In this document: in pieces, positions 1 through 64,000 of the stretch | Numbering within the stretch: position 1 is the stretch's first letter | Layout: every line of letters begins with the position of its first letter | Assembly: GCF_014852585.1 (NCBI RefSeq) | Contig: NZ_JACVBX010000012.1 | Location: 186,001-250,000 of the forward strand | Reading direction: 5' to 3' | From: Pseudomonas sp. PDM18 | GTDB lineage: Bacteria; Pseudomonadota; Gammaproteobacteria; Pseudomonadales; Pseudomonadaceae | Length of the DNA: 64,000 bases | Position numbers and translations under genes: made by a program | The notes under the pieces: generated by a model | The model's database searches: none | What the model saw: the letters and a program-made list of their open reading frames with translations, nothing else | What the model was told of the DNA's origin: nothing

Positions 1-1
1 A

Positions 2-157
2 CTCGCCCATGCCCAGGGCATCAGCCTCGCGCCAGGGCCGATCTTCTCGGCGACGCGGCGCTTCGGCCACTGCCTGCGATTGAACTATGGCCACCCGTGG
101 ACCACGGCGAGCGAACAGGCCATGGAAACACTCGGTCGGATCATTCACTCGTTGTAG
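2..157 (+). CDS. C-terminal end of a MocR/GntR-family PLP-binding regulator (partial)
   Basis: Only the last 51 codons are inside the window; the gene begins to the left. The frame reads ...GISLAPGPIFSATRRFG..., then LRLNYGHPW, and ends in a TAG stop. This pattern is typical of the C-terminal end of the aminotransferase-like domain of MocR-type GntR regulators, which fuse a DNA-binding helix-turn-helix to a PLP-binding fold. No DNA-binding domain is visible because of the truncation, so a plain class-I aminotransferase cannot be fully excluded. Target genes cannot be deduced. Confidence 0.7.
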   Translation, partial: LAHAQGISLAPGPIFSATRRFGHCLRLNYGHPWTTASEQAMETLGRIIHSL

Positions 158-267
158 GGCGCGCGCCGAGGGACTGATCCGTACATTCGGAAACCTTCTG
201 TACCTATGCGGCAAGTTGTCGCAGGAATAGTCTGTCAGGCAGGAAAACCCGGACGAGGGAAGCTGCC

Positions 268-387
268 ATGGATGCGGAAGGCTTGATGATCCTGCTCACA
301 GTGAGCGCCGCGCTCGGCGTGCACCTGTGGGTGCGCTGGTACCTGCGGCGCGGAATGCTGCCGCGCGGGGAGCCGTGGCTGGCGTGA
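268..387 (+). CDS. Small hypothetical membrane protein, 39 aa
   Basis: A short frame beginning MDAEGLMILLTVSAALGVHL and ending in PWLA. It has one hydrophobic stretch (about residues 6-21) followed by an Arg/Trp-rich segment, consistent with a single-pass inner-membrane microprotein with a positive cytoplasmic side. A weak purine-rich ribosome site (GAGGGA) lies about 7 bases before the ATG. It stops 10 bases before the next gene on the same strand, so co-transcription is possible. No family is recognised; coding status rests only on composition, ribosome site and placement. Confidence 0.4.
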   Translation: MDAEGLMILLTVSAALGVHLWVRWYLRRGMLPRGEPWLA

Positions 388-397
388 GAACACCGAC

Positions 398-829
398 ATG
401 CTGAAGATGAACGCCCTGGTGCCGGAGCTGATCGTCGCGGACCTGACGAGAAGCCTGCACTTCTACTGCGAGGTGCTCGGTTTCGCCATCGAGTACCAGC
501 GCCGCGAAGACGACTTCGCTTTTCTTTCCTTTGGCGACAGCCAGCTCATGCTGGAGCAGGACTGGCATTCCGACTCGCCATGGAGCGTGCGCCCACTGGA
601 CCCACCACTGGGACGAGGCATCAACTTCTCCATCCGCTGCCCCGATATTCAGGCGCTGGTGAGTTCACTGAACGAGGCGCGTATCTCGCTACGCAAACCC
701 GTTGAGGAGCGCTGGTACCGGCAGGACGAACAGTTGTACGGGGAGCGCAATTTCCTCGTCCAGGACCCGGACGGCTACCTGTTACGCTTCGCCCAGAGCC
801 TTGGATCGCGGCCGCTGCCAGCCGACTGA
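398..829 (+). CDS. VOC-family protein (glyoxalase/bleomycin-resistance fold)
   Basis: This 143-residue protein has the size and opening motif (LIVADLTRSLHFYCEVLGF, about residues 12-30) of single-domain vicinal-oxygen-chelate proteins. A second beta-alpha-beta half ends in VQDPDGYLLRFAQ (about residues 121-133), where the family carries a conserved Asp-Pro-Asp-Gly and a metal-ligand region. Members include glyoxalases, dioxygenases and antibiotic-binding proteins. The sequence most resembles the bleomycin-resistance-like branch, but substrate and metal use cannot be told. It converges on cobM with 5 bases between the stops and is not evidently part of the cobalamin pathway. Confidence 0.8.
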   Translation: MLKMNALVPELIVADLTRSLHFYCEVLGFAIEYQRREDDFAFLSFGDSQLMLEQDWHSDSPWSVRPLDPPLGRGINFSIRCPDIQALVSSLNEARISLRKPVEERWYRQDEQLYGERNFLVQDPDGYLLRFAQSLGSRPLPAD

Positions 830-834
830 TTTCG

Positions 835-1581
835 CTACGGCCGATACAGATGCGCATGCCCCGCGCTGTACAGCGACGAATCGGCAAACCCCTCCGCCCC
901 CAGCACCTTGCCCACCAGGATCAGCGCGGTGCGCCGGAAGCCCTTGGCGTGTGCCTTGGGCAGGATGTCGCCGAGGGTGCCGGTGACCTGGTCCTGGTCC
1001 GGCCAACTGGCGCGATGGATCACCGCGATGGGGCAGTCCGCGCCGTAGTGCGGCAGCAGTTCGGCGACGATGTTCGCCAACTGGCCGACGCCCAGGTGAA
1101 TAGCCAGGGTCGCTCGGTGCTGCGCCAGTTCCGCCAGCGACTCGCCTTCGGGCATGCGCGTCTTGCTGGCGTAGCGGGTGAGGATCAGTGTCTGGGAGAT
1201 GTCCGGCAAGGTCAGCTCGCAACCCAGAATCGCCGCGCAGGCGGAAGTCGCGGTGACGCCGGGGACAATCTCGTAGGCGATACCCAACTCACGCAGGTGA
1301 CGGATCTGCTCGCCGATGGCGCCGTACAGCGAGGGGTCGCCGGAGTGCACCCGCGCCACATCCTTGCCCTCGCCGTGAGCCTGGGTCAGCAGCGCTACGA
1401 TCTCCTCAAGATTCAGCTCGGCGGTATTCACCACGCGCTCGGCGCTGTGCCCTTCCAGCACGGCCGGCGGCACCAGGGAACCCGCGTAGAGGATCACCGG
1501 GCAGTTGCGGATCAGCCGCTGGCCCTTGACCGTGATGAGCTCGGGATCGCCGGGGCCGGCGCCGATGAAGTAGACCGTCAT
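835..1581 (-). CDS. cobM: Precorrin-4 C11-methyltransferase CobM
   Basis: CobM transfers a methyl group from S-adenosylmethionine to C-11 of precorrin-4, giving precorrin-5 in the aerobic B12 pathway. The 248-residue length fits the family. The N-terminus has the SAM-binding glycine-rich loop GAGPGDPELIT (residues 7-17), a second conserved patch HSGDPSLYGAIGEQ, and VPGVTATSACAAILG in the middle. The ATG at 1581 overlaps the cobE stop in an ATGA junction, so the two are translationally coupled. An upstream in-frame extension exists but overlaps cobE and is not believed. Confidence 0.95.
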   Translation of the reverse strand: MTVYFIGAGPGDPELITVKGQRLIRNCPVILYAGSLVPPAVLEGHSAERVVNTAELNLEEIVALLTQAHGEGKDVARVHSGDPSLYGAIGEQIRHLRELGIAYEIVPGVTATSACAAILGCELTLPDISQTLILTRYASKTRMPEGESLAELAQHRATLAIHLGVGQLANIVAELLPHYGADCPIAVIHRASWPDQDQVTGTLGDILPKAHAKGFRRTALILVGKVLGAEGFADSSLYSAGHAHLYRP

Positions 1582-1994
1582 GACGGCTCCTGTGCGGATT
1601 CGACGGGGATGAAAGCGAGTGCGCAGGTGGCCTGCTCGCTGCGGCGCTTGCCCATCAGCAGGCGTGCCGGCGCACCACCTTGCGCCTCGGCCTGCAGCAA
1701 TGCCGCCGCTTCGGCCACGCTCGCACTGCCGGTGGCCGCGCGCACGGTTTCGGAAGGGTCGCCCAGGCGCTTCTCGCAGGCCGCGAGCTGTTGCGGCGTG
1801 AACAGCGCCAGCGGCAGATCGAGGGCGGCGGCCAGGGCGGTCAACCCCTCTTCGTCTGCCTTCAGTGTGGCACTGGCCAGCGCGGTGAGGTTCGACTCGT
1901 CGAGCCCCGTTTCGGCCAATGTCTCTCGCAATAGCGCGCGCAGTTCGTCGAGCGGGCAACCCCGGCGGCAACCGAGGCCGGCAACCAGTGTCAT
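1578..1994 (-). CDS. cobE: CobE / CbiG C-terminal-domain protein
   Basis: A 138-residue protein starting MTLVAGLGCRRGCPLDELR, the hallmark opening of CobE and of the C-terminal domain of CbiG. CobE is found in aerobic-pathway cobalamin clusters; its exact role is not settled, though binding or handing on of corrin intermediates has been proposed. A good Shine-Dalgarno sequence (AAGGAGAG) precedes the ATG. Its stop overlaps the cobM start by four bases. The matching CbiG N-terminal part is not here but is fused to CobJ about 18 kb away. Confidence 0.88.
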   Translation of the reverse strand: MTLVAGLGCRRGCPLDELRALLRETLAETGLDESNLTALASATLKADEEGLTALAAALDLPLALFTPQQLAACEKRLGDPSETVRAATGSASVAEAAALLQAEAQGGAPARLLMGKRRSEQATCALAFIPVESAQEPS

Positions 1995-2011
1995 GGTCGC
2001 TCTCCTTGAAG

Positions 2012-2054
2012 ATCAAAATAAAAACCCCGCAGACGGCCGAACCGGCTGCGGGGT
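2012..2054 (-). terminator. Intrinsic terminator after cbtA
   Basis: A GC-rich hairpin with arms ACCCCGCAG and CTGCGGGGT (2024-2054) is followed on the minus strand by TTTTTATTTT. It lies between the cbtA stop and cobE, so it would separate cbtBA from cobE-cobM or lower their readthrough. Confidence 0.8.
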
Positions 2055-2071
2055 CGAGCATAGCGTGTGGA

Positions 2072-2782
2072 TCAGGCCGATGGCGCGAAGCGGCGGAACA
2101 GCCAGGCCGCGACCAGGCCGAGCGCCGCCCAGAACACCGCGTTGGTGACCAGCGAGGCGATGATGAACTCGTGGGCCAGGCTTTCCGGCGCGAGGCTGGA
2201 ATGGACTTCCGGCTGCGGCGCGCCGATTAAGTGCGGCACCACCAGCAACGCGAGGCCGACGATGCGCAGCGCCCAGTGGCGGCCGAACACCAGCAAAGCA
2301 AGACCAACGGCGGTGGCGGCAGCGGTGCCGATCCACCAGATCTGCCGCAGGCTCAGGTCGGCGGCGGCCGTGCCAGGGACCTCCGGCGGCAGGCCGAGGG
2401 ACGGCGCCAGGGTGAACACGGCGAAACCGGCCAGCCCCCAGAACAGGCCCTCGGAGACCCTGCCCGGTTCGCGCAGGGTGAACAGGCCGGCCAGCATCAG
2501 GGCGAAGCCCACCGCGACCACCAGGTTGCCGCCGGTGGTGGAAATAATGCGCTGCCAGCCGTCTTCTGGCTCCCAGGCTTCCGCATCATGGTGATGACCC
2601 GCAGCAGCGCCGTCGGCGTGCTCGTGGGCGTGCTCCTCGACCAGCACGGCGGCCGGTTCGGATTTCTCATAGGTTTCCGCCTTGAGGATCAGCGGGGATA
2701 CCCACAGCAGCTGGACCAGGGTCAGCACCAGCGCCGCGATCAGACCGGCGAAACCGGCGGTCTGGGCGATACGTTTGATCAT
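2072..2782 (-). CDS. cbtA: CbtA-family cobalt transporter subunit
   Basis: CbtA is a predicted inner-membrane cobalt importer subunit that is regularly found under B12 riboswitches. This 236-residue protein starts with a membrane segment (about residues 9-31), then a histidine-rich external loop (H51, H53, H55, H63-H65) suited to Co2+ binding, then further hydrophobic segments spread to the C-terminus. It follows cbtB with a 93-base gap and is followed by an intrinsic terminator. The riboswitch upstream of cbtB would switch both genes off when cobalamin is plentiful. The function follows family assignment; the metal is inferred from context. Confidence 0.88.
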   Translation of the reverse strand: MIKRIAQTAGFAGLIAALVLTLVQLLWVSPLILKAETYEKSEPAAVLVEEHAHEHADGAAAGHHHDAEAWEPEDGWQRIISTTGGNLVVAVGFALMLAGLFTLREPGRVSEGLFWGLAGFAVFTLAPSLGLPPEVPGTAAADLSLRQIWWIGTAAATAVGLALLVFGRHWALRIVGLALLVVPHLIGAPQPEVHSSLAPESLAHEFIIASLVTNAVFWAALGLVAAWLFRRFAPSA

Positions 2783-2875
2783 TGCAGTTCTCCGGACAAG
2801 ACGAGGCTACGAACGCGGCGAACCAGCGATCGCGAGTACCTCGAATCCGCTGCGCTTACGCGCAGGCGGCGCACA

Positions 2876-3061
2876 TCAATGGCAGGGGAAACCGGCGCTA
2901 TGGCGGGTGTCATGGGCGGCGTTGTGCACCGCGTCGATGTGCGAGAAACCGGCGAAGTACACCAGCAGCGCACCGAGCAGGCTGGCGCCGACGGCCAGGC
3001 TGATGCGCTTGGAAAGGGGGATGGAAGTGCTCGACGCGTGCGTCAGGATGCTGCTGGACAT
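2876..3061 (-). CDS. cbtB: CbtB-family cobalt transporter small subunit
   Basis: This 61-residue protein has one membrane segment (about residues 19-38) followed by a short histidine-containing tail (H41, H46, H50, H54 and terminal H61), the standard CbtB layout. CbtB and CbtA together form a predicted cobalt transporter. It is the first gene after the minus-strand cobalamin riboswitch, whose B12 box ends roughly 120 bases upstream of the ATG, so it should be expressed when cobalamin is scarce. Confidence 0.88.
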   Translation of the reverse strand: MSSSILTHASSTSIPLSKRISLAVGASLLGALLVYFAGFSHIDAVHNAAHDTRHSAGFPCH

Positions 3062-3179
3062 GAACGTTCCCTCTGAAGATCAAAGAAAGAGAACGCAGAG
3101 GTTGAACGCATTCGAACGCGCCCGAACGGTCGCGCCACGGCCTGCGCCCGCCCACCGCGGGTTGCCAAAAACGAAGAAT

Positions 3180-3372
3180 TCCAGGCCGGTCTCCGGGCTT
3201 GCGACGCCAGCGAAAACTCTTCGCTGGATGGGTCAGCCTTCCCATGCCTTGGCACAGTGGCTACTGACGACCCTCGATGCGCTTACCGTTGCGGGGGCAG
3301 CGCCGGACTGGTCCTTGCGGACGCACCGGCTTCCCGTTTCACCTCGCGCGTAGCGCGAGACACCTGAAACCG
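3180..3372 (-). promoter_or_regulatory. Cobalamin riboswitch upstream of cbtBA
   Basis: Read on the minus strand, the region holds the landmarks of the adenosylcobalamin aptamer in order: GAAACGGGAAGCCGGTG, the invariant core GCTGCCCCCGCAACGGTAAG (about 3285-3304), and a B12 box close to consensus, AGCCCGGAGACCGGCC (about 3183-3198). It precedes cbtB in the correct orientation. A possible -35 (TTGACG, 3400-3405) lies upstream with only a weak -10. Confidence 0.93.
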
Positions 3373-3419
3373 CGCTAGCTGATCACGGCCGCCGGCAGGC
3401 GTCAACCGATCCCCGGCGA

Positions 3420-3448
3420 TTGACCGCCCCGGCCGCGCTGCGTAGCCT
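3420..3448 (+). promoter_or_regulatory. Candidate sigma-70 promoter for cobW-cobN
   Basis: TTGACC (3420-3425), a 17-base spacer and TAGCCT (3443-3448) sit immediately upstream of the plus-strand riboswitch. The -35 is strong and the -10 moderate. Position and orientation fit a promoter for the riboswitch-cobW transcript. Confidence 0.5.
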
Positions 3449-3624
3449 TCCTCCCTTCGAGGTTCTCCGGCGCTGGCCGGAGCTAAGAGGGAACGTGGAA
3501 ATCTTCGGATGCGCCACGGCTGCCCCCGCAACTGTGAACAGCCTGTTCTTTCACACGCCACTGCCGACCAAGGCGGGAAGGCGAAAGAACACGAAAGGGC
3601 TGTGAGCCAGGAGACCTGCCTCGA
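3449..3624 (+). promoter_or_regulatory. Cobalamin riboswitch upstream of cobW
   Basis: The plus strand carries the conserved aptamer elements AGAGGGAACGTGGAAATC, the core GGCTGCCCCCGCAACTGTGA (about 3517-3536), and a perfect B12 box AGCCAGGAGACCTGCC (3605-3620). The first cobW codon lies 110 bases further on. This aptamer is back to back with the minus-strand one, the two being about 75 bases apart. Confidence 0.95.
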
Positions 3625-3732
3625 GCAGCATCAAGACAACCGGGCGGGGTGATCCGGTGGCGACCTTCGTTGCGCGGCGAACCCGCGCGCGCGCCCTTCA
3701 TCCGCCCTCCCAATTTCGCTTGCGAGGCGCGC

Positions 3733-4785
3733 ATGAAAACCCTGGCCAAACTCCCCGTCACCATCGTCACCGGCTTCCTCGGTGCCGGTAAGACCACCCT
3801 GCTCCGCCACATGCTCGATAACGCCGAAGGCCGCCGTATCGCGGTGATCGTCAACGAATTCGGCGAGCTGGGCATCGACGGCGAAATCCTCAAGCAGTGC
3901 TCCATTGGTTGCAGCGAAGAAGAAGCGGTCGGCCGCGTCTTCGAGCTGGCCAACGGCTGCCTGTGCTGCACCGTGCAGGAAGAATTCTTCCCAGTAATGC
4001 GCGAACTGGTAGCGCGCCGTGGCGACCTCGACCAGATCCTCATCGAGACCTCCGGCCTGGCCCTGCCCAAGCCGCTGGTACAGGCCTTCCAGTGGCCGGA
4101 AATCCGCAACGCCTGCACCGTGGACGCGGTGATCACCGTGGTTGACAGCCCGGCCGTGGCCGCCGGCACCTTCGCCGCCCACCCCGAGCAGGTGGACGAG
4201 CTGCGCAAGCAGGACCCGAACCTGGACCACGAATCGCCGCTGCACGAACTGTTCGAAGACCAGTTGGCCAGCGCCGACCTGGTGGTGCTGAACAAGGCCG
4301 ACCTGCTGGACGCCGAAGCGCTGGCCCGCGTGCGTGCCGAGGTCGCCGAAGAGCTGCCGCCGGCGGTGAAGATCGTCGAAGCCAACTCCGGCCAGCTGCC
4401 GCTCTCGGTGCTGCTGGGGCTGAACGCCGAAGCCGAGCTGCACATCGACAGCCGCCCGACCCATCACGACCACGAAGGTCATGAAGACCACGACCACGAC
4501 GAGTTCGACTCCTTCCATGTCGACCTGCCGGAAGTGGAAGAACGCGCCCTGCTGGACGCACTGAGCGCGCTGGTCGAGCGCCACGCCGTGCTGCGCATCA
4601 AGGGCTTCGTCGCCATCCCCGGCAAGCCCATGCGCCTGCTGGTACAGGGCGTCGGCAAGCGCTTCGACAAGCACTTCGACCGCGCCTGGCGCAGCGACGA
4701 AACCCGCGGCACCCGCCTGGTGGTGATCGGCCAGGAACTGGACCAGGCCACCATCGCCAACGAGCTGCGTACCGCCCTGGCGTGA
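3733..4785 (+). CDS. cobW: CobW-family GTPase (cobalt metallochaperone)
   Basis: CobW is a G3E GTPase thought to deliver cobalt to the CobN chelatase. The 350-residue sequence has Walker A GFLGAGKTT (residues 14-22), the metal-site CxCC motif (C76, C78, C79), a guanine-specificity NKAD, and a histidine/aspartate-rich metal-binding stretch (H244 to H255) before the CobW C-terminal domain. The ATG at 3733 was chosen because the domain starts right after it; an upstream in-frame start lies in the riboswitch expression region and would add a poorly conserved tail. It is followed by a REPIN and then cobN, and should be repressed by cobalamin through the riboswitch. Confidence 0.95.
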   Translation: MKTLAKLPVTIVTGFLGAGKTTLLRHMLDNAEGRRIAVIVNEFGELGIDGEILKQCSIGCSEEEAVGRVFELANGCLCCTVQEEFFPVMRELVARRGDLDQILIETSGLALPKPLVQAFQWPEIRNACTVDAVITVVDSPAVAAGTFAAHPEQVDELRKQDPNLDHESPLHELFEDQLASADLVVLNKADLLDAEALARVRAEVAEELPPAVKIVEANSGQLPLSVLLGLNAEAELHIDSRPTHHDHEGHEDHDHDEFDSFHVDLPEVEERALLDALSALVERHAVLRIKGFVAIPGKPMRLLVQGVGKRFDKHFDRAWRSDETRGTRLVVIGQELDQATIANELRTALA

Positions 4786-4796
4786 CACTGCTTTTC

Positions 4797-4863
4797 GTAG
4801 GAGCGAGCTTGCTCGCGAACGGCCTCGCAGCGGGGTTTGGTTCGCGAGCAAGCTCGCTCCTAC
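4797..4863. repeat. REPIN (inverted pair of Pseudomonas REP sequences)
   Basis: Two perfect 24-base inverted arms, starting GTAGGAGCGAGCTTGCTCGC (4797-4820) and its complement (4840-4863), flank a 19-base loop. The same element recurs at 8839-8908, and one arm in variant form at 25393-25416. It fills the space between cobW and cobN. Confidence 0.9.
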
Positions 4864-4888
4864 ATGAAGCCCTACACCGAGCAAGCCC

Positions 4889-7800
4889 ATGCACCTGCTG
4901 CGCACCCAACCCGGCGGCTTCGTCCCCGACGACGGCATCGCCCACCTGGCCCAGACGCCCGCCGAGCTGGTGATTCTCTGCAGCGGCGACTCGCACCTGG
5001 CACTGCTCGCCGAGGCCGCCCGCGAGCTGCCGGAGGACTACCCGAGCCTGCGGCTGGCCAACCCGATGCAGCTGCAGAACCACGCCTCGGTGGACCTTTA
5101 CGTCGACGAAGTGCTGCAGCACGCCAAGGTCATCCTGATCTCGGTACACGGCGGCATCGGCTACTGGCGCTACGGCATGGAGCAGTTGGTGGCGTTGGCC
5201 GAGCGCGGCGTCACGCTGATCGCGGTACCCGGCGACGACAAGCCCGACCCCGAACTCAGCGCGCTGTGCAGCGTCCCGCCGCAGGATGCAGAGCGCCTCT
5301 GGCAGTACCTGCGCCAGGGCGGGATGGACAACGCCCGGCACCTCTTCGCCAGCCTCGCCACGCGCCATCTGCAACGCGACTATCCGTGGAGCGAGCCGCA
5401 AACGCTGCCCCGCGTCGCGCTCTACCATCCACAGACCGGCCGCTGCGACCTCGCCCGCTGGCAGGCCGACTGGAATCCCGAGTGCCCGGTCGCCGCGCTG
5501 CTGTTCTACCGCACGCATCTGCAAGCAGCGAACACCGGCTTCATCGACACCTTCTGCGATCGCCTGCTGGCCCAGGGCATCAACCCGCTGCCCATTGCCG
5601 TGGCCAGCCTCAAGGAAGCCGCCTGCCTGGAAGCAGTGGAAAACCTGCTCGATAGCGCCGACGCCGAACTGATCATCAACACCACCGGTTTCGCCCAGTC
5701 GAACCCGGAGGCGCCACAGGACCGGCCGTTCCGCCGCGACGTGCCGGTGCTGCAAGCGATCTGCTCGCTGGACAACCTCGACCTCTGGCGCGCCAACCCG
5801 CAAGGCCTCGGCCCGCGCGACCTGGCCATGCACATCGCACTGCCGGAACTGGATGGCCGCCTCATCACCCGGCCGATCAGCTTCAAGGGCCTGGCCTGGC
5901 GCAGCGAGCGCAGCCAGAGCGATGTGGTCTGCTACCTGCCGCACCGGCCGGGCATGGACTTCGTCGCCGAACTGGCGCGGCGCTGGATGCTGGTGGCGCG
6001 CAAGGCCAACGCCGACAAGCGCGTGGCGCTGATCCTCGCCAACTATCCAACCCGCGATGGGCGCATCGGCAATGGCGTCGGCCTCGACACGCCGGCCGCC
6101 GCCTTGAACATCCTGCGTGCGCTGGAGGCCCAGGGTTATCCGGTCGCCGGCCTGCCCGCTTCCGGCACGGCGCTGATCCAGCAACTGCTCGGTGGTGTCA
6201 GCAACGACCTCGACAGCCTCGACCTGCGCCCCTGCGCGCAGAGCCTGGCGCTGGACGACTACCTCGCCTGCTTCGCGCGCCTGCCCGAAGCCAACCAGCA
6301 AGCCGTGCGCGAGCGCTGGGGCGAGCCGCAACAGGATCCGATGTTCCGCAGCGGCCGGATGATGGTCGCGGGCCTGCGCTTCGGCCTGGGCTTTGTCGGC
6401 ATCCAGCCAGCGCGCGGCTACCAGCTCGACGCAGCCGCGATCTACCACGATCCGTCACTGGTGCCGCCTCATGGCTACCTCGCCTTCTACTTCTGGCTGC
6501 GCGAAGTGTTCGGCGCCGATGCGGTAATCCACGTCGGCAAGCACGGCAACCTCGAATGGCTGCCCGGCAAGGGCGTCGGGCTCTCGGAGGAATGCTGGCC
6601 CGACGCGATCCTCGGCCCGCTACCCAACCTCTACCCGTTCATCGTCAACGACCCCGGCGAAGGCGCACAGGCCAAGCGCCGCGCCCAGGCGGTGATCATC
6701 GACCACCTGATGCCGCCGCTGACCCGCGCGGAAAACTACGGCCCGCTGCGCGACCTCGAACGCCTGGCCGACGAGTACTACGACGCCTCGCTGCTCGACC
6801 CGCGCCGCGCCAGCGAACTGCGTGGCGACATCCTCACGCTGGTGCGTGAGACCGCGCTGGACCGCGAGCTGGGCCTGCAGTTGAGTGACGATCCGGAAAG
6901 CTGGCTGCCGCAGCTGGACGCCTACCTGTGCGACCTCAAGGAATCGCAGATTCGCGACGGCCTGCATGTGTTCGGCGAGTCTCCCGTGGGCGAGTTGCGC
7001 CGCGACACGTTGCTGTCGCTGGTGCGCATCCCGCGTGGCGATGGGCGTGGCGGCAACGCCAGCCTGCTGCGCGCCCTGGGCGAGGACCTGAAGCTGGGCC
7101 GCGACCCGCTGGACGAAGCTTTCGCCGAGGCCTGGGAAGGCCCGCGCCCGGACGCGCTGCTTGCGGTGAGCGACGAACCCTGGCGCAGCAACGGCGATAC
7201 CCGCGAGCGCCTGGAGCTGTTCGCCCTGCGCCTGATCGACGGCTCGGTCAGCGCACCCGGCAGCGCCAGCGCGGCGGTGCTCGCGCAACTTCACCAGCAG
7301 ATCGCCCCGACCCTGGATGCCTGTGGCGCCAGCGAAATCGGCCACCTGCTCGCCGGCCTCGGCGGCCGCTTCGTCCCACCCGGCCCCAGCGGCGCGCCCA
7401 GTCGCGGACGGGTCGACGTACTGCCCACCGGGCGCAACTTCTTCACCGTGGACGTGCGCAACCTGCCCACGCCCACCGCCTTCCGCCTCGGCTTCCAGTC
7501 GGCCAGTCGGCTGCTCGAACGCCACCTGCAGGACCACGGCGACCACCTGCGCCAGCTCGGCCTGTCGGTGTGGGGCACGGCGACCATGCGCACCGGCGGC
7601 GACGACATCGCCCAAGCGCTGGCACTGCTCGGCGTGCGCCCGGTGTGGCAGGCCGGCAGCCAGCGAGTGGAAGACTTCGAGATCCTGCCGATCAGCCTGC
7701 TCGACCGCCCACGGGTCGACGTGACGCTGCGGGTCTCGGGCTTCTTTCGCGACGCCTTCGCCAACCTGATCCGCCTGTTCGACGCCGCCGTGCAGGCCGT

Positions 7801-8620
7801 CGCCGCGCTGGACGAGCCGGAGGACCTGAACCCGCTGGCCGCTCGTGTGCGGGCCGAACAAGCACGCCTGCAATCCGAGGGATTGGAGTGTGATGACGCC
7901 CGTCGCCAGGCCGGCTGGCGCATCTTCGGCGCGCAGCCCGGCGCTTACGGCGCCGGCGTGCAAGGCGTGATCGAATCACGCCAGTGGGACAGCCGCGCCG
8001 ACCTCGCCGAGGCCTACCTGAACTGGGGCGGCTACGCCTACGGCGCCAGCGACGACGGCACGCCAGCGCGCGAGCGTTTCGCCCAGCGCCTGTCCGGCCT
8101 GCAGGCGGTGCTGCACAACCAGGACAACCGCGAGCACGACATCCTCGATTCCAACGACTACTACCAGTTCCAGGGTGGTATGCTCGCCGCCGCCGAGGTC
8201 ATCCAGGGGCAGTCGCTGGCCAGCTACCACGGCGACCACAGCCAGCCGGACAACCCGCGCATCCGCACCCTGAAGGAAGAACTCGGCCGTGTAGTGCGCG
8301 CCCGCGCGGTGAACCCGAAATGGATCGCCGGCATGAAGCGCCACGGCTACAAGGGCGCCTTCGAACTGGCGGCGACAGTGGACTACCTGTTCGCCTTCGA
8401 CGCCACCAGCGAACTGGTGGACGACCACCAGTACCGCCTGCTGGCCGACGCCTACCTGCTGGACGACGGCACCCGCGAATTCATCCGCCAGCACAACCCC
8501 GAGGCCCTGCGCGACATCGCCGAACGCCTGGTGGAAGCGCAGCAGCGCGGGTTGTGGGAAGAGCCGGGGGAGTATCGCGAGACGCTGGAGAATCTGCTGG
8601 TGGACAGCGAAGAGCAATGA
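4889..8620 (+). CDS. cobN: Cobaltochelatase subunit CobN
   Basis: CobN is the large subunit of the ATP-dependent cobaltochelatase that inserts Co2+ into hydrogenobyrinic acid a,c-diamide. The 1243-residue length and collinear motifs fit the CobN/BchH family: HGGIGYWRYGMEQL in the N-terminal region, HVGKHGNLEWLPGKGVGLS around residues 548-566, and DSNDYYQFQGGM near residue 1088. The ATG at 4889 follows a purine-poor leader; an alternative start was not evident. It lies downstream of cobW under the same riboswitch. No cobS or cobT is present in the window; the ChlI/VWA pair at 10600-12278 probably supplies the AAA+ partners. Confidence 0.96.
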   Translation: MHLLRTQPGGFVPDDGIAHLAQTPAELVILCSGDSHLALLAEAARELPEDYPSLRLANPMQLQNHASVDLYVDEVLQHAKVILISVHGGIGYWRYGMEQLVALAERGVTLIAVPGDDKPDPELSALCSVPPQDAERLWQYLRQGGMDNARHLFASLATRHLQRDYPWSEPQTLPRVALYHPQTGRCDLARWQADWNPECPVAALLFYRTHLQAANTGFIDTFCDRLLAQGINPLPIAVASLKEAACLEAVENLLDSADAELIINTTGFAQSNPEAPQDRPFRRDVPVLQAICSLDNLDLWRANPQGLGPRDLAMHIALPELDGRLITRPISFKGLAWRSERSQSDVVCYLPHRPGMDFVAELARRWMLVARKANADKRVALILANYPTRDGRIGNGVGLDTPAAALNILRALEAQGYPVAGLPASGTALIQQLLGGVSNDLDSLDLRPCAQSLALDDYLACFARLPEANQQAVRERWGEPQQDPMFRSGRMMVAGLRFGLGFVGIQPARGYQLDAAAIYHDPSLVPPHGYLAFYFWLREVFGADAVIHVGKHGNLEWLPGKGVGLSEECWPDAILGPLPNLYPFIVNDPGEGAQAKRRAQAVIIDHLMPPLTRAENYGPLRDLERLADEYYDASLLDPRRASELRGDILTLVRETALDRELGLQLSDDPESWLPQLDAYLCDLKESQIRDGLHVFGESPVGELRRDTLLSLVRIPRGDGRGGNASLLRALGEDLKLGRDPLDEAFAEAWEGPRPDALLAVSDEPWRSNGDTRERLELFALRLIDGSVSAPGSASAAVLAQLHQQIAPTLDACGASEIGHLLAGLGGRFVPPGPSGAPSRGRVDVLPTGRNFFTVDVRNLPTPTAFRLGFQSASRLLERHLQDHGDHLRQLGLSVWGTATMRTGGDDIAQALALLGVRPVWQAGSQRVEDFEILPISLLDRPRVDVTLRVSGFFRDAFANLIRLFDAAVQAVAALDEPEDLNPLAARVRAEQARLQSEGLECDDARRQAGWRIFGAQPGAYGAGVQGVIESRQWDSRADLAEAYLNWGGYAYGASDDGTPARERFAQRLSGLQAVLHNQDNREHDILDSNDYYQFQGGMLAAAEVIQGQSLASYHGDHSQPDNPRIRTLKEELGRVVRARAVNPKWIAGMKRHGYKGAFELAATVDYLFAFDATSELVDDHQYRLLADAYLLDDGTREFIRQHNPEALRDIAERLVEAQQRGLWEEPGEYRETLENLLVDSEEQ

Positions 8621-8677
8621 GGGACTTCCCGCTCGAGCGGACTCCGTCCACGATGGCACTCGGCAAGGTGGACCACC

Positions 8678-8753
8678 GTAGGGCGCATAACCCGGCACGG
8701 GTTATCCGCCGATTGCCTCGCGGCGGATAACGCTGGCGCGTTATGCGCCCTAC
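8678..8753. repeat. Imperfect inverted repeat, GTAGGGCGCATAAC family
   Basis: The ends GTAGGGCGCATAAC and GTTATGCGCCCTAC are inverted, with an inner GTTATCCGCC/GGCGGATAAC pair. A related element lies at 25435-25510. This is a second dispersed extragenic repeat family, just after cobN. Confidence 0.75.
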
Positions 8754-8796
8754 GATCTATTCGACAGCGAGGAGCAGTGAGGGATTTCGCGCTTTC

Positions 8797-8829
8797 GTAG
8801 GATGGCGTGGAGCGAAGCGATACCCATCA
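8797..8829. repeat. Short dispersed repeat, GTAGGATGGCGT...GCGATACCCA family
   Basis: GTAGGATGGCGTGGAGCGAAGCGATACCCATCA has a close shorter copy at 21032-21058. It belongs to a short extragenic repeat type common in pseudomonads and, with its neighbours, fills the 298-base space between cobN and the DAHP synthase gene. Confidence 0.65.
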
Positions 8830-8838
8830 GCATGAACT

Positions 8839-8908
8839 GTAGGAGCGAGCTTGCTCGCGAACCCGGGCCCCGCAGCGGAAGCTGGTTCGCGAGCAAGCTC
8901 GCTCCTAC
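8839..8908. repeat. REPIN, second copy
   Basis: The same 24-base inverted arms as at 4797-4863 (8839-8862 and 8885-8908) with a different 22-base loop. It ends 10 bases from the DAHP synthase stop codon and could also act as a 3' mRNA-stabilising hairpin for cobN or that gene. Confidence 0.9.
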
Positions 8909-8918
8909 GAAAAGCGGC

Positions 8919-10016
8919 TCAGCCCCGGCGCAGCCGCTCCGCCGCATTCAGCAACAGCGCCTCGGTGCCGCTCCAGCCCAGGCAGCCATCGGTTATCGAG
9001 ACACCGTAGCGCAGCTCTCCGGACAACGGCTGGCAGCCGTCGAACAGATGACTCTCCAGCATCACGCCACGCAGCGAGGCATCGCCGGCCACGCGCTGGT
9101 CGAGCACGCTATCCAGCACCGCCGGCTGGCGCAGCGGGTTCTTGCCGCTGTTGGCGTGGCTGCAGTCCACCATGATGCTCGGATCGAGACCGAGCTTCTC
9201 CAGCCCCTGGCGAATCTGCTGCACGCTGGCCGCGTCGAAGTTCGGGCCGGCATGACCGCCGCGCAGCACCAGCTGGGTGTCCGGGTTGCCCTGGGTCTGC
9301 ACCAGCGACGGGCGCCCCAGCGCATCGATGCCGAAGTGCTGGTGCGGGTGCGCCGCCGAGCGCATGGCGTCGGTGGCGATACCGATGCTGCCGTCTGTGC
9401 CGTTCTTGAAGCCCACCGGCAGATCGAGGCCACTGACCATCTCGCGATGTACCTGGGATTCGCTGGTGCGCGCGCCGATGGCGGCCCAGCCCAGCAGGTC
9501 GTCGAAGTAGCCGGCCACCAGCGGTTGCAGCAGTTCGGTGGCGATCGGCAGGCCGCGCTCGAGCATGCCCAGCATCAGCCGGCGCGACAGCTCCAGGCCG
9601 CCGGCCATGTCGCCGCTGCCGTCGAGCTGCGGGTCGTAGACCAGGCCTTTCCAGCCGATGGTGGTGCGCGGTTTTTCAACGTAGGCACGCATCACCAGCA
9701 ACAGCTGGTCGCTCACCTGCGGCGCCAGTTCGGCGAGGCGGTCGGCGTATTCGAGGGCGGAAACGGGGTCGTGCAGCGAGCAGGGGCCGATCACGACCAG
9801 CAGGCGCGGATCGCGGCCATCGAGGACGGCGCGGATCGCCTCGCGACCTTCGCGGACGCGATGGGCCATGGCGGCGGACAGCGGCAGGCGCTGGCGCAGT
9901 TCGGCAGGGCTCGGCAGCGGCTGTTCGCGGCGGCGGGCGGAGGGCAGCGGGAGGTCGAGGACTTCGGCGGAGGCTGCCTGTTCGGGGCGGATCAGGGCGG
10001 AGGTGGAAGCGTTCAT
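8919..10016 (-). CDS. DAHP synthase, class I (3-deoxy-7-phosphoheptulonate synthase)
   Basis: Catalyses the first step of the shikimate pathway: phosphoenolpyruvate plus erythrose-4-phosphate to DAHP. The 365-residue protein has the AroF/AroG/AroH hallmarks VVIGPCSLHDP (metal-binding Cys), RAYVEKPRTTIGWKGL, GFKNGTDG, and VDCSHANSGK. Which aromatic amino acid inhibits it cannot be settled by eye, so no aroF/aroG/aroH symbol is given. It sits between two parts of the B12 locus but is not a B12 gene. Upstream on its strand lie a promoter, an aromatic-rich leader ORF, an intrinsic terminator and a second Tyr-rich leader ORF, implying control by charged aromatic tRNA. Confidence 0.95.
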   Translation of the reverse strand: MNASTSALIRPEQAASAEVLDLPLPSARRREQPLPSPAELRQRLPLSAAMAHRVREGREAIRAVLDGRDPRLLVVIGPCSLHDPVSALEYADRLAELAPQVSDQLLLVMRAYVEKPRTTIGWKGLVYDPQLDGSGDMAGGLELSRRLMLGMLERGLPIATELLQPLVAGYFDDLLGWAAIGARTSESQVHREMVSGLDLPVGFKNGTDGSIGIATDAMRSAAHPHQHFGIDALGRPSLVQTQGNPDTQLVLRGGHAGPNFDAASVQQIRQGLEKLGLDPSIMVDCSHANSGKNPLRQPAVLDSVLDQRVAGDASLRGVMLESHLFDGCQPLSGELRYGVSITDGCLGWSGTEALLLNAAERLRRG

Positions 10017-10036
10017 CTGACTGGCATCCTTGGCCG

Positions 10037-10056
10037 GCGCGGTGGTTTCTCCGCGC
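10037..10056 (-). other. Hairpin between leader ORF 2 and DAHP synthase
   Basis: GCGCGG and CCGCGC arms form a perfect 6-bp stem. It lies 21 to 40 bases before the synthase ATG and just after the leader ORF 2 stop at 10065, with no U-tract, so it could affect translation initiation rather than termination. Confidence 0.4.
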
Positions 10057-10064
10057 TCGGCGCT

Positions 10065-10163
10065 CTATCTAAGTGTTCGTGGCAAGGCTCGTTGGGTGGC
10101 ACGCAGCGCGCTGCTAAATCGCCAGTCGGAGTTGCGGTAATAGCGGTAGTAAGTGGTGTTCAT
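10065..10163 (-). CDS. Leader peptide 2, Tyr-rich, 32 aa
   Basis: A mini-ORF beginning MNTTYYRYYRNSDWRF: four Tyr codons within residues 5-9, then Trp and Phe. It has a good Shine-Dalgarno (AGAGGATC) before its ATG and stops 48 bases upstream of the DAHP synthase start. Such aromatic codon runs in front of an aromatic-biosynthesis gene suggest a ribosome-stalling leader peptide responding to tyrosine supply. No intrinsic terminator lies between it and the synthase gene, so a translational mechanism, or a role coupled to the upstream terminator, is possible. Not recognised from a named family. Confidence 0.6.
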   Translation of the reverse strand: MNTTYYRYYRNSDWRFSSALRATQRALPRTLR

Positions 10164-10233
10164 GGCTTGATCCTCTGTCCGGGCGTGTTGGCCCGATTCA
10201 ATTCGTTGGCAATGTGTTGGCCTTGTGGGCCGG

Positions 10234-10268
10234 AAAAACAAAAACCCCGGTCGGGTTGCCGACCGGGG
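10234..10268 (-). terminator. Intrinsic terminator/attenuator in the DAHP synthase leader
   Basis: Perfect hairpin with 10-bp arms CCCCGGTCGG/CCGACCGGGG (10245-10268), followed on the minus strand by TTTTTGTTTTT. It stands 53 bases beyond the stop of leader ORF 1 and before leader ORF 2, the layout of a transcription attenuator. An 8-bp bulged hairpin (10289-10312) lies between leader ORF 1 and the terminator and could be a pause or alternative structure; the competing antiterminator was not identified. Confidence 0.8.
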
Positions 10269-10321
10269 TTTCATGAATCTGTCTGGTTGGCGACCCTGCT
10301 TGCTAGGGCGCCTGTGGGGTA

Positions 10322-10456
10322 TCAGGCGCGCCTTTGGCTAAACCAATACCCATAGAAGAAATAGCCGGCAGCAGCAGTCAGAACCTGCGCGCGAGCAACT
10401 GCGGAGCCGATGGCACCGAGGCGGGCGAGGGACTGGATGGACAGGCTGGACGGCAT
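10322..10456 (-). CDS. Leader peptide 1, aromatic-rich, 44 aa
   Basis: A mini-ORF starting MPSSLSIQSLARLG and reaching the run GYFFYGYWFSQ at residues 31-41: three Tyr, three Phe and one Trp in eight positions, close to its stop. It has a Shine-Dalgarno (GGAG) six to seven bases before the ATG and a well-placed sigma-70 promoter about 25 bases upstream. The aromatic run is about 70 bases before a strong terminator hairpin, a spacing like that of classical amino-acid attenuators. Control of the DAHP synthase by aromatic aminoacyl-tRNA is inferred. Confidence 0.65.
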   Translation of the reverse strand: MPSSLSIQSLARLGAIGSAVARAQVLTAAAGYFFYGYWFSQRRA

Positions 10457-10480
10457 GATGTTCTCCGTGGAAGTGGAGCC

Positions 10481-10509
10481 AAGGTACTGCATCGCGCAGC
10501 GCCGATCAA
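10481..10509 (-). promoter_or_regulatory. Sigma-70 promoter for the DAHP synthase leader
   Basis: On the minus strand TTGATC (10504-10509), a 17-base spacer and TACCTT (10481-10486). The start point would fall near 10474, just before the ribosome site of leader ORF 1. Confidence 0.6.
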
Positions 10510-10599
10510 TGACTTGAATCTATCGATCTGATGGACATTGGTCGCACCTCCTACACCCGGTTCGCTACCATGCACGGACGAAATCCGCAGGAAATCCCC

Positions 10600-11607
10600 A
10601 TGAGCGCCCTTCCCCATTTCCCACTGGCAGCCGTCGTCGGCGCCGATGAGCTGAAGCTGGCCCTGTGCCTGGCGGCCATCGATCCGGCCATCGGCGGCGT
10701 GCTGATCGAAGGGCCACGCGGCATGGCCAAGTCCACCCTGGCGCGCGGCGTCGCCGACCTGCTGGACGGCGGGCGCTTCGTCACCCTGCCGCTGGGCGCC
10801 AGCGAGGAACGCATCGTCGGCACCCTCGACCTGGACGCGGCGCTGGGCCAAGGCCGCGCGCAGTTCTCCCCCGGCGTGCTGGCCCACGCTCACGGCGGCG
10901 TGCTCTATGTGGATGAAGTGAACCTGCTGCCCGACCACCTCGTCGATTTGCTGCTCGACGTGGCCGCCAGCGGGGTCAACCTGATCGAACGCGACGGCCT
11001 GTCCCACAGCCACCCGGCGCGCTTCGTGCTAATTGGCACGATGAACCCCGAAGAAGGCGAGCTACGGCCGCAGCTGCTGGACCGTTTCGGCCTCAAGGTG
11101 CAACTGGAAGGTACGCCCGCACCGAGCGAGCGTGCCGAGATCGTCCGCCGCCGGCTGGCCTTCGATGCCGACCCGCAGGCGTTCCTCGCGCACTGGCAAG
11201 CCGCACAGCAGGCTCTGCAACAACGCTGCGTCGATGCGCGCCAACAGTTGGCGGCGATTCCGCTGGATGACGCTGCGCTAGATGACATCGCCGAGCGCTG
11301 CCACGCCGCCGGCGTCGACGGCCTGCGCGCCGACCTCGTCTGGCTGCGCGCCGCCCGCGCACATGCCGCCTGGCGGGGGGCAAGCGCCATCGAGGCGCAG
11401 GACATCGATGCGGTCGAGCACTTCGCCCTCGCCCATCGCCGCCGCCACGCGCCGCCGCAATCAAGCACTCCACCGCAGTCACCATCGAGCCAACCCCAGG
11501 CACCCTCCAACGCCTCCCACGGCGAAGGCCAATGGGGCGAACTGCCCGCGCAGAGCGTCGCCATGGGCGAACGCCGGCAACTGACGGGCTGGCCAAAAAA
11601 GCCCTGA
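10600..11607 (+). CDS. ChlI/BchI-like AAA+ ATPase, probable cobaltochelatase partner
   Basis: A 335-residue AAA+ ATPase of the magnesium-chelatase I-subunit family. It has Walker [10 protein letters not shown] (residues 38-46), Walker B VLYVDE (101-106), and the sensor stretch [20 protein letters not shown]. The C-terminal lid is followed by a Pro/Ser/Gln-rich tail. The ATG at 10600 has an AGGA ribosome site; an earlier ATG at 10531 would add a tail not expected in the family. The organism's context has no chlorophyll genes, and cobN is nearby, so it most likely powers cobalt insertion together with the VWA protein encoded next, which overlaps it by 76 bases. Confidence 0.88.
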
Positions 11608-12278
11608 GCATCCGCCCGCGCCAGGCCCCAGGCGCGGATGCCACCCCCCGACCCGGCCAGCTCGCCGGCGGCCGCAGCGGCGCCCGCCAAACGGGCGCAC
11701 ACGGCCGTATCGACTGGCCCGCCACCCTGCGCAACGGCCGCCCGCAACGCCGCGCCGACCTGGTGCTGCGCGCCCGCAGCCGCCAGCCCGGCGAACTCTG
11801 GCTCGTGATAGTCGACGCCTCCGCCAGCACCCGCCGCCACGGCGCCCTCGCCCAGGCCAAGGGCCTGCTCGCCGACACCTTCGAACAGGCCTACCGACAA
11901 CGCGCGCGCCTCGCCGTGCTGCACGCCACGGGCGCACAACCGCGCTGGTTGTGGCAGGGCCAGAAGGTTTCGAGTCAGTTGCAGGAATGGCTGGAGCAAC
12001 TCGGTGCCGGCGGTGGCACCCCGCTGATCGAGGCGCTACAGCAAGCGCGCAAGTGGCTGGACCAGCGCCAGCGGCAGAAGCCAGGCGAGAGTCAGCGTCT
12101 GCTGGTGCTGACCGACGGCCGCCTGGGCGACTGGGCGGCGCTGCAGCCACTGAACTGCCCGACAGTGCTGGTGGATATCGAAGGCGGAGCCGTGCGGCTG
12201 GGCAGGGCCAGGAAGCTGGCGGAGGAGCTTGGCGCCGACTATCGGCCGATCGACGACCTTTCGGCGAACGGTCGTTAA
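11532..12278 (+). CDS. VWA-domain (ChlD-like) protein, probable chelatase partner
   Basis: A 248-residue protein with a basic, Pro/Gly-rich N-terminal linker and a von Willebrand A domain from about residue 88. The MIDAS metal site is complete: D95-A-S97-A-S99, a Thr in [10 protein letters not shown], and an Asp in LTDGRLGDW. In Mg- and Co-chelatases the VWA subunit bridges the AAA+ ring and the large subunit. The start at 11532 overlaps the end of the ChlI gene in another frame and is the only ATG available in this frame; there is no stand-alone AAA+ domain as in full-length ChlD. The partnership with ChlI and CobN is inferred from adjacency. Confidence 0.82.
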
Positions 12279-12294
12279 AAGCCCCGCACACTAA

Positions 12295-12424
12295 CCTTCT
12301 CCCGCAAGCGGGAGAAGGGACTGTTCCGTGCGGTCCAAGGGGCCAGAGTTAGCCGGCTAGCACCGATACAGCATCTCACCCCGAACGGCCCCCTCTCTCC
12401 TCGGGAAAGGGCTGGGGTGAGGGG
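12295..12424. repeat. Two G/C-rich extragenic repeat elements
   Basis: First a near-perfect hairpin CCTTCTCCCGC/GCGGGAGAAGG (12295-12318), then CCCCTCTCTCCTCGGGAAAG continuing GGCTGGGGTGAGGGG (about 12390-12424). A related element is at 21098-21130. Together they occupy the space between the VWA gene and the converging GST gene; the hairpins may also help end transcription from both sides. Confidence 0.6.
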
Positions 12425-12450
12425 CATTCATCGCGTGGAGACATTCCGAA

Positions 12451-13074
12451 TCACGGTTCCCCATTACGCCCATGCAACAGGAACCCAGGCCGCTCGCTCA
12501 GACGCTCGTAGTACGCCGCAACCGCCGGCAGTTCCGGGCGCTGCATGGGCGTCAGGTACCAGCGGTTCACCGACAGGCCGAGCACAACATCCGCAAGGCT
12601 GAAGCAGGCACCAGTAGCGAACGCGCCGGTGCGTTCCAGTTGCCGATCAAGCAGGGCCATGCAGTGGTTCCACTGTGCCTCGCTCAGGGCAATCGCGGAC
12701 TCGTCGGTGTGGCTCGGGCTGTTACGCACCCTGGCAATGAACACGTAGCGCCAGGCGTTGTTCAACTCGGTGGCCTGCCAGCCCATCCACTGCTCCACCA
12801 GCGCCCGTTCGCGCGGTGACGTCGGCAGCAATTCGCCCTGGGGATACTGGGTGGCGAGGTAGCCACAGATGGCGTTGGATTCCCAGAGCACGAAGTCGCC
12901 GTCGACCAGGACCGGCACCATGGCGTTGGGGTTGAGTGCAATGAATTCCGCCGAGGCGGTGGAGCGGAAGCCCGTGCCCCAGTCTTCCCGTTCGTAGGGC
13001 AGGTTCAGCTCGGCGCAAGTCCAGAGCACCTTGCGCACGTTGATCGATGAAGCGCGGCCGAGGATTCGCAGCAT
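12451..13074 (-). CDS. Glutathione S-transferase family protein
   Basis: A 207-residue cytosolic GST. The thioredoxin-like N-terminal domain carries the likely catalytic Ser/Asn region ASSINVRKV (residues 8-16), the cis-proline context MVPVL (P54), and the glutathione-contacting ESNAI (65-69). An all-alpha C-terminal domain follows from about residue 85, with the typical N-capping stretch FSLADVVLGL. Electrophile substrate unknown. It stands alone on the minus strand between two parts of the cobalamin locus and shows no sign of working in that pathway. The 135 bases between it and cobK hold nothing recognisable. Confidence 0.9.
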   Translation of the reverse strand: MLRILGRASSINVRKVLWTCAELNLPYEREDWGTGFRSTASAEFIALNPNAMVPVLVDGDFVLWESNAICGYLATQYPQGELLPTSPRERALVEQWMGWQATELNNAWRYVFIARVRNSPSHTDESAIALSEAQWNHCMALLDRQLERTGAFATGACFSLADVVLGLSVNRWYLTPMQRPELPAVAAYYERLSERPGFLLHGRNGEP

Positions 13075-13209
13075 GGTGTCACTCCCTGTGAAAACCGGGG
13101 CCCAGCATAGAGGCTGGTGGGGCGGCGGAGAAGCGCGATCTTGACGCGATGCCGAGCTTGCCCGCGAAACGCTACGAAGCTGTGAACACTCGCTAAGCGG
13201 GACGTTCCG

Positions 13210-13938
13210 TCAATCCGCGGCGAGGGGCCCAAGCGCCTGCCAGAGAGACTCGACACTGTCGAACTCGCGGTCCACCGCTGGCAACGCCGGCCGCGCCAGG
13301 ATCAGCACCGGCACTCCACACTCGCGGGCAACCTGCAGCTTCGGCTCGGTGGCCTGGCTGCCGCTGTTCTTGCTCACCAGCACGTCGGTGCCCAGGCGGG
13401 CGAACAGCTTACGCTCACCATCGAGAGTGAACGGCCCGCGCGCGCCGAGCACTTCGGCGCGCTCGTTGCCGGGCAGGCTCTGCAGGCAGCGCACCGTCCA
13501 GTGTTGATGCTGGGGAATGTGCTCGAGGTGCTCCAACGGCTCGCGACCCATCGTGAACAGCGGGCGGCGAAAATCATTCAGTGCCGAGATCAGTGCCGGC
13601 CACCCTGCCACCTCGCGCCAGTCATCATCGGGCCCCGCCTGCCAACCGGGACGACGCAGCGCCCAACAGGACACGCCAGCCAGCAGCGCAGCGCGGGCGG
13701 CATTGGCACTGATCTGTGCGGCGTAGGGATGAGTAGCATCGAGCAGCAGGTCGAAACCGCGTTCGCGGATGAAGTCCGCAAGGCCTTCGGCGCCGCCGTA
13801 ACCCCCCACCCTCACTTCACAGACGAGGTCGTCCGGCACCTTGCCGAGCCCGGCGAGGCTGTACAGGTGGGACGCACCTAGTCGACGCGCAATGGTCAGC
13901 GCCTCGCCGATGCCGCCCAGCAGGAGCACCCGTTTCAT
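13210..13938 (-). CDS. cobK: Precorrin-6A reductase CobK
   Basis: CobK uses NADPH to reduce precorrin-6A to dihydro-precorrin-6Y in corrin ring synthesis. The 242-residue protein begins with a glycine-rich nucleotide-binding strand ([15 protein letters not shown], residues 4-18). It has the family motifs [17 protein letters not shown] and, near the C-terminus, [16 protein letters not shown]. Its ATG overlaps the cbiD stop by four bases, so cobL-cbiD-cobK is a tightly coupled minus-strand operon ending here. Confidence 0.93.
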
Positions 13939-15038
13939 CGCACCTCCAGCGCTTCGCCCACCAGATTGCCCTGGCGGTCGATGGCGAAGACTTCCAGCGT
14001 CACTTCAGCGGGTACGATGCGCCGGGCAAAGGTCAGCGCGCGGGCGCAGACGGCATCACCGAGGGCAACGCCTTCGGCGCGACACAATGCCAGCGCTTGC
14101 TGGCTGGTGTTGGCTTCGCGCATGCGATGTTGCAGCTCCTCCGACGCGCCAATTTCGGCCGCCCACTCCGCCAGCTGCGGCAGGTCGATGCTGGAGTGGC
14201 GGCTGTGCAGGTCCATATGGCCGGCGGCCAGCTTGCTGATCTTGCCGAAGCCGCCGCAGATGCTGAAACGCTCCACTGGCACCTTGCGCAGGTGCTTGAG
14301 CGCCGCGCCGGCGAAGTCGCCCATCTCGATCAGCGCGGTGTCGTCGAAGCCGTAGCGACGGCGCATGGCGTCCTCGCTGGCGTTGCCGGTGCAGGCGGCG
14401 AGATGACGGAAGCCGTTGGCGCGGGCGACGTCGATGCCTTGCTGGATCGATGCGATGTAGGCCGAACAGGAGAACGGTCGGACAATGCCGGTGGTGCCGA
14501 GGATCGACAGGCCGCCGAGGATGCCCAGGCGTGGGTTCATGGTCTTGAGCGCCAGCTCGGCGCCACCCTCGACGTGGATCGTGACCTCAAAGCCGCCGGC
14601 GTAGCCGCACCCGGCCGCCAGTGCAGCGAGGTTGCCCTGCATCATCTGCCGCGGCACCGGGTTGATCGCCGGCTCGCCCACCGCCAGCACCAGCCCCGGT
14701 TTGGTGACGGTGCCAACGCCCTCTCCCGCGTGGAAGCGCACACCGGGTTCAGCGCTCAGGGCGACGCGGGCGAAGACCAGCGCCCCGTGGGTCACGTCCG
14801 GGTCGTCGCCGGCATCCTTCAGCGTGCCGGCTTCGGCACCCTCGGCGGTGAGCCGGCAGAACTCCAGGCGCAAGGTCGCACTGCGCTCCTTGGGCAGGAC
14901 GATCTGCGCAGCGTCCAGCGTTTCACCGGTGAGCAGCAGACGCGCGGCGGCCAGGCTGGTGGCGGTGGCGCAGCTGCCGGTGGTGTAACCGCTGCGCAGC
15001 GGGCGGGGTTCTTCCGGAGTCTCTTCGCGCATCGTCAA
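13935..15038 (-). CDS. cbiD: Precorrin-5B C1-methyltransferase CbiD
   Basis: CbiD methylates C-1 of the corrin ring, the step done by CobF in the classical aerobic pathway. The 367-residue sequence shows the CbiD opening [18 protein letters not shown] (about residues 16-33) and the conserved blocks [33 protein letters not shown] and [20 protein letters not shown]. It overlaps both cobL and cobK by four bases (ATGA junctions). No cobF is seen in the window, so an anaerobic-type enzyme appears to serve in an otherwise aerobic-type set. Confidence 0.94.
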
Positions 15039-16246
15039 TCGGCCAGGGGCTTGCGCACTTCCAGCAGGGTGATCGGCAACGCCGCGCGCCAGGTATCGAA
15101 GCCGCCCAGCGGCTGGGCCTGCGACACCGACAGGCGGGTCAGCTCACCGCCGATGCGGGCGCGCCAGCTCAGCAGCATGGACTCGCTCTGCAGGGTGACC
15201 GCATTGGCGACCAGCCGGCCGCCGGGCTTGAGTTGTTCCCAGCACTGCTCGAACACGCCGGGCAGGGTCACGCCGCCGCCGATGAAGATCGCATCGGGGC
15301 GCTCCAGGCCCTGCAAGGCTTCCGGCGCAGCACCGCAGACCAGTAGCAGCGACGGCACGCCAAGGGCCTCGCGGTTGAAACGGATGTGTTCCTGGCGCCC
15401 GTCATTGGCTTCGATGGCCAGCGTGCGGCAGCTCGGATGCGCGCGCATCCATTCGATGCCGATGGAGCCACAACCCGCGCCGACGTCCCACAGCAGCTCG
15501 CCCGGCTTCGGCGCCAGCCGCGCCAGGGTCACAGCGCGCACGTCGCGCTTGGTCAGTTGGCCGTCATGGCGGTAGACCTCGTCCGGCAGGCCGGTGGTCA
15601 GCGGCAGGCGAACAGCGTCAGCACCCGCCACGCATTGCACCGCAACGAGATTCAGCGCGGCGGTCTCGCTCGGCGACCAGTCGCTGGCGAGTCCGTCGAT
15701 GCGTCGCTCCACCTCGCCGCCCAGGTGCTCCAGCACGCTGAGGCGACTCGCGCCGAAACCCCGTTCGCGCAGCAGCGCAGCGATGGCCGCCGGGCTGCTG
15801 CCATCGTTGCTGAGGATCAGCAGCTTCGCGCCGTCGTGGATCTGCGCATTGAGTGCCGCCAATGGGCGCGCCACCAGCGACAGCAGCGTGCAGTCCTGCA
15901 ACGCCCAGCCCATCCGCGCGGCGGCGAGCGAAGCGGAAGACGGCGCGGAAAGTACGAGCATTTCCTCGGACGGAATCTGACGGGCAAGGCTTGCGCCGAC
16001 GCCGAACAGCATCGGGTCGCCGCTGGCCAGCACGCAGGTCGGCTCACCGCGCCGACGCAAGACCGGCTCCAGGCTGAACGGGCTCGGCCAGGCCTGGCGA
16101 CGGGCGCCCAGGCAATGCGGCAGTAACTCCAGCTGGCGTGGCGCGCCAATCACTTCGCTGGCGGCGAGCAGGGCGCGGCGCGCGGCCTTGCCGAGGCCGG
16201 CATAGCCGTCCTCGCCGATGCCGACAATGGTCAGCCAGGGCGTCAT
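15035..16246 (-). CDS. cobL: Precorrin-6Y C5,15-methyltransferase (decarboxylating) CobL
   Basis: CobL methylates C-5 and C-15 and removes the C-12 acetate carboxyl, giving precorrin-8X. The 403-residue protein is a fusion of a CbiE-type tetrapyrrole methylase (residues 1 to about 200, opening [14 protein letters not shown]) and a CbiT-type Rossmann methyltransferase (about 210-403). The CbiT part carries the SAM motif [14 protein letters not shown] near residue 250. It is first in the minus-strand operon cobL-cbiD-cobK and starts opposite the plus-strand cobG riboswitch region. Confidence 0.95.
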
Positions 16247-16329
16247 GAAATGTCCTCAGGGGTGCGACGATCGATCCGACGGGCAGGCTTTTCCTGCCTC
16301 CGAACAAAGCAGGCATAATACCCGCTTCG

Positions 16330-16540
16330 TCGGTGCTCGTAGGACGCTTCACCTTTTGCGGTGAAGTTTCTCAGAGCCGAAGAGGGAACACGGTTAAGCC
16401 GTGGCTGCCCCCGCAACTGTAAGCAGCGAGTCCGCGCAATGCGGCGACACGAGAACGACGTTCCGTGCCGCCGGCCAGGCCACTGGGCAACCGGGAAGGC
16501 CGCGCTGGATGAGGACCTGCCAGCCAGGAGACCTGCCGAC
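16330..16540 (+). promoter_or_regulatory. Cobalamin riboswitch upstream of cobG
   Basis: The plus strand carries AGAGGGAACACGGTTAAGCCG, the core GGCTGCCCCCGCAACTGTAA (about 16403-16422), a long variable arm and a perfect B12 box AGCCAGGAGACCTGCC (16522-16537). A weak promoter may precede it (CATAAT at 16314-16319, -35 near 16289-16296). It should control cobGHIJ. Confidence 0.95.
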
Positions 16541-16632
16541 GAAACCAGTCGCGCGTGCAGACATCGAGCGGGGTGTATCGGTGTCGTGAAGTCCCCTTTG
16601 GGGGATTCGCAGGTCACCGCGATCCAGCCCTG

Positions 16633-17988
16633 GTGACCACCGTGCAAGACCCTTCAGCCCTGCCCGTCCGTCCGCATGCCTGCCCCGGCCTGCTGCGCAT
16701 CGTGGCCTCCCGCGATGGGGGCATCTGCCGCCTCAAGCTGCCTTGCGGGCAACTCGACGCCAACGCCGCGCGCGCCATCGCCCTGGCGGCCGAACGGCAT
16801 GCAGACGGCGTGCTCGAAGCGACCAACCGCGCCAACCTGCAAATTCGCGGCGTACATGCCGGCGCCGAAAATGCGCTGAGCCGTGAACTGCTGGCCGCCG
16901 GCCTCGGCCCGCGTGAGCTGGCTTCGGACGACGTGCGCAACCTGCTGGTCAGCCCGGCGCTCGGCCTGGACACTGGCAGCGCGTTCGACGCGAGCCCGCT
17001 GGCCCGCCAGCTGCTCGACCTGCTGGAGCACACCCCGCGCTTCCACGGCCTGTCGCCCAAGTTCGGCATCCAGCTGGACGCCGGCGAAACGCTGGCGATG
17101 CTGGAACACCCCAACGATCTCTGGCTTTCGGCCATGTCCGACGGTGCCGCGCCGCTGTTCGCCTTCGGCCTGGCCGGCTGCCCACCGCAGCGCGAGACCG
17201 ATCGCCCTGCTCTCGCCGCCGTCAGCGCCGAACAGGTACCGCTGCTGGTGGAAACTCTGCTGCACCTGTTCCTCGATCTTGCCGGCGACGGCCAGACGCG
17301 CATGCGCCACCTGCGCGAGATGCTTCGCGATGAAGTGCTGCTGGAGCGCCTGCAGCAACGCCTGCCCTTCCCGCTGCAACTCGGAGCGGCTGTGGATAAC
17401 TGGCGACGTCCTGCGCCGCAGGCTTTCGGCCATCTCGGAATTCAGCCCCAGCGTCAGCCGGAACGGGTCATGGTCGGCGCGGGATTCGTCCTCGGACGCC
17501 TCGACAGCACCACGCTGTTCGGCCTCGCCGATCTTGCCGAGCGCTTCAGCGTCGGACAGCTGCGTCTCACGCCCTGGCAAAGTCTGATCCTCCCTGGCGT
17601 GGCACAAACCGATGCCGCCGTCGTACTCGGCGCGCTGGCCAACCTCGGCCTGGTGATCGACGCCGCGCAGCCGCTGTCGCGCCTCGTCGCATGCAGCGGT
17701 TCCAGCGGTTGCGCCCGTGGGCTGGCCGACACTAAGGCCGATGCGCTGCGCCTGGCCGAGCGCCTGCGCCACGCACCGCCGGCCGGTGTACACCTGTGCG
17801 GCTGCCCGCGCTCCTGCGCCGCCGCCCATGTCGCCCCCTACACCCTGCTGGCCGTCGCCGACGGCCGCTATGACCTGTTCCGTCGCGCCGATGGCGTGGC
17901 CGGCTTCGGCCAGCCAGTGGCGCGCAACCTTTCCCTCGATGCCGCCGGCGACCTGCTGGCCGCACCCGGAGCCCTCACCGATGCTTGA
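16633..17988 (+). CDS. cobG: Precorrin-3B synthase CobG
   Basis: CobG is the oxygen-dependent monooxygenase that makes precorrin-3B, readying the ring for contraction; it marks the aerobic pathway. It belongs to the sulfite/nitrite reductase-like fold. The 4Fe-4S ligands are visible as C354 and C360 (ACSGSSGCARG) and C391 and C395 (CGCPRSC). The start is uncertain: GTG at 16633 (451 residues) is preferred because the family sequence (HACPGLLRIV) begins soon after. GTG at 16555 would add 26 poorly conserved residues right after the riboswitch. It overlaps cobH by eight bases. Confidence 0.92.
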   Translation: MTTVQDPSALPVRPHACPGLLRIVASRDGGICRLKLPCGQLDANAARAIALAAERHADGVLEATNRANLQIRGVHAGAENALSRELLAAGLGPRELASDDVRNLLVSPALGLDTGSAFDASPLARQLLDLLEHTPRFHGLSPKFGIQLDAGETLAMLEHPNDLWLSAMSDGAAPLFAFGLAGCPPQRETDRPALAAVSAEQVPLLVETLLHLFLDLAGDGQTRMRHLREMLRDEVLLERLQQRLPFPLQLGAAVDNWRRPAPQAFGHLGIQPQRQPERVMVGAGFVLGRLDSTTLFGLADLAERFSVGQLRLTPWQSLILPGVAQTDAAVVLGALANLGLVIDAAQPLSRLVACSGSSGCARGLADTKADALRLAERLRHAPPAGVHLCGCPRSCAAAHVAPYTLLAVADGRYDLFRRADGVAGFGQPVARNLSLDAAGDLLAAPGALTDA

Positions 17989-18607
17989 TTACATTCGCGA
18001 CGGCCAGGCGATCTACCGCCAGTCCTTCGCCACTATTCGCGCCGAAGCCGACCTGTCCGGCATTCCCGCCGACCTCGAGAAACTCGCCGTGCGGGTGATC
18101 CACGCCTGCGGCATGGTCGACGTCGTGCAGGACCTGCACTTCTCCGCCGGCGCCGGGGCCATCGGCCGTGCGGCGCTGGCCGCTGGCGCACCGATCCTCT
18201 GCGATGCGCGGATGGTTGCCGAAGGCATCACCCGCGCGCGCCTGCCGGCACACAACGAGGTGATCTGCACCCTCAACAATGCAGACGTACCCGACCTCGC
18301 CCGCGAGCTGGGCAACACCCGCTCGGCGGTGGCGCTGGAGCACTGGCGCGAGCACCTGGAAGGCAGCGTGGTGGTGATCGGCAACGCGCCGACCGCGCTC
18401 TTCTACCTGCTGGAAATGCTCGATGCCGGCGCGCCGAAACCGGCGCTGATCCTCGGTTTCCCGGTGGGCTTCGTCGGCGCCATGGAGTCCAAGGACGCCC
18501 TCGCCGCCGACAGCCGTGGCGTGCCCTACGTGATCGTCCGCGGTCGCCGTGGCGGCAGCGCGATGGCCGCCGCCGCAGTGAACGCCCTGGCCACGGAGGT
18601 GGAGTGA
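17981..18607 (+). CDS. cobH: Precorrin-8X methylmutase CobH
   Basis: CobH moves a methyl group from C-11 to C-12, converting precorrin-8X to hydrogenobyrinate. The 208-residue length is usual. The catalytic histidine is present in [12 protein letters not shown] (H41), as are the conserved [27 protein letters not shown], and [13 protein letters not shown] blocks. The start overlaps the cobG end by eight bases and the stop overlaps the cobI start by one (TGATG), showing coupled translation in cobGHIJ. Confidence 0.95.
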
Positions 18608-19347
18608 TGACCGGCCGCCTCATCGGCCTGGGCGTCGGCCCGGGCGACCCGGAATTGCTGACCCTCAAGGCCCTGCGCCTGCTGCGCGCGTCCCCGGTGA
18701 TCGGCTACTTCGTGGCCAAGGCCAAACACCACGCCGGCCAGGGCGGCAACGCCTTCGCCATCATCGAGCAGCACCTGCTCGATGAGCAGCAACGCCTGCC
18801 GCTGGTCTACCCGGTGACCACCGAGAAGCTGGAGCCACCGCTGACCTACGAAGGCGTGATCAGCGACTTCTATGACACCGCCGCCGAGCAGGTGGCGATG
18901 CACCTGGATGCCGGCCGCGACGTGGCGGTGATCTGCGAGGGCGACCCGTTCTTCTACGGCTCCTACATGTACCTGCATGACCGACTTTCAGAGCGGTACG
19001 ACACCGAAGTCGTACCCGGCGTCTGCTCGATGCTCGGCAGTGCGGCGGTGCTCGGCGTGCCGCTGGTGTACCGCAACCAGAGCCTGTCGGTGCTCTCCGG
19101 CGTGCTGCCCGAAGACGAACTCAAGCGCCGCCTGGCCGACGCCGATGCGGCGGTGGTGATGAAGCTCGGCCGCAACTTCGACAAGGTTCGCCGCGTGCTG
19201 CGCGAGCTGGGCCGTGACGGCGGCGCCCACTACGTCGAGCGCGCAACCATGCGCGAGCAGCGCATCGTCGCGCTGGACGACGTCGACCCGATGGCCTCGC
19301 CGTATTTCTCGATGATCGTCATCCCCGGCCAGCGGTGGAACGGCTGA
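18607..19347 (+). CDS. cobI: Precorrin-2 C20-methyltransferase CobI
   Basis: CobI methylates C-20 of precorrin-2 with SAM to give precorrin-3A, the entry to the B12 branch. The 246-residue protein shows the methylase fold motifs [18 protein letters not shown] near the N-terminus, [16 protein letters not shown] in the middle, and [19 protein letters not shown]. The ATG at 18607 follows a possible GTG three bases earlier; the ATG is preferred. It ends in a TGATG overlap with cobJ. Confidence 0.95.
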
Positions 19348-20996
19348 TGCGCGCTGCCATCGTCATTCTCGGCCAGGGTGCGCTGGCTACGGCGCGACGC
19401 CTGCAGGGCGCTTATCCACAGGCGCGTGTGCTGGGTCTGAAAGACCGTGTCGAAGGCGCCGATGAATCCTACGCAAACTTCGGCGAAACCCTGCGCCAGC
19501 TCTACCGCGACGACACCCCGATCATCGCCCTGTGCGCGGCAGGCATCGTCATCCGCACCCTCGCGGCAGTGCTGGTCGAGAAAGGCGCGGAGCCGCCGGT
19601 TCTGGCCGTCGCCGAAGACGGCAGCGCCGTGGTGCCGCTGCTCGGCGGGTTGGGCGGGGTGAACCGCATGGCCCGTGAGCTGGCCGCTGCGCTGGAGGTG
19701 ACGCCCGCCATCACCACCAGCGGCGAACTGCGTTTCGGTGCCTGCCTGCTCGACCCGCCACCGGGCTATGCGCTGGCGGATATCGAACAGGGCAAGCGCT
19801 TCGTCTCCGACCTGCTGGGGGGCGACACCCTGCGCATCGAGGGCTACGCGCCCTGGCTGGAGGAACTGGACCTGCCGCTGGCCGACGACGCCGCGCACAC
19901 CCTGCGTATCGATGCGCGCGTCGTGGGCATCGCGCAGAACGAGCTGCGCATCCATCCGCGCCTCGTCCTCGCCCACGTCACGCTGGTGGACTCGCAACTG
20001 CCCGAGCGCATTCGCCAGGGCCTGGCGCAGGCCGGGCTGGCCGAGGCGTCGCTGGCCGCGCTGGTGGCGCCGCGCTGCCGCATGGCCGATCCGGCGCTGG
20101 CGGAGGCCGCCCGTGAGCTGGGCGTGCCACTGCGGTTCATCCACAGCGACGATGAGTTGCCGCCGGCTGTGTTGCATGGCGACTCCTTCCATCTGCACCG
20201 CACCGCCACGCCAGCTGAAGCCCAAGGCATCGGTCAGCCGCGCGGACGACTCAGCGTGATCGGTCTGGGCCCCGGCGCCAGCGACTTCATGATCCCCGCC
20301 GTGCGCCGCGCGCTGGACGAAGCCCAGGACCTGCTCGGCTACGAGACCTACGTGAAGATGGCCGAGCCGTTGCGCGACGACCAGGTGCGCCACTGCACCG
20401 ACAACCGCGAGGAAATGCAGCGCGCCCGTCATGCCTTCGAACTGGCCGCCAGCGGCCGGCGCGTGGTGGTGATTTCCTCCGGCGACCCCGGCGTGTTCGC
20501 CATGGCCGCCGCGGTGATGGAAGCCCTGCACGAGAGCAGCGACCCGCATTGGCATGGCGTGGAGCTGGAGGTACTGCCGGGCGTGTCTGCTGCGCTGGCG
20601 GCTGCCGCCAAGGCCGGTGCGCCGCTGGGGCATGACTTCTGTCTGATTTCCCTGTCGGACAACCTCAAGCCCTGGGACACCATCGAAAAGCGCCTGCACC
20701 ATGCCGGCGCCGCCGACCTGGCCATGGCCTTCTACAACCCGATCTCCAGGGCACGCCCCTGGCAACTGGGACGCGCGCTGGAAATCGTCCGCTGCCACCG
20801 CACGCCGGAAACCCTGGTGGTGCTCGGCCGCGATATCGGCCGCCCGGCGGAAGCCCTGCGCGTCGTTACCCTCGGCGAACTGGTGCCGGAGATGGTGGAT
20901 ATGCGCACCCTGGTAATCATCGGCTCGTCCCTGACCCGGCGCTTCCCCCGCGCTGGCGGTGGCGACTGGGTGTATACGCCACGCTGGTATCGCTGA
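19347..20996 (+). CDS. cobJ: CbiG-CobJ fusion: precorrin-3B C17-methyltransferase with CbiG-like N-terminal domain
   Basis: CobJ contracts the ring and methylates C-17 of precorrin-3B. The 549-residue protein is about twice the length of a lone CobJ. Residues 1 to about 240 are CbiG-like, with IALCAAGIVIRTLAAVL and LLGGLGGVNRMARELA, and act in the anaerobic pathway in opening a lactone. From about residue 300 a methylase begins with SVIGLGPGASDF, followed by VVISSGDPGVFAMAAAVMEA and AMAFYNPISRARPWQLG. The C-terminal piece of CbiG is the separate CobE at the other end of the locus. It is the last gene of cobGHIJ. Confidence 0.94.
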   Translation: MRAAIVILGQGALATARRLQGAYPQARVLGLKDRVEGADESYANFGETLRQLYRDDTPIIALCAAGIVIRTLAAVLVEKGAEPPVLAVAEDGSAVVPLLGGLGGVNRMARELAAALEVTPAITTSGELRFGACLLDPPPGYALADIEQGKRFVSDLLGGDTLRIEGYAPWLEELDLPLADDAAHTLRIDARVVGIAQNELRIHPRLVLAHVTLVDSQLPERIRQGLAQAGLAEASLAALVAPRCRMADPALAEAARELGVPLRFIHSDDELPPAVLHGDSFHLHRTATPAEAQGIGQPRGRLSVIGLGPGASDFMIPAVRRALDEAQDLLGYETYVKMAEPLRDDQVRHCTDNREEMQRARHAFELAASGRRVVVISSGDPGVFAMAAAVMEALHESSDPHWHGVELEVLPGVSAALAAAAKAGAPLGHDFCLISLSDNLKPWDTIEKRLHHAGAADLAMAFYNPISRARPWQLGRALEIVRCHRTPETLVVLGRDIGRPAEALRVVTLGELVPEMVDMRTLVIIGSSLTRRFPRAGGGDWVYTPRWYR

Positions 20997-21031
20997 CAGC
21001 TCTCACGCCGATAGCGACCGTTGGCGTCCAC

Positions 21032-21058
21032 GTAGGATGGCGTGAAGCGATACCCACC
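21032..21058. repeat. Short dispersed repeat, GTAGGATGGCGT family, second copy
   Basis: GTAGGATGGCGTGAAGCGATACCCACC matches the element at 8797-8829 except for a 6-base shorter middle. It lies between cobJ and the sigma-factor gene. Confidence 0.6.
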
Positions 21059-21097
21059 CTGCGAAGCTCCATCCTGGAATTTAGCGCCAGGAATTGC

Positions 21098-21130
21098 CCT
21101 CTCCCACAGGGAGAGGGCTGGGGTGAGGGG
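21098..21130. repeat. CCCTCTCCC...GGGAGAGGG repeat element
   Basis: A hairpin CCCTCTCCC/GGGAGAGGG followed by CTGGGGTGAGGGG, the same type as at 12390-12424. It may also terminate the cobGHIJ transcript, though no U-tract follows. Confidence 0.6.
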
Positions 21131-21234
21131 GAAACCCAGGCACGGCGCAACCAGGCGGACCGTCCACCGATAAAGAGTCGGGGCACTGGGTCTTTCAGAC
21201 ACATCTTGCAAATGGCCATCGCCTTGTTGAAAAT

Positions 21235-21253
21235 GCGACAAATTATCATTTGC
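21235..21253. promoter_or_regulatory. Candidate Fur box before the sigma-factor gene
   Basis: GCGACAAATTATCATTTGC reads on the other strand as GCAAATGATAATTTGTCGC, matching 12 of 19 positions of the Fur consensus GATAATGATAATCATTATC, including an unbroken AATGATAAT core. It ends 15 bases before the FecI-type ATG, where iron-bound Fur would block transcription. Confidence 0.5.
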
Positions 21254-21267
21254 AGCCTTGCGCACCC

Positions 21268-21765
21268 ATGTCCTCGACCTTCGACGTCCAGTCGCTCTAC
21301 AGCGACCATCACGGCTGGCTGCACAACTGGCTTCGCGGCCGGCTGGGCAATGCCGCCGATGCCGCCGACCTGGCCCAGGACACTTTCCTGCGCGTGTTGC
21401 TCAGGCCCGAGCGCGTCGAACTGCATACCCCGCGCGCCTTCCTGCGCACCGTCGCCCGCGGCCTGGTGATCGACCACTGGCGTCGCCAGGAGCTGGAGCG
21501 CGCCTACCTCGACTCCATCGCCCACCTGCCGGAAGCGCAGATGCCATCAGCGGAAGAGCGGCACAATATCCTCCAGTTGCTGGAGAACATCGCCCGTCTG
21601 CTCGACGGCCTCAAACCGAAAGTACGCAGCGCTTTCCTGCTGGCCCAGTGCGAAGGCATGCCCCATGCGCGGATCGCAGAAGAGCTGGGCGTCTCGATAC
21701 GCTCGGTGGAGCGCTACATCGCCGAAGCGCTGTTCCACTGCTACCAGCTGCGGTACGCCGAGTGA
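21268..21765 (+). CDS. FecI-family ECF sigma factor
   Basis: A 165-residue extracytoplasmic-function sigma factor. Region 2 contains DAADLAQDTFLRVLL and RAFLRTVARGLVIDHWRRQELE, and region 4 has a helix-turn-helix, MPHARIAEELGVSIRSVERYI. It would direct RNA polymerase to the promoter of the TonB receptor gene downstream when the cognate siderophore binds the receptor. The ATG at 21268 fits the family start (SLYSDHHGWLHNWLRGRLG). It overlaps the FecR-like gene by four bases (GTGA), and a candidate Fur site precedes it. Confidence 0.9.
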   Translation: MSSTFDVQSLYSDHHGWLHNWLRGRLGNAADAADLAQDTFLRVLLRPERVELHTPRAFLRTVARGLVIDHWRRQELERAYLDSIAHLPEAQMPSAEERHNILQLLENIARLLDGLKPKVRSAFLLAQCEGMPHARIAEELGVSIRSVERYIAEALFHCYQLRYAE

Positions 21766-22736
21766 GCGGCGCCAGCACCACGCCCGATCCGCGGGTGGTG
21801 AAGCAGGCCATCCAGTGGACCCTGCGCCTGAGCGGCAATGCCGATCCTGAGTTGCTCAGCGCCTGCGAGCACTGGCGCCAGGCCAACCCCGAACACGAAA
21901 CCGCCTGGCTGCGGGTGCAGGCGCTGAACAGCGAACTGGCCGCCGGCTACCAGGCCGTGCCCGGCGCTCGCGTGGCGCTGGAGACGCTGGAAAACACCAG
22001 CCAGCGCCTGCAGCGGCGCCAGGCGCTCAAGCTGCTCTCGACCTTCGCCATCGGCGCCTCCGCGCTGTGGCTGGCGCGCGACGTCGTGCCCTGGCAACGC
22101 TGGATGGCCGACTACAGCACCGCCACCGGCGAGCGCCGACGCTTCACCCTGGCCGATGGCAGCCTGCTGCAACTGAACACCGGCAGCGCGGTGAACGTGC
22201 GCTTCGATCCGAACCAGCGCCTGCTGGTGCTGGAGCGCGGCGAGATTCTCGTCAGCACCGCGAAGGACGCCGCGCGCCCATTGCGGGTGCGCAATCGCGA
22301 TGGTCTGTTCGAGGCTCTGGGCACCCGCTTCGTGCTGCGCCAGGACGAGCGCTCCACGCGTCTGAGTGTCGAGGAAGGTTCGGTGGCCATCGCCCCGCGC
22401 GTACGCGGCCAGACCACCGCCATCGCCGAAGCCGGACAGTCCTACGAAATCAATGGCGACAGCGTGCTGCTGGCCGAACGCAGCAACATGGACAGCGCCG
22501 CCTGGGCCGACGGCCTGATCGTCACCCGCGACATGCGCCTGGCGGACTTCCTCGCCGAAATCGGCCGCTACCGTCGCGGGCATCTGCATTGCGATCCCAG
22601 CGTGGCCGACCTGCGGCTATCCGGCGTATTCCGCCTGGACGACACCGACAAGCTGCTGGCCCTGTTGCCGCAGACCCTGCCGGTGCGGGTGGAGAAGCGC
22701 ACGGACTGGTGGGTGACGGTGAGCGCGCGGGGCTGA
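21762..22736 (+). CDS. FecR-family anti-sigma factor / signal transducer
   Basis: A 324-residue inner-membrane regulator that holds or activates the FecI-type sigma factor depending on the receptor's state. It has a cytoplasmic N-terminal FecR-type domain (ACEHWRQANPEHETAWLRVQ, about residues 35-54), one membrane segment around residues 86-107, and a periplasmic FecR domain starting near residue 118 (TATGERRRFTLADGSLLQLN). A C-terminal region (RLADFLAEIGRYRRG) follows. The start is GTG at 21762, overlapping the sigma gene stop, which means coupled translation. Confidence 0.9.
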   Translation: MSGASTTPDPRVVKQAIQWTLRLSGNADPELLSACEHWRQANPEHETAWLRVQALNSELAAGYQAVPGARVALETLENTSQRLQRRQALKLLSTFAIGASALWLARDVVPWQRWMADYSTATGERRRFTLADGSLLQLNTGSAVNVRFDPNQRLLVLERGEILVSTAKDAARPLRVRNRDGLFEALGTRFVLRQDERSTRLSVEEGSVAIAPRVRGQTTAIAEAGQSYEINGDSVLLAERSNMDSAAWADGLIVTRDMRLADFLAEIGRYRRGHLHCDPSVADLRLSGVFRLDDTDKLLALLPQTLPVRVEKRTDWWVTVSARG

Positions 22737-22913
22737 AGGTCAATTGCATCTGCAGGGGCACCCTATGGGCGCGATCGCGGACGTGGCTCGTTACTGCAAT
22801 TCAGCGCCAAACAGTTTTATTTCTCAAACGAGAATTATTTTTGTCGGGTTTCGCCGCCCGGATCGGCAAGGAGGAATAACCCGATCATTCCCCTTGTCCA
22901 CGGAAGCCCCAGC

Positions 22914-25358
22914 ATGCCAGCCATCCACCTCCCGATGCCCTTCTCCGCCCTGCCCCGCGCCAGCCGGCTGGCCCATGCCGTACGCGGCGCGCTGCTGTGC
23001 GCCAGCCTGGGAGCCAGCCTGCCGCTGAGCGCCTTCGCCGCAGACGCTTCCGCCATCACCAGCAGTCGCGCCTACGCGATCCCGGCCGGACCGCTGGACG
23101 AGGTGCTGAACAGCTTCGCCCGCGAAGCCGGCATCACTCTGTCGGCCACGCCGGAGCAGACCCGCGGCCTGAACTCGGCCGGGCTGAACGGGACCTACTC
23201 GGTGGATCAGGGCTTGTCACGCCTGCTGGCCGACACTCCGCTGGAAGCCGCCGACCAGGGCGACGGCAACTACGTGCTGCGCGCCGCCGCGCCGAGGGAC
23301 GTGCTGGCCATGCCGTCCAGCGAAGTGTTCGCCCTCGGCAACGCGCTGGGCGAGGAAGACGGCTACCTGGCGACCCACAGCCAGATCGCCACCAAGACAT
23401 CCAAGTCCCTGCTGGAAACCAGCCAGAGCGTCTCGGTGATCACCCGCGAGCAGATCGACGACACCGCGTCCAAAACCGTGCAACAGGCGATCCGCTACAC
23501 GCCCGGCATCTTCACCGGCCAGGTCGGCGCCTCGAACCGCTACGACTACATCGTCATGCGCGGCTTCGCCGACAACAGCGTGGACAACATCTACCTCGAC
23601 GGCCTGAAGGCCATGGGCGACAGCGGCACCTTCAGTTCGATGCAGATCGACCCGTACTTCCTCGAACGCATCGACGTGCTCAAGGGCCCGTCCTCGGTGC
23701 TCTACGGCCGCAGCCTGCCCGGCGGCCTGGTGGCGCTGACCAGCAAGAAGCCGCTGTACGAGGACTACCACCAGATCACCGGCACCGTCGGCAACATGGG
23801 CCAGAAGGAAATGGGCTTCGACTTCAGCGGCCCGCTGGACGAGGAGAAACGCATCGCCTACCGCCTGGTCGGCCTGGGCAAGGGTTCGGACACCCAGTTC
23901 GACCACGTCAAGGAAGAGCGCTACGCCATCGCCCCGACCCTGGCCATCGACTTCACCGACGACACCACATTGACCCTGCAGGGCTACCTGCAACACGACC
24001 CGAACGGCGGCTACCACGGCGGCGTGCCGGCAGATGGCGCGCTGTTCCACCACAACGGCCAGAAGATCTCCCGCGAGTTCTTCGACGGCGAGCCGAGCAA
24101 GGACGACTTCGACCGCACCCAGCGCATGTTCGGCTACCAGCTGGAGCACCGCTTCGACGACGTGTGGACCGCGCGGCAGAACTTCCGCTACCTGGATTCC
24201 GACGTCGATCTCTCGCAGGTCTATGCCTACGGCTGGACCGCGCCGGACGAGAACACCCTGAACCGCTACTTCTCTGGCGCCCGCGAGCACCTGCAGGCAT
24301 ACATCGCGGATAACATGGCGCAGGCCGAGTTCAACACCGGCGCGGCCAAGCACACGTTGCTGATGGGCCTAGATTACCAGCGCCGCCGCACCACCGTGGA
24401 TTGGCGCTCCGGCTCGGCGCAGCCGCTGGACGCGTTCGATCCGCACTATGGCAACGACGCCATCAGCTACTACCCGGACGACAACCACACCCGTCGCCTG
24501 GAACAGACCGGCGTCTACCTGCAGGACCTGATCGACATCGACAACTGGCGCTTCTCCCTCGGCGTGCGCGAGGACTGGGTGACGGTCGAGGACAAGAACC
24601 GCAGCAGCGGCAGCAAGGCCGACGACGACTGGAAGAAATTCACCGGACGCATCGGCGCGCTGTACCTGTTCGACAACGGCATCGCGCCGTACATCAGCTA
24701 CTCCGAGTCGTTCAACCCCAACGCTTACTCCGACCAGTCCGGCACGCCGCTGGAACCGACCGAGGGCAAGCAGTGGGAAGCCGGCCTGAAATTCCAGCCC
24801 GAGGGCAGCCGTAGCCTGTACACCGCGTCGATCTTCCACATCACCCAGGAAAACGTCGCGTCGAAGGAGCCGCAGGACAACTTCTACACCTCCGTGGGCG
24901 AAGTGCGCTCCCAGGGCCTGGAGCTGGAGGCCCACACCCAGGTCACCGACAACCTCAAGGTACTCGGCAGCTACACCTACACCGACATCACCTACACGAA
25001 ATCGCTGGACGGCAACCAGGGCCACACCCCGAACCAGGCGCCCAAGCACATGGCCTCGCTGTGGGCCGACTACGGCTTCAACGCCGGCCCGTTGGACGGC
25101 CTGACCCTCGGCGGCGGCGCCCGCTACGTCGGCGAGACCTGGGCGGACAAGGAAAACACCCTGCGCGTACCGGACTACACCCTGGTGGATGCACGCATCG
25201 GCTACGACCTGTCCCGCGTCGGCCTGAAGGGCCTGGATGTCAGCCTCAACGCCAACAACCTGCTGGACAGGGACTACGTGGCGTCCTGCTACAGCCTGGA
25301 CTTCTGCTACTTCGGCGAGAAGCGCAACGTCACCGCGACGGTGAACTACCAGTTCTGA
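22914..25358 (+). CDS. TonB-dependent siderophore receptor with signalling domain (hydroxamate-type, FoxA/FiuA-like)
   Basis: An 814-residue outer-membrane receptor. A signal peptide ends near residue 42 (SAFAADA). An STN signalling domain follows (about 50-115, YAIPAGPLDEVLNSFAREAG), typical of receptors that talk to FecR proteins. Then come the plug, with TSQSVSVITREQIDD and RIDVLKGPSSVLYGRSLPGG, and a beta-barrel ending in the aromatic VNYQF. The late barrel shows a CYSLDFCYFGEKRNV loop with two cysteines, as in FhuA-like hydroxamate receptors; the ligand is not provable from sequence. The 177-base gap before it contains an AT-rich stretch (22800-22850), the likely sigma-controlled promoter. 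Confidence 0.9.
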   Translation: MPAIHLPMPFSALPRASRLAHAVRGALLCASLGASLPLSAFAADASAITSSRAYAIPAGPLDEVLNSFAREAGITLSATPEQTRGLNSAGLNGTYSVDQGLSRLLADTPLEAADQGDGNYVLRAAAPRDVLAMPSSEVFALGNALGEEDGYLATHSQIATKTSKSLLETSQSVSVITREQIDDTASKTVQQAIRYTPGIFTGQVGASNRYDYIVMRGFADNSVDNIYLDGLKAMGDSGTFSSMQIDPYFLERIDVLKGPSSVLYGRSLPGGLVALTSKKPLYEDYHQITGTVGNMGQKEMGFDFSGPLDEEKRIAYRLVGLGKGSDTQFDHVKEERYAIAPTLAIDFTDDTTLTLQGYLQHDPNGGYHGGVPADGALFHHNGQKISREFFDGEPSKDDFDRTQRMFGYQLEHRFDDVWTARQNFRYLDSDVDLSQVYAYGWTAPDENTLNRYFSGAREHLQAYIADNMAQAEFNTGAAKHTLLMGLDYQRRRTTVDWRSGSAQPLDAFDPHYGNDAISYYPDDNHTRRLEQTGVYLQDLIDIDNWRFSLGVREDWVTVEDKNRSSGSKADDDWKKFTGRIGALYLFDNGIAPYISYSESFNPNAYSDQSGTPLEPTEGKQWEAGLKFQPEGSRSLYTASIFHITQENVASKEPQDNFYTSVGEVRSQGLELEAHTQVTDNLKVLGSYTYTDITYTKSLDGNQGHTPNQAPKHMASLWADYGFNAGPLDGLTLGGGARYVGETWADKENTLRVPDYTLVDARIGYDLSRVGLKGLDVSLNANNLLDRDYVASCYSLDFCYFGEKRNVTATVNYQF

Positions 25359-25392
25359 TCACCAGCCGCCCGGTTCTTCGGGCGGACTCTTC

Positions 25393-25416
25393 GTAGGAGC
25401 GAGTCTGCTCGCGAAC
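25393..25416. repeat. Single REP arm (variant)
   Basis: GTAGGAGCGAGTCTGCTCGC plus GAAC is the same as the REPIN arms at 4797 and 8839 except for two changes in the centre. No inverted partner follows, so it is a solo REP. Confidence 0.75.
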
Positions 25417-25434
25417 AGACTCTCTGGCAGCTAC

Positions 25435-25510
25435 GTAGGGCGGATAACGCGCCAGCGTTATAAGCCGCAAAGGAACCGGCGGATAACCTGTTCCAGGTTA
25501 TTCGCCCTAC
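25435..25510. repeat. Imperfect inverted repeat, GTAGGGCG...CGCCCTAC family
   Basis: The ends GTAGGGCGGATAAC and AGGTTATTCGCCCTAC pair imperfectly, and the element resembles the one at 8678-8753. It lies after the TonB receptor gene. Confidence 0.7.
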
Positions 25511-25526
25511 AGGCAACCCGAACGCT

Positions 25527-25566
25527 GAAACCCCGTGGCGCGGCCGTCGCCACGGGGCTTTCATTT
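25527..25566. terminator. Bidirectional intrinsic terminator
   Basis: A 10-bp stem CCCCGTGGCG/CGCCACGGGG (25531-25557) is flanked by AAA upstream and CTTTCATTTT downstream. It ends the receptor transcript from the left and serves the converging 62-residue gene from the right. Confidence 0.75.
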
Positions 25567-25567
25567 T

Positions 25568-25756
25568 CTAGAACTCCGCCGCATGGCGGTAACGCGCTTC
25601 CAGCTCCAGCGAGAGGCGATAGGCCTGCGCCTCGCCTTCGGTATGGAAGATGCCGACCAGCAGGCCTTCCTGGTGCACATCCCAGCAACGCCCACCCTGG
25701 GCGCGAAACTCACGGGATTTATGGTCGTCGTCACGCTCGGTCACTGTAATGCTCAT
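25568..25756 (-). CDS. Hypothetical protein, 62 aa
   Basis: A small protein starting MSITVTERDDDHKSREFRAQ and ending in YRHAAEF, without signal peptide or membrane segment. It is rich in charged residues and looks like a compact soluble alpha/beta mini-domain (GRCWDVHQEGLLVGIFHTEG then a helix-forming EAQAYRLSLELEARYRH). A purine-rich ribosome site (CCGGAGAAG) precedes the ATG. Its promoter region carries a perfect 26-bp palindrome, so it may be under a dedicated dimeric regulator. I recognise no family or function. Confidence 0.65.
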   Translation of the reverse strand: MSITVTERDDDHKSREFRAQGGRCWDVHQEGLLVGIFHTEGEAQAYRLSLELEARYRHAAEF

Positions 25757-25802
25757 GTCTTTTCTTCTCCGGTTTTGCCGTACATCAAGGCAATTCCAGA
25801 AT

Positions 25803-25828
25803 CATTTAATTAGCTAGCTAATTAAATG
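25803..25828. promoter_or_regulatory. Perfect 26-bp palindrome, probable operator
   Basis: The sequence starting CATTTAATTAGCTAGCTAAT reads identically on both strands over all 26 bases. Its centre TTAGCTAGCTAA differs by one base from the SlyA/MarR-type site TTAGCAAGCTAA. It lies 47 bases before the 62-residue gene's ATG, and there is no U-tract, so an operator is more likely than a terminator. Confidence 0.6.
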
Positions 25829-25882
25829 CCTGATTTCGAGAAAGACCCTTGCAAGGATTCGCCAAAACGAGCGTCCCAGAAA

Positions 25883-25911
25883 CGCAAAAGCGCAGCTCGA
25901 AGGCTGCGCTC
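25883..25911 (-). terminator. Intrinsic terminator of ssb
   Basis: AGCGCAGC/GCTGCGCT stem (25889-25910) followed on the minus strand by TTTTGCGTTT, 21 bases beyond the ssb stop codon. Confidence 0.85.
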
Positions 25912-25931
25912 TTGGTGACGATCCGTTCGGC

Positions 25932-26429
25932 TCAGAACGGGATGTCGTCGTCGAAGCTGTCGTAGTCCGGAGCCGGTTGCGGCGCGGGCTGGGACTGCTG
26001 CTGGGGCGCAGGACGCTGGGCCTGCTGCGGACGCTGCTGCGGCTCGCGCGGAGCGCGCGGAGCGTCGTCACCACCGGCGCCGGGACGGCCGCCCAGCAGC
26101 TGCATGTTGCCGTTGATGTCGACCACGATTTCGGTGGTGTACTTGTCCTGGCCGTCCTGACCCTGCCACTTGCGGGTACGCAGGCTGCCTTCGACATAGA
26201 TCTGCGAACCCTTGCGCACGTACTCGGCGACGATTTCCGCCAGGCGACCGAAGAACACAACGCGGTGCCACTCGGTACGCTCCTGCTGCTGGCCGGTCTG
26301 CTTGTCCTTCCAGCTCTCGCTGGTGGCGAGGGTGACGTTGGTCACCGCGTTGCCGTTGGGCATGTAGCGGGTTTCCGGATCGCCACCGACGTTACCGACC
26401 AGAATGACTTTGTTAACCCCACGGGCCAT
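25932..26429 (-). CDS. ssb: Single-stranded DNA-binding protein SSB
   Basis: SSB coats single-stranded DNA in replication, repair and recombination. The 165-residue protein has the OB-fold N-terminal domain ([19 protein letters not shown]... to about residue 112), a Gly/Pro/Gln-rich flexible linker, and the acidic C-terminal tip DSFDDDIPF that docks partner proteins. It follows the MFS gene by 18 bases on the same strand and has its own terminator. The neighbour uvrA, divergent beyond the MFS gene, mirrors the ssb-uvrA association of many gamma-proteobacteria. Confidence 0.97.
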
Positions 26430-26447
26430 GACGCTCTCCTAAAGGCT

Positions 26448-27836
26448 TCAGCACGTCGCCTGCTCGGCGCCGGCGAGGCGCTCGAGGGACGTGCGATCAA
26501 CTTGTTGGGAATCCACTTTGACATAAGCGGCCGCTTCTTCAGCGACCACCATCACATCGCTCACACCGGGCAATGCCTTGAAACGCTCAGCCAACGAAGC
26601 ATCGCGCAGCGCCTCATCGGACAGAGGCAGGCGAATACTCGTTACATAAGGCGGTTCACGCATGGTAACAGCAATCGCCAGCCAGATGGCAGCCAGCACG
26701 GCGCAGCCGATGAACACCCCGTCGAGCCCGCCATGCTGGTACATCCAGCCACCCAGGATGCCGCCCAGGGCAGCGCCGAGGAACTGGCTGGTGGAGTACA
26801 CGCCCATTGCCGTGCCCTTGCCGCCGGCCGGCGAGACCTTGCTTACCAGCGAAGGCAGCGAGGCCTCCAGCAGGTTGAAAGCGGTGAAGTAGACGATGAT
26901 GCCGAACACCAGTTCCTTGAGGCTGTTGCCGAACTCCCAGAAGAACAGTTCGCAGAGCATCAGGGTCGCCACGGCGCCGGCCAGCACGCGTTTCATCTGA
27001 CGCTTCTTCTCGGCGTAGATGATGAACGGGACCATGCCAAAGAAACCCACCAGCAGCGCGGTCAGGTAGACCCACCAGTGCTCTTCCTTGGGCAGCCCGG
27101 CGCGCTCCACCAGCGCCAGCGGCAAGGCGACGAAGCTGGCCATGAGGATTGCGTGCAAGACCAGGATGCCGGCGTCCAGGCGCAGCAGCTCGCCGTTCTT
27201 CAGGGTCGGCAGCAGCGACTGCTTGGCCACGCTGGACTCGCGGTGCTGCATGCGGCGGTCCGGCGTTGGGACGAAAAACAGGATGATCAGCATGCCCACC
27301 AGGGCCATCCCGGCAGTGAACCAGAACAGCCCGTGCAGGCCGAACCAGTGGGTCAGCACGGGGCCGGCGACCATCGCCACGGCGAAGGATACGCCGATGC
27401 TCATGCCGATCATGGCCATGGCCTTGGTGCGGTGCTGCTCGCGGGTAAGGTCGGACAGCATCGCCATCACCGCCGCGGAGATCGCCCCGGCGCCTTGCAG
27501 GACGCGGCCGGCGATGATGCCCCAGATGGAATCGGCGTTGGCCGCCAGCGCGGCGCCGGCGGCGAACACCAGCAGACCGACGATGATGATCGGCCGGCGG
27601 CCAATGCGGTCGGACAAGGTGCCCAGCGGAATCTGCAGGATGGCCTGGGTCAGGCCGTAGGCGCCGATGGCCAGGCCGATCAGCGCCGGGGTGGCGCCGG
27701 CCAGGTCCTGGCCGTAGGTGGCGAGCACCGGCAGGACCATGAACATGCCTAGCATGCGGAACGCGAAGACCAGGGACAGCCCGGCGGCCGCGCGGGTTTC
27801 GGTGCCACTCATGCGCTCAGTGTGGGAATCGTGCAT
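26448..27836 (-). CDS. Major facilitator superfamily transporter
   Basis: A 462-residue MFS permease with about 12 hydrophobic segments. The signature after TM2 is visible ([22 protein letters not shown]), as is its second-half counterpart region. A soluble C-terminal extension of about 70 residues follows the last segment (from about residue 390, ending [12 protein letters not shown]), an uncommon addition. ATG at 27836 is chosen; an ATG at 27812 is a second option. It lies between ssb and divergent uvrA, as in related pseudomonads. Substrate unknown; drug/proton antiport is a plausible guess only. Confidence 0.88.
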
Positions 27837-27988
27837 AAGCCCCTCATGAAAAGACAAAAAACGGGAATGCGCTGGATTGCCCCCGTGGCATCGCGCCATC
27901 CGGGCCTTGCAGGGCCGGTTGTCGCCAACACCGAAAAATAGCCGCGCATTCTATCAGCCCAACGGTCCAAGGGCACACACGCGCTACT

Positions 27989-28018
27989 TTGCCGCGTGCC
28001 GGAAACGCCCCGTATAAT
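27989..28018 (+). promoter_or_regulatory. Sigma-70 promoter of uvrA
   Basis: TTGCCG (27989-27994), an 18-base spacer and a perfect TATAAT (28013-28018), with the uvrA GTG 31 bases further on. No LexA-type CTG-N10-CAG site was seen next to it. Confidence 0.65.
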
Positions 28019-28049
28019 CGATAGTTTTCGCCCGCCAAGCGAGGCCGTA

Positions 28050-30884
<2,835 letters not shown>

Positions 30885-30897
30885 TCCGCACCGGCAT

Positions 30898-30940
30898 GAA
30901 AAAAGCCCCTGCCGCCGATTGGCGCAGGGGCTTTTCTTTT
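30898..30940. terminator. Bidirectional terminator after uvrA
   Basis: AAAAGCCCCTGC/GCAGGGGCTTTT stem with A-tract on the left and TTTTCTTTT on the right. It serves uvrA from the left and the converging ferritin gene from the right. Confidence 0.85.
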
Positions 30941-30993
30941 AGCTCTGCCTTGCCCGCGATCAGTGCGCCTCGCGCGCTCCTGCAAGATACAGG

Positions 30994-31458
30994 TCAGATC
31001 TGCGACTGCAGGTAGTTCTCCAGGCCCATCTTCTGGATCAGGCCCAGCTGCTGCTCCAACCAATACGCGTGGTCTTCCTCGGTATCGGTCAGCTGCACGC
31101 GGAGGATGTCGCGGGTGACGAAGTCCTTGTGCTTCTCGCACAGGGCGATGCCCTTGGCCAGGGCGGCGCGTACGTGACGCTCCAGCTTCAGGTCGGCTTC
31201 CAGCATCTCCGGTACGGTCTTACCCGGGTGAATGTCGTCCGGGCGCATGCGCGGGGTGCCTTCGAGCAGCAGGATGCGGCGCAGCAGGGCGTCGGCGTGC
31301 TGGGTTTCCTCTTCCATTTCGTGGTTGAGGCGCTCGTAGAGCTTGGTGAAGCCCCAGTCCTCGTACATGCGCGAGTGGATGAAGTACTGGTCGCGAGCGG
31401 CCAGCTCACCGGTCAGCAGCGTGTTGAGATAATCGATAACCTCGGCGTGGCCTTGCAT
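30994..31458 (-). CDS. ftnA: Bacterial ferritin FtnA (BfrA-like)
   Basis: An iron-storage protein of 154 residues that assembles into a 24-mer shell and oxidises Fe2+. The four-helix bundle and ferroxidase ligands are visible: E18, E51, H54 near the start, then E94, E127 and H130 regions ([23 protein letters not shown]). The haem ligand Met52 of true bacterioferritins is replaced by Thr52, which fits the P. aeruginosa FtnA type, earlier called BfrA. It sits directly downstream of katA on the same strand, linking iron storage with peroxide removal. Confidence 0.88.
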
Positions 31459-31544
31459 CAGCCTTCTCCCTGGGACGTGACAGCGAATTAAACGGCGCTA
31501 TGGTCGCGACTGGCCATGACCGGGGTCAAGCCTTCATTGGCCTG

Positions 31545-31573
31545 GAAACGCAACCGCCCTCCGAAGAGGGCGG
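31545..31573 (-). terminator. Probable terminator after katA
   Basis: CCGCCCTC and GAGGGCGG arms (31554-31573) followed on the minus strand by TTGCGTTTCC, 20 bases beyond the katA stop. The U-tract is interrupted, so some readthrough to ftnA is likely. Confidence 0.6.
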
Positions 31574-31592
31574 CTGGATTTCCCGCTTGAGC

Positions 31593-33041
31593 TTAGTCCA
31601 GCTTCAGGCCGAGGGCCTTGGCGACACCTTCGCCGTAGGCCGGGTCGATCTTGAAGAACAACCCGATCTGGCGGCGCTGGATGCTTTCCGGCACACCCGC
31701 CATGTCACCGGCGATGTTCTCGTACAGGCGTTGGCTCTGGGCTTCGTCGAACAGGCGGAACAGTGCGGCCGGCTGGCTGAAGTAGTCGTCATCCACGCGA
31801 TGATTCCAGTGATCGGCGCTGCCTTCCAGGGTCAGTGGCGGCTCGGAGTAATCCGGCTGCTCCTGCCACTGGCTGAAGCTGTTCGGCTCGTAGGTCACGG
31901 TCATGTCGCCGTTGTTGCCGTCCACGCGCATGGCGCCATCGCGGTGGTAGATGCGCGGGTTGTTGCGCGCGGCGTTCACCGGGATCTGGTGGTGGTTCAC
32001 GCCCAGGCGGTAGCGGTGCGCATCGCCGTAGGAGAACAGGCGGCCCTGGAGCATCTTGTCCGGCGAGAAGCCGATGCCGGGGACGATGTTCGCCGGGCTG
32101 AAAGCCGACTGTTCGACCTCGGCGAAGTAGTTCGCCGGGTTGCGATTGAGCTCGAAGTAGCCGACCTCGATCAACGGGTAGTCGCCGTGCGGCCAGACCT
32201 TGGTCAAATCGAACGGGTTGAAGCGGTAGGTGGCCGCTTCCTTCTCCGGCATCACCTGCACGTACATTTTCCAGCGCGGGAAATCGCTGCGTTCGATGGC
32301 GTCGTACAGGTCACGCTGAGAGCTCTCGCGATCGGCGCCGACCAGCTTGGCGGCTTCTTCGTTGCTCAGGTTCTCGATGCCCTGCTGGGTCTTGAAGTGG
32401 AACTTGACCCAGAAGCGCTCGTTGCTGGCATTGATGAAGCTGAAGGTGTGGCTGCCAAAGCCGTGGACGTGACGGTAGCTGCGGGGCAGGCCGCGGTCGC
32501 CAAAGTCGATGGTGAGCTGGTGCAGGGCCTCGGGCAGGTGCGAGAAGAAGTCCCACTTCAGTGTGGCGTTGCGCAGGTTGGTGCGCGGGTCGCGCTTCAC
32601 CACGTGGTTCAGGTCGGGGAATTTCAGCGGATCGCGGAAGTAGAAGACCGGGGTGTTGTTGCCCACCAGGTCCCAGTTGCCTTCCTCGGTGTAGAACTTC
32701 ATGGCGAAGCCACGGATGTCGCGCTCGGCGTCGGCAGCGCCACGCTCGCCGGCAACCGTGGAGAAGCGCAGGAACAGCGGAGTCTGCTTGCCGACCTCGG
32801 AGAACAGCTTGGCGCGGCTATAGCGGGTGATGTCGTGGGTGACGGTGAAAGTGCCGTAGGCCGCGGAGCCCTTGGCATGCATGCGGCGCTCAGGAATCAC
32901 TTCGCGGTCGAAGTGCGCCAGTTTCTCCAGGAACCAGACGTCCTGCAGCAGCATCGGGCCCCGCGGGCCGGCGGTCTGAACATTCTGGTTATCGGCGACC
33001 GGCGCTCCGGCAGCAGTCGTCAGGCGGGTGTTGTCACTCAT
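31593..33041 (-). CDS. katA: Monofunctional haem catalase KatA
   Basis: A small-subunit catalase that dismutates H2O2. The 482-residue protein, ATG at 33041 with a GAGGAG ribosome site, matches the usual KatA size. The active-site histidine is in [15 protein letters not shown] (H55), the active-site Asn in [12 protein letters not shown], and the haem-ligating Tyr in [14 protein letters not shown]. In-frame codons upstream to 33137 lie before the best ribosome site and are rejected. A 275-base gap to rplQ holds the promoter region and the rplQ terminator; I could not name an OxyR site with confidence. Confidence 0.96.
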
Positions 33042-33269
33042 CGTTACTCTCCTCAACGGCGGGGTGCTACAGGCCGGCGAATCACGAAAGCTGTGAGCGC
33101 GGCCCGACATCCCAATCGGACAATTAAGCGCCTCCACGGGCGTTGCGGCTGTTGATCCAGCTCAGCAAGCAGTAGAAGTCGGCGCCGTTAAGGATCAGTG
33201 ACAAGGGTATTGATCAGCCAATTTATTGATTCGAGCCGATCGATAGAGAAAAACTTTTCATTAGGCGAT

Positions 33270-33300
33270 AAAAAACCGGGCACAAGGCCCGGTTTTTTAT
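33270..33300 (-). terminator. Intrinsic terminator of the alpha (rpsM-rplQ) operon
   Basis: ACCGGGC/GCCCGGT stem with AAAAAA on one side and TTTTTT on the other, 17 bases after the rplQ stop; the classical end of the ribosomal alpha operon. Confidence 0.9.
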
Positions 33301-33316
33301 AAGCAAGGCGTAAACC

Positions 33317-33706
33317 TTACTCCGCAGCTTCTACCGCTTGGCCGCCAACAGCGCGGTCAATCAGTTCGACGTATGCCATGGGGGCATTGTCGCCAGCGCG
33401 GAAGCCGCACTTCAGGATGCGCAGGTAGCCGCCCGGACGGTTGGCGTAGCGCTTGCCCAGTTCGTTGAACAGCTTGCCTACGGCCTCTTTCGAACGGGTA
33501 CGGTCGAAAGCGAGACGACGGTTGGCAACGCTATCCACTTTAGCCAAGGTGATCAGCGGCTCGGCAACGCGACGCAGCTCCTTGGCCTTGGGCAGGGTGG
33601 TTTTGATCAGTTCGTGTTCGAAGAGCGACACAGCCATGTTCTGGAACATAGCCTTGCGGTGCGCGCTGGTGCGGCTCAGGTGACGACCACTTTTACGATG
33701 GCGCAT
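33317..33706 (-). CDS. rplQ: 50S ribosomal protein L17
   Basis: bL17, a large-subunit protein at the outer end of the peptide exit tunnel. The 129-residue protein opens [20 protein letters not shown], the invariant L17 start, followed by the basic core, with [10 protein letters not shown] at its C-terminus. It is the last gene of the alpha operon, 43 bases after rpoA, and is followed by a strong terminator and then katA. Confidence 0.98.
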
Positions 33707-33749
33707 GGTTCAATTCCTTTCCAAACTTTACGTTCGGTAGCTACGACGA

Positions 33750-34751
33750 TCAGGCAGTAGCCTTGTCGTCTTTCTTGAGACTTGCCGGCGGCCAGTTGTC
33801 GAGGCGCATACCGAGGGACAGACCGCGAGAGGCCAGAACGTCCTTGATTTCGGTCAGGGACTTCTTGCCAAGGTTCGGCGTTTTGAGCAGCTCTACTTCG
33901 GTGCGCTGAATCAGGTCACCGATGTAGTAGATGTTCTCTGCCTTCAGGCAGTTGGCCGAACGGACGGTCAGCTCAAGGTCATCGACCGGACGCAGCAGGA
34001 TCGGATCGATCTCGTCTTCCTGCTCTTCAACAACAGGCTCGCTGTCGCCCTTGAGGTCCACGAACGCTGCCAGCTGCTGTTGCAGGATGGTAGCGGCGCG
34101 ACGGATAGCCTCTTCAGGGTCCAGGGTGCCGTTGGTTTCCAGATCGAGGACCAGCTTGTCCAAGTTGGTACGCTGTTCGACACGGGCGTTTTCGACCACG
34201 TAGGCAACACGACGCACGGGGCTGAACGAGGCGTCGAGCTGAAGACGGCCAATGCTGCGGCTTTCGTCTTCATCGCTCGAACGGGCATCAGCCGGCTCGT
34301 AGCCACGGCCACGAGCGACTTTCAGCTTCATGTTCAGCGCGCCGTTATCGGCCAAGTGGGCGATAACATGGTCACCGTTGACGATCTCGACATCATGATC
34401 CAGCTGAATATCGGCAGCGGTCACCACACCCGAGCCCTTTTTCGCCAGGGTCAGCGTCACTTCGTCACGGCCGTGCAGCTTGATGGCCAGGCCTTTCAGG
34501 TTGAGCAGGATCTCGATGACATCTTCCTGCACACCTTCGATGGCGGAGTACTCGTGGAGTACACCGTCGATCTCGGCCTCGACTACCGCACAGCCAGGCA
34601 TGGAGGACAACAGGATGCGACGCAGCGCGTTGCCCAGGGTATGGCCGAAACCACGCTCGAGAGGCTCGAGAGTGATCTTGGCGCGGGTTTGGCTGACCAC
34701 CTGCACATCGATGTGGCGGGGGGTCAGGAACTCATTTACCGAACTCTGCAT
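33750..34751 (-). CDS. rpoA: RNA polymerase alpha subunit
   Basis: RpoA dimerises to seed polymerase assembly and its C-terminal domain binds UP-elements and activators. The 333-residue protein has an N-terminal dimerisation domain ([20 protein letters not shown], about residues 29-48) and, after a flexible acidic linker near residue 240, the CTD with [12 protein letters not shown] and the helix [15 protein letters not shown]. It lies 22 bases after rpsD in the alpha operon. Confidence 0.98.
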
Positions 34752-34773
34752 GGATGCACCTATTTTCTAGCCC

Positions 34774-35394
34774 TTACTTGGAGTAGAGCTCGACAATCAG
34801 GTTTTCGTTGATGTCGGCGGACAGATCGGCACGAGCCGGGACACTTTTGAAGGTGCCAGCTTTCTTGTCGGTATCCACTTCGACCCACTCAACGCGACCG
34901 CGCTGGGCGCACAGGTCCAGAGCTTGGGCGATACGCAGCTGGTTCTTCGATTTCTCGCGAACAGCAACCACGTCACCAGCTTTGACCTGGTAGGACGGTA
35001 CGTTTACGGTCTGACCGTTGACGCTGATGGTCTTGTGGGACACCAGCTGACGGGATTCGGAACGAGTGGAACCGAAGCCCATACGGTAGACGACGTTGTC
35101 CAGACGGCACTCAAGCAGCTGCAGCAGGTTTTCACCCGTGGAGCCCTTGCGGCGGGACGCTTCCTGATAGTAGCCACGGAATTGACGTTCCAGAACGCCG
35201 TAGATGCGGCGAACTTTTTGTTTCTCGCGCAGCTGCAGACCGTAGTCGGACAGGCGACCACGACGCTGGCCATGCTGGCCGGGAACTTGTTCTGCCTTGC
35301 ACTTCGAGTCGAGGGCACGAACGCCGCTCTTCAGGAAGAGGTCAGTGCCTTCGCGGCGGGACAGTTTGCACTTGGGACCAATGTAACGAGCCAT
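34774..35394 (-). CDS. rpsD: 30S ribosomal protein S4
   Basis: uS4, a primary 16S rRNA-binding protein that nucleates 30S assembly and, in enterobacteria, represses the alpha operon by binding its mRNA. The 206-residue protein begins [16 protein letters not shown] and has the S4 RNA-binding domain around [18 protein letters not shown]. Only two cysteines (C9, C32) are in the N-terminal arm, so the zinc form is absent. Sixteen bases follow rpsK. Confidence 0.98.
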
Positions 35395-35410
35395 TTCTCA
35401 CTGTCTCCTA

Positions 35411-35800
35411 TTACACGCGACGCTTTTTCGGCGGACGGCAGCCGTTATGCGGGATCGGGGTTACGTCGGTGATGCTGGCGATCTTGTAACCGCAGGCATT
35501 CAGCGCACGAACAGCCGACTCGCGACCCGGGCCCGGGCCTTTGACGTTTACGTCAAGGTTCTTCAGACCGTATTCCAGAGCAGCCTGGCCGGCACGCTCG
35601 GCCGCTACCTGGGCAGCGAACGGGGTGCTCTTACGCGAGCCACGGAAGCCCGAACCACCGGAGGTAGCCCAGGACAGAGCGTTGCCCTGACGATCAGTGA
35701 TGGTAACGATGGTGTTGTTGAAGGACGCGTGGATATGCGCGATCCCGTCGACCACCGTCTTTTTGACTTTCTTGCGAGGACGAGCAGCAGGTTTTGCCAT
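35411..35800 (-). CDS. rpsK: 30S ribosomal protein S11
   Basis: uS11, located on the 30S platform next to the Shine-Dalgarno helix. The 129-residue protein carries the family patterns [20 protein letters not shown] and [13 protein letters not shown], ending in the basic [10 protein letters not shown] tail. Alpha operon, 18 bases after rpsM. Confidence 0.98.
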
Positions 35801-35818
35801 GACTAGATTCCTAAGCGA

Positions 35819-36175
35819 TTACTTGCGGATCGGCTTACGCGGGCCCTTACGGGTGCGCGCGTTGGTCTTGGTGCGCTGACCGCGAACCGGCAGACCACGA
35901 CGATGACGCAGACCGCGGTAGCAACCGAGGTCCATCAGACGCTTGATGTTCATGTTGATTTCGCGACGCAGGTCACCTTCGGTGGTCAGCTTGGCCACCT
36001 CGGTACGCAGCGAATCAATCTGCTCTTCGCTCAGCTCTTTGATCTTTACAGCCGGGCTGATGCCAGTGGCTGCACAGATGCTCTGTGCGGTAGTGCGACC
36101 AACACCATAGATGTAGGTCAGCGAGATAACAGTGTGCTTGTTATCCGGAATGTTTACGCCTGCAATACGGGCCAT
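35819..36175 (-). CDS. rpsM: 30S ribosomal protein S13
   Basis: uS13 sits in the 30S head and contacts the P-site tRNA and L5 across the subunit bridge. The 118-residue protein starts [19 protein letters not shown] and keeps the C-terminal basic motif [20 protein letters not shown]. It is the first gene of the alpha operon; a strong promoter lies just upstream and overlaps the terminator of the spc operon. Confidence 0.98.
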
Positions 36176-36232
36176 TCAGAAAAACTCCAATTGACAGCTA
36201 CCCGGCGCCCTGGGAGCCAAGAAAGGGCGCGG

Positions 36233-36261
36233 ATATTAGCGCTGTAAAAACAAATAATCAA
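36233..36261 (-). promoter_or_regulatory. Sigma-70 promoter of the alpha operon
   Basis: TTGATT (36256-36261), exactly 17 bases, then TAATAT (36233-36238) on the minus strand. The -35 box uses the first bases after the rpmJ terminator stem, so terminator U-tract and promoter share sequence. Confidence 0.7.
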
Positions 36262-36287
36262 CCCGGCAGCACACTAGCTGCCGGGTT
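36245..36287 (-). terminator. Terminator of the spc operon after rpmJ
   Basis: AACCCGGCAGC/GCTGCCGGGTT stem (36260-36287) followed by GATTATTTGTTTTT on the minus strand. The U-run is interrupted, so partial readthrough into rpsM is probable. Confidence 0.7.
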
Positions 36288-36305
36288 ATAACGCGTGTTT
36301 CACAC

Positions 36306-36422
36306 TCAGCCTTGGCGCTGCTTGTGACGCGGCTCCGAGCTGCAGATCACACGAACGACGCCTTCGCGACGGACGATCTTGCAGTTACGGCACAGCTTCT
36401 TAACCGATGCACGAACTTTCAT
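36306..36422 (-). CDS. rpmJ: 50S ribosomal protein L36
   Basis: bL36, the smallest 50S protein, 38 residues: it starts [20 protein letters not shown] and ends [10 protein letters not shown]. The zinc-ribbon ligands C11, C14, C27 and H33 are all present, so this is the zinc-binding (C+) form. It ends the spc operon 24 bases after secY, before a hairpin terminator. Confidence 0.97.
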
Positions 36423-36446
36423 CAGTGACTCCTCGAACCTTACGGG

Positions 36447-37778
36447 TTAGCGCAGCAGACCGCTGCCATAGCCCTTCAGGTTGGCTTTCTTCATGAGGGA
36501 TTCGTACTGGTGAGAAACGAGGTGCGATTGTACTTGAGCCATAAAGTCCATCACAACCACGACCACGATCAGCAACGAGGTCCCGCCAAGGTAGAACGGT
36601 ACGTGGGCAGCTACGACCAGGAACTGGGGCAGCAGGCACACAGCCGTCATGTACAGGGCACCGAACATGGTCAAACGGGTCAGCACGCCATCGATGTAGC
36701 GAGCCGACTGTTCACCCGGACGAATACCCGGAATAAATGCACCGGACTTCTTGAGGTTTTCCGCCACGTCCTTCGGGTTGAACATCAGCGCTGTATAGAA
36801 GAAGCAGAAGAAAACGATCCCTGCACTAAACAGCAGAATGTTCAGCGGCTGACCAGGAGCAATCGCTTGCGCGACGTCCTGCAGCCAACCCAGGCCTTCC
36901 GACTGACCGAACCAGGCACCCAGGGATGCCGGGAACAGCAGAATGCTGCTGGCGAAAATCGCGGGAATCACACCCGCCATGTTCACTTTCAGCGGCAGAT
37001 GGCTCGTTTGGGCGGCAAACACCTTGCGACCTTGTTGGCGCTTGGCGTAGTGCACGGCGATACGACGCTGCCCCCGCTCGATGAACACAACGAACGCGAT
37101 GATAGCCACGGCCAGCAGACCGATGGCGATCAGGGCGAAGATGTTGATGTCACCTTGACGCGCGGACTCGAAGGACTGGCCGATTGCTCGGGGCAGACCT
37201 GCGACGATACCGGAGAAGATCAGCATGGAGATGCCGTTGCCGACACCCCGCTCGGTGATCTGCTCACCCAGCCACATCATGAACAGTGCACCCGCCACGA
37301 AGGTGGTGACCGACACGAAGTAGAAGCCGAAGTCGTTGGAGAAGGCCACGCCCTGGCTACCCAGACCAATGGACATGCCAATGGCCTGGACGAGTGCCAG
37401 GACGAGAGTCGCGTAGCGGGTGTACTGGCTGATCTTGCGACGCCCAGACTCACCCTCTTTCTTCAACTGCTCCAGCTGCGGGCTGATAGCGGTCATGAGC
37501 TGCATGATGATCGATGCCGAGATGTACGGCATGATTCCCAGTGCAAAAATACTCATGCGCTCCAGCGCGCCGCCGGAAAACATGTTGAAGAGGCTAAGAA
37601 TGGTCCCCTCGTTCTGCCGGAACAGTGCCGCCAAGCGATCGGGGTTGATGCCCGGGACTGGGATATGCGCGCCGATCCGATAGACGATGATCGCCAGGAA
37701 CAGGAAACGCAGACGTGCCCAGAGCTCGGACAAACCACCACCGTTGCTCAGCGCAGAGAGAGCACCTTGCTTAGCCAT
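36447..37778 (-). CDS. secY: Preprotein translocase subunit SecY
   Basis: SecY is the ten-helix channel of the Sec translocon in the inner membrane. The 443-residue protein has ten hydrophobic segments. Typical motifs are [15 protein letters not shown] near the first segment, [17 protein letters not shown], the cytosolic loop [20 protein letters not shown], and [20 protein letters not shown]. It abuts rplO without a gap. Its partner secE lies 26 kb upstream in the same cluster. Confidence 0.98.
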
Positions 37779-38213
37779 TTAGTCCTCGATTTTGCCGCCA
37801 GCTGCTTCGATAGCCGCACGAGCGCCCTTGGTGGCGCCGATGCCTTTCAGGGTGACTGCGCGAGTAACGTCGCCCGACAGCATGACTTTCACACGCTGTA
37901 CGTTCTGGTTAATCACGTTGGCATCCTTCAGGGACTGCACGGTTACGACATCACCCTCGACCTTGGCCAGCTCGGAAGTGCGCACTTCTGCGCGATCCAT
38001 GGCTTTCAGCGAGTTGAAGCCGAACTTCGGCAGACGACGGTGCAGCGGCTGCTGACCACCCTCGAAGCCCGGAGCAATGGAGCCACCGGAGCGGGAGGTT
38101 TGACCTTTGTGACCACGGCCACCGGTCTTGCCCAGACCGCTACCGATGCCACGGCCCGGACGGTGCTTTTCGCGACGGGCACCCGGCGCGGAACGCAGAT
38201 CGTTCAGTTGCAT
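37779..38213 (-). CDS. rplO: 50S ribosomal protein L15
   Basis: uL15, a late 50S assembly protein. The 144-residue protein has the glycine-rich N-terminal extension [20 protein letters not shown], which threads into 23S rRNA, and a folded C-terminal domain. It is directly followed by secY, as in the spc operon of E. coli, and begins three bases after rpmD. Confidence 0.98.
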
Positions 38214-38216
38214 GGA

Positions 38217-38393
38217 TTAACCCTCCACACGCAGCAGGTAGTAAGCCTTGTTAATCATGCCGCGGTTTTCAGGAGTGTCCTGAACTTCGACGGTGTGATT
38301 AATGCGACGCAGGCCGAGGCCTTTGACGCAAGCCTTGTGATTGGCCAGACGGCCGTTCAGGCTCTTGATCAGGGTAACTTTGACAGTTGCCAT
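38217..38393 (-). CDS. rpmD: 50S ribosomal protein L30
   Basis: uL30, 58 residues, beginning [20 protein letters not shown] and containing [20 protein letters not shown], the standard short bacterial form with one ferredoxin-like fold. It is packed between rpsE (2 bases) and rplO (3 bases). Confidence 0.97.
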
Positions 38394-38395
38394 GG

Positions 38396-38896
38396 TTAGA
38401 GAATCTCCTCGACGCTCTTGCCACGCTTGGCCGCTACCGACTCAGGGGACTGCATGTTCTTCAGGCCCTTGAAGGTTGCGTAGACCACGTTCACCGGGTT
38501 GGTGGAGCCGTAGCACTTCGCCAGAACGTTCTGCACACCAGCAACTTCCAGGACAGCACGCATGGCGCCGCCGGCGATGATGCCGGTACCTTCGGAAGCC
38601 GGCTGCATGTACACCTTGGAGGCGCCATGGGCGGACTTGGTCGGGTACTGCAGGGTGGTGCCGTTCAGATCAACCTGGATCATGTTGCGGCGAGCAGCTT
38701 CCATTGCCTTCTGGATAGCGGCAGGCACTTCACGCGCCTTGCCACGACCGAAGCCAACACGGCCCTTGCCATCGCCAACCACGGTCAGCGCGGTGAAGGC
38801 GAAGATACGGCCACCTTTTACGGTTTTGGCGACGCGGTTCACTTGAACCAGCTTCTCGATGTAGCCTTCGTCGCGCTTTTGATCGTTGTTTGCCAT
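38396..38896 (-). CDS. rpsE: 30S ribosomal protein S5
   Basis: uS5 lies at the mRNA entrance of the 30S subunit and helps translational accuracy. The 166-residue protein has the double-stranded RNA-binding N-terminal domain ([20 protein letters not shown]) and the S5 C-terminal fold ([18 protein letters not shown]). The spectinomycin-related loop VKGGR is of ordinary sequence. It starts three bases after rplR. Confidence 0.98.
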
Positions 38897-38899
38897 AAC

Positions 38900-39250
38900 T
38901 TAGAACTCCAGACCGCCTTCACGAGCGGCATCAGCCAGGGCCTTGATACGACCGTGGTACTTGAAGCCAGAACGGTCGAACGCCACCTGAGTGACGCCGG
39001 CAGCCTTGGCGCGTTCCGCGACCAGTTGACCAACTTTCTTGGCTGCGTCGACGTTGCCGGTGGCAGCTTCGCGCAGTTCTTTGTCCAGGGTCGAGGCGCT
39101 GGCCAGGACCTTGCCGCCGTCGGCTGCAATGACCTGGGCGTAGATATGCTGGGAGGAGCGGTACACGCAGAGGCGTACGGCTTCCAGTTCGCGCATCTTC
39201 AGGCGAGCCTTGCGAGCGCGGCGCAGACGGGTTTCTTTCTTGACGCTCAT
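38900..39250 (-). CDS. rplR: 50S ribosomal protein L18
   Basis: uL18 binds 5S rRNA and joins it to the central protuberance with L5. The 116-residue protein opens [20 protein letters not shown] and contains the conserved [20 protein letters not shown] close to the C-terminus. It lies ten bases after rplF. Confidence 0.98.
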
Positions 39251-39260
39251 TTGCTATGCC

Positions 39261-39794
39261 CTACTTCTTCTTGGCTTCTTTACGAAGGACGACTTCGTCG
39301 GCGTAACGCACGCCCTTGCCTTTGTACGGCTCCGGCGGACGGAAGTCGCGGATTTCCGCGGCAACCTGGCCAACCAGCTGCTTGTCGATACCCTTGATCA
39401 GGATGTCGGTCTGGCTGGGGGTTTCCGCGACGATGCCGGCAGGCAGTTCGTAATCAACCGGGTGGGAGAAGCCGAGAGCCAGGGACAGCACTTGGCCTTT
39501 GGCCTGCGCCTTGTAACCAACACCAACCAGCTGGAGCTTGCGCTCGAAGCCCTGGCTGACGCCGATTACCATGTTGTTGACCAGAGCGCGGGTGGTACCG
39601 GCCATGGCACGGGTCTGCTGATCGCCGTTACGCGCAGCGAAACGCAGCTCACCGTTGTCCTGAATGACTTCGACGGACGGATGTACTTTCAGCTCGAGAG
39701 CGCCTTTGGCACCCTTGATCGAAAGTTCCTGACCGGCCAGCTTGATTTCGACGCCAGCGGGCAGAATGACGGGGTTCTTAGCAACGCGAGACAT
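39261..39794 (-). CDS. rplF: 50S ribosomal protein L6
   Basis: uL6, near the factor-binding site of the 50S subunit. The 177-residue protein consists of two similar alpha/beta repeats and has the L6 signature [20 protein letters not shown] near its end. Start [17 protein letters not shown] is standard. Spacing to rpsH is 11 bases. Confidence 0.98.
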
Positions 39795-39805
39795 GCTGAT
39801 TCCCC

Positions 39806-40198
39806 TTAGAACACAGTGCAGAGCACTTCGCCACCGACACCAGCGGCACGGGCAGCACGGTCAGTCATCACACCTTTGTTGGTGGAGACGATCGAAACGC
39901 CCAGGCCGCCGCGAACTTTCGGCAGCTGGTCTACGGATTTGTACTGGCGCAGGCCAGGACGGCTGATTCGCTTCACTTCCTCGATGACAGGCTTGCCTTC
40001 GAAGTACTTCAGCTCAATCGACAGCAGAGGCTTGGCCTCGGCAGTGACTTGGAAATCCGCAATGTAACCTTCGTCCTTGAGGACTTTGGCGACTGCCGCT
40101 TTCAGCTTGGAAGACGGCATGCTCACGACGGTCTTCTCAGCCATCTGGGCATTACGGATGCGAGTTAGCATGTCTGCTAACGGGTCCTGCATACTCAT
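39806..40198 (-). CDS. rpsH: 30S ribosomal protein S8
   Basis: uS8 binds the central domain of 16S rRNA and in E. coli represses the spc operon by binding mRNA near rplE. The 130-residue protein starts [20 protein letters not shown] and has the C-terminal signature [20 protein letters not shown]. Unusually for this compact operon it is separated from rpsN by 187 bases carrying hairpins, so regulation of its own leader is possible. Confidence 0.98.
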
Positions 40199-40270
40199 GG
40201 GCTTAGTGCTCCTGATACAAAAGATAAGCCTTCAACTTCACAACTCGCCCTCAAACGCCGGACGAACTAA

Positions 40271-40379
40271 ACCCGGACTCGGGGGAGCCGGGTATTCTAG
40301 AGATCGCTTAAAAACGAATCAAGCCCCACGTGGGGGCTTGCTTCGCAAAGCGATCAACGGAGCCGTTGCCGACTCCGTC
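40271..40379 (-). other. Three hairpins in the rpsN-rpsH gap
   Basis: In the 187 bases between rpsN and rpsH I see three stems: CGGAGCCGTTGCCGACTCCG (40358-40377), AAGCCCCCACGTGGGGCTT on the minus strand (40321-40339, followed by GATTCGTTTTT) and ACCCGGCTCCCCCGAGTCCGGGT read 5' to 3' in two parts (40271-40293). The middle one resembles a leaky terminator. Confidence 0.6.
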
Positions 40380-40385
40380 TAGCAC

Positions 40386-40691
40386 TTACCAGCTGGCTTT
40401 CACCAGGCCCGGTACGTCACCGCGCATTGCCGCTTCACGCAGCTTGTTACGGCTCAGGCCGAACTTGCGGTAGTAACCGTGCGGACGACCGGTCAGGCGG
40501 CAACGGTTACGCAGGCGGCTGGCGCTCGCGTCACGCGGTTGCTTCTGCAGGGCGACCTGGGCATTCCAGCGATCTTCAGCCGAAGTGCTCGGATTAGCGA
40601 TGATCGCTTTCAGCTCGGCACGCTTTTTGGCGTACTTGGCTACCGTTTGCTGACGCTTCAGCTCACGGTTCTTCATGCTCTCTTTAGCCAT
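40386..40691 (-). CDS. rpsN: 30S ribosomal protein S14
   Basis: uS14, in the 30S head. The 101-residue protein ([20 protein letters not shown]) is the long zinc-free form: the positions that hold cysteines in the zinc form are absent in [23 protein letters not shown] at 40691 is chosen; an upstream in-frame extension overlaps rplE. It follows rplE by 13 bases. Confidence 0.97.
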
Positions 40692-40704
40692 GGTCCTACT
40701 CCAA

Positions 40705-41244
40705 TCAGTTGCGGAACGGGAATTTGAAGGCGCGCAGCAGTGCACGACCCTCATCATCCGAACGCGCGGTGGTGGTCAGAGTGATATCCATACCGCGGAG
40801 GGCATCGATCTTGTCGTAATCGATTTCCGGGAAGATGATCTGCTCTTTGACGCCCATGCTGTAGTTACCACGGCCGTCGAAGGACTTGGCGTTCAGACCG
40901 CGGAAGTCACGAACGCGCGGCAGAGAGATCGACAGCAGACGGTCCAGGAACTCGTACATGCGATCGCCACGCAGGGTGACTTTCACGCCGATCGGCCAGC
41001 CTTCACGAATCTTGAAACCAGCGATGGACTTACGAGCGTAAGTCACGACCGGCTTCTGACCCGCGATCTTTTCCAGATCAGCTACGGCGCTTTCGATGAC
41101 TTTCTTGTCGCCGACAGCTTCGCCAAGACCCATGTTCAGGGTGATTTTGGTAACGCGCGGAACTTCCATCACGTTCGCCAGCTGAAGCTCTTGCTTCAAC
41201 TTGGGAGCGATTTCCTTCCGATAAATTTCTTTCAATCGTGCCAT
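40705..41244 (-). CDS. rplE: 50S ribosomal protein L5
   Basis: uL5 binds 5S rRNA and makes the bridge to S13. The 179-residue protein has the family pieces [32 protein letters not shown] and [15 protein letters not shown]. In enterobacteria S8 represses the spc operon at this start; whether that site is conserved here was not tested. Confidence 0.98.
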
Positions 41245-41263
41245 GGTGATCTACCTAGCTCCC

Positions 41264-41578
41264 TCAAGCCTGAACCGGTTTCTGGGTCGACTTGAAGACA
41301 CGAATCTTCTTACCGTCTTCGACTTTGAAACCAACGCGGTCAGCCTTGTTGGTTTCAGCGTTGAAGATGGCGACGTTGGAGACGTGCAGAGGCGCCTCCT
41401 TCTCGACAATCCCGCCTTGCTGGTTGAGCATGGGGTTGGGCTTAGTGTGGCGCTTGACCAGGTTCACACCGCCAACGACCAGACGGTCATCAGCCAGAAC
41501 CTTGATCACTTTGCCACGCTTGCCCTTGTCCTTGCCGGCAATGACGATGACTTCGTCGTCACGACGAATTTTTTGCAT
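41264..41578 (-). CDS. rplX: 50S ribosomal protein L24
   Basis: uL24, one of the two assembly-initiating 50S proteins. The 104-residue protein has the KOW motif [20 protein letters not shown] near the N-terminus and the usual [11 protein letters not shown]. It is 12 bases after rplN and 19 before rplE. Confidence 0.98.
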
Positions 41579-41590
41579 GACGGCTACTCC

Positions 41591-41959
41591 TTACAGCACT
41601 TCAGGGGCAAGGGAGACGATCTTCATGAACTTCTCGGTACGAAGTTCACGAGTCACCGGCCCGAAGATACGGGTGCCGATCGGCTCCTGCTTGTTGTTCA
41701 GCAGGACGGCGGCGTTGCCGTCGAAGCGAATGATGGAACCGTCGGTACGACGTACGCCGTGCTTGGTACGAACGACTACGGCAGTCATTACCTGGCCCTT
41801 CTTCACCTTGCCACGCGGAATTGCTTCCTTGACGGTGACCTTGATGATGTCGCCAATGCCGGCGTAACGGCGGTGGGAACCGCCGAGCACCTTGATGCAC
41901 ATTACGCGACGCGCGCCGCTGTTGTCAGCGACTTCGAGCATGGATTGAGTCTGAATCAT
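41591..41959 (-). CDS. rplN: 50S ribosomal protein L14
   Basis: uL14, a beta-barrel 50S protein at the subunit interface and the binding site of RsfS. The 122-residue protein starts [20 protein letters not shown] and contains the signature [20 protein letters not shown]. It begins the part of the cluster that corresponds to the E. coli spc operon. No promoter or terminator separates it from rpsQ (16 bases), so S10 and spc genes appear to be one transcription unit. Confidence 0.98.
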
Positions 41960-41975
41960 CTTCTATCTCCGATCC

Positions 41976-42242
41976 TTAGACTTCAACCGCGCGCTCGACG
42001 ATGTCAACCAGAGTCCAGGCCTTGGTCTTGGCCAGAGGACGGGTCTCGCGAATGGTGACCAGGTCACCAATGCGGCACTGATTGGTTTCGTCGTGGGCGT
42101 GCAGCTTGGTCGAACGCTTCACGTATTTGCCGTAGATCGGGTGCTTTACGCGGCGCTCGATCAGAACGGTGACGGTCTTGTCCATCTTGTCGCTGACGAC
42201 GCGGCCAGTCAGCGTACGGACGGTTTTCTGAGCTTCAGCCAT
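41976..42242 (-). CDS. rpsQ: 30S ribosomal protein S17
   Basis: uS17, an OB-fold primary binding protein of the 16S 5' domain. The 88-residue protein contains [20 protein letters not shown] and the signature [18 protein letters not shown]. Two bases separate it from rpmC. Confidence 0.98.
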
Positions 42243-42244
42243 GA

Positions 42245-42436
42245 TTACTTACCTGCTTGCTGGTTGAGCACAGTTTTCACGCGAGCGATGTCGCGCTTAA
42301 CCTGCGAGAGCAGGTGAGACTGCCCCAACTGGCCAGTTGCTTTCTGCATGCGCAGATTGAACTGGTCGCGCAGCAGGCCGAGCAGTTGCTCGTTCAGCTG
42401 CTCAACGGATTTTTCACGAAGTTCATTCGCTTTCAT
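42245..42436 (-). CDS. rpmC: 50S ribosomal protein L29
   Basis: uL29, near the exit of the peptide tunnel where trigger factor and SRP dock. 63 residues, two helices, [20 protein letters not shown]. The ATG at 42436 overlaps the rplP stop by one base (TGATG); a GTG one codon earlier is possible but less likely. Confidence 0.97.
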
Positions 42437-42849
42437 CACATCACCGTCCGCTTAACAAAGGAGGTGGCGAGCGGCAGCTTTGCAGCAGCCAGGGCGAATG
42501 CCTCACGCGCCAGCTCTTCGGATACACCCTCGATCTCGTACAGGACCTTGCCCGGTTGAATCTGGGCTACCCAGTACTCGACGCCGCCCTTACCTTTACC
42601 CATACGTACTTCCAGGGGCTTCTTGGTAACAGGCTTGTCGGGGAATACGCGGATCCAGATCTTGCCGCCACGTTTAACGTGACGGGTCAGCGCACGGCGT
42701 GCGGACTCGATCTGACGCGCGGTGAGACGGCCGCGGCTGGTTGCCTTGAGGGCAAACTCGCCGAAGCTGACTTTGGAACCGCGATGAGCCAGGCCACGGT
42801 TGTGACCGGTCATTTGCTTGCGGAACTTCGTACGCTTAGGTTGCAGCAT
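42436..42849 (-). CDS. rplP: 50S ribosomal protein L16
   Basis: uL16 shapes the tRNA A and P sites of the 50S subunit. The 137-residue protein starts [20 protein letters not shown] and includes the signature [20 protein letters not shown]. The conserved arginine targeted by the YcfD-type hydroxylase lies in the [12 protein letters not shown] region. It follows rpsC by 11 bases and is translationally coupled to rpmC. Confidence 0.98.
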
Positions 42850-42860
42850 TTGCGTACTCC

Positions 42861-43547
42861 TTACTTAGCAGCTTTTTTACGAGGAGCGGGCGCTACCGGC
42901 TTCAGCTCTTCCTGGCGGCCACCAATGACCTCGCCTTTGAAGATCCAAACCTTCACACCGATCACACCGTAGGTGGTGTGCGCTTCGTAGGTTGCATAGT
43001 CGATGTCGGCACGCAGGGTGTGCAGGGGCACACGACCTTCGCGATACCACTCGGTACGGGCGATTTCAGCGCCGCCCAGACGACCGCTTACCTGGATCTT
43101 GATGCCTTTGGCACCAATGCGCATGGCGTTCTGTACAGCGCGCTTCATGGCGCGACGGAACATAACGCGACGCTCCAGCTGCTGAGCTACGCTCTGCGCA
43201 ACCAGCATACCGTCGAGCTCCGGCTTGCGGATCTCTTCGATGTTGATGTGCACCGGCACACCCATTTGCTTGGTCAGGTCCTGACGCAGCTTCTCAACAT
43301 CTTCACCTTTCTTGCCGATCACGATGCCGGGACGAGCGGTGTGGATGGTGATGCGTGCAGTCTGAGCCGGACGATGGATGTCGATACGGCTGACGGACGC
43401 GCTTTTTAGTTTGTCTTGGAGATACTCACGTACCTTCAGGTCGGCGAACAGATAATCGGCGTAAGTGCGCTTATCTGCGTACCAAACGGAGGTGTGCTCC
43501 TTGACGATACCCAGGCGGATGCCATTGGGATGTACTTTCTGACCCAT
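42861..43547 (-). CDS. rpsC: 30S ribosomal protein S3
   Basis: uS3 forms the mRNA entry channel of the 30S subunit and has helicase activity with S4 and S5. The 228-residue protein has the KH domain motif [15 protein letters not shown] and the S3 C-terminal signature. ATG at 43547 ([18 protein letters not shown]) is the family start; a longer frame reaching into rplV is rejected. Confidence 0.98.
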
Positions 43548-43560
43548 CTGATCGACTCCG

Positions 43561-43893
43561 TTACTTGTCCGCAACCTTGACAGTGATATGGCAAGACCGC
43601 TTGACGATGCGATCAGCACGGCCTTTGGCACGCGGCATGATGCGCTTGAGCGAACGACCTTCGTTGACGAAGACGGTGGAGACTTTGAGATCGTCTACAT
43701 CGGCACCTTCGTTGTGCTCGGCGTTGGCTACGGCCGACTCCAGCACTTTCTTCATGATCTCGGCGGCTTTCTTGTTGCTGAAAGCCAGGAGGTTGAGCGC
43801 GTCGCCCACCTTCTTCCCGCGGATCTGGTCGGCGACCAAGCGGGCTTTCTGGGCGGAGATACGAGCGCCCGAGAGCTTAGCGGCTACTTCCAT
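43561..43893 (-). CDS. rplV: 50S ribosomal protein L22
   Basis: uL22 lines the peptide exit tunnel with a long beta-hairpin that, when altered, gives macrolide resistance. The 110-residue protein has [20 protein letters not shown] and the hairpin [20 protein letters not shown] with no deletion. S10 operon, 13 bases before rpsC. Confidence 0.98.
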
Positions 43894-43905
43894 CTTCCTT
43901 ACCCC

Positions 43906-44181
43906 TTAACGCTTGGCTTTCTTGTCCGCAGCGTGCCCACGATAAGTGCGGGTAGCAGCGAACTCGCCGAGTTTGTGACCGACCATGTCTTCGTTGACCA
44001 GAACCGGCACGTGTTGACGGCCGTTGTGGACAGCGATGGTCAGACCAACCATGTGCGGCATGATCATAGAACGGCGCGACCAGGTCTTGATCGGCTTGCG
44101 GTCGTTCTTTTCTACCGCCACTTCGATCTTCTTCAGCAGGTGAAGATCGATAAAAGGACCTTTTTTCAGAGAACGTGGCAC
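43906..44181 (-). CDS. rpsS: 30S ribosomal protein S19
   Basis: uS19 lies in the 30S head and partners S13. The 91-residue protein starts [20 protein letters not shown] and contains the signature [20 protein letters not shown]. Twelve bases separate it from rplV. Confidence 0.98.
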
Positions 44182-44197
44182 TGTCGTATCCCTCTAT

Positions 44198-45019
44198 TTA
44201 CTTGCGGCGACGGACGATCATGTTGTCGGTACGCTTGTTCGCGCGAGTCTTCTTACCCTTGGTCTGAAGACCCCACGGCGATACCGGATGACGACCAGCA
44301 GAGGTACGACCTTCACCACCACCATGCGGGTGGTCGACCGGGTTCATGGCAACACCACGAACGGTCGGGCGAACGCCACGCCAGCGCTTGGCACCGGCTT
44401 TACCCAGCGAACGCAGGCTGTGCTCGGAGTTCGAGACTTCACCCAGGGTCGCACGGCAGTCAGCCAGGACTTTACGCATCTCACCGGAACGCAGACGTAC
44501 GGTTACGTAGGCACCTTCACGGGCAACCAGCTGAGCCGAAGCGCCAGCGGAGCGAGCGATCTGAGCGCCTTTGCCAGGCTTCAGTTCGATACCGTGGATG
44601 GTGCTACCAACCGGGATGTTGCGCAGCGGCATGTTGTTGCCGGCCTTGATCGGAGCGCCGATACCGGAGATCAGTTGATCACCAGCCACCACGCCTTTGG
44701 GGGCGATGATGTAACGACGCTCGCCGTCCGCGTATTTCAGCAGAGCGATGTGAGCAGTACGGTTCGGATCGTATTCGACGCGTTCAACGATGGCAGGAAT
44801 GCCATCCTTGTTGCGACGGAAGTCGACCAGACGATAGTGCTGCTTGTGGCCACCACCGATATGACGGGTGGTGATGCGACCGTTGTTGTTACGGCCGCCC
44901 GACTTGGACTTCTTCTCGAGCAGGGGAGCGAACGGAGCACCTTTGTGCAGGTCCTGGTTCACTACCTTGACGACGAAACGACGACCAGCGGAAGTCGGTT
45001 TGCATTTAACGATTGCCAT
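44198..45019 (-). CDS. rplB: 50S ribosomal protein L2
   Basis: uL2, needed for subunit association and peptidyl transfer. The 273-residue protein opens [20 protein letters not shown] and contains the near-invariant [20 protein letters not shown], whose histidine lies close to the catalytic centre. S10 operon, between rplW (11 bases) and rpsS (16 bases). Confidence 0.98.
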
Positions 45020-45030
45020 GATGCACCCCT

Positions 45031-45330
45031 TTACTCAGCGCCAGCTGCGAAATCGAGATCCTGGCCCGGCTGGAGAGCGATGTACGCTTTTTTCCAGTCG
45101 TTACGCTTGCCCAGGCCGCGAACGGTACGCTTGGTCTTGCCCTGAACGTTCAGGGTGGTGACGCGACGTACTTTCACGCCGAACAGGCTTTCCACGGCCT
45201 TCTTGATTTCCAGCTTGGTTGCATCAGTGGCAACCTTGAAAACGAATTGGCTGTTGCCGTCCGCCAGGCCAGTGGCCTTCTCGGAGATATGCGGGCCCAG
45301 CAGCACTTTGAATACGCGTTCCTGGTTCAT
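45031..45330 (-). CDS. rplW: 50S ribosomal protein L23
   Basis: uL23 at the tunnel exit is the docking site for trigger factor and SRP. The 99-residue protein has [20 protein letters not shown] and [18 protein letters not shown]. Its ATG overlaps the rplD stop by four bases, so the two are coupled. Confidence 0.98.
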
Positions 45331-45929
45331 GCCAGCAGCTCCTCGAACTTCTTCACGGCGGACACGGTGACCAGCACCTTGTCGTAGGCGATGAGGCTGA
45401 CCGGATCGGAAGCCTGGACGTCACGTACATCGACGTGGGCCAGGTTGCGAGCTGCCAGGTACAGGTTCTCATCGACGCCTTCGGTGACGATCAGTACATC
45501 TTTCAGGCCCAGGCCTTCCAGCTTGCTGACCAGACCTTTGGTCTTCGGTGCATCGACAGCGAAGTCGGCAACGACAACCAGACGGTCCAGACGAACCAGC
45601 TCAGAGAGGATGGAGCGCAGAGCAGCGCGGTACATCTTCTTGTTGAGCTTCTGGGAGTGATCCTGGGGCTTGGCTGCGAAGGTCGCGCCGCCGCCACGCC
45701 AGATGGGGCTACGGATGGTGCCAGCACGAGCACGACCAGTGCCCTTCTGACGCCACGGCTTCTTGCCACCACCGGAGACTTCGGAACGAGTTTTCTGAGC
45801 CTTGGTGCCCTGACGACCGCCAGCCATGTAGGCGACGACTGCCTGGTGAACCAGGGTCTCGTTGAATTCGCTACCAAAAGTACGCTCGGAAACCTCGATC
45901 GCCTGAGCGCCATTTACATTCAGTTGCAT
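45327..45929 (-). CDS. rplD: 50S ribosomal protein L4
   Basis: uL4 extends a loop into the exit tunnel; in E. coli it also represses the S10 operon by acting on the leader. The 200-residue protein contains the loop [20 protein letters not shown] with no macrolide-type change seen. Four-base overlap with rplW; 14 bases after rplC. A matching S10-type leader was not recognised by eye. Confidence 0.97.
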
Positions 45930-45943
45930 CTCAGCTTCCTCTC

Positions 45944-46579
45944 TTAACCGCGAGCCTTGGCTGCCGGACGCACCAGCACATCACCACCGGTAGCGCCGGG
46001 AACGGCACCTTTGACCAGCAGCAGATTGCGCTCTGCATCGACACGCACGACCTCAAGGGATTGAACGGTTACACGCTCAGCACCCATGTGGCCCGACATT
46101 TTTTTGCCCTTGAACACTCGACCAGGAGTCTGGCACTGGCCGATGGAACCCGGGACGCGGTGGGAAACGGAGTTACCGTGGGTATTATCTTGACCACGGA
46201 AGTTCCAGCGCTTGATGGTACCGGCAAAGCCTTTACCTTTGGACTCGCCAGTAACGTCTACCAGCTGACCGGCCTGGAACAGGTCGACAGAGATGGAATC
46301 GCCTGCCTTGAACTCCTCTTCGCCCAGACGGAATTCCCACACGCCGCGACCGGCGGCGACATTCGCCTTGGCAAAGTGACCGGCCTGCGCCTTGGTCACA
46401 CGAGAAGCACGACGCTCGCCAGCAGTTACCTGCACAGCGCGATAGCCATCACTTTCTTCGTTTTTGAACTGGGTGACGCGATTCGGCTCGACCTCAATGA
46501 CCGTGACCGGAATGGAGACACCATCTTCGGTGAAGATGCGGGTCATGCCGCACTTACGACCGACAACACCAATTGTCAT
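45944..46579 (-). CDS. rplC: 50S ribosomal protein L3
   Basis: uL3 starts 50S assembly and reaches toward the peptidyl transferase centre. The 211-residue protein begins [20 protein letters not shown] and holds the signature [20 protein letters not shown] and the methylatable glutamine in [20 protein letters not shown]. The ATG at 46579 is the family start; earlier in-frame codons are ignored. Confidence 0.98.
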
Positions 46580-46661
46580 CTTTAGAACCTCTTTAGTGTA
46601 CGGGGCTTTCACCCGCTATGGCCGCCCATTTCAGAGCGTTACACGACCAATGCCGAAGGCA

Positions 46662-46973
46662 TTAGCCGAGGCTGATCTGTACTTCGACGCCAGCAGCAAG
46701 GTCGAGCTTCATCAGCGCGTCGACGGTTTTGTCGGTCGGCTGAACGATGTCGAGAACACGCTTGTGGGTACGAATTTCGTACTGGTCACGAGCGTCCTTG
46801 TTGACGTGCGGGGAAATCAGCACGGTGTAACGTTCCTTGCGGGTCGGCAGAGGAATCGGACCACGCACCTGAGCGCCAGTACGTTTCGCGGTTTCCACGA
46901 TTTCCTGGGTAGATTGGTCGATCAGGCGGTGATCAAAAGCCTTCAACCGAATACGGATTTGTTGATTTTGCAT
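46662..46973 (-). CDS. rpsJ: 30S ribosomal protein S10 (NusE)
   Basis: uS10 works both in the 30S head and, as NusE, in antitermination with NusB and NusG. The 103-residue protein has [20 protein letters not shown] and the signature [20 protein letters not shown]. It opens the S10 operon; a near-consensus promoter lies 64 to 92 bases upstream, and a terminator after tuf isolates it from upstream transcription. Confidence 0.98.
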
Positions 46974-47036
46974 TTGACCTCAGACTCCAAGTTGCCATTC
47001 CCAACGGACGGACTCCGCCCGTTAAAAGGAGGCGCA

Positions 47037-47065
47037 ATTGTACGGATGCGCCTGGGGGGTGTCAA
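47037..47065 (-). promoter_or_regulatory. Sigma-70 promoter of the S10 operon
   Basis: Perfect TTGACA (47060-47065), 17 bases, TACAAT (47037-47042) on the minus strand. It sits just beyond the tuf terminator and before rpsJ. Confidence 0.85.
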
Positions 47066-47079
47066 TATTTAACCAACTC

Positions 47080-47112
47080 AACGAAAAAGGGACCCCGAAG
47101 GGTCCCTTTTTC
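47080..47112 (-). terminator. Terminator after tuf
   Basis: AAAAAGGGACCC/GGGTCCCTTTTT hairpin with GAA loop, immediately after the tuf stop region; the minus strand ends in a U-run. It closes the str operon. Confidence 0.88.
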
Positions 47113-47128
47113 TGGAGCGGATCAGCGA

Positions 47129-48322
47129 TTACTCGATGATCTTGGCAACCACGCCGGCGCCAACGGTACGGCCGCCTTCGCGAATCGCGAAGCGCAGGCC
47201 ATCTTCCATGGCGATCGGAGCGATCAGGGTGACAACCATTTTCACGTTGTCGCCCGGCATTACCATCTCAACGCCTTCCGGCAGTTCGCAGTTGCCGGTT
47301 ACGTCGGTGGTACGGAAGTAGAACTGCGGACGGTAGCCTTTGAAGAACGGGGTGTGACGACCACCTTCTTCTTTGGACAGCACGTACACTTCGCACTCGA
47401 ACTTGGTGTGCGGCTTGATGGTGCCCGGCTTGGCCAGAACCTGGCCACGCTCTACGTCTTCACGCTTGGTGCCACGCAGCAGTACGCCGACGTTCTCACC
47501 AGCACGACCTTCGTCGAGCAGCTTGCGGAACATTTCAACGCCGGTGCAGGTAGTCTTGGTAGTCGCCTTGATACCGACGATTTCCACTTCTTCCTGGATC
47601 TTGACGATGCCACGCTCAACACGGCCAGTTACCACGGTGCCACGGCCGGAGATCGAGAATACGTCCTCGATCGGCATCAGGAACGGCTTGTCGATGGCGC
47701 GCTCGGGCTCGGGGATGTACGAGTCCAGGGTTTCTACCAGCTTGCGCACGGCGGAAACGCCCATCTCGTTGTCGTCCTGGCCGTTCAGGGCCATCAGAGC
47801 GGAACCGATCACGATCGGAGTGTCGTCGCCCGGGAAGTCGTAGGTGTTCAGCAGATCGCGAACTTCCATTTCGACCAGTTCCAGCAGCTCGGCGTCGTCA
47901 ACCATGTCGGCCTTGTTCAGGAACACGACGATGTAAGGAACGCCTACCTGGCGGGACAGCAGAATGTGCTCGCGGGTCTGCGGCATGGGGCCGTCAGCAG
48001 CGGAGCAAACCAGGATCGCGCCGTCCATCTGGGCAGCACCGGTGATCATGTTCTTCACGTAGTCGGCGTGACCCGGGCAGTCTACGTGAGCGTAGTGGCG
48101 TACCGGCGAGTCGTATTCAACGTGAGAGGTGTTGATGGTGATACCACGAGCCTTCTCTTCCGGCGCGTTGTCGATCTGGTCGAAAGCGCGAGCGGAGCCG
48201 CCCCAGGTCTCGGAGCAGACCTTGGTCAGAGCAGCGGTCAGAGTAGTTTTGCCGTGGTCAACGTGACCGATGGTGCCGACGTTGACGTGCGGTTTGTTAC
48301 GTTCAAATTTTTCTTTAGCCAC
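47129..48322 (-). CDS. tuf: Elongation factor Tu (first copy)
   Basis: EF-Tu carries aminoacyl-tRNA to the ribosome as a GTPase. The 397-residue protein has the P-loop [10 protein letters not shown] (residues 18-27), switch [15 protein letters not shown] with the catalytic His, the NKAD base-recognition motif, and three domains. It is the last gene of rpsL-rpsG-fusA-tuf, 29 bases after fusA. A second copy, cut by the window edge, differs at only three of 359 compared bases. Confidence 0.98.
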
Positions 48323-48351
48323 GAGAGTAACCTCTTACTAAAAGAGCTGAA

Positions 48352-50487
48352 TCAAGCTTGTTTTTTGGCCAGAGCTTCGACGACGTTCGCCGGAGCTTCA
48401 GCATACTTGGAGAATTCCATGGAGTAGCTAGCGCGACCCTGGGACATGGAACGCACGTCGGTTGCATAACCGAACATCTCGCCCAGCGGAACCTCGGCAC
48501 GGATAACCTTACCGGAAACCGAGTCTTCCATCCCCTGAATCAGACCACGACGACGGTTCAGGTCACCCATCACGTCACCCATGTAGTCCTCAGGAGTCAC
48601 CACTTCCACCTTCATGATCGGCTCCAGAACCTTGCCGCCGCCCTTCTGGGCCAGCTGCTTGGTCGCCATGGAAGCAGCGATCTTGAACGCCATCTCGTTG
48701 GAGTCGACGTCGTGGTAGGAACCATCGAAGACGGTCGCCTTCAGGCCGATCAGCGGATAGCCGGCAACAACGCCGTTCTTCATCTGCTCTTCGATGCCCT
48801 TCTGGATGGCCGGGATGTATTCCTTCGGAACCACACCGCCCACGACTTCGTTGGTGAAGACCAGGCCTTCAGTGATGTTGCCCTTGTCGTCCACGTCCGG
48901 AGTCGAGAAGCGAATCCAGCAGTGACCGAACTGACCACGACCACCGGACTGACGAACGAACTTGCCTTCGATCTCGATGTTGTCCTTCGAGATGGTTTCG
49001 CGGTACGAAACCTGCGGCTTGCCGATGTTCGCCTCAACGCCGAATTCACGCTTCATGCGGTCGACGAGGATGTCCAGGTGAAGCTCACCCATACCCGAGA
49101 TGATGGTCTGGCCAGTTTCTTCGTCGGTCTTGACGCGGAACGACGGATCTTCCTGAGCCAGCTTGCCGAGGGCAATGCCCATCTTCTCCTGGTCAGCCTT
49201 GGTCTTCGGCTCAACAGCTACCGAGATTACCGGCTCCGGGAAGTCCATACGCTCGAGGATGATCGGCTTCTCGATGTCGCACAGGGTGTCACCGGTGGTG
49301 ACGTCCTTCATGCCAATCAGAGCAGCGATGTCGCCAGCGCGTACTTCTTTGATCTCGTCACGCTGGTTCGCATGCATCTGCACCATACGACCAACGCGCT
49401 CTTTCTTGCCTTTCACGGAGTTGATAACCGAGTTACCGGACTCCAGAACGCCCGAGTAGACGCGAACGAAGGTCAGAGTACCTACGAACGGGTCGGTAGC
49501 GATCTTGAATGCCAGAGCCGAGAACGGAGCATTGTCGTCAGCCGGACGCTCGTCTTTCGGAGCATCGTCGCCGTCGTCAATGTGATCCGGGTGGATACCC
49601 TGGATCGCCGGAATCTCGGTCGGAGCAGGCAGGAAGTCGATGACGGCGTCGAGAACCAGGGGCACGCCCTTGTTCTTGAACGACGAGCCGCAGACAGCCG
49701 GTACGATTTCGCAGGCGATGGTACGCAGACGCAGGCCAGCCTTGATCTCTTCGATCGACAGCTCACCCTCTTCCAGGTACTTGTTCATCAGCTCTTCGTT
49801 GGCTTCGGCAGCAGCTTCGACCATGTTGTTGCGCCACTCGGTGGCCAACTCGACCATATCGGCGGGAATTTCTTCCTCGCGATAGGAAGTGCCTTTGTCG
49901 TCTTCGTTCCAGTAGATGGCCTTCATCTTCAGCAGGTCGACCTGACCCTGGAAGTCATCTTCTGCACCGATGGCCAGCTGAACCGGGACCGGGGTGTGAC
50001 CCAGGCGGTTCTTGATCTGACCGACGACGCGCAGGAAGTTGGCGCCGGCGCGGTCCATCTTGTTCACGTAAACGATACGCGGAACGCCGTACTTGTTGGC
50101 TTGACGCCATACGGTTTCGGACTGCGGCTCGACGCCGGAGGTGCCGCAGAACACAACGACGGCGCCGTCCAGTACGCGCAGGGAGCGCTCAACTTCAATG
50201 GTGAAGTCTACGTGGCCGGGGGTGTCGATGACGTTTACGCGGTACTTGTCGTACTGGCCGCGCGAACCTTCCCAGAAGGTGGTGATCGCAGCGGAGGTGA
50301 TGGTAATACCACGCTCCTGCTCCTGCACCATCCAGTCGGTAGTGGCAGCGCCGTCATGCACCTCACCCATCTTGTGGCTGAGACCTGTGTAGAACAGGAT
50401 CCGCTCGGTGGTGGTGGTCTTGCCCGCGTCGACGTGGGCACAGATACCAATGTTCCGGTAGCGGTTGATTGCTGTGTTACGAGCCAT
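48352..50487 (-). CDS. fusA: Elongation factor G
   Basis: EF-G moves tRNA and mRNA after peptide transfer and helps split ribosomes with RRF. The 711-residue protein has the G1 loop [13 protein letters not shown] (about residues 17-29), [20 protein letters not shown] (G3), NKMD (G4), and the later domains with the conserved [10 protein letters not shown] and [17 protein letters not shown]. Str operon, 30 bases after rpsG. Confidence 0.98.
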
Positions 50488-50517
50488 AAAGCCCTCGCAG
50501 AAGTAGTGTTGCCGTAA

Positions 50518-51009
<492 letters not shown>

Positions 51010-51072
51010 TCAGGTTAGCCCGGGACGATGCCCGACCTTACTCTTATCGACTCAGAAAATAGGAAAACAAAA

Positions 51073-51444
51073 TTACTTCGGACGCTTCGCGCCATACTTC
51101 GAACGACCCTGCTTACGGTCTTTAACACCGGAGGTATCCAGCGAACCGCGCACGGTGTGGTAGCGAACACCCGGAAGGTCTTTTACACGACCGCCACGGA
51201 TCAGCACTACGCTGTGCTCTTGCAGGTTGTGACCTTCACCACCGATGTACGAGGAAACCTCGAAACCGTTGGTCAGACGAACACGGCACACTTTACGCAG
51301 TGCGGAGTTCGGCTTTTTCGGGGTGGTGGTATATACGCGGGTGCATACGCCGCGACGCTGAGGGCAGTTCTGCAGGGCAGGAACGCCGCTCTTGTCTACC
51401 AGGCGCTTGCGCGGTTTGCGCACCAGCTGGTTGATAGTTGCCAT
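51073..51444 (-). CDS. rpsL: 30S ribosomal protein S12
   Basis: uS12 controls decoding accuracy. The 123-residue protein begins [20 protein letters not shown]. The streptomycin-resistance positions are wild type: K43 (in [12 protein letters not shown]) and K88 (in [13 protein letters not shown]). It heads the str operon; a near-consensus promoter and a terminator-like hairpin lie upstream, and tandem rpoC terminator structure precedes the promoter. Confidence 0.98.
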
Positions 51445-51475
51445 CTATAGCTCCACTGATTGTCTTACGACACTT

Positions 51476-51516
51476 AAAAACGAAAATGGGCAGAGCATGC
51501 GCCCTGCCAATTTTCG
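51476..51516 (-). terminator. Terminator-like hairpin in the rpsL leader
   Basis: GAAAATTGGCAG and CTGCCCATTTTC arms (51482-51515) with one mismatch are followed on the minus strand by GTTTTT. The stem begins within a few bases of the predicted transcription start, so it may be an attenuator or a 5' stabilising hairpin of the str mRNA. Confidence 0.6.
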
Positions 51517-51525
51517 GGGTACAAG

Positions 51526-51554
51526 ATACTAAAGAGCTTACGGATTCCAGTCAA
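51526..51554 (-). promoter_or_regulatory. Sigma-70 promoter of the str operon
   Basis: TTGACT (51549-51554), 17 bases, TAGTAT (51526-51531) on the minus strand, next to the rpoC terminator. The start point should be near 51519. Confidence 0.8.
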
Positions 51555-51592
51555 GACAAAGCCCCGGTTGTCAAGACAACCGGGGCTTTGTT
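51555..51592 (-). terminator. Intrinsic terminator of rpoC
   Basis: AAAGCCCCGGTTGTC/GACAACCGGGGCTTT, a long perfect stem (51558-51589) with TTTGTC following on the minus strand, nine bases after the rpoC stop. Confidence 0.9.
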
Positions 51593-51598
51593 TGAGGC

Positions 51599-55798
<4,200 letters not shown>

Positions 55799-55864
55799 GG
55801 CCTTTCCTCCTCACGGACCCGGTGCGACCGGCCTTGACCAGCCGCACCGTTCTGACGTCACGTG

Positions 55865-59938
<4,074 letters not shown>

Positions 59939-60048
59939 CAGCGTTCCCCAGCTTGGTCACCTGCTTGTTTGGCCTCTCCCGCACAGGGGAGCAGCCCAAA
60001 AATCGTGCAAACCCTTGGTTTGCGCCGCCACTCGTGGCGGGATTTTCA

Positions 60049-60085
60049 CGTTATGGGAGGCACCTACGGCACCCCACCCATAACG
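60049..60085 (-). other. Long-range hairpin in the rplL-rpoB gap
   Basis: CGTTATGGG (60049-60057) pairs perfectly with CCCATAACG (60077-60085) around a 19-base loop. It lies just downstream of the terminator-like stem and upstream of rpoB; in E. coli an RNase III site occupies the equivalent position. Confidence 0.55.
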
Positions 60086-60113
60086 GAAAAAGGCCGGTGG
60101 CAATTGCCACCAG
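60086..60113 (-). terminator. Probable leaky terminator/attenuator between rplL and rpoB
   Basis: CTGGTGGCAATTGCCACCGG stem (60094-60113) followed on the minus strand by CCTTTTT. Its place, between rplL and rpoB, matches the partial terminator that lowers rpoBC expression relative to L7/L12 in other gamma-proteobacteria. Confidence 0.75.
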
Positions 60114-60161
60114 CCATCAGCCTGTCGCTTAACGCTCGGGCTGTCGACGCAAGGTACGAAC

Positions 60162-60530
60162 TTACTTGAGCTCGACCTTGGCGCCTGCTTCTTCCAGGGC
60201 TTTCTTGGCAGCTTCGGCTTCTTCTTTCGAAGCGCCTTCCTTGACCACACCCGGGGCGCCGTCAACGACAGCCTTGGCTTCTTTCAGGCCCAGGCCGGTC
60301 AGTTCACGAACGACCTTGATCACGTTCACTTTCTTGTCGCCAGCTTCGGCCAGGACGATGGTGAACTCGGTTTGCTCTTCAGCAGCGGCAGCAGCCGGGC
60401 CGGCAGCAGCAACGGTAGCGGCAGCAGCGGTAACGCCGAACTTCTCTTCCATCGCCTTGATCAGTTCAACGATCTGCATGACGGACATTTCGGATACGGC
60501 GGAGATGATGTCTTCGTTGGTCAGAGCCAT
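60162..60530 (-). CDS. rplL: 50S ribosomal protein L7/L12
   Basis: bL12, present in several copies on the ribosomal stalk that recruits GTPase factors. The 122-residue protein has an N-terminal dimerisation region ([20 protein letters not shown]), an Ala-rich hinge ([15 protein letters not shown]) and a factor-binding C-terminal domain ([20 protein letters not shown]). Follows rplJ by 76 bases. Confidence 0.98.
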
Positions 60531-60606
60531 GACTCTAATTCCTGTATTGGGTGACGGCCTAAGGCCATCGAATTAAACAAAAAAGGTTGAAAGGAGATGC
60601 CGAGCC

Positions 60607-61107
60607 TTAGGCTGCGGTAGCTTCTTTCTGATCGCGAATTGCCGCCAGAGTACGAGCCAGCTTGCTGGTAGCGCCTTGGATCACGCTCATCAGCTGTGCA
60701 ACAGCTTCGTTGTAGGTCGGCAGGGTCGCCAGCACGTCGATCTGATTGGCTGCGAGGAACTGACCCTCGAACGCGGCCGCCTTGATCTCGAACTTGTCCT
60801 GACCCTTGGCAAACTCCTTGAAGATGCGAGCGGCAGCGCCCGGATGTTCGTTGGAGAAAGCAATCAGGGTCGGGCCCTTGAACACGTCGTTGAGCACTTC
60901 AAACTGAGTGCCTTCAACGGCGCGCTTGAGCAGGGTGTTACGTACGACTTTCACGTACACACCAGCTGCGCGGGCCTCTTTACGGAGTCCGGTCATAGCG
61001 CCGACAGTCACGCCGCGTGCATCAACCACGACAGCGGACAGACCGGCTTTGGCAGCCTCGTTGACTTCAGCGACGATGGCCTTCTTGTCTTCGAGTTTAA
61101 TTGCCAC
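60607..61107 (-). CDS. rplJ: 50S ribosomal protein L10
   Basis: uL10 anchors the L12 dimers to 23S rRNA and represses its own operon by binding its leader. The 166-residue protein has [40 protein letters not shown], and an Ala-rich C-terminal helix that binds L12. A 202-base leader with the expected L10-binding structure stands upstream. Confidence 0.98.
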
Positions 61108-61124
61108 GGGTTTACTCCTGGATG

Positions 61125-61235
61125 TTACCGATTCGTCCAGCCGGAGCCGGACGGCGTTTTGGTGTCTGATTCGGTAAACGAATCGGGAGCACCATCTGCG
61201 TAGGCTTGAGGTTTAAGGCTTGCGCCGCCTACGGT
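61125..61235 (-). promoter_or_regulatory. L10 leader (autoregulatory mRNA structure)
   Basis: The minus strand upstream of rplJ holds GTAGGCGGCGCAAGCCTTAA, then ACCTCAAGCCTACGC, then GATGGTGCTCCCGATTCG, the paired arms and unpaired loops of the L10-binding leader seen across bacteria. A second stem CGTCC-GGACG (61134-61153) lies before the rplJ ribosome site. Confidence 0.75.
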
Positions 61236-61309
61236 CTTGGATAGCCCCCGCCAGGCAGGGACCCCAATACCTGCGAGCAGTGGGCGAACCCACCACTCGA
61301 CTTAGTTCA

Positions 61310-62005
61310 TCAGCCTTCCAGCGAAGCCTGATCGATCTGCAGACCCGGGCCCATGGTGGTGCTCAGGGTTACGCGCTGAACGTACACGCCCTTAGAGGAG
61401 GACGGCTTCAGACGCTTCAGATCGCTCAGCAGCGCTTCCACGTTCTGCTTCAGCTTGACCGGCTCGAAGTCGATCTTGCCAACGGAAGCGTGGATGATGC
61501 CGTTCTTGTCGGTACGGAAACGTACCTGACCGGCCTTGGCGTTCTTGACAGCGGTAGCGACGTCCGGAGTGACGGTGCCGACTTTCGGGTTCGGCATCAG
61601 ACCGCGCGGGCCCAGTACCTGGCCCAGCTGGCCAACAACACGCATGGCGTCCGGGGAAGCGATGACGACGTCGTAGTTCAGGTCGCCGGCTTTCATTTCG
61701 GCAGCCAGCTCGTCCATGCCAACCTTGTCTGCACCAGCAGCCAGGGCAGCTTCAACACCAGGACCCTGGGTGAAGACGGCAACGCGTACGGATTTGCCGG
61801 TGCCGTTCGGCAGAACGGTGGCGCCACGTACGACCTGGTCGGATTTACGCGGATCAACGCCCAGATTGATGGCGATGTCCACGGACTCCTTGAACTTGAT
61901 GGTCGACAGCTCGGCCAGCAGCTTGGCGGCATCTTCGAAGCCGTATTGCTTGCCCGCTTCGATCTTCTCGGCGATAGCCTTTTGACGCTTGGTCAGCTTA
62001 GCCAT
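61310..62005 (-). CDS. rplA: 50S ribosomal protein L1
   Basis: uL1 forms the mobile stalk that guides deacylated tRNA out of the E site; in enterobacteria it represses rplKA by binding the mRNA. The 231-residue protein has [20 protein letters not shown] and the L1 signature. Its ATG overlaps the rplK stop by one base (TAATG-like junction). Confidence 0.98.
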
Positions 62006-62436
62006 TACACACCCTCCACGTTCAGGCCCATGCTGCGCGCGGAGCCAGCAATGGTGCGTACGGCAGCGTCCAGGTCAGCAGCGGTCAGGTCAGCTTGCTT
62101 GGCCTTGGCGATCTCTTCCAGTTGAGCACGGGTAACGGTGCCGACTTTCTGAGAGTTCGGACGAGCGGAGCCGCTGGTGATGCCAGCTGCTTTTTTCAGC
62201 AGGACGGCAGCGGGGGTGCTCTTGGTTTCGAAGGTGAAGCTACGGTCGCTGTAAACGGTGATGATCACAGGAGTCGGCAGACCCGGCTCTTGGCCTTGGG
62301 TCTTGGCGTTGAACGCCTTGCAGAATTCCATGATGTTCACGCCGTGCTGACCCAGAGCCGGGCCGACGGGCGGCGACGGATTGGCCTGGCCGGCCTTAAC
62401 TTGCAGCTTGATGTAAGCCGTGATTTTCTTAGCCAT
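62005..62436 (-). CDS. rplK: 50S ribosomal protein L11
   Basis: uL11 lies in the GTPase-associated centre and is needed for RelA activation. The 143-residue protein begins [20 protein letters not shown], contains [20 protein letters not shown] (thiostrepton-binding domain), and ends in the RNA-binding domain. It starts 120 bases after nusG, beyond a terminator; I could not name its promoter. Confidence 0.98.
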
Positions 62437-62507
62437 TTGCTACTCCAAATGCGGGTCAAGCGCCCTGTCGGGCTCCCCGGTTGCTTTCGCGTTTTATCCC
62501 AAGGACG

Positions 62508-62538
62508 ACAAAACCCCGCAGCCTAGGGCTGCGGGGTG
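62508..62538 (-). terminator. Terminator after nusG
   Basis: ACCCCGCAGCC/GGCTGCGGGGT stem (62513-62537) followed on the minus strand by TTTTGTCG, 19 bases beyond the nusG stop; it splits secE-nusG from rplK. Confidence 0.8.
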
Positions 62539-62556
62539 TGGGATTCAATGTGCCAG

Positions 62557-63090
62557 TTAAACTTTCTCTACCTGGCTGAACTCCAGCTCTACCGGGGTAG
62601 AGCGACCGAAAATGAGCACAGCGACCTGGATGCGGCTCTTGTCGTAGTTAACTTCTTCGACGACACCATTGAAGTCTGCGAACGGACCGTCGATGACTCG
62701 AACAGTCTCACCCGGCTCGAACAGGGTCTTCGGCTTCGGCTTGTCGCCGCTATCAGAGACACGACGCAGGATGGCATCAGCCTCTTTATCGGTGATCGGC
62801 GCCGGCTTGTCAGCGGTACCACCAATGAAGCCCATGACGCGAGGAGTATCCTTGACCAGGTGCCAAGTACCCTCGTTCATATCCATCTGCACCAGGACAT
62901 AGCCTGGGAAGAATTTGCGCTCACTCTTGCGCTTCTGGCCGTTCCGCATCTCCACAACTTCTTCAGTGGGGACGAGAATCTCACCAAACCCATCTTCCAT
63001 GCCGGCCAGTTTGACCCGCTCGATCAGCGAGCGCATGACATGCTTCTCGTAACCCGAGTAGGCATGCACAACGTACCAACGCTTAGCCAC
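62557..63090 (-). CDS. nusG: Transcription termination/antitermination factor NusG
   Basis: NusG binds RNA polymerase, speeds elongation, and links it to Rho or the ribosome (through S10). The 177-residue protein has the NGN domain ([20 protein letters not shown], then [20 protein letters not shown]) and a C-terminal KOW domain ([20 protein letters not shown]). It is nine bases after secE. Confidence 0.98.
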
Positions 63091-63099
63091 GGAACACCC

Positions 63100-63468
63100 T
63101 TAACCTACAATCATGGAAACCAGCCAACCCAGCAGGGAGTCGAGCCCCCAAAGCACCAGCGCCATTACCAGCACTACTGCCACTACGATCAGCGTGGTCT
63201 GAGTTGTCTCTTGACGAGACGGCCATACAACCTTGCGAATCTCGGCGCGAGCTTCTTTAGCCAAAGTAAAGAATGCACGCCCCTTGACGGTCTGCAGCGA
63301 AACGAAGCCTGCAACAGCCGCCATCACGAGAATACCGAGAACGCGATAGAAGATCGGTTGCGCGGAGTAGTACTGATTGGCAACCACAGCCACCACCACC
63401 AGCACTACAACCACAAGCCACTTCAAGAGATCGAGGCGCGACTCTTTGGCTTCTACCTTCGCATTCAT
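63100..63468 (-). CDS. secE: Preprotein translocase subunit SecE
   Basis: SecE clamps SecY in the Sec translocon. The 122-residue protein has three membrane segments (about residues 14-30, 40-56 and 92-120), the enterobacterial three-helix form, and the conserved amphipathic WPSRQETTQTTLIVV before the last segment. It follows tRNA-Trp by 44 bases and precedes nusG. Confidence 0.97.
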   Translation of the reverse strand: MNAKVEAKESRLDLLKWLVVVVLVVVAVVANQYYSAQPIFYRVLGILVMAAVAGFVSLQTVKGRAFFTLAKEARAEIRKVVWPSRQETTQTTLIVVAVVLVMALVLWGLDSLLGWLVSMIVG

Positions 63469-63512
63469 CTGCTAGGAATCCCGTTTAAAGAAGTGCCAGA
63501 TCTTGAAAAATC

Positions 63513-63588
63513 TGGCAGGCCAGGAGGGAATCGAACCCCCAACCTGCGGTTTTGGAGACCGCCGCTCTGCCAATTGAGCTACTGGCCT
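63513..63588 (-). tRNA. tRNA-Trp (anticodon CCA)
   Basis: A 76-base cloverleaf ending in an encoded CCA. The acceptor arms AGGCCAG/CTGGCCT pair, the D-arm is AGCTCAATTGGCAGAGC, the anticodon loop TCTCCAAAAC has CCA at 63553-63555, and the T-arm is GGGGGTTCGATTCCCTC. It sits between tuf and secE and is probably co-transcribed with secE-nusG. Confidence 0.98.
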
Positions 63589-63608
63589 AGAACAAAGTCA
63601 GGCCGACC

Positions 63609-63637
63609 ATTATGCCGGCCCGAGAAGAAAAGATCAA
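63609..63637 (-). promoter_or_regulatory. Sigma-70 promoter of tRNA-Trp-secE-nusG
   Basis: TTGATC (63632-63637), 17 bases, CATAAT (63609-63614) on the minus strand. The start would be about 14 bases before the tRNA, in the short gap after tuf. Confidence 0.65.
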
Positions 63638-63641
63638 TCGA

Positions 63642-64000
63642 TTACTCGATGATCTTGGCAACCACGCCAGCGCCAACGGTACGGCCGCCTTCGCGAATCG
63701 CGAAGCGCAGGCCATCCTCCATGGCGATCGGAGCGATCAGGGTGACAACCATTTTCACGTTGTCGCCCGGCATTACCATCTCGACGCCTTCCGGCAGTTC
63801 GCAGTTGCCGGTTACGTCGGTGGTACGGAAGTAGAACTGCGGACGGTAGCCTTTGAAGAACGGGGTGTGACGACCACCTTCTTCTTTGGACAGCACGTAC
63901 ACTTCGCACTCGAACTTGGTGTGCGGCTTGATGGTGCCCGGCTTGGCCAGAACCTGGCCACGCTCTACGTCTTCACGCTTGGTGCCACGCAGCAGTACGC
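63642..64000 (-). CDS. tuf: Elongation factor Tu (second copy, partial)
   Basis: The C-terminal ~119 codons of a second EF-Tu gene; its start lies beyond the right edge. The stop is at 63642-63644. Against the first copy (47129-47487) I count three base differences in 359, all apparently silent, so the protein segment is identical. The layout tuf-tRNA(Trp)-secE-nusG is the tufB position known in gamma-proteobacteria. Confidence 0.97.

Follow-up and report, generated by a model that had tools for sequence, protein, structure and literature searches.

In Pseudomonas sp. PDM18, two short leader ORFs (ORF1 and ORF2) lie upstream of the gene for DAHP synthase, the entry enzyme of aromatic amino acid synthesis. 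Comparison of relatives supports ORF1 as a ribosome-mediated transcription attenuator, by its aromatic codons, a terminator and mutually exclusive helices in 79 loci. The RNA family known as P15 most likely represents the leader of this gene after termination. ORF2, judged by its conservation, is a real leader ORF. On balance, the two-stage explanation is probable: attenuation at ORF1 is followed by an ORF2 that sets translation of the synthase.

The window is the whole 64,000-nucleotide stretch that was analysed; coordinates are positions in it, and the whole leader and the synthase lie on the minus strand. The order promoter, ORF1, hairpin, terminator, ORF2, hairpin, synthase was proposed in a first-pass annotation of the sequence; each element lies where it had been placed, and the order is conserved well beyond chance. 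The features are as follows.

10481..10509, minus strand: sigma-70-like promoter, with -35 TTGATC (10509-10504), a 17-nt spacer and a poor -10, TACCTT (10486-10481), weak in the window.
10467-10463, minus strand: ORF1 SD, CGGAG.
10322..10456, minus strand: ORF1, 44-codon leader peptide ending GYFFYGYWFSQRRA; ATG at 10456, stop at 10324-10322.
10244..10364, minus strand: match to Rfam RF00627, 'Pseudomonas sRNA P15', read here as an attenuator (103.1 bits, E 2.7e-21).
10342..10351, minus strand: segment 1 (GGGUAUUGGU), which lies on the Tyr-Trp-Phe codons; its partner is segment 2 (helix 96.8% paired).
10317..10333, minus strand: segment 2, which includes the ORF1 stop; pairs with segment 1 or 3 (folds and alignment).
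10305..10314, minus strand: segment 3 (CAGGCGCCCU); pairs with segment 2 or 4 (folds and alignment).
10285..10297, minus strand: segment 4 (AGGGUCGCCAACC); pairs with segment 3, or with segment 5 as the proposed antiterminator (4:5 helix 98.5% paired).
10312-10289, minus strand: bulged hairpin after ORF1.
10241..10272, minus strand: intrinsic terminator (segments 5 and 6) with U-run; 98.3% paired, with C-G/A-U and C-G/U-A exchanges.
10176-10171, minus strand: ORF2 SD, AGAGGA.
10065..10163, minus strand: ORF2, 32-codon Tyr-rich second leader MNTTYYRYYRNSDWRFSSALRATQRALPRTLR; ATG at 10163, stop TAG at 10067-10065.
10113..10124, minus strand: W motif TGGCGATTTAGC in ORF2, with free third bases fixed.
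10074..10079, minus strand: two rare codons close to the end of ORF2, CGA-ACA, that are fixed at the nucleotide level (CGA in 102/107 loci, ACA in 87/107).
10033..10061, minus strand: GC-rich hairpin between the ORF2 stop and the synthase SD.
10031-10027, minus strand: synthase SD, AAGGA; the synthase ATG is at 10016.
10019..10029, minus strand: GGAUGCCAGUC, from inside the synthase SD toward the start codon; complementary to ORF2 GACUGGC-G-AUUU (10127-10116).
8919..10016, minus strand: DAHP synthase, type I, aroFGH family (TIGR00034 aroFGH 426 bits, PRK12755 498 bits).

The closest named synthases in the species collection, those of Pseudomonas sp. 30_B, Pseudomonas sp. 21 and P. nicosulfuronedens, are 96-98% identical. 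The first-pass annotation gave ORF1 its correct length, SD and position upstream of the hairpin, but ended it at FSQ; the frame ends ...FSQRRA. Its bulged hairpin, terminator with U-run, and mainly Tyr ORF2 with SD, stop and following hairpin are as described. An upstream in-frame ATG at 10274 gives a 69-aa version of ORF2 (10274-10065) that would read through the terminator hairpin. On the plus strand, a divergent gene (10531-11607; magnesium-chelatase-type subunit by eye) starts near the leader promoter, and the two directions thus share one intergenic region. Positions 8837-8911, between cobN and the 3' end of the synthase, contain a long, nearly perfect inverted repeat (GTAGGAGCGAGCTTGCTCGCGAA...). 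It looks like a Pseudomonas REP-type palindrome, and none of its Rfam matches reaches the cut-offs.

In a covariance scan of 3 kb, the RF00627 match covers the last ORF1 codons, both hairpins and the terminator, and its score lies well above the gathering score of 70 bits, which places it in the family. P15 is present in 25/25 genomes of the genus (own included) and, at E up to 0.001, in 244/298 genomes of the family (239 above the cut-off). In the class it is found in 5/274 genomes, own included, two of them above the cut-off. A homologue of the window synthase lies downstream of P15 in 108 of 110 fetched loci; these were picked to span genera, not at random, and comprise 25 from genomes of the genus itself, the family's 30 best, 30 handles and 20 places selected by hand, and a few others. 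The two exceptions, L026 and L030, are weak matches (30.3 and 28.4 bits). Near the sub-threshold L026 match (genome G024, contig place 705312-705430) is a gene that begins like rpsL by eye; this match is probably a terminator resemblance only. Among 20 tested of the 54 family genomes that lack P15, 19 have synthase matches of 47-53% identity and the twentieth has none; one of the P15-less genomes, G331, has one further match, a 62% fragment. P15 thus travels with this gene. In one locus of the same genus (L025, genome G005) the terminator is shortened (CCCCGGTCGGCCCCCCGGGG), and attenuation there may be weaker.

The P15 locus is presumably linked to P. aeruginosa PA2943. In the PMC literature, RF00627 is not mentioned and PA2943 is mentioned once, in a biofilm context; no account of P15 as an attenuator was found in the passages available there, a body of literature that excludes subscription papers. 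P15 might be a true trans-acting sRNA, with the synthase transcribed from its own promoter and the peptide-like reading incidental. Rfam does file P15 as a gene named sRNA P15, and the available part of one report places it among the sRNAs detected by Livny et al. (PMC2375449). Even so, this explanation is extremely improbable, given the synthase downstream in nearly all loci (the two others being the weak matches), the fixed aromatic codons of ORF1 and the alternative pairings that are kept. In addition, the gap between the terminator U-run and the ORF2 start (median 48 nt) can be as small as 17 nt, which leaves no room for a promoter between them, at least in those loci. A terminated leader would likewise look like an sRNA on a blot.

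A strict promoter scan of the window finds nothing upstream of ORF1. In 72 of 101 distinct upstream regions, the pattern TTGANN-N16-18-TANNNT lies 51-59 nt ahead of the ORF1 ATG; base shuffles would give 0.7. The promoter that had been proposed before ORF1 therefore stands as a conserved sigma-70-like site, although it is missed by the strict scan and its -10 is poor in the window.

The first-pass annotation made its reading depend on conservation of both leaders in close relatives, and both are conserved. Tyr-Trp-Phe-Ser is found in ORF1 in 105/108 loci, with additional Phe and Tyr just upstream; 5-7 aromatic residues lie near the ORF1 end. The Tyr-Trp-Phe-Ser codons form the 5' strand of the first helix. 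ORF1 and P15 together provide a leader ORF with SD and pathway codons and an intrinsic terminator ahead of the gene; in the alignment, an exclusive antiterminator pairing is kept in relatives and the regulatory codons lie on segment 1. No antiterminator partner had been found by eye. A candidate can now be proposed, a six-segment arrangement of the his type in which 1:2, 3:4 and 5:6 would terminate and 2:3 and 4:5 would antiterminate; L139 departs from it by keeping 3:4.

These pairings were scored in an alignment of 79 of the 96 distinct P15 regions. In the terminating state, 94.7% of cells are paired and covariation is 0.066, against 0.041 when shuffled and at most 0.024 when slid. In the antiterminating state, 90.4% of cells are paired (98.5% in the 4:5 helix) and covariation is 0.113, against 0.055 and at most 0.046. 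For both states 0/500 shuffles reach the observed value; the shuffles preserve base content only and ignore relatedness. Pair changes on both sides in the antiterminating state number 2 in this alignment, compared with 2.4 in shuffles, and are thus not in excess; for further pair types, neither state rises above shuffles.

Transcription attenuation by the first leader, as first proposed, is borne out by this comparison, with which single-locus folds agree partly. When leaders are cut in the terminator loop and masked to mimic a ribosome stalled at Trp, all 9/9 loci form 2:3 and bring segment 4 together with the terminator 5' arm. In L001 (the window) and L061, segment 4 meets the arm in the register GGGU:ACCC, not GCC.ACC:GGU.GGC. 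Ribosome-free cut leaders form 1:2 with 3:4 in 6/9 cases; the other three (L029, L075 and L107) prefer 2:3 already. The comparison of folds with and without a stalled ribosome, which had been suggested as a check, thus agrees with the proposed switch in all nine of these stalled leaders, two of them in the other register, and in six of the nine free ones. A mask placed exactly at the ORF1 stop partly covers segment 3 and leaves 3:4 partial, while 3:4 is complete with a mask ending a few codons earlier; this suggests that termination follows once the ribosome has passed further along or dissociated. With the terminator 3' arm included, the terminator forms in every ribosome state in six loci, so the switch must act co-transcriptionally. 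Beyond the family, both 2:3 and 4:5 form in L114, with other letters and irrespective of the mask; in L116 a 4:5-like helix forms under the mask. L139 contains the complementary segments, yet its stalled fold keeps 3:4.

The proposed first stage is as follows. One transcript from the sigma-70-type promoter would carry the two leader ORFs and then the DAHP synthase gene, and a ribosome on ORF1 would read its Tyr, Phe and Trp codons. If reading is fast and the ribosome leaves, 1:2, 3:4 and 5:6 would form and the transcript would end as the short RNA P15. If the ribosome stalls on the aromatic codons, it would cover segment 1; 2:3 would then form, segment 4 would be free to form 4:5, and polymerase would read on. 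The pairing logic of ORF1 is supported by the alignment; the response to starvation is predicted.

ORF2 was counted in 107 loci, with L028 dropped and L082, L083, L092 and L094 anchored by hand. Because loci were anchored with patterns that demand TGG, in most cases followed by (C/T)G, the frequencies of Trp and of those bases are in part a product of the method. No such selection bears on the third positions of CGA and TTT or on the codons near the stop. An SD is present in 105/107 loci and at least three Tyr codons in 97/107. After the Trp, CGA and TTT are each found in 103/107 loci, so that W-R-F is written TGG-CGA-TTT. Four codons ahead of the stop, CGA is found in 102/107 loci, followed by ACA in 87/107. 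The stop is TAG in 97/107 and lies 36-50 nt ahead of the synthase start in 103/107. Across the synthase genes of these loci, the share of CGA among Arg codons is 3.2%, of TTT among Phe codons 7.8% and of ACA among Thr codons 4.2%. Within ORF2, from its start to the Trp, Arg is encoded by CGC (123), CGT (51) and CGA (4).

Both leaders are recognised by pattern in 75 of the 79 named-set loci with upstream sequence (L222 is without), including those of Halomonas, Chromohalobacter, Onishia, Franzmannia, Cobetia and Halotalea. The ORF1 pattern is loose in this set, and at least L229 and L234 look like wrong ORF1 calls. The four loci with no recognised ORF2 are from Salinicola (L229, L231, L234 and L235); their synthase is of the window type. 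Among 30 order-level loci (L112-L141), leaders are seen in L112-L116 and L139; L114-L117, L125 and L139 were read by eye. L115 and L139, which are from other families of the order, contain an ORF with the same TGGCGATTT, and L114 and L116 have the attenuator and synthase with no recognised ORF2.

ORF2 has two forms. The short form is that of the window; the long form is common to fluorescens-type Pseudomonas and Halomonadaceae and has the consensus WRF(S/T)xxRSxQxAxSxRSxxGG. The W-to-stop distance is 19 codons for the window's genus, compared with some 36 for the long form. Over the ten codons before W in long forms, diversity is highest at the third position (0.326 vs 0.273 and 0.303); over six gap-free codons before W in short forms, it is lowest there (0.369 vs 0.593 and 0.631). 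Diversity by codon position does not by itself prove that ORF2 is coding. No description of a second leader before DAHP synthase was found in the accessible passages of the PMC literature, subscription papers lying outside its scope.

W-R-F and an R-T-x-x end are common to the ORF2s, which is what could be expected if ORF2 encoded a TnaC-type arrest peptide that senses a free aromatic amino acid. Arrest peptides need fixed spacing in the tunnel, however, and the varying distance from W to the stop does not provide it; the constraint also falls on codons as well as residues. An arrest peptide is therefore very unlikely.

The stretch separating the ORF2 stop from the synthase SD contains a hairpin of 7 bp or more in 90 of 91 distinct regions (mean z -2.8), a count that leaves out L029, L083 and L088-L090. 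A ribosome finishing ORF2 must therefore enter this hairpin. A scan of the window finds no terminator-like site after ORF2, which points to control of synthase translation. By eye, the end of ORF2 overlaps the gene start or comes very close to it in the Halomonadaceae loci L227, L228, L232 and L236-L238; this also points to translation. From this anatomy and its conservation, the favoured reading is that the position of the ribosome on ORF2 controls translation of the synthase. Stage 2 would operate only on read-through transcripts, through the Tyr codons, the fixed W-CGA-TTT and an ORF2 end just ahead of the hairpin. A ribosome that reaches the ORF2 stop would open the hairpin next to the ribosome site of the synthase. 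In the genus of the window, and in several more, an ORF2 ribosome would also break a pairing between the W motif and that site.

In the window, the pairing of ORF2 GACUGGC-G-AUUU with GGAUGCCAGUC has an energy of -17.0 kcal/mol, the best of 98 windows in the locus. Pairing of the W motif with the ribosome site recurs in several genera; it reaches p<0.05 in only 18 of the 88 distinct loci, and in 24/88 the best pairing is at the W motif. When start regions and ORF2s are swapped between loci, a start region favours its own ORF2 (mean rank 0.27 across 25 clusters, where 0.5 would be expected); the preference in the reverse direction is weak (0.41). Of 77 loci, covering those up to L088, 5 have a ribosome site that opens more easily, by over 3 kcal/mol, once ORF2 is masked. 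Sequestration of the ribosome site by leader RNA is thus clear in some genera and absent in others, and universal sequestration by the W motif is rejected. The last Tyr codon lies 2-6 codons ahead of the W motif in 92/107 loci, not on it; a ribosome stalled on the Tyr codons would mostly abut the motif, which counts against stage 2.

The second-stage control first proposed for ORF2 thus gains from the conserved Tyr-rich frame with no terminator after it in the window, and may apply through ribosome-site pairing in some genera only. The two-stage sensor as a whole fares likewise: its ORF2 part, in which ORF2 would sense Tyr limitation, is what we infer from sequence, in the face of the few loci with an opening-energy gain and the position of the Tyr codons.

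Three other roles for ORF2 bear on this reading. Stage 1 may be the sole sensor, with ORF2 a coupling or protecting ORF that keeps the leader free of Rho and opens the hairpin at a constant rate. The conserved spacing from stop to gene, the abutting hairpin, the overlapping or nearly touching ends in several Halomonadaceae (by eye) and ribosome-site opening energies that differ little between ribosome states are all consistent with this; the Tyr enrichment and the nucleotide-fixed codons are not needed for plain coupling, and the explanation is rather unlikely. Secondly, ORF2 may overlap a structured RNA that is itself a sensor or binding site, so that translation and structure jointly set synthase translation. 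The candidate parts are the TGG-CGA-TTT core, the CGA-ACA tail and the long-form hairpin with GCC(G/A)CC:GGUGGC (a possible H-type pseudoknot), all of them conserved down to the nucleotide; we regard this as unlikely to a slightly greater degree. Thirdly, ORF2 may be a second transcription attenuator that works via Rho instead of an intrinsic terminator. The stretch from the W motif to the stop looks C-rich in the window by eye, and tandem transcription attenuators are known in mgtCBR, as described in excerpts of PMC3641672. Since the window has no terminator-like site after ORF2 and the hairpin before the gene has no U-run, this is improbable.

Several pairings of the W motif were rejected. 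A switch between the W motif and the ORF2 stop region (A:B vs B:C) is no better than shuffled (mean z +0.37), with p<0.05 in 4/88 loci: L062, L081, L089 and L090. An unbroken helix of about 10 bp is found only in L089 and L090; L088, from the same genus, is without it. In L089 and L090 (genus g228), 15 nt separate the ORF2 end from the gene, and over about 10 bp the ORF2 stop region beside the SD pairs with the W motif and its 3' flank; this is perhaps a compact version of the device. With segment 4 of P15, the W motif forms at least 8/9 pairs at one position in 55/106 loci, against 16 and 13 at neighbouring positions. This pairing was set aside because both stretches are nearly invariant and L015 and L075 do not compensate (by eye); L139, which has other attenuator letters and keeps the W motif, also counters it. 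A programmed frameshift into the synthase is rejected because the frame of ORF2 relative to the gene varies (by eye). The W motif was likewise rejected as a DNA-binding site: TGGCGATTTASC has a single exact copy in the genome, at the W motif of ORF2.

RNAalifold gives no consensus structure for short-form ORF2, and Rfam scans of six long-form loci give no trustworthy family for ORF2 itself. The long-form alignment comprises 58 of 66 distinct long forms and required TGGCG[AC]TT[TC]A, so invariance of the motif there is by construction except at two bases. It contains a hairpin with covarying pairs and a GCC(G/A)CC:GGUGGC helix that is 98.3% paired, with one compensatory case (L224). A proposed pseudoknot is 92.3% paired; its covariation (0.055) is lower than that of the control slide +3 (0.090). 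The pseudoknot, or a switch between helix and W motif, is a lead only. Fixation of TGG-CGA-TTT and CGA-ACA at the nucleotide level is accounted for by none of the pairings tried.

Ribosome-mediated attenuators of the his, phe and trp type are known from enteric bacteria, and the his operon has a six-segment arrangement. The leader described here shares with them regulatory codons on segment 1, exclusive helices and an intrinsic terminator. It differs in its place before DAHP synthase, its mixed Tyr/Phe/Trp codons and the second leader ORF that follows. In C. glutamicum, an aroR leader before aroF is said to provide attenuation ahead of a DAHP synthase gene; it is a single leader from an unrelated bacterium, whereas two leaders are present here. 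Under the nomenclature aroA(I-alpha-Y), which we take to denote a DAHP synthase gene, attenuators have been predicted before aroA(I-alpha-Y)-tyrA operons of Vibrio in Merino's database (excerpts of PMC1173090). As here, attenuation is predicted before a gammaproteobacterial operon that starts with DAHP synthase; neither a leader peptide nor a second leader is named in those excerpts, and the table entries covered do not include Pseudomonas.

Tandem leaders have precedents elsewhere. In Salmonella mgtCBR, transcription is controlled by both mgtM and mgtP, whose signals are ATP and proline; PMC3641672 calls these tandem attenuators a singular example. The two systems are alike in having two short tandem ORFs with SD in one leader mRNA. 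In contrast to mgtCBR as described there, the leader here combines two aromatic ORFs with a biosynthetic gene, and in the window the second ORF has no terminator after it. The ermB gene also has two leader peptides and uses translational attenuation, but it senses erythromycin and not amino acid supply (excerpts of PMC8274638).

For RF00627, the sequence is that of P15 itself and the window scores above the family cut-off; the family is named as an sRNA and is read here as the terminated leader of the synthase. A listed sRNA is thereby recast as a cis attenuator in 244/298 family genomes, an antiterminator is proposed for it, and a second conserved leader ORF is added. Should the second leader act on translation or respond to another amino acid, such a tandem leader would be rare and, to our knowledge, the first in amino acid biosynthesis. 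If ORF2 overlaps a sensor RNA, the gene would have two different aromatic sensors in series. The fixed rare codons of ORF2 are a directly testable puzzle.
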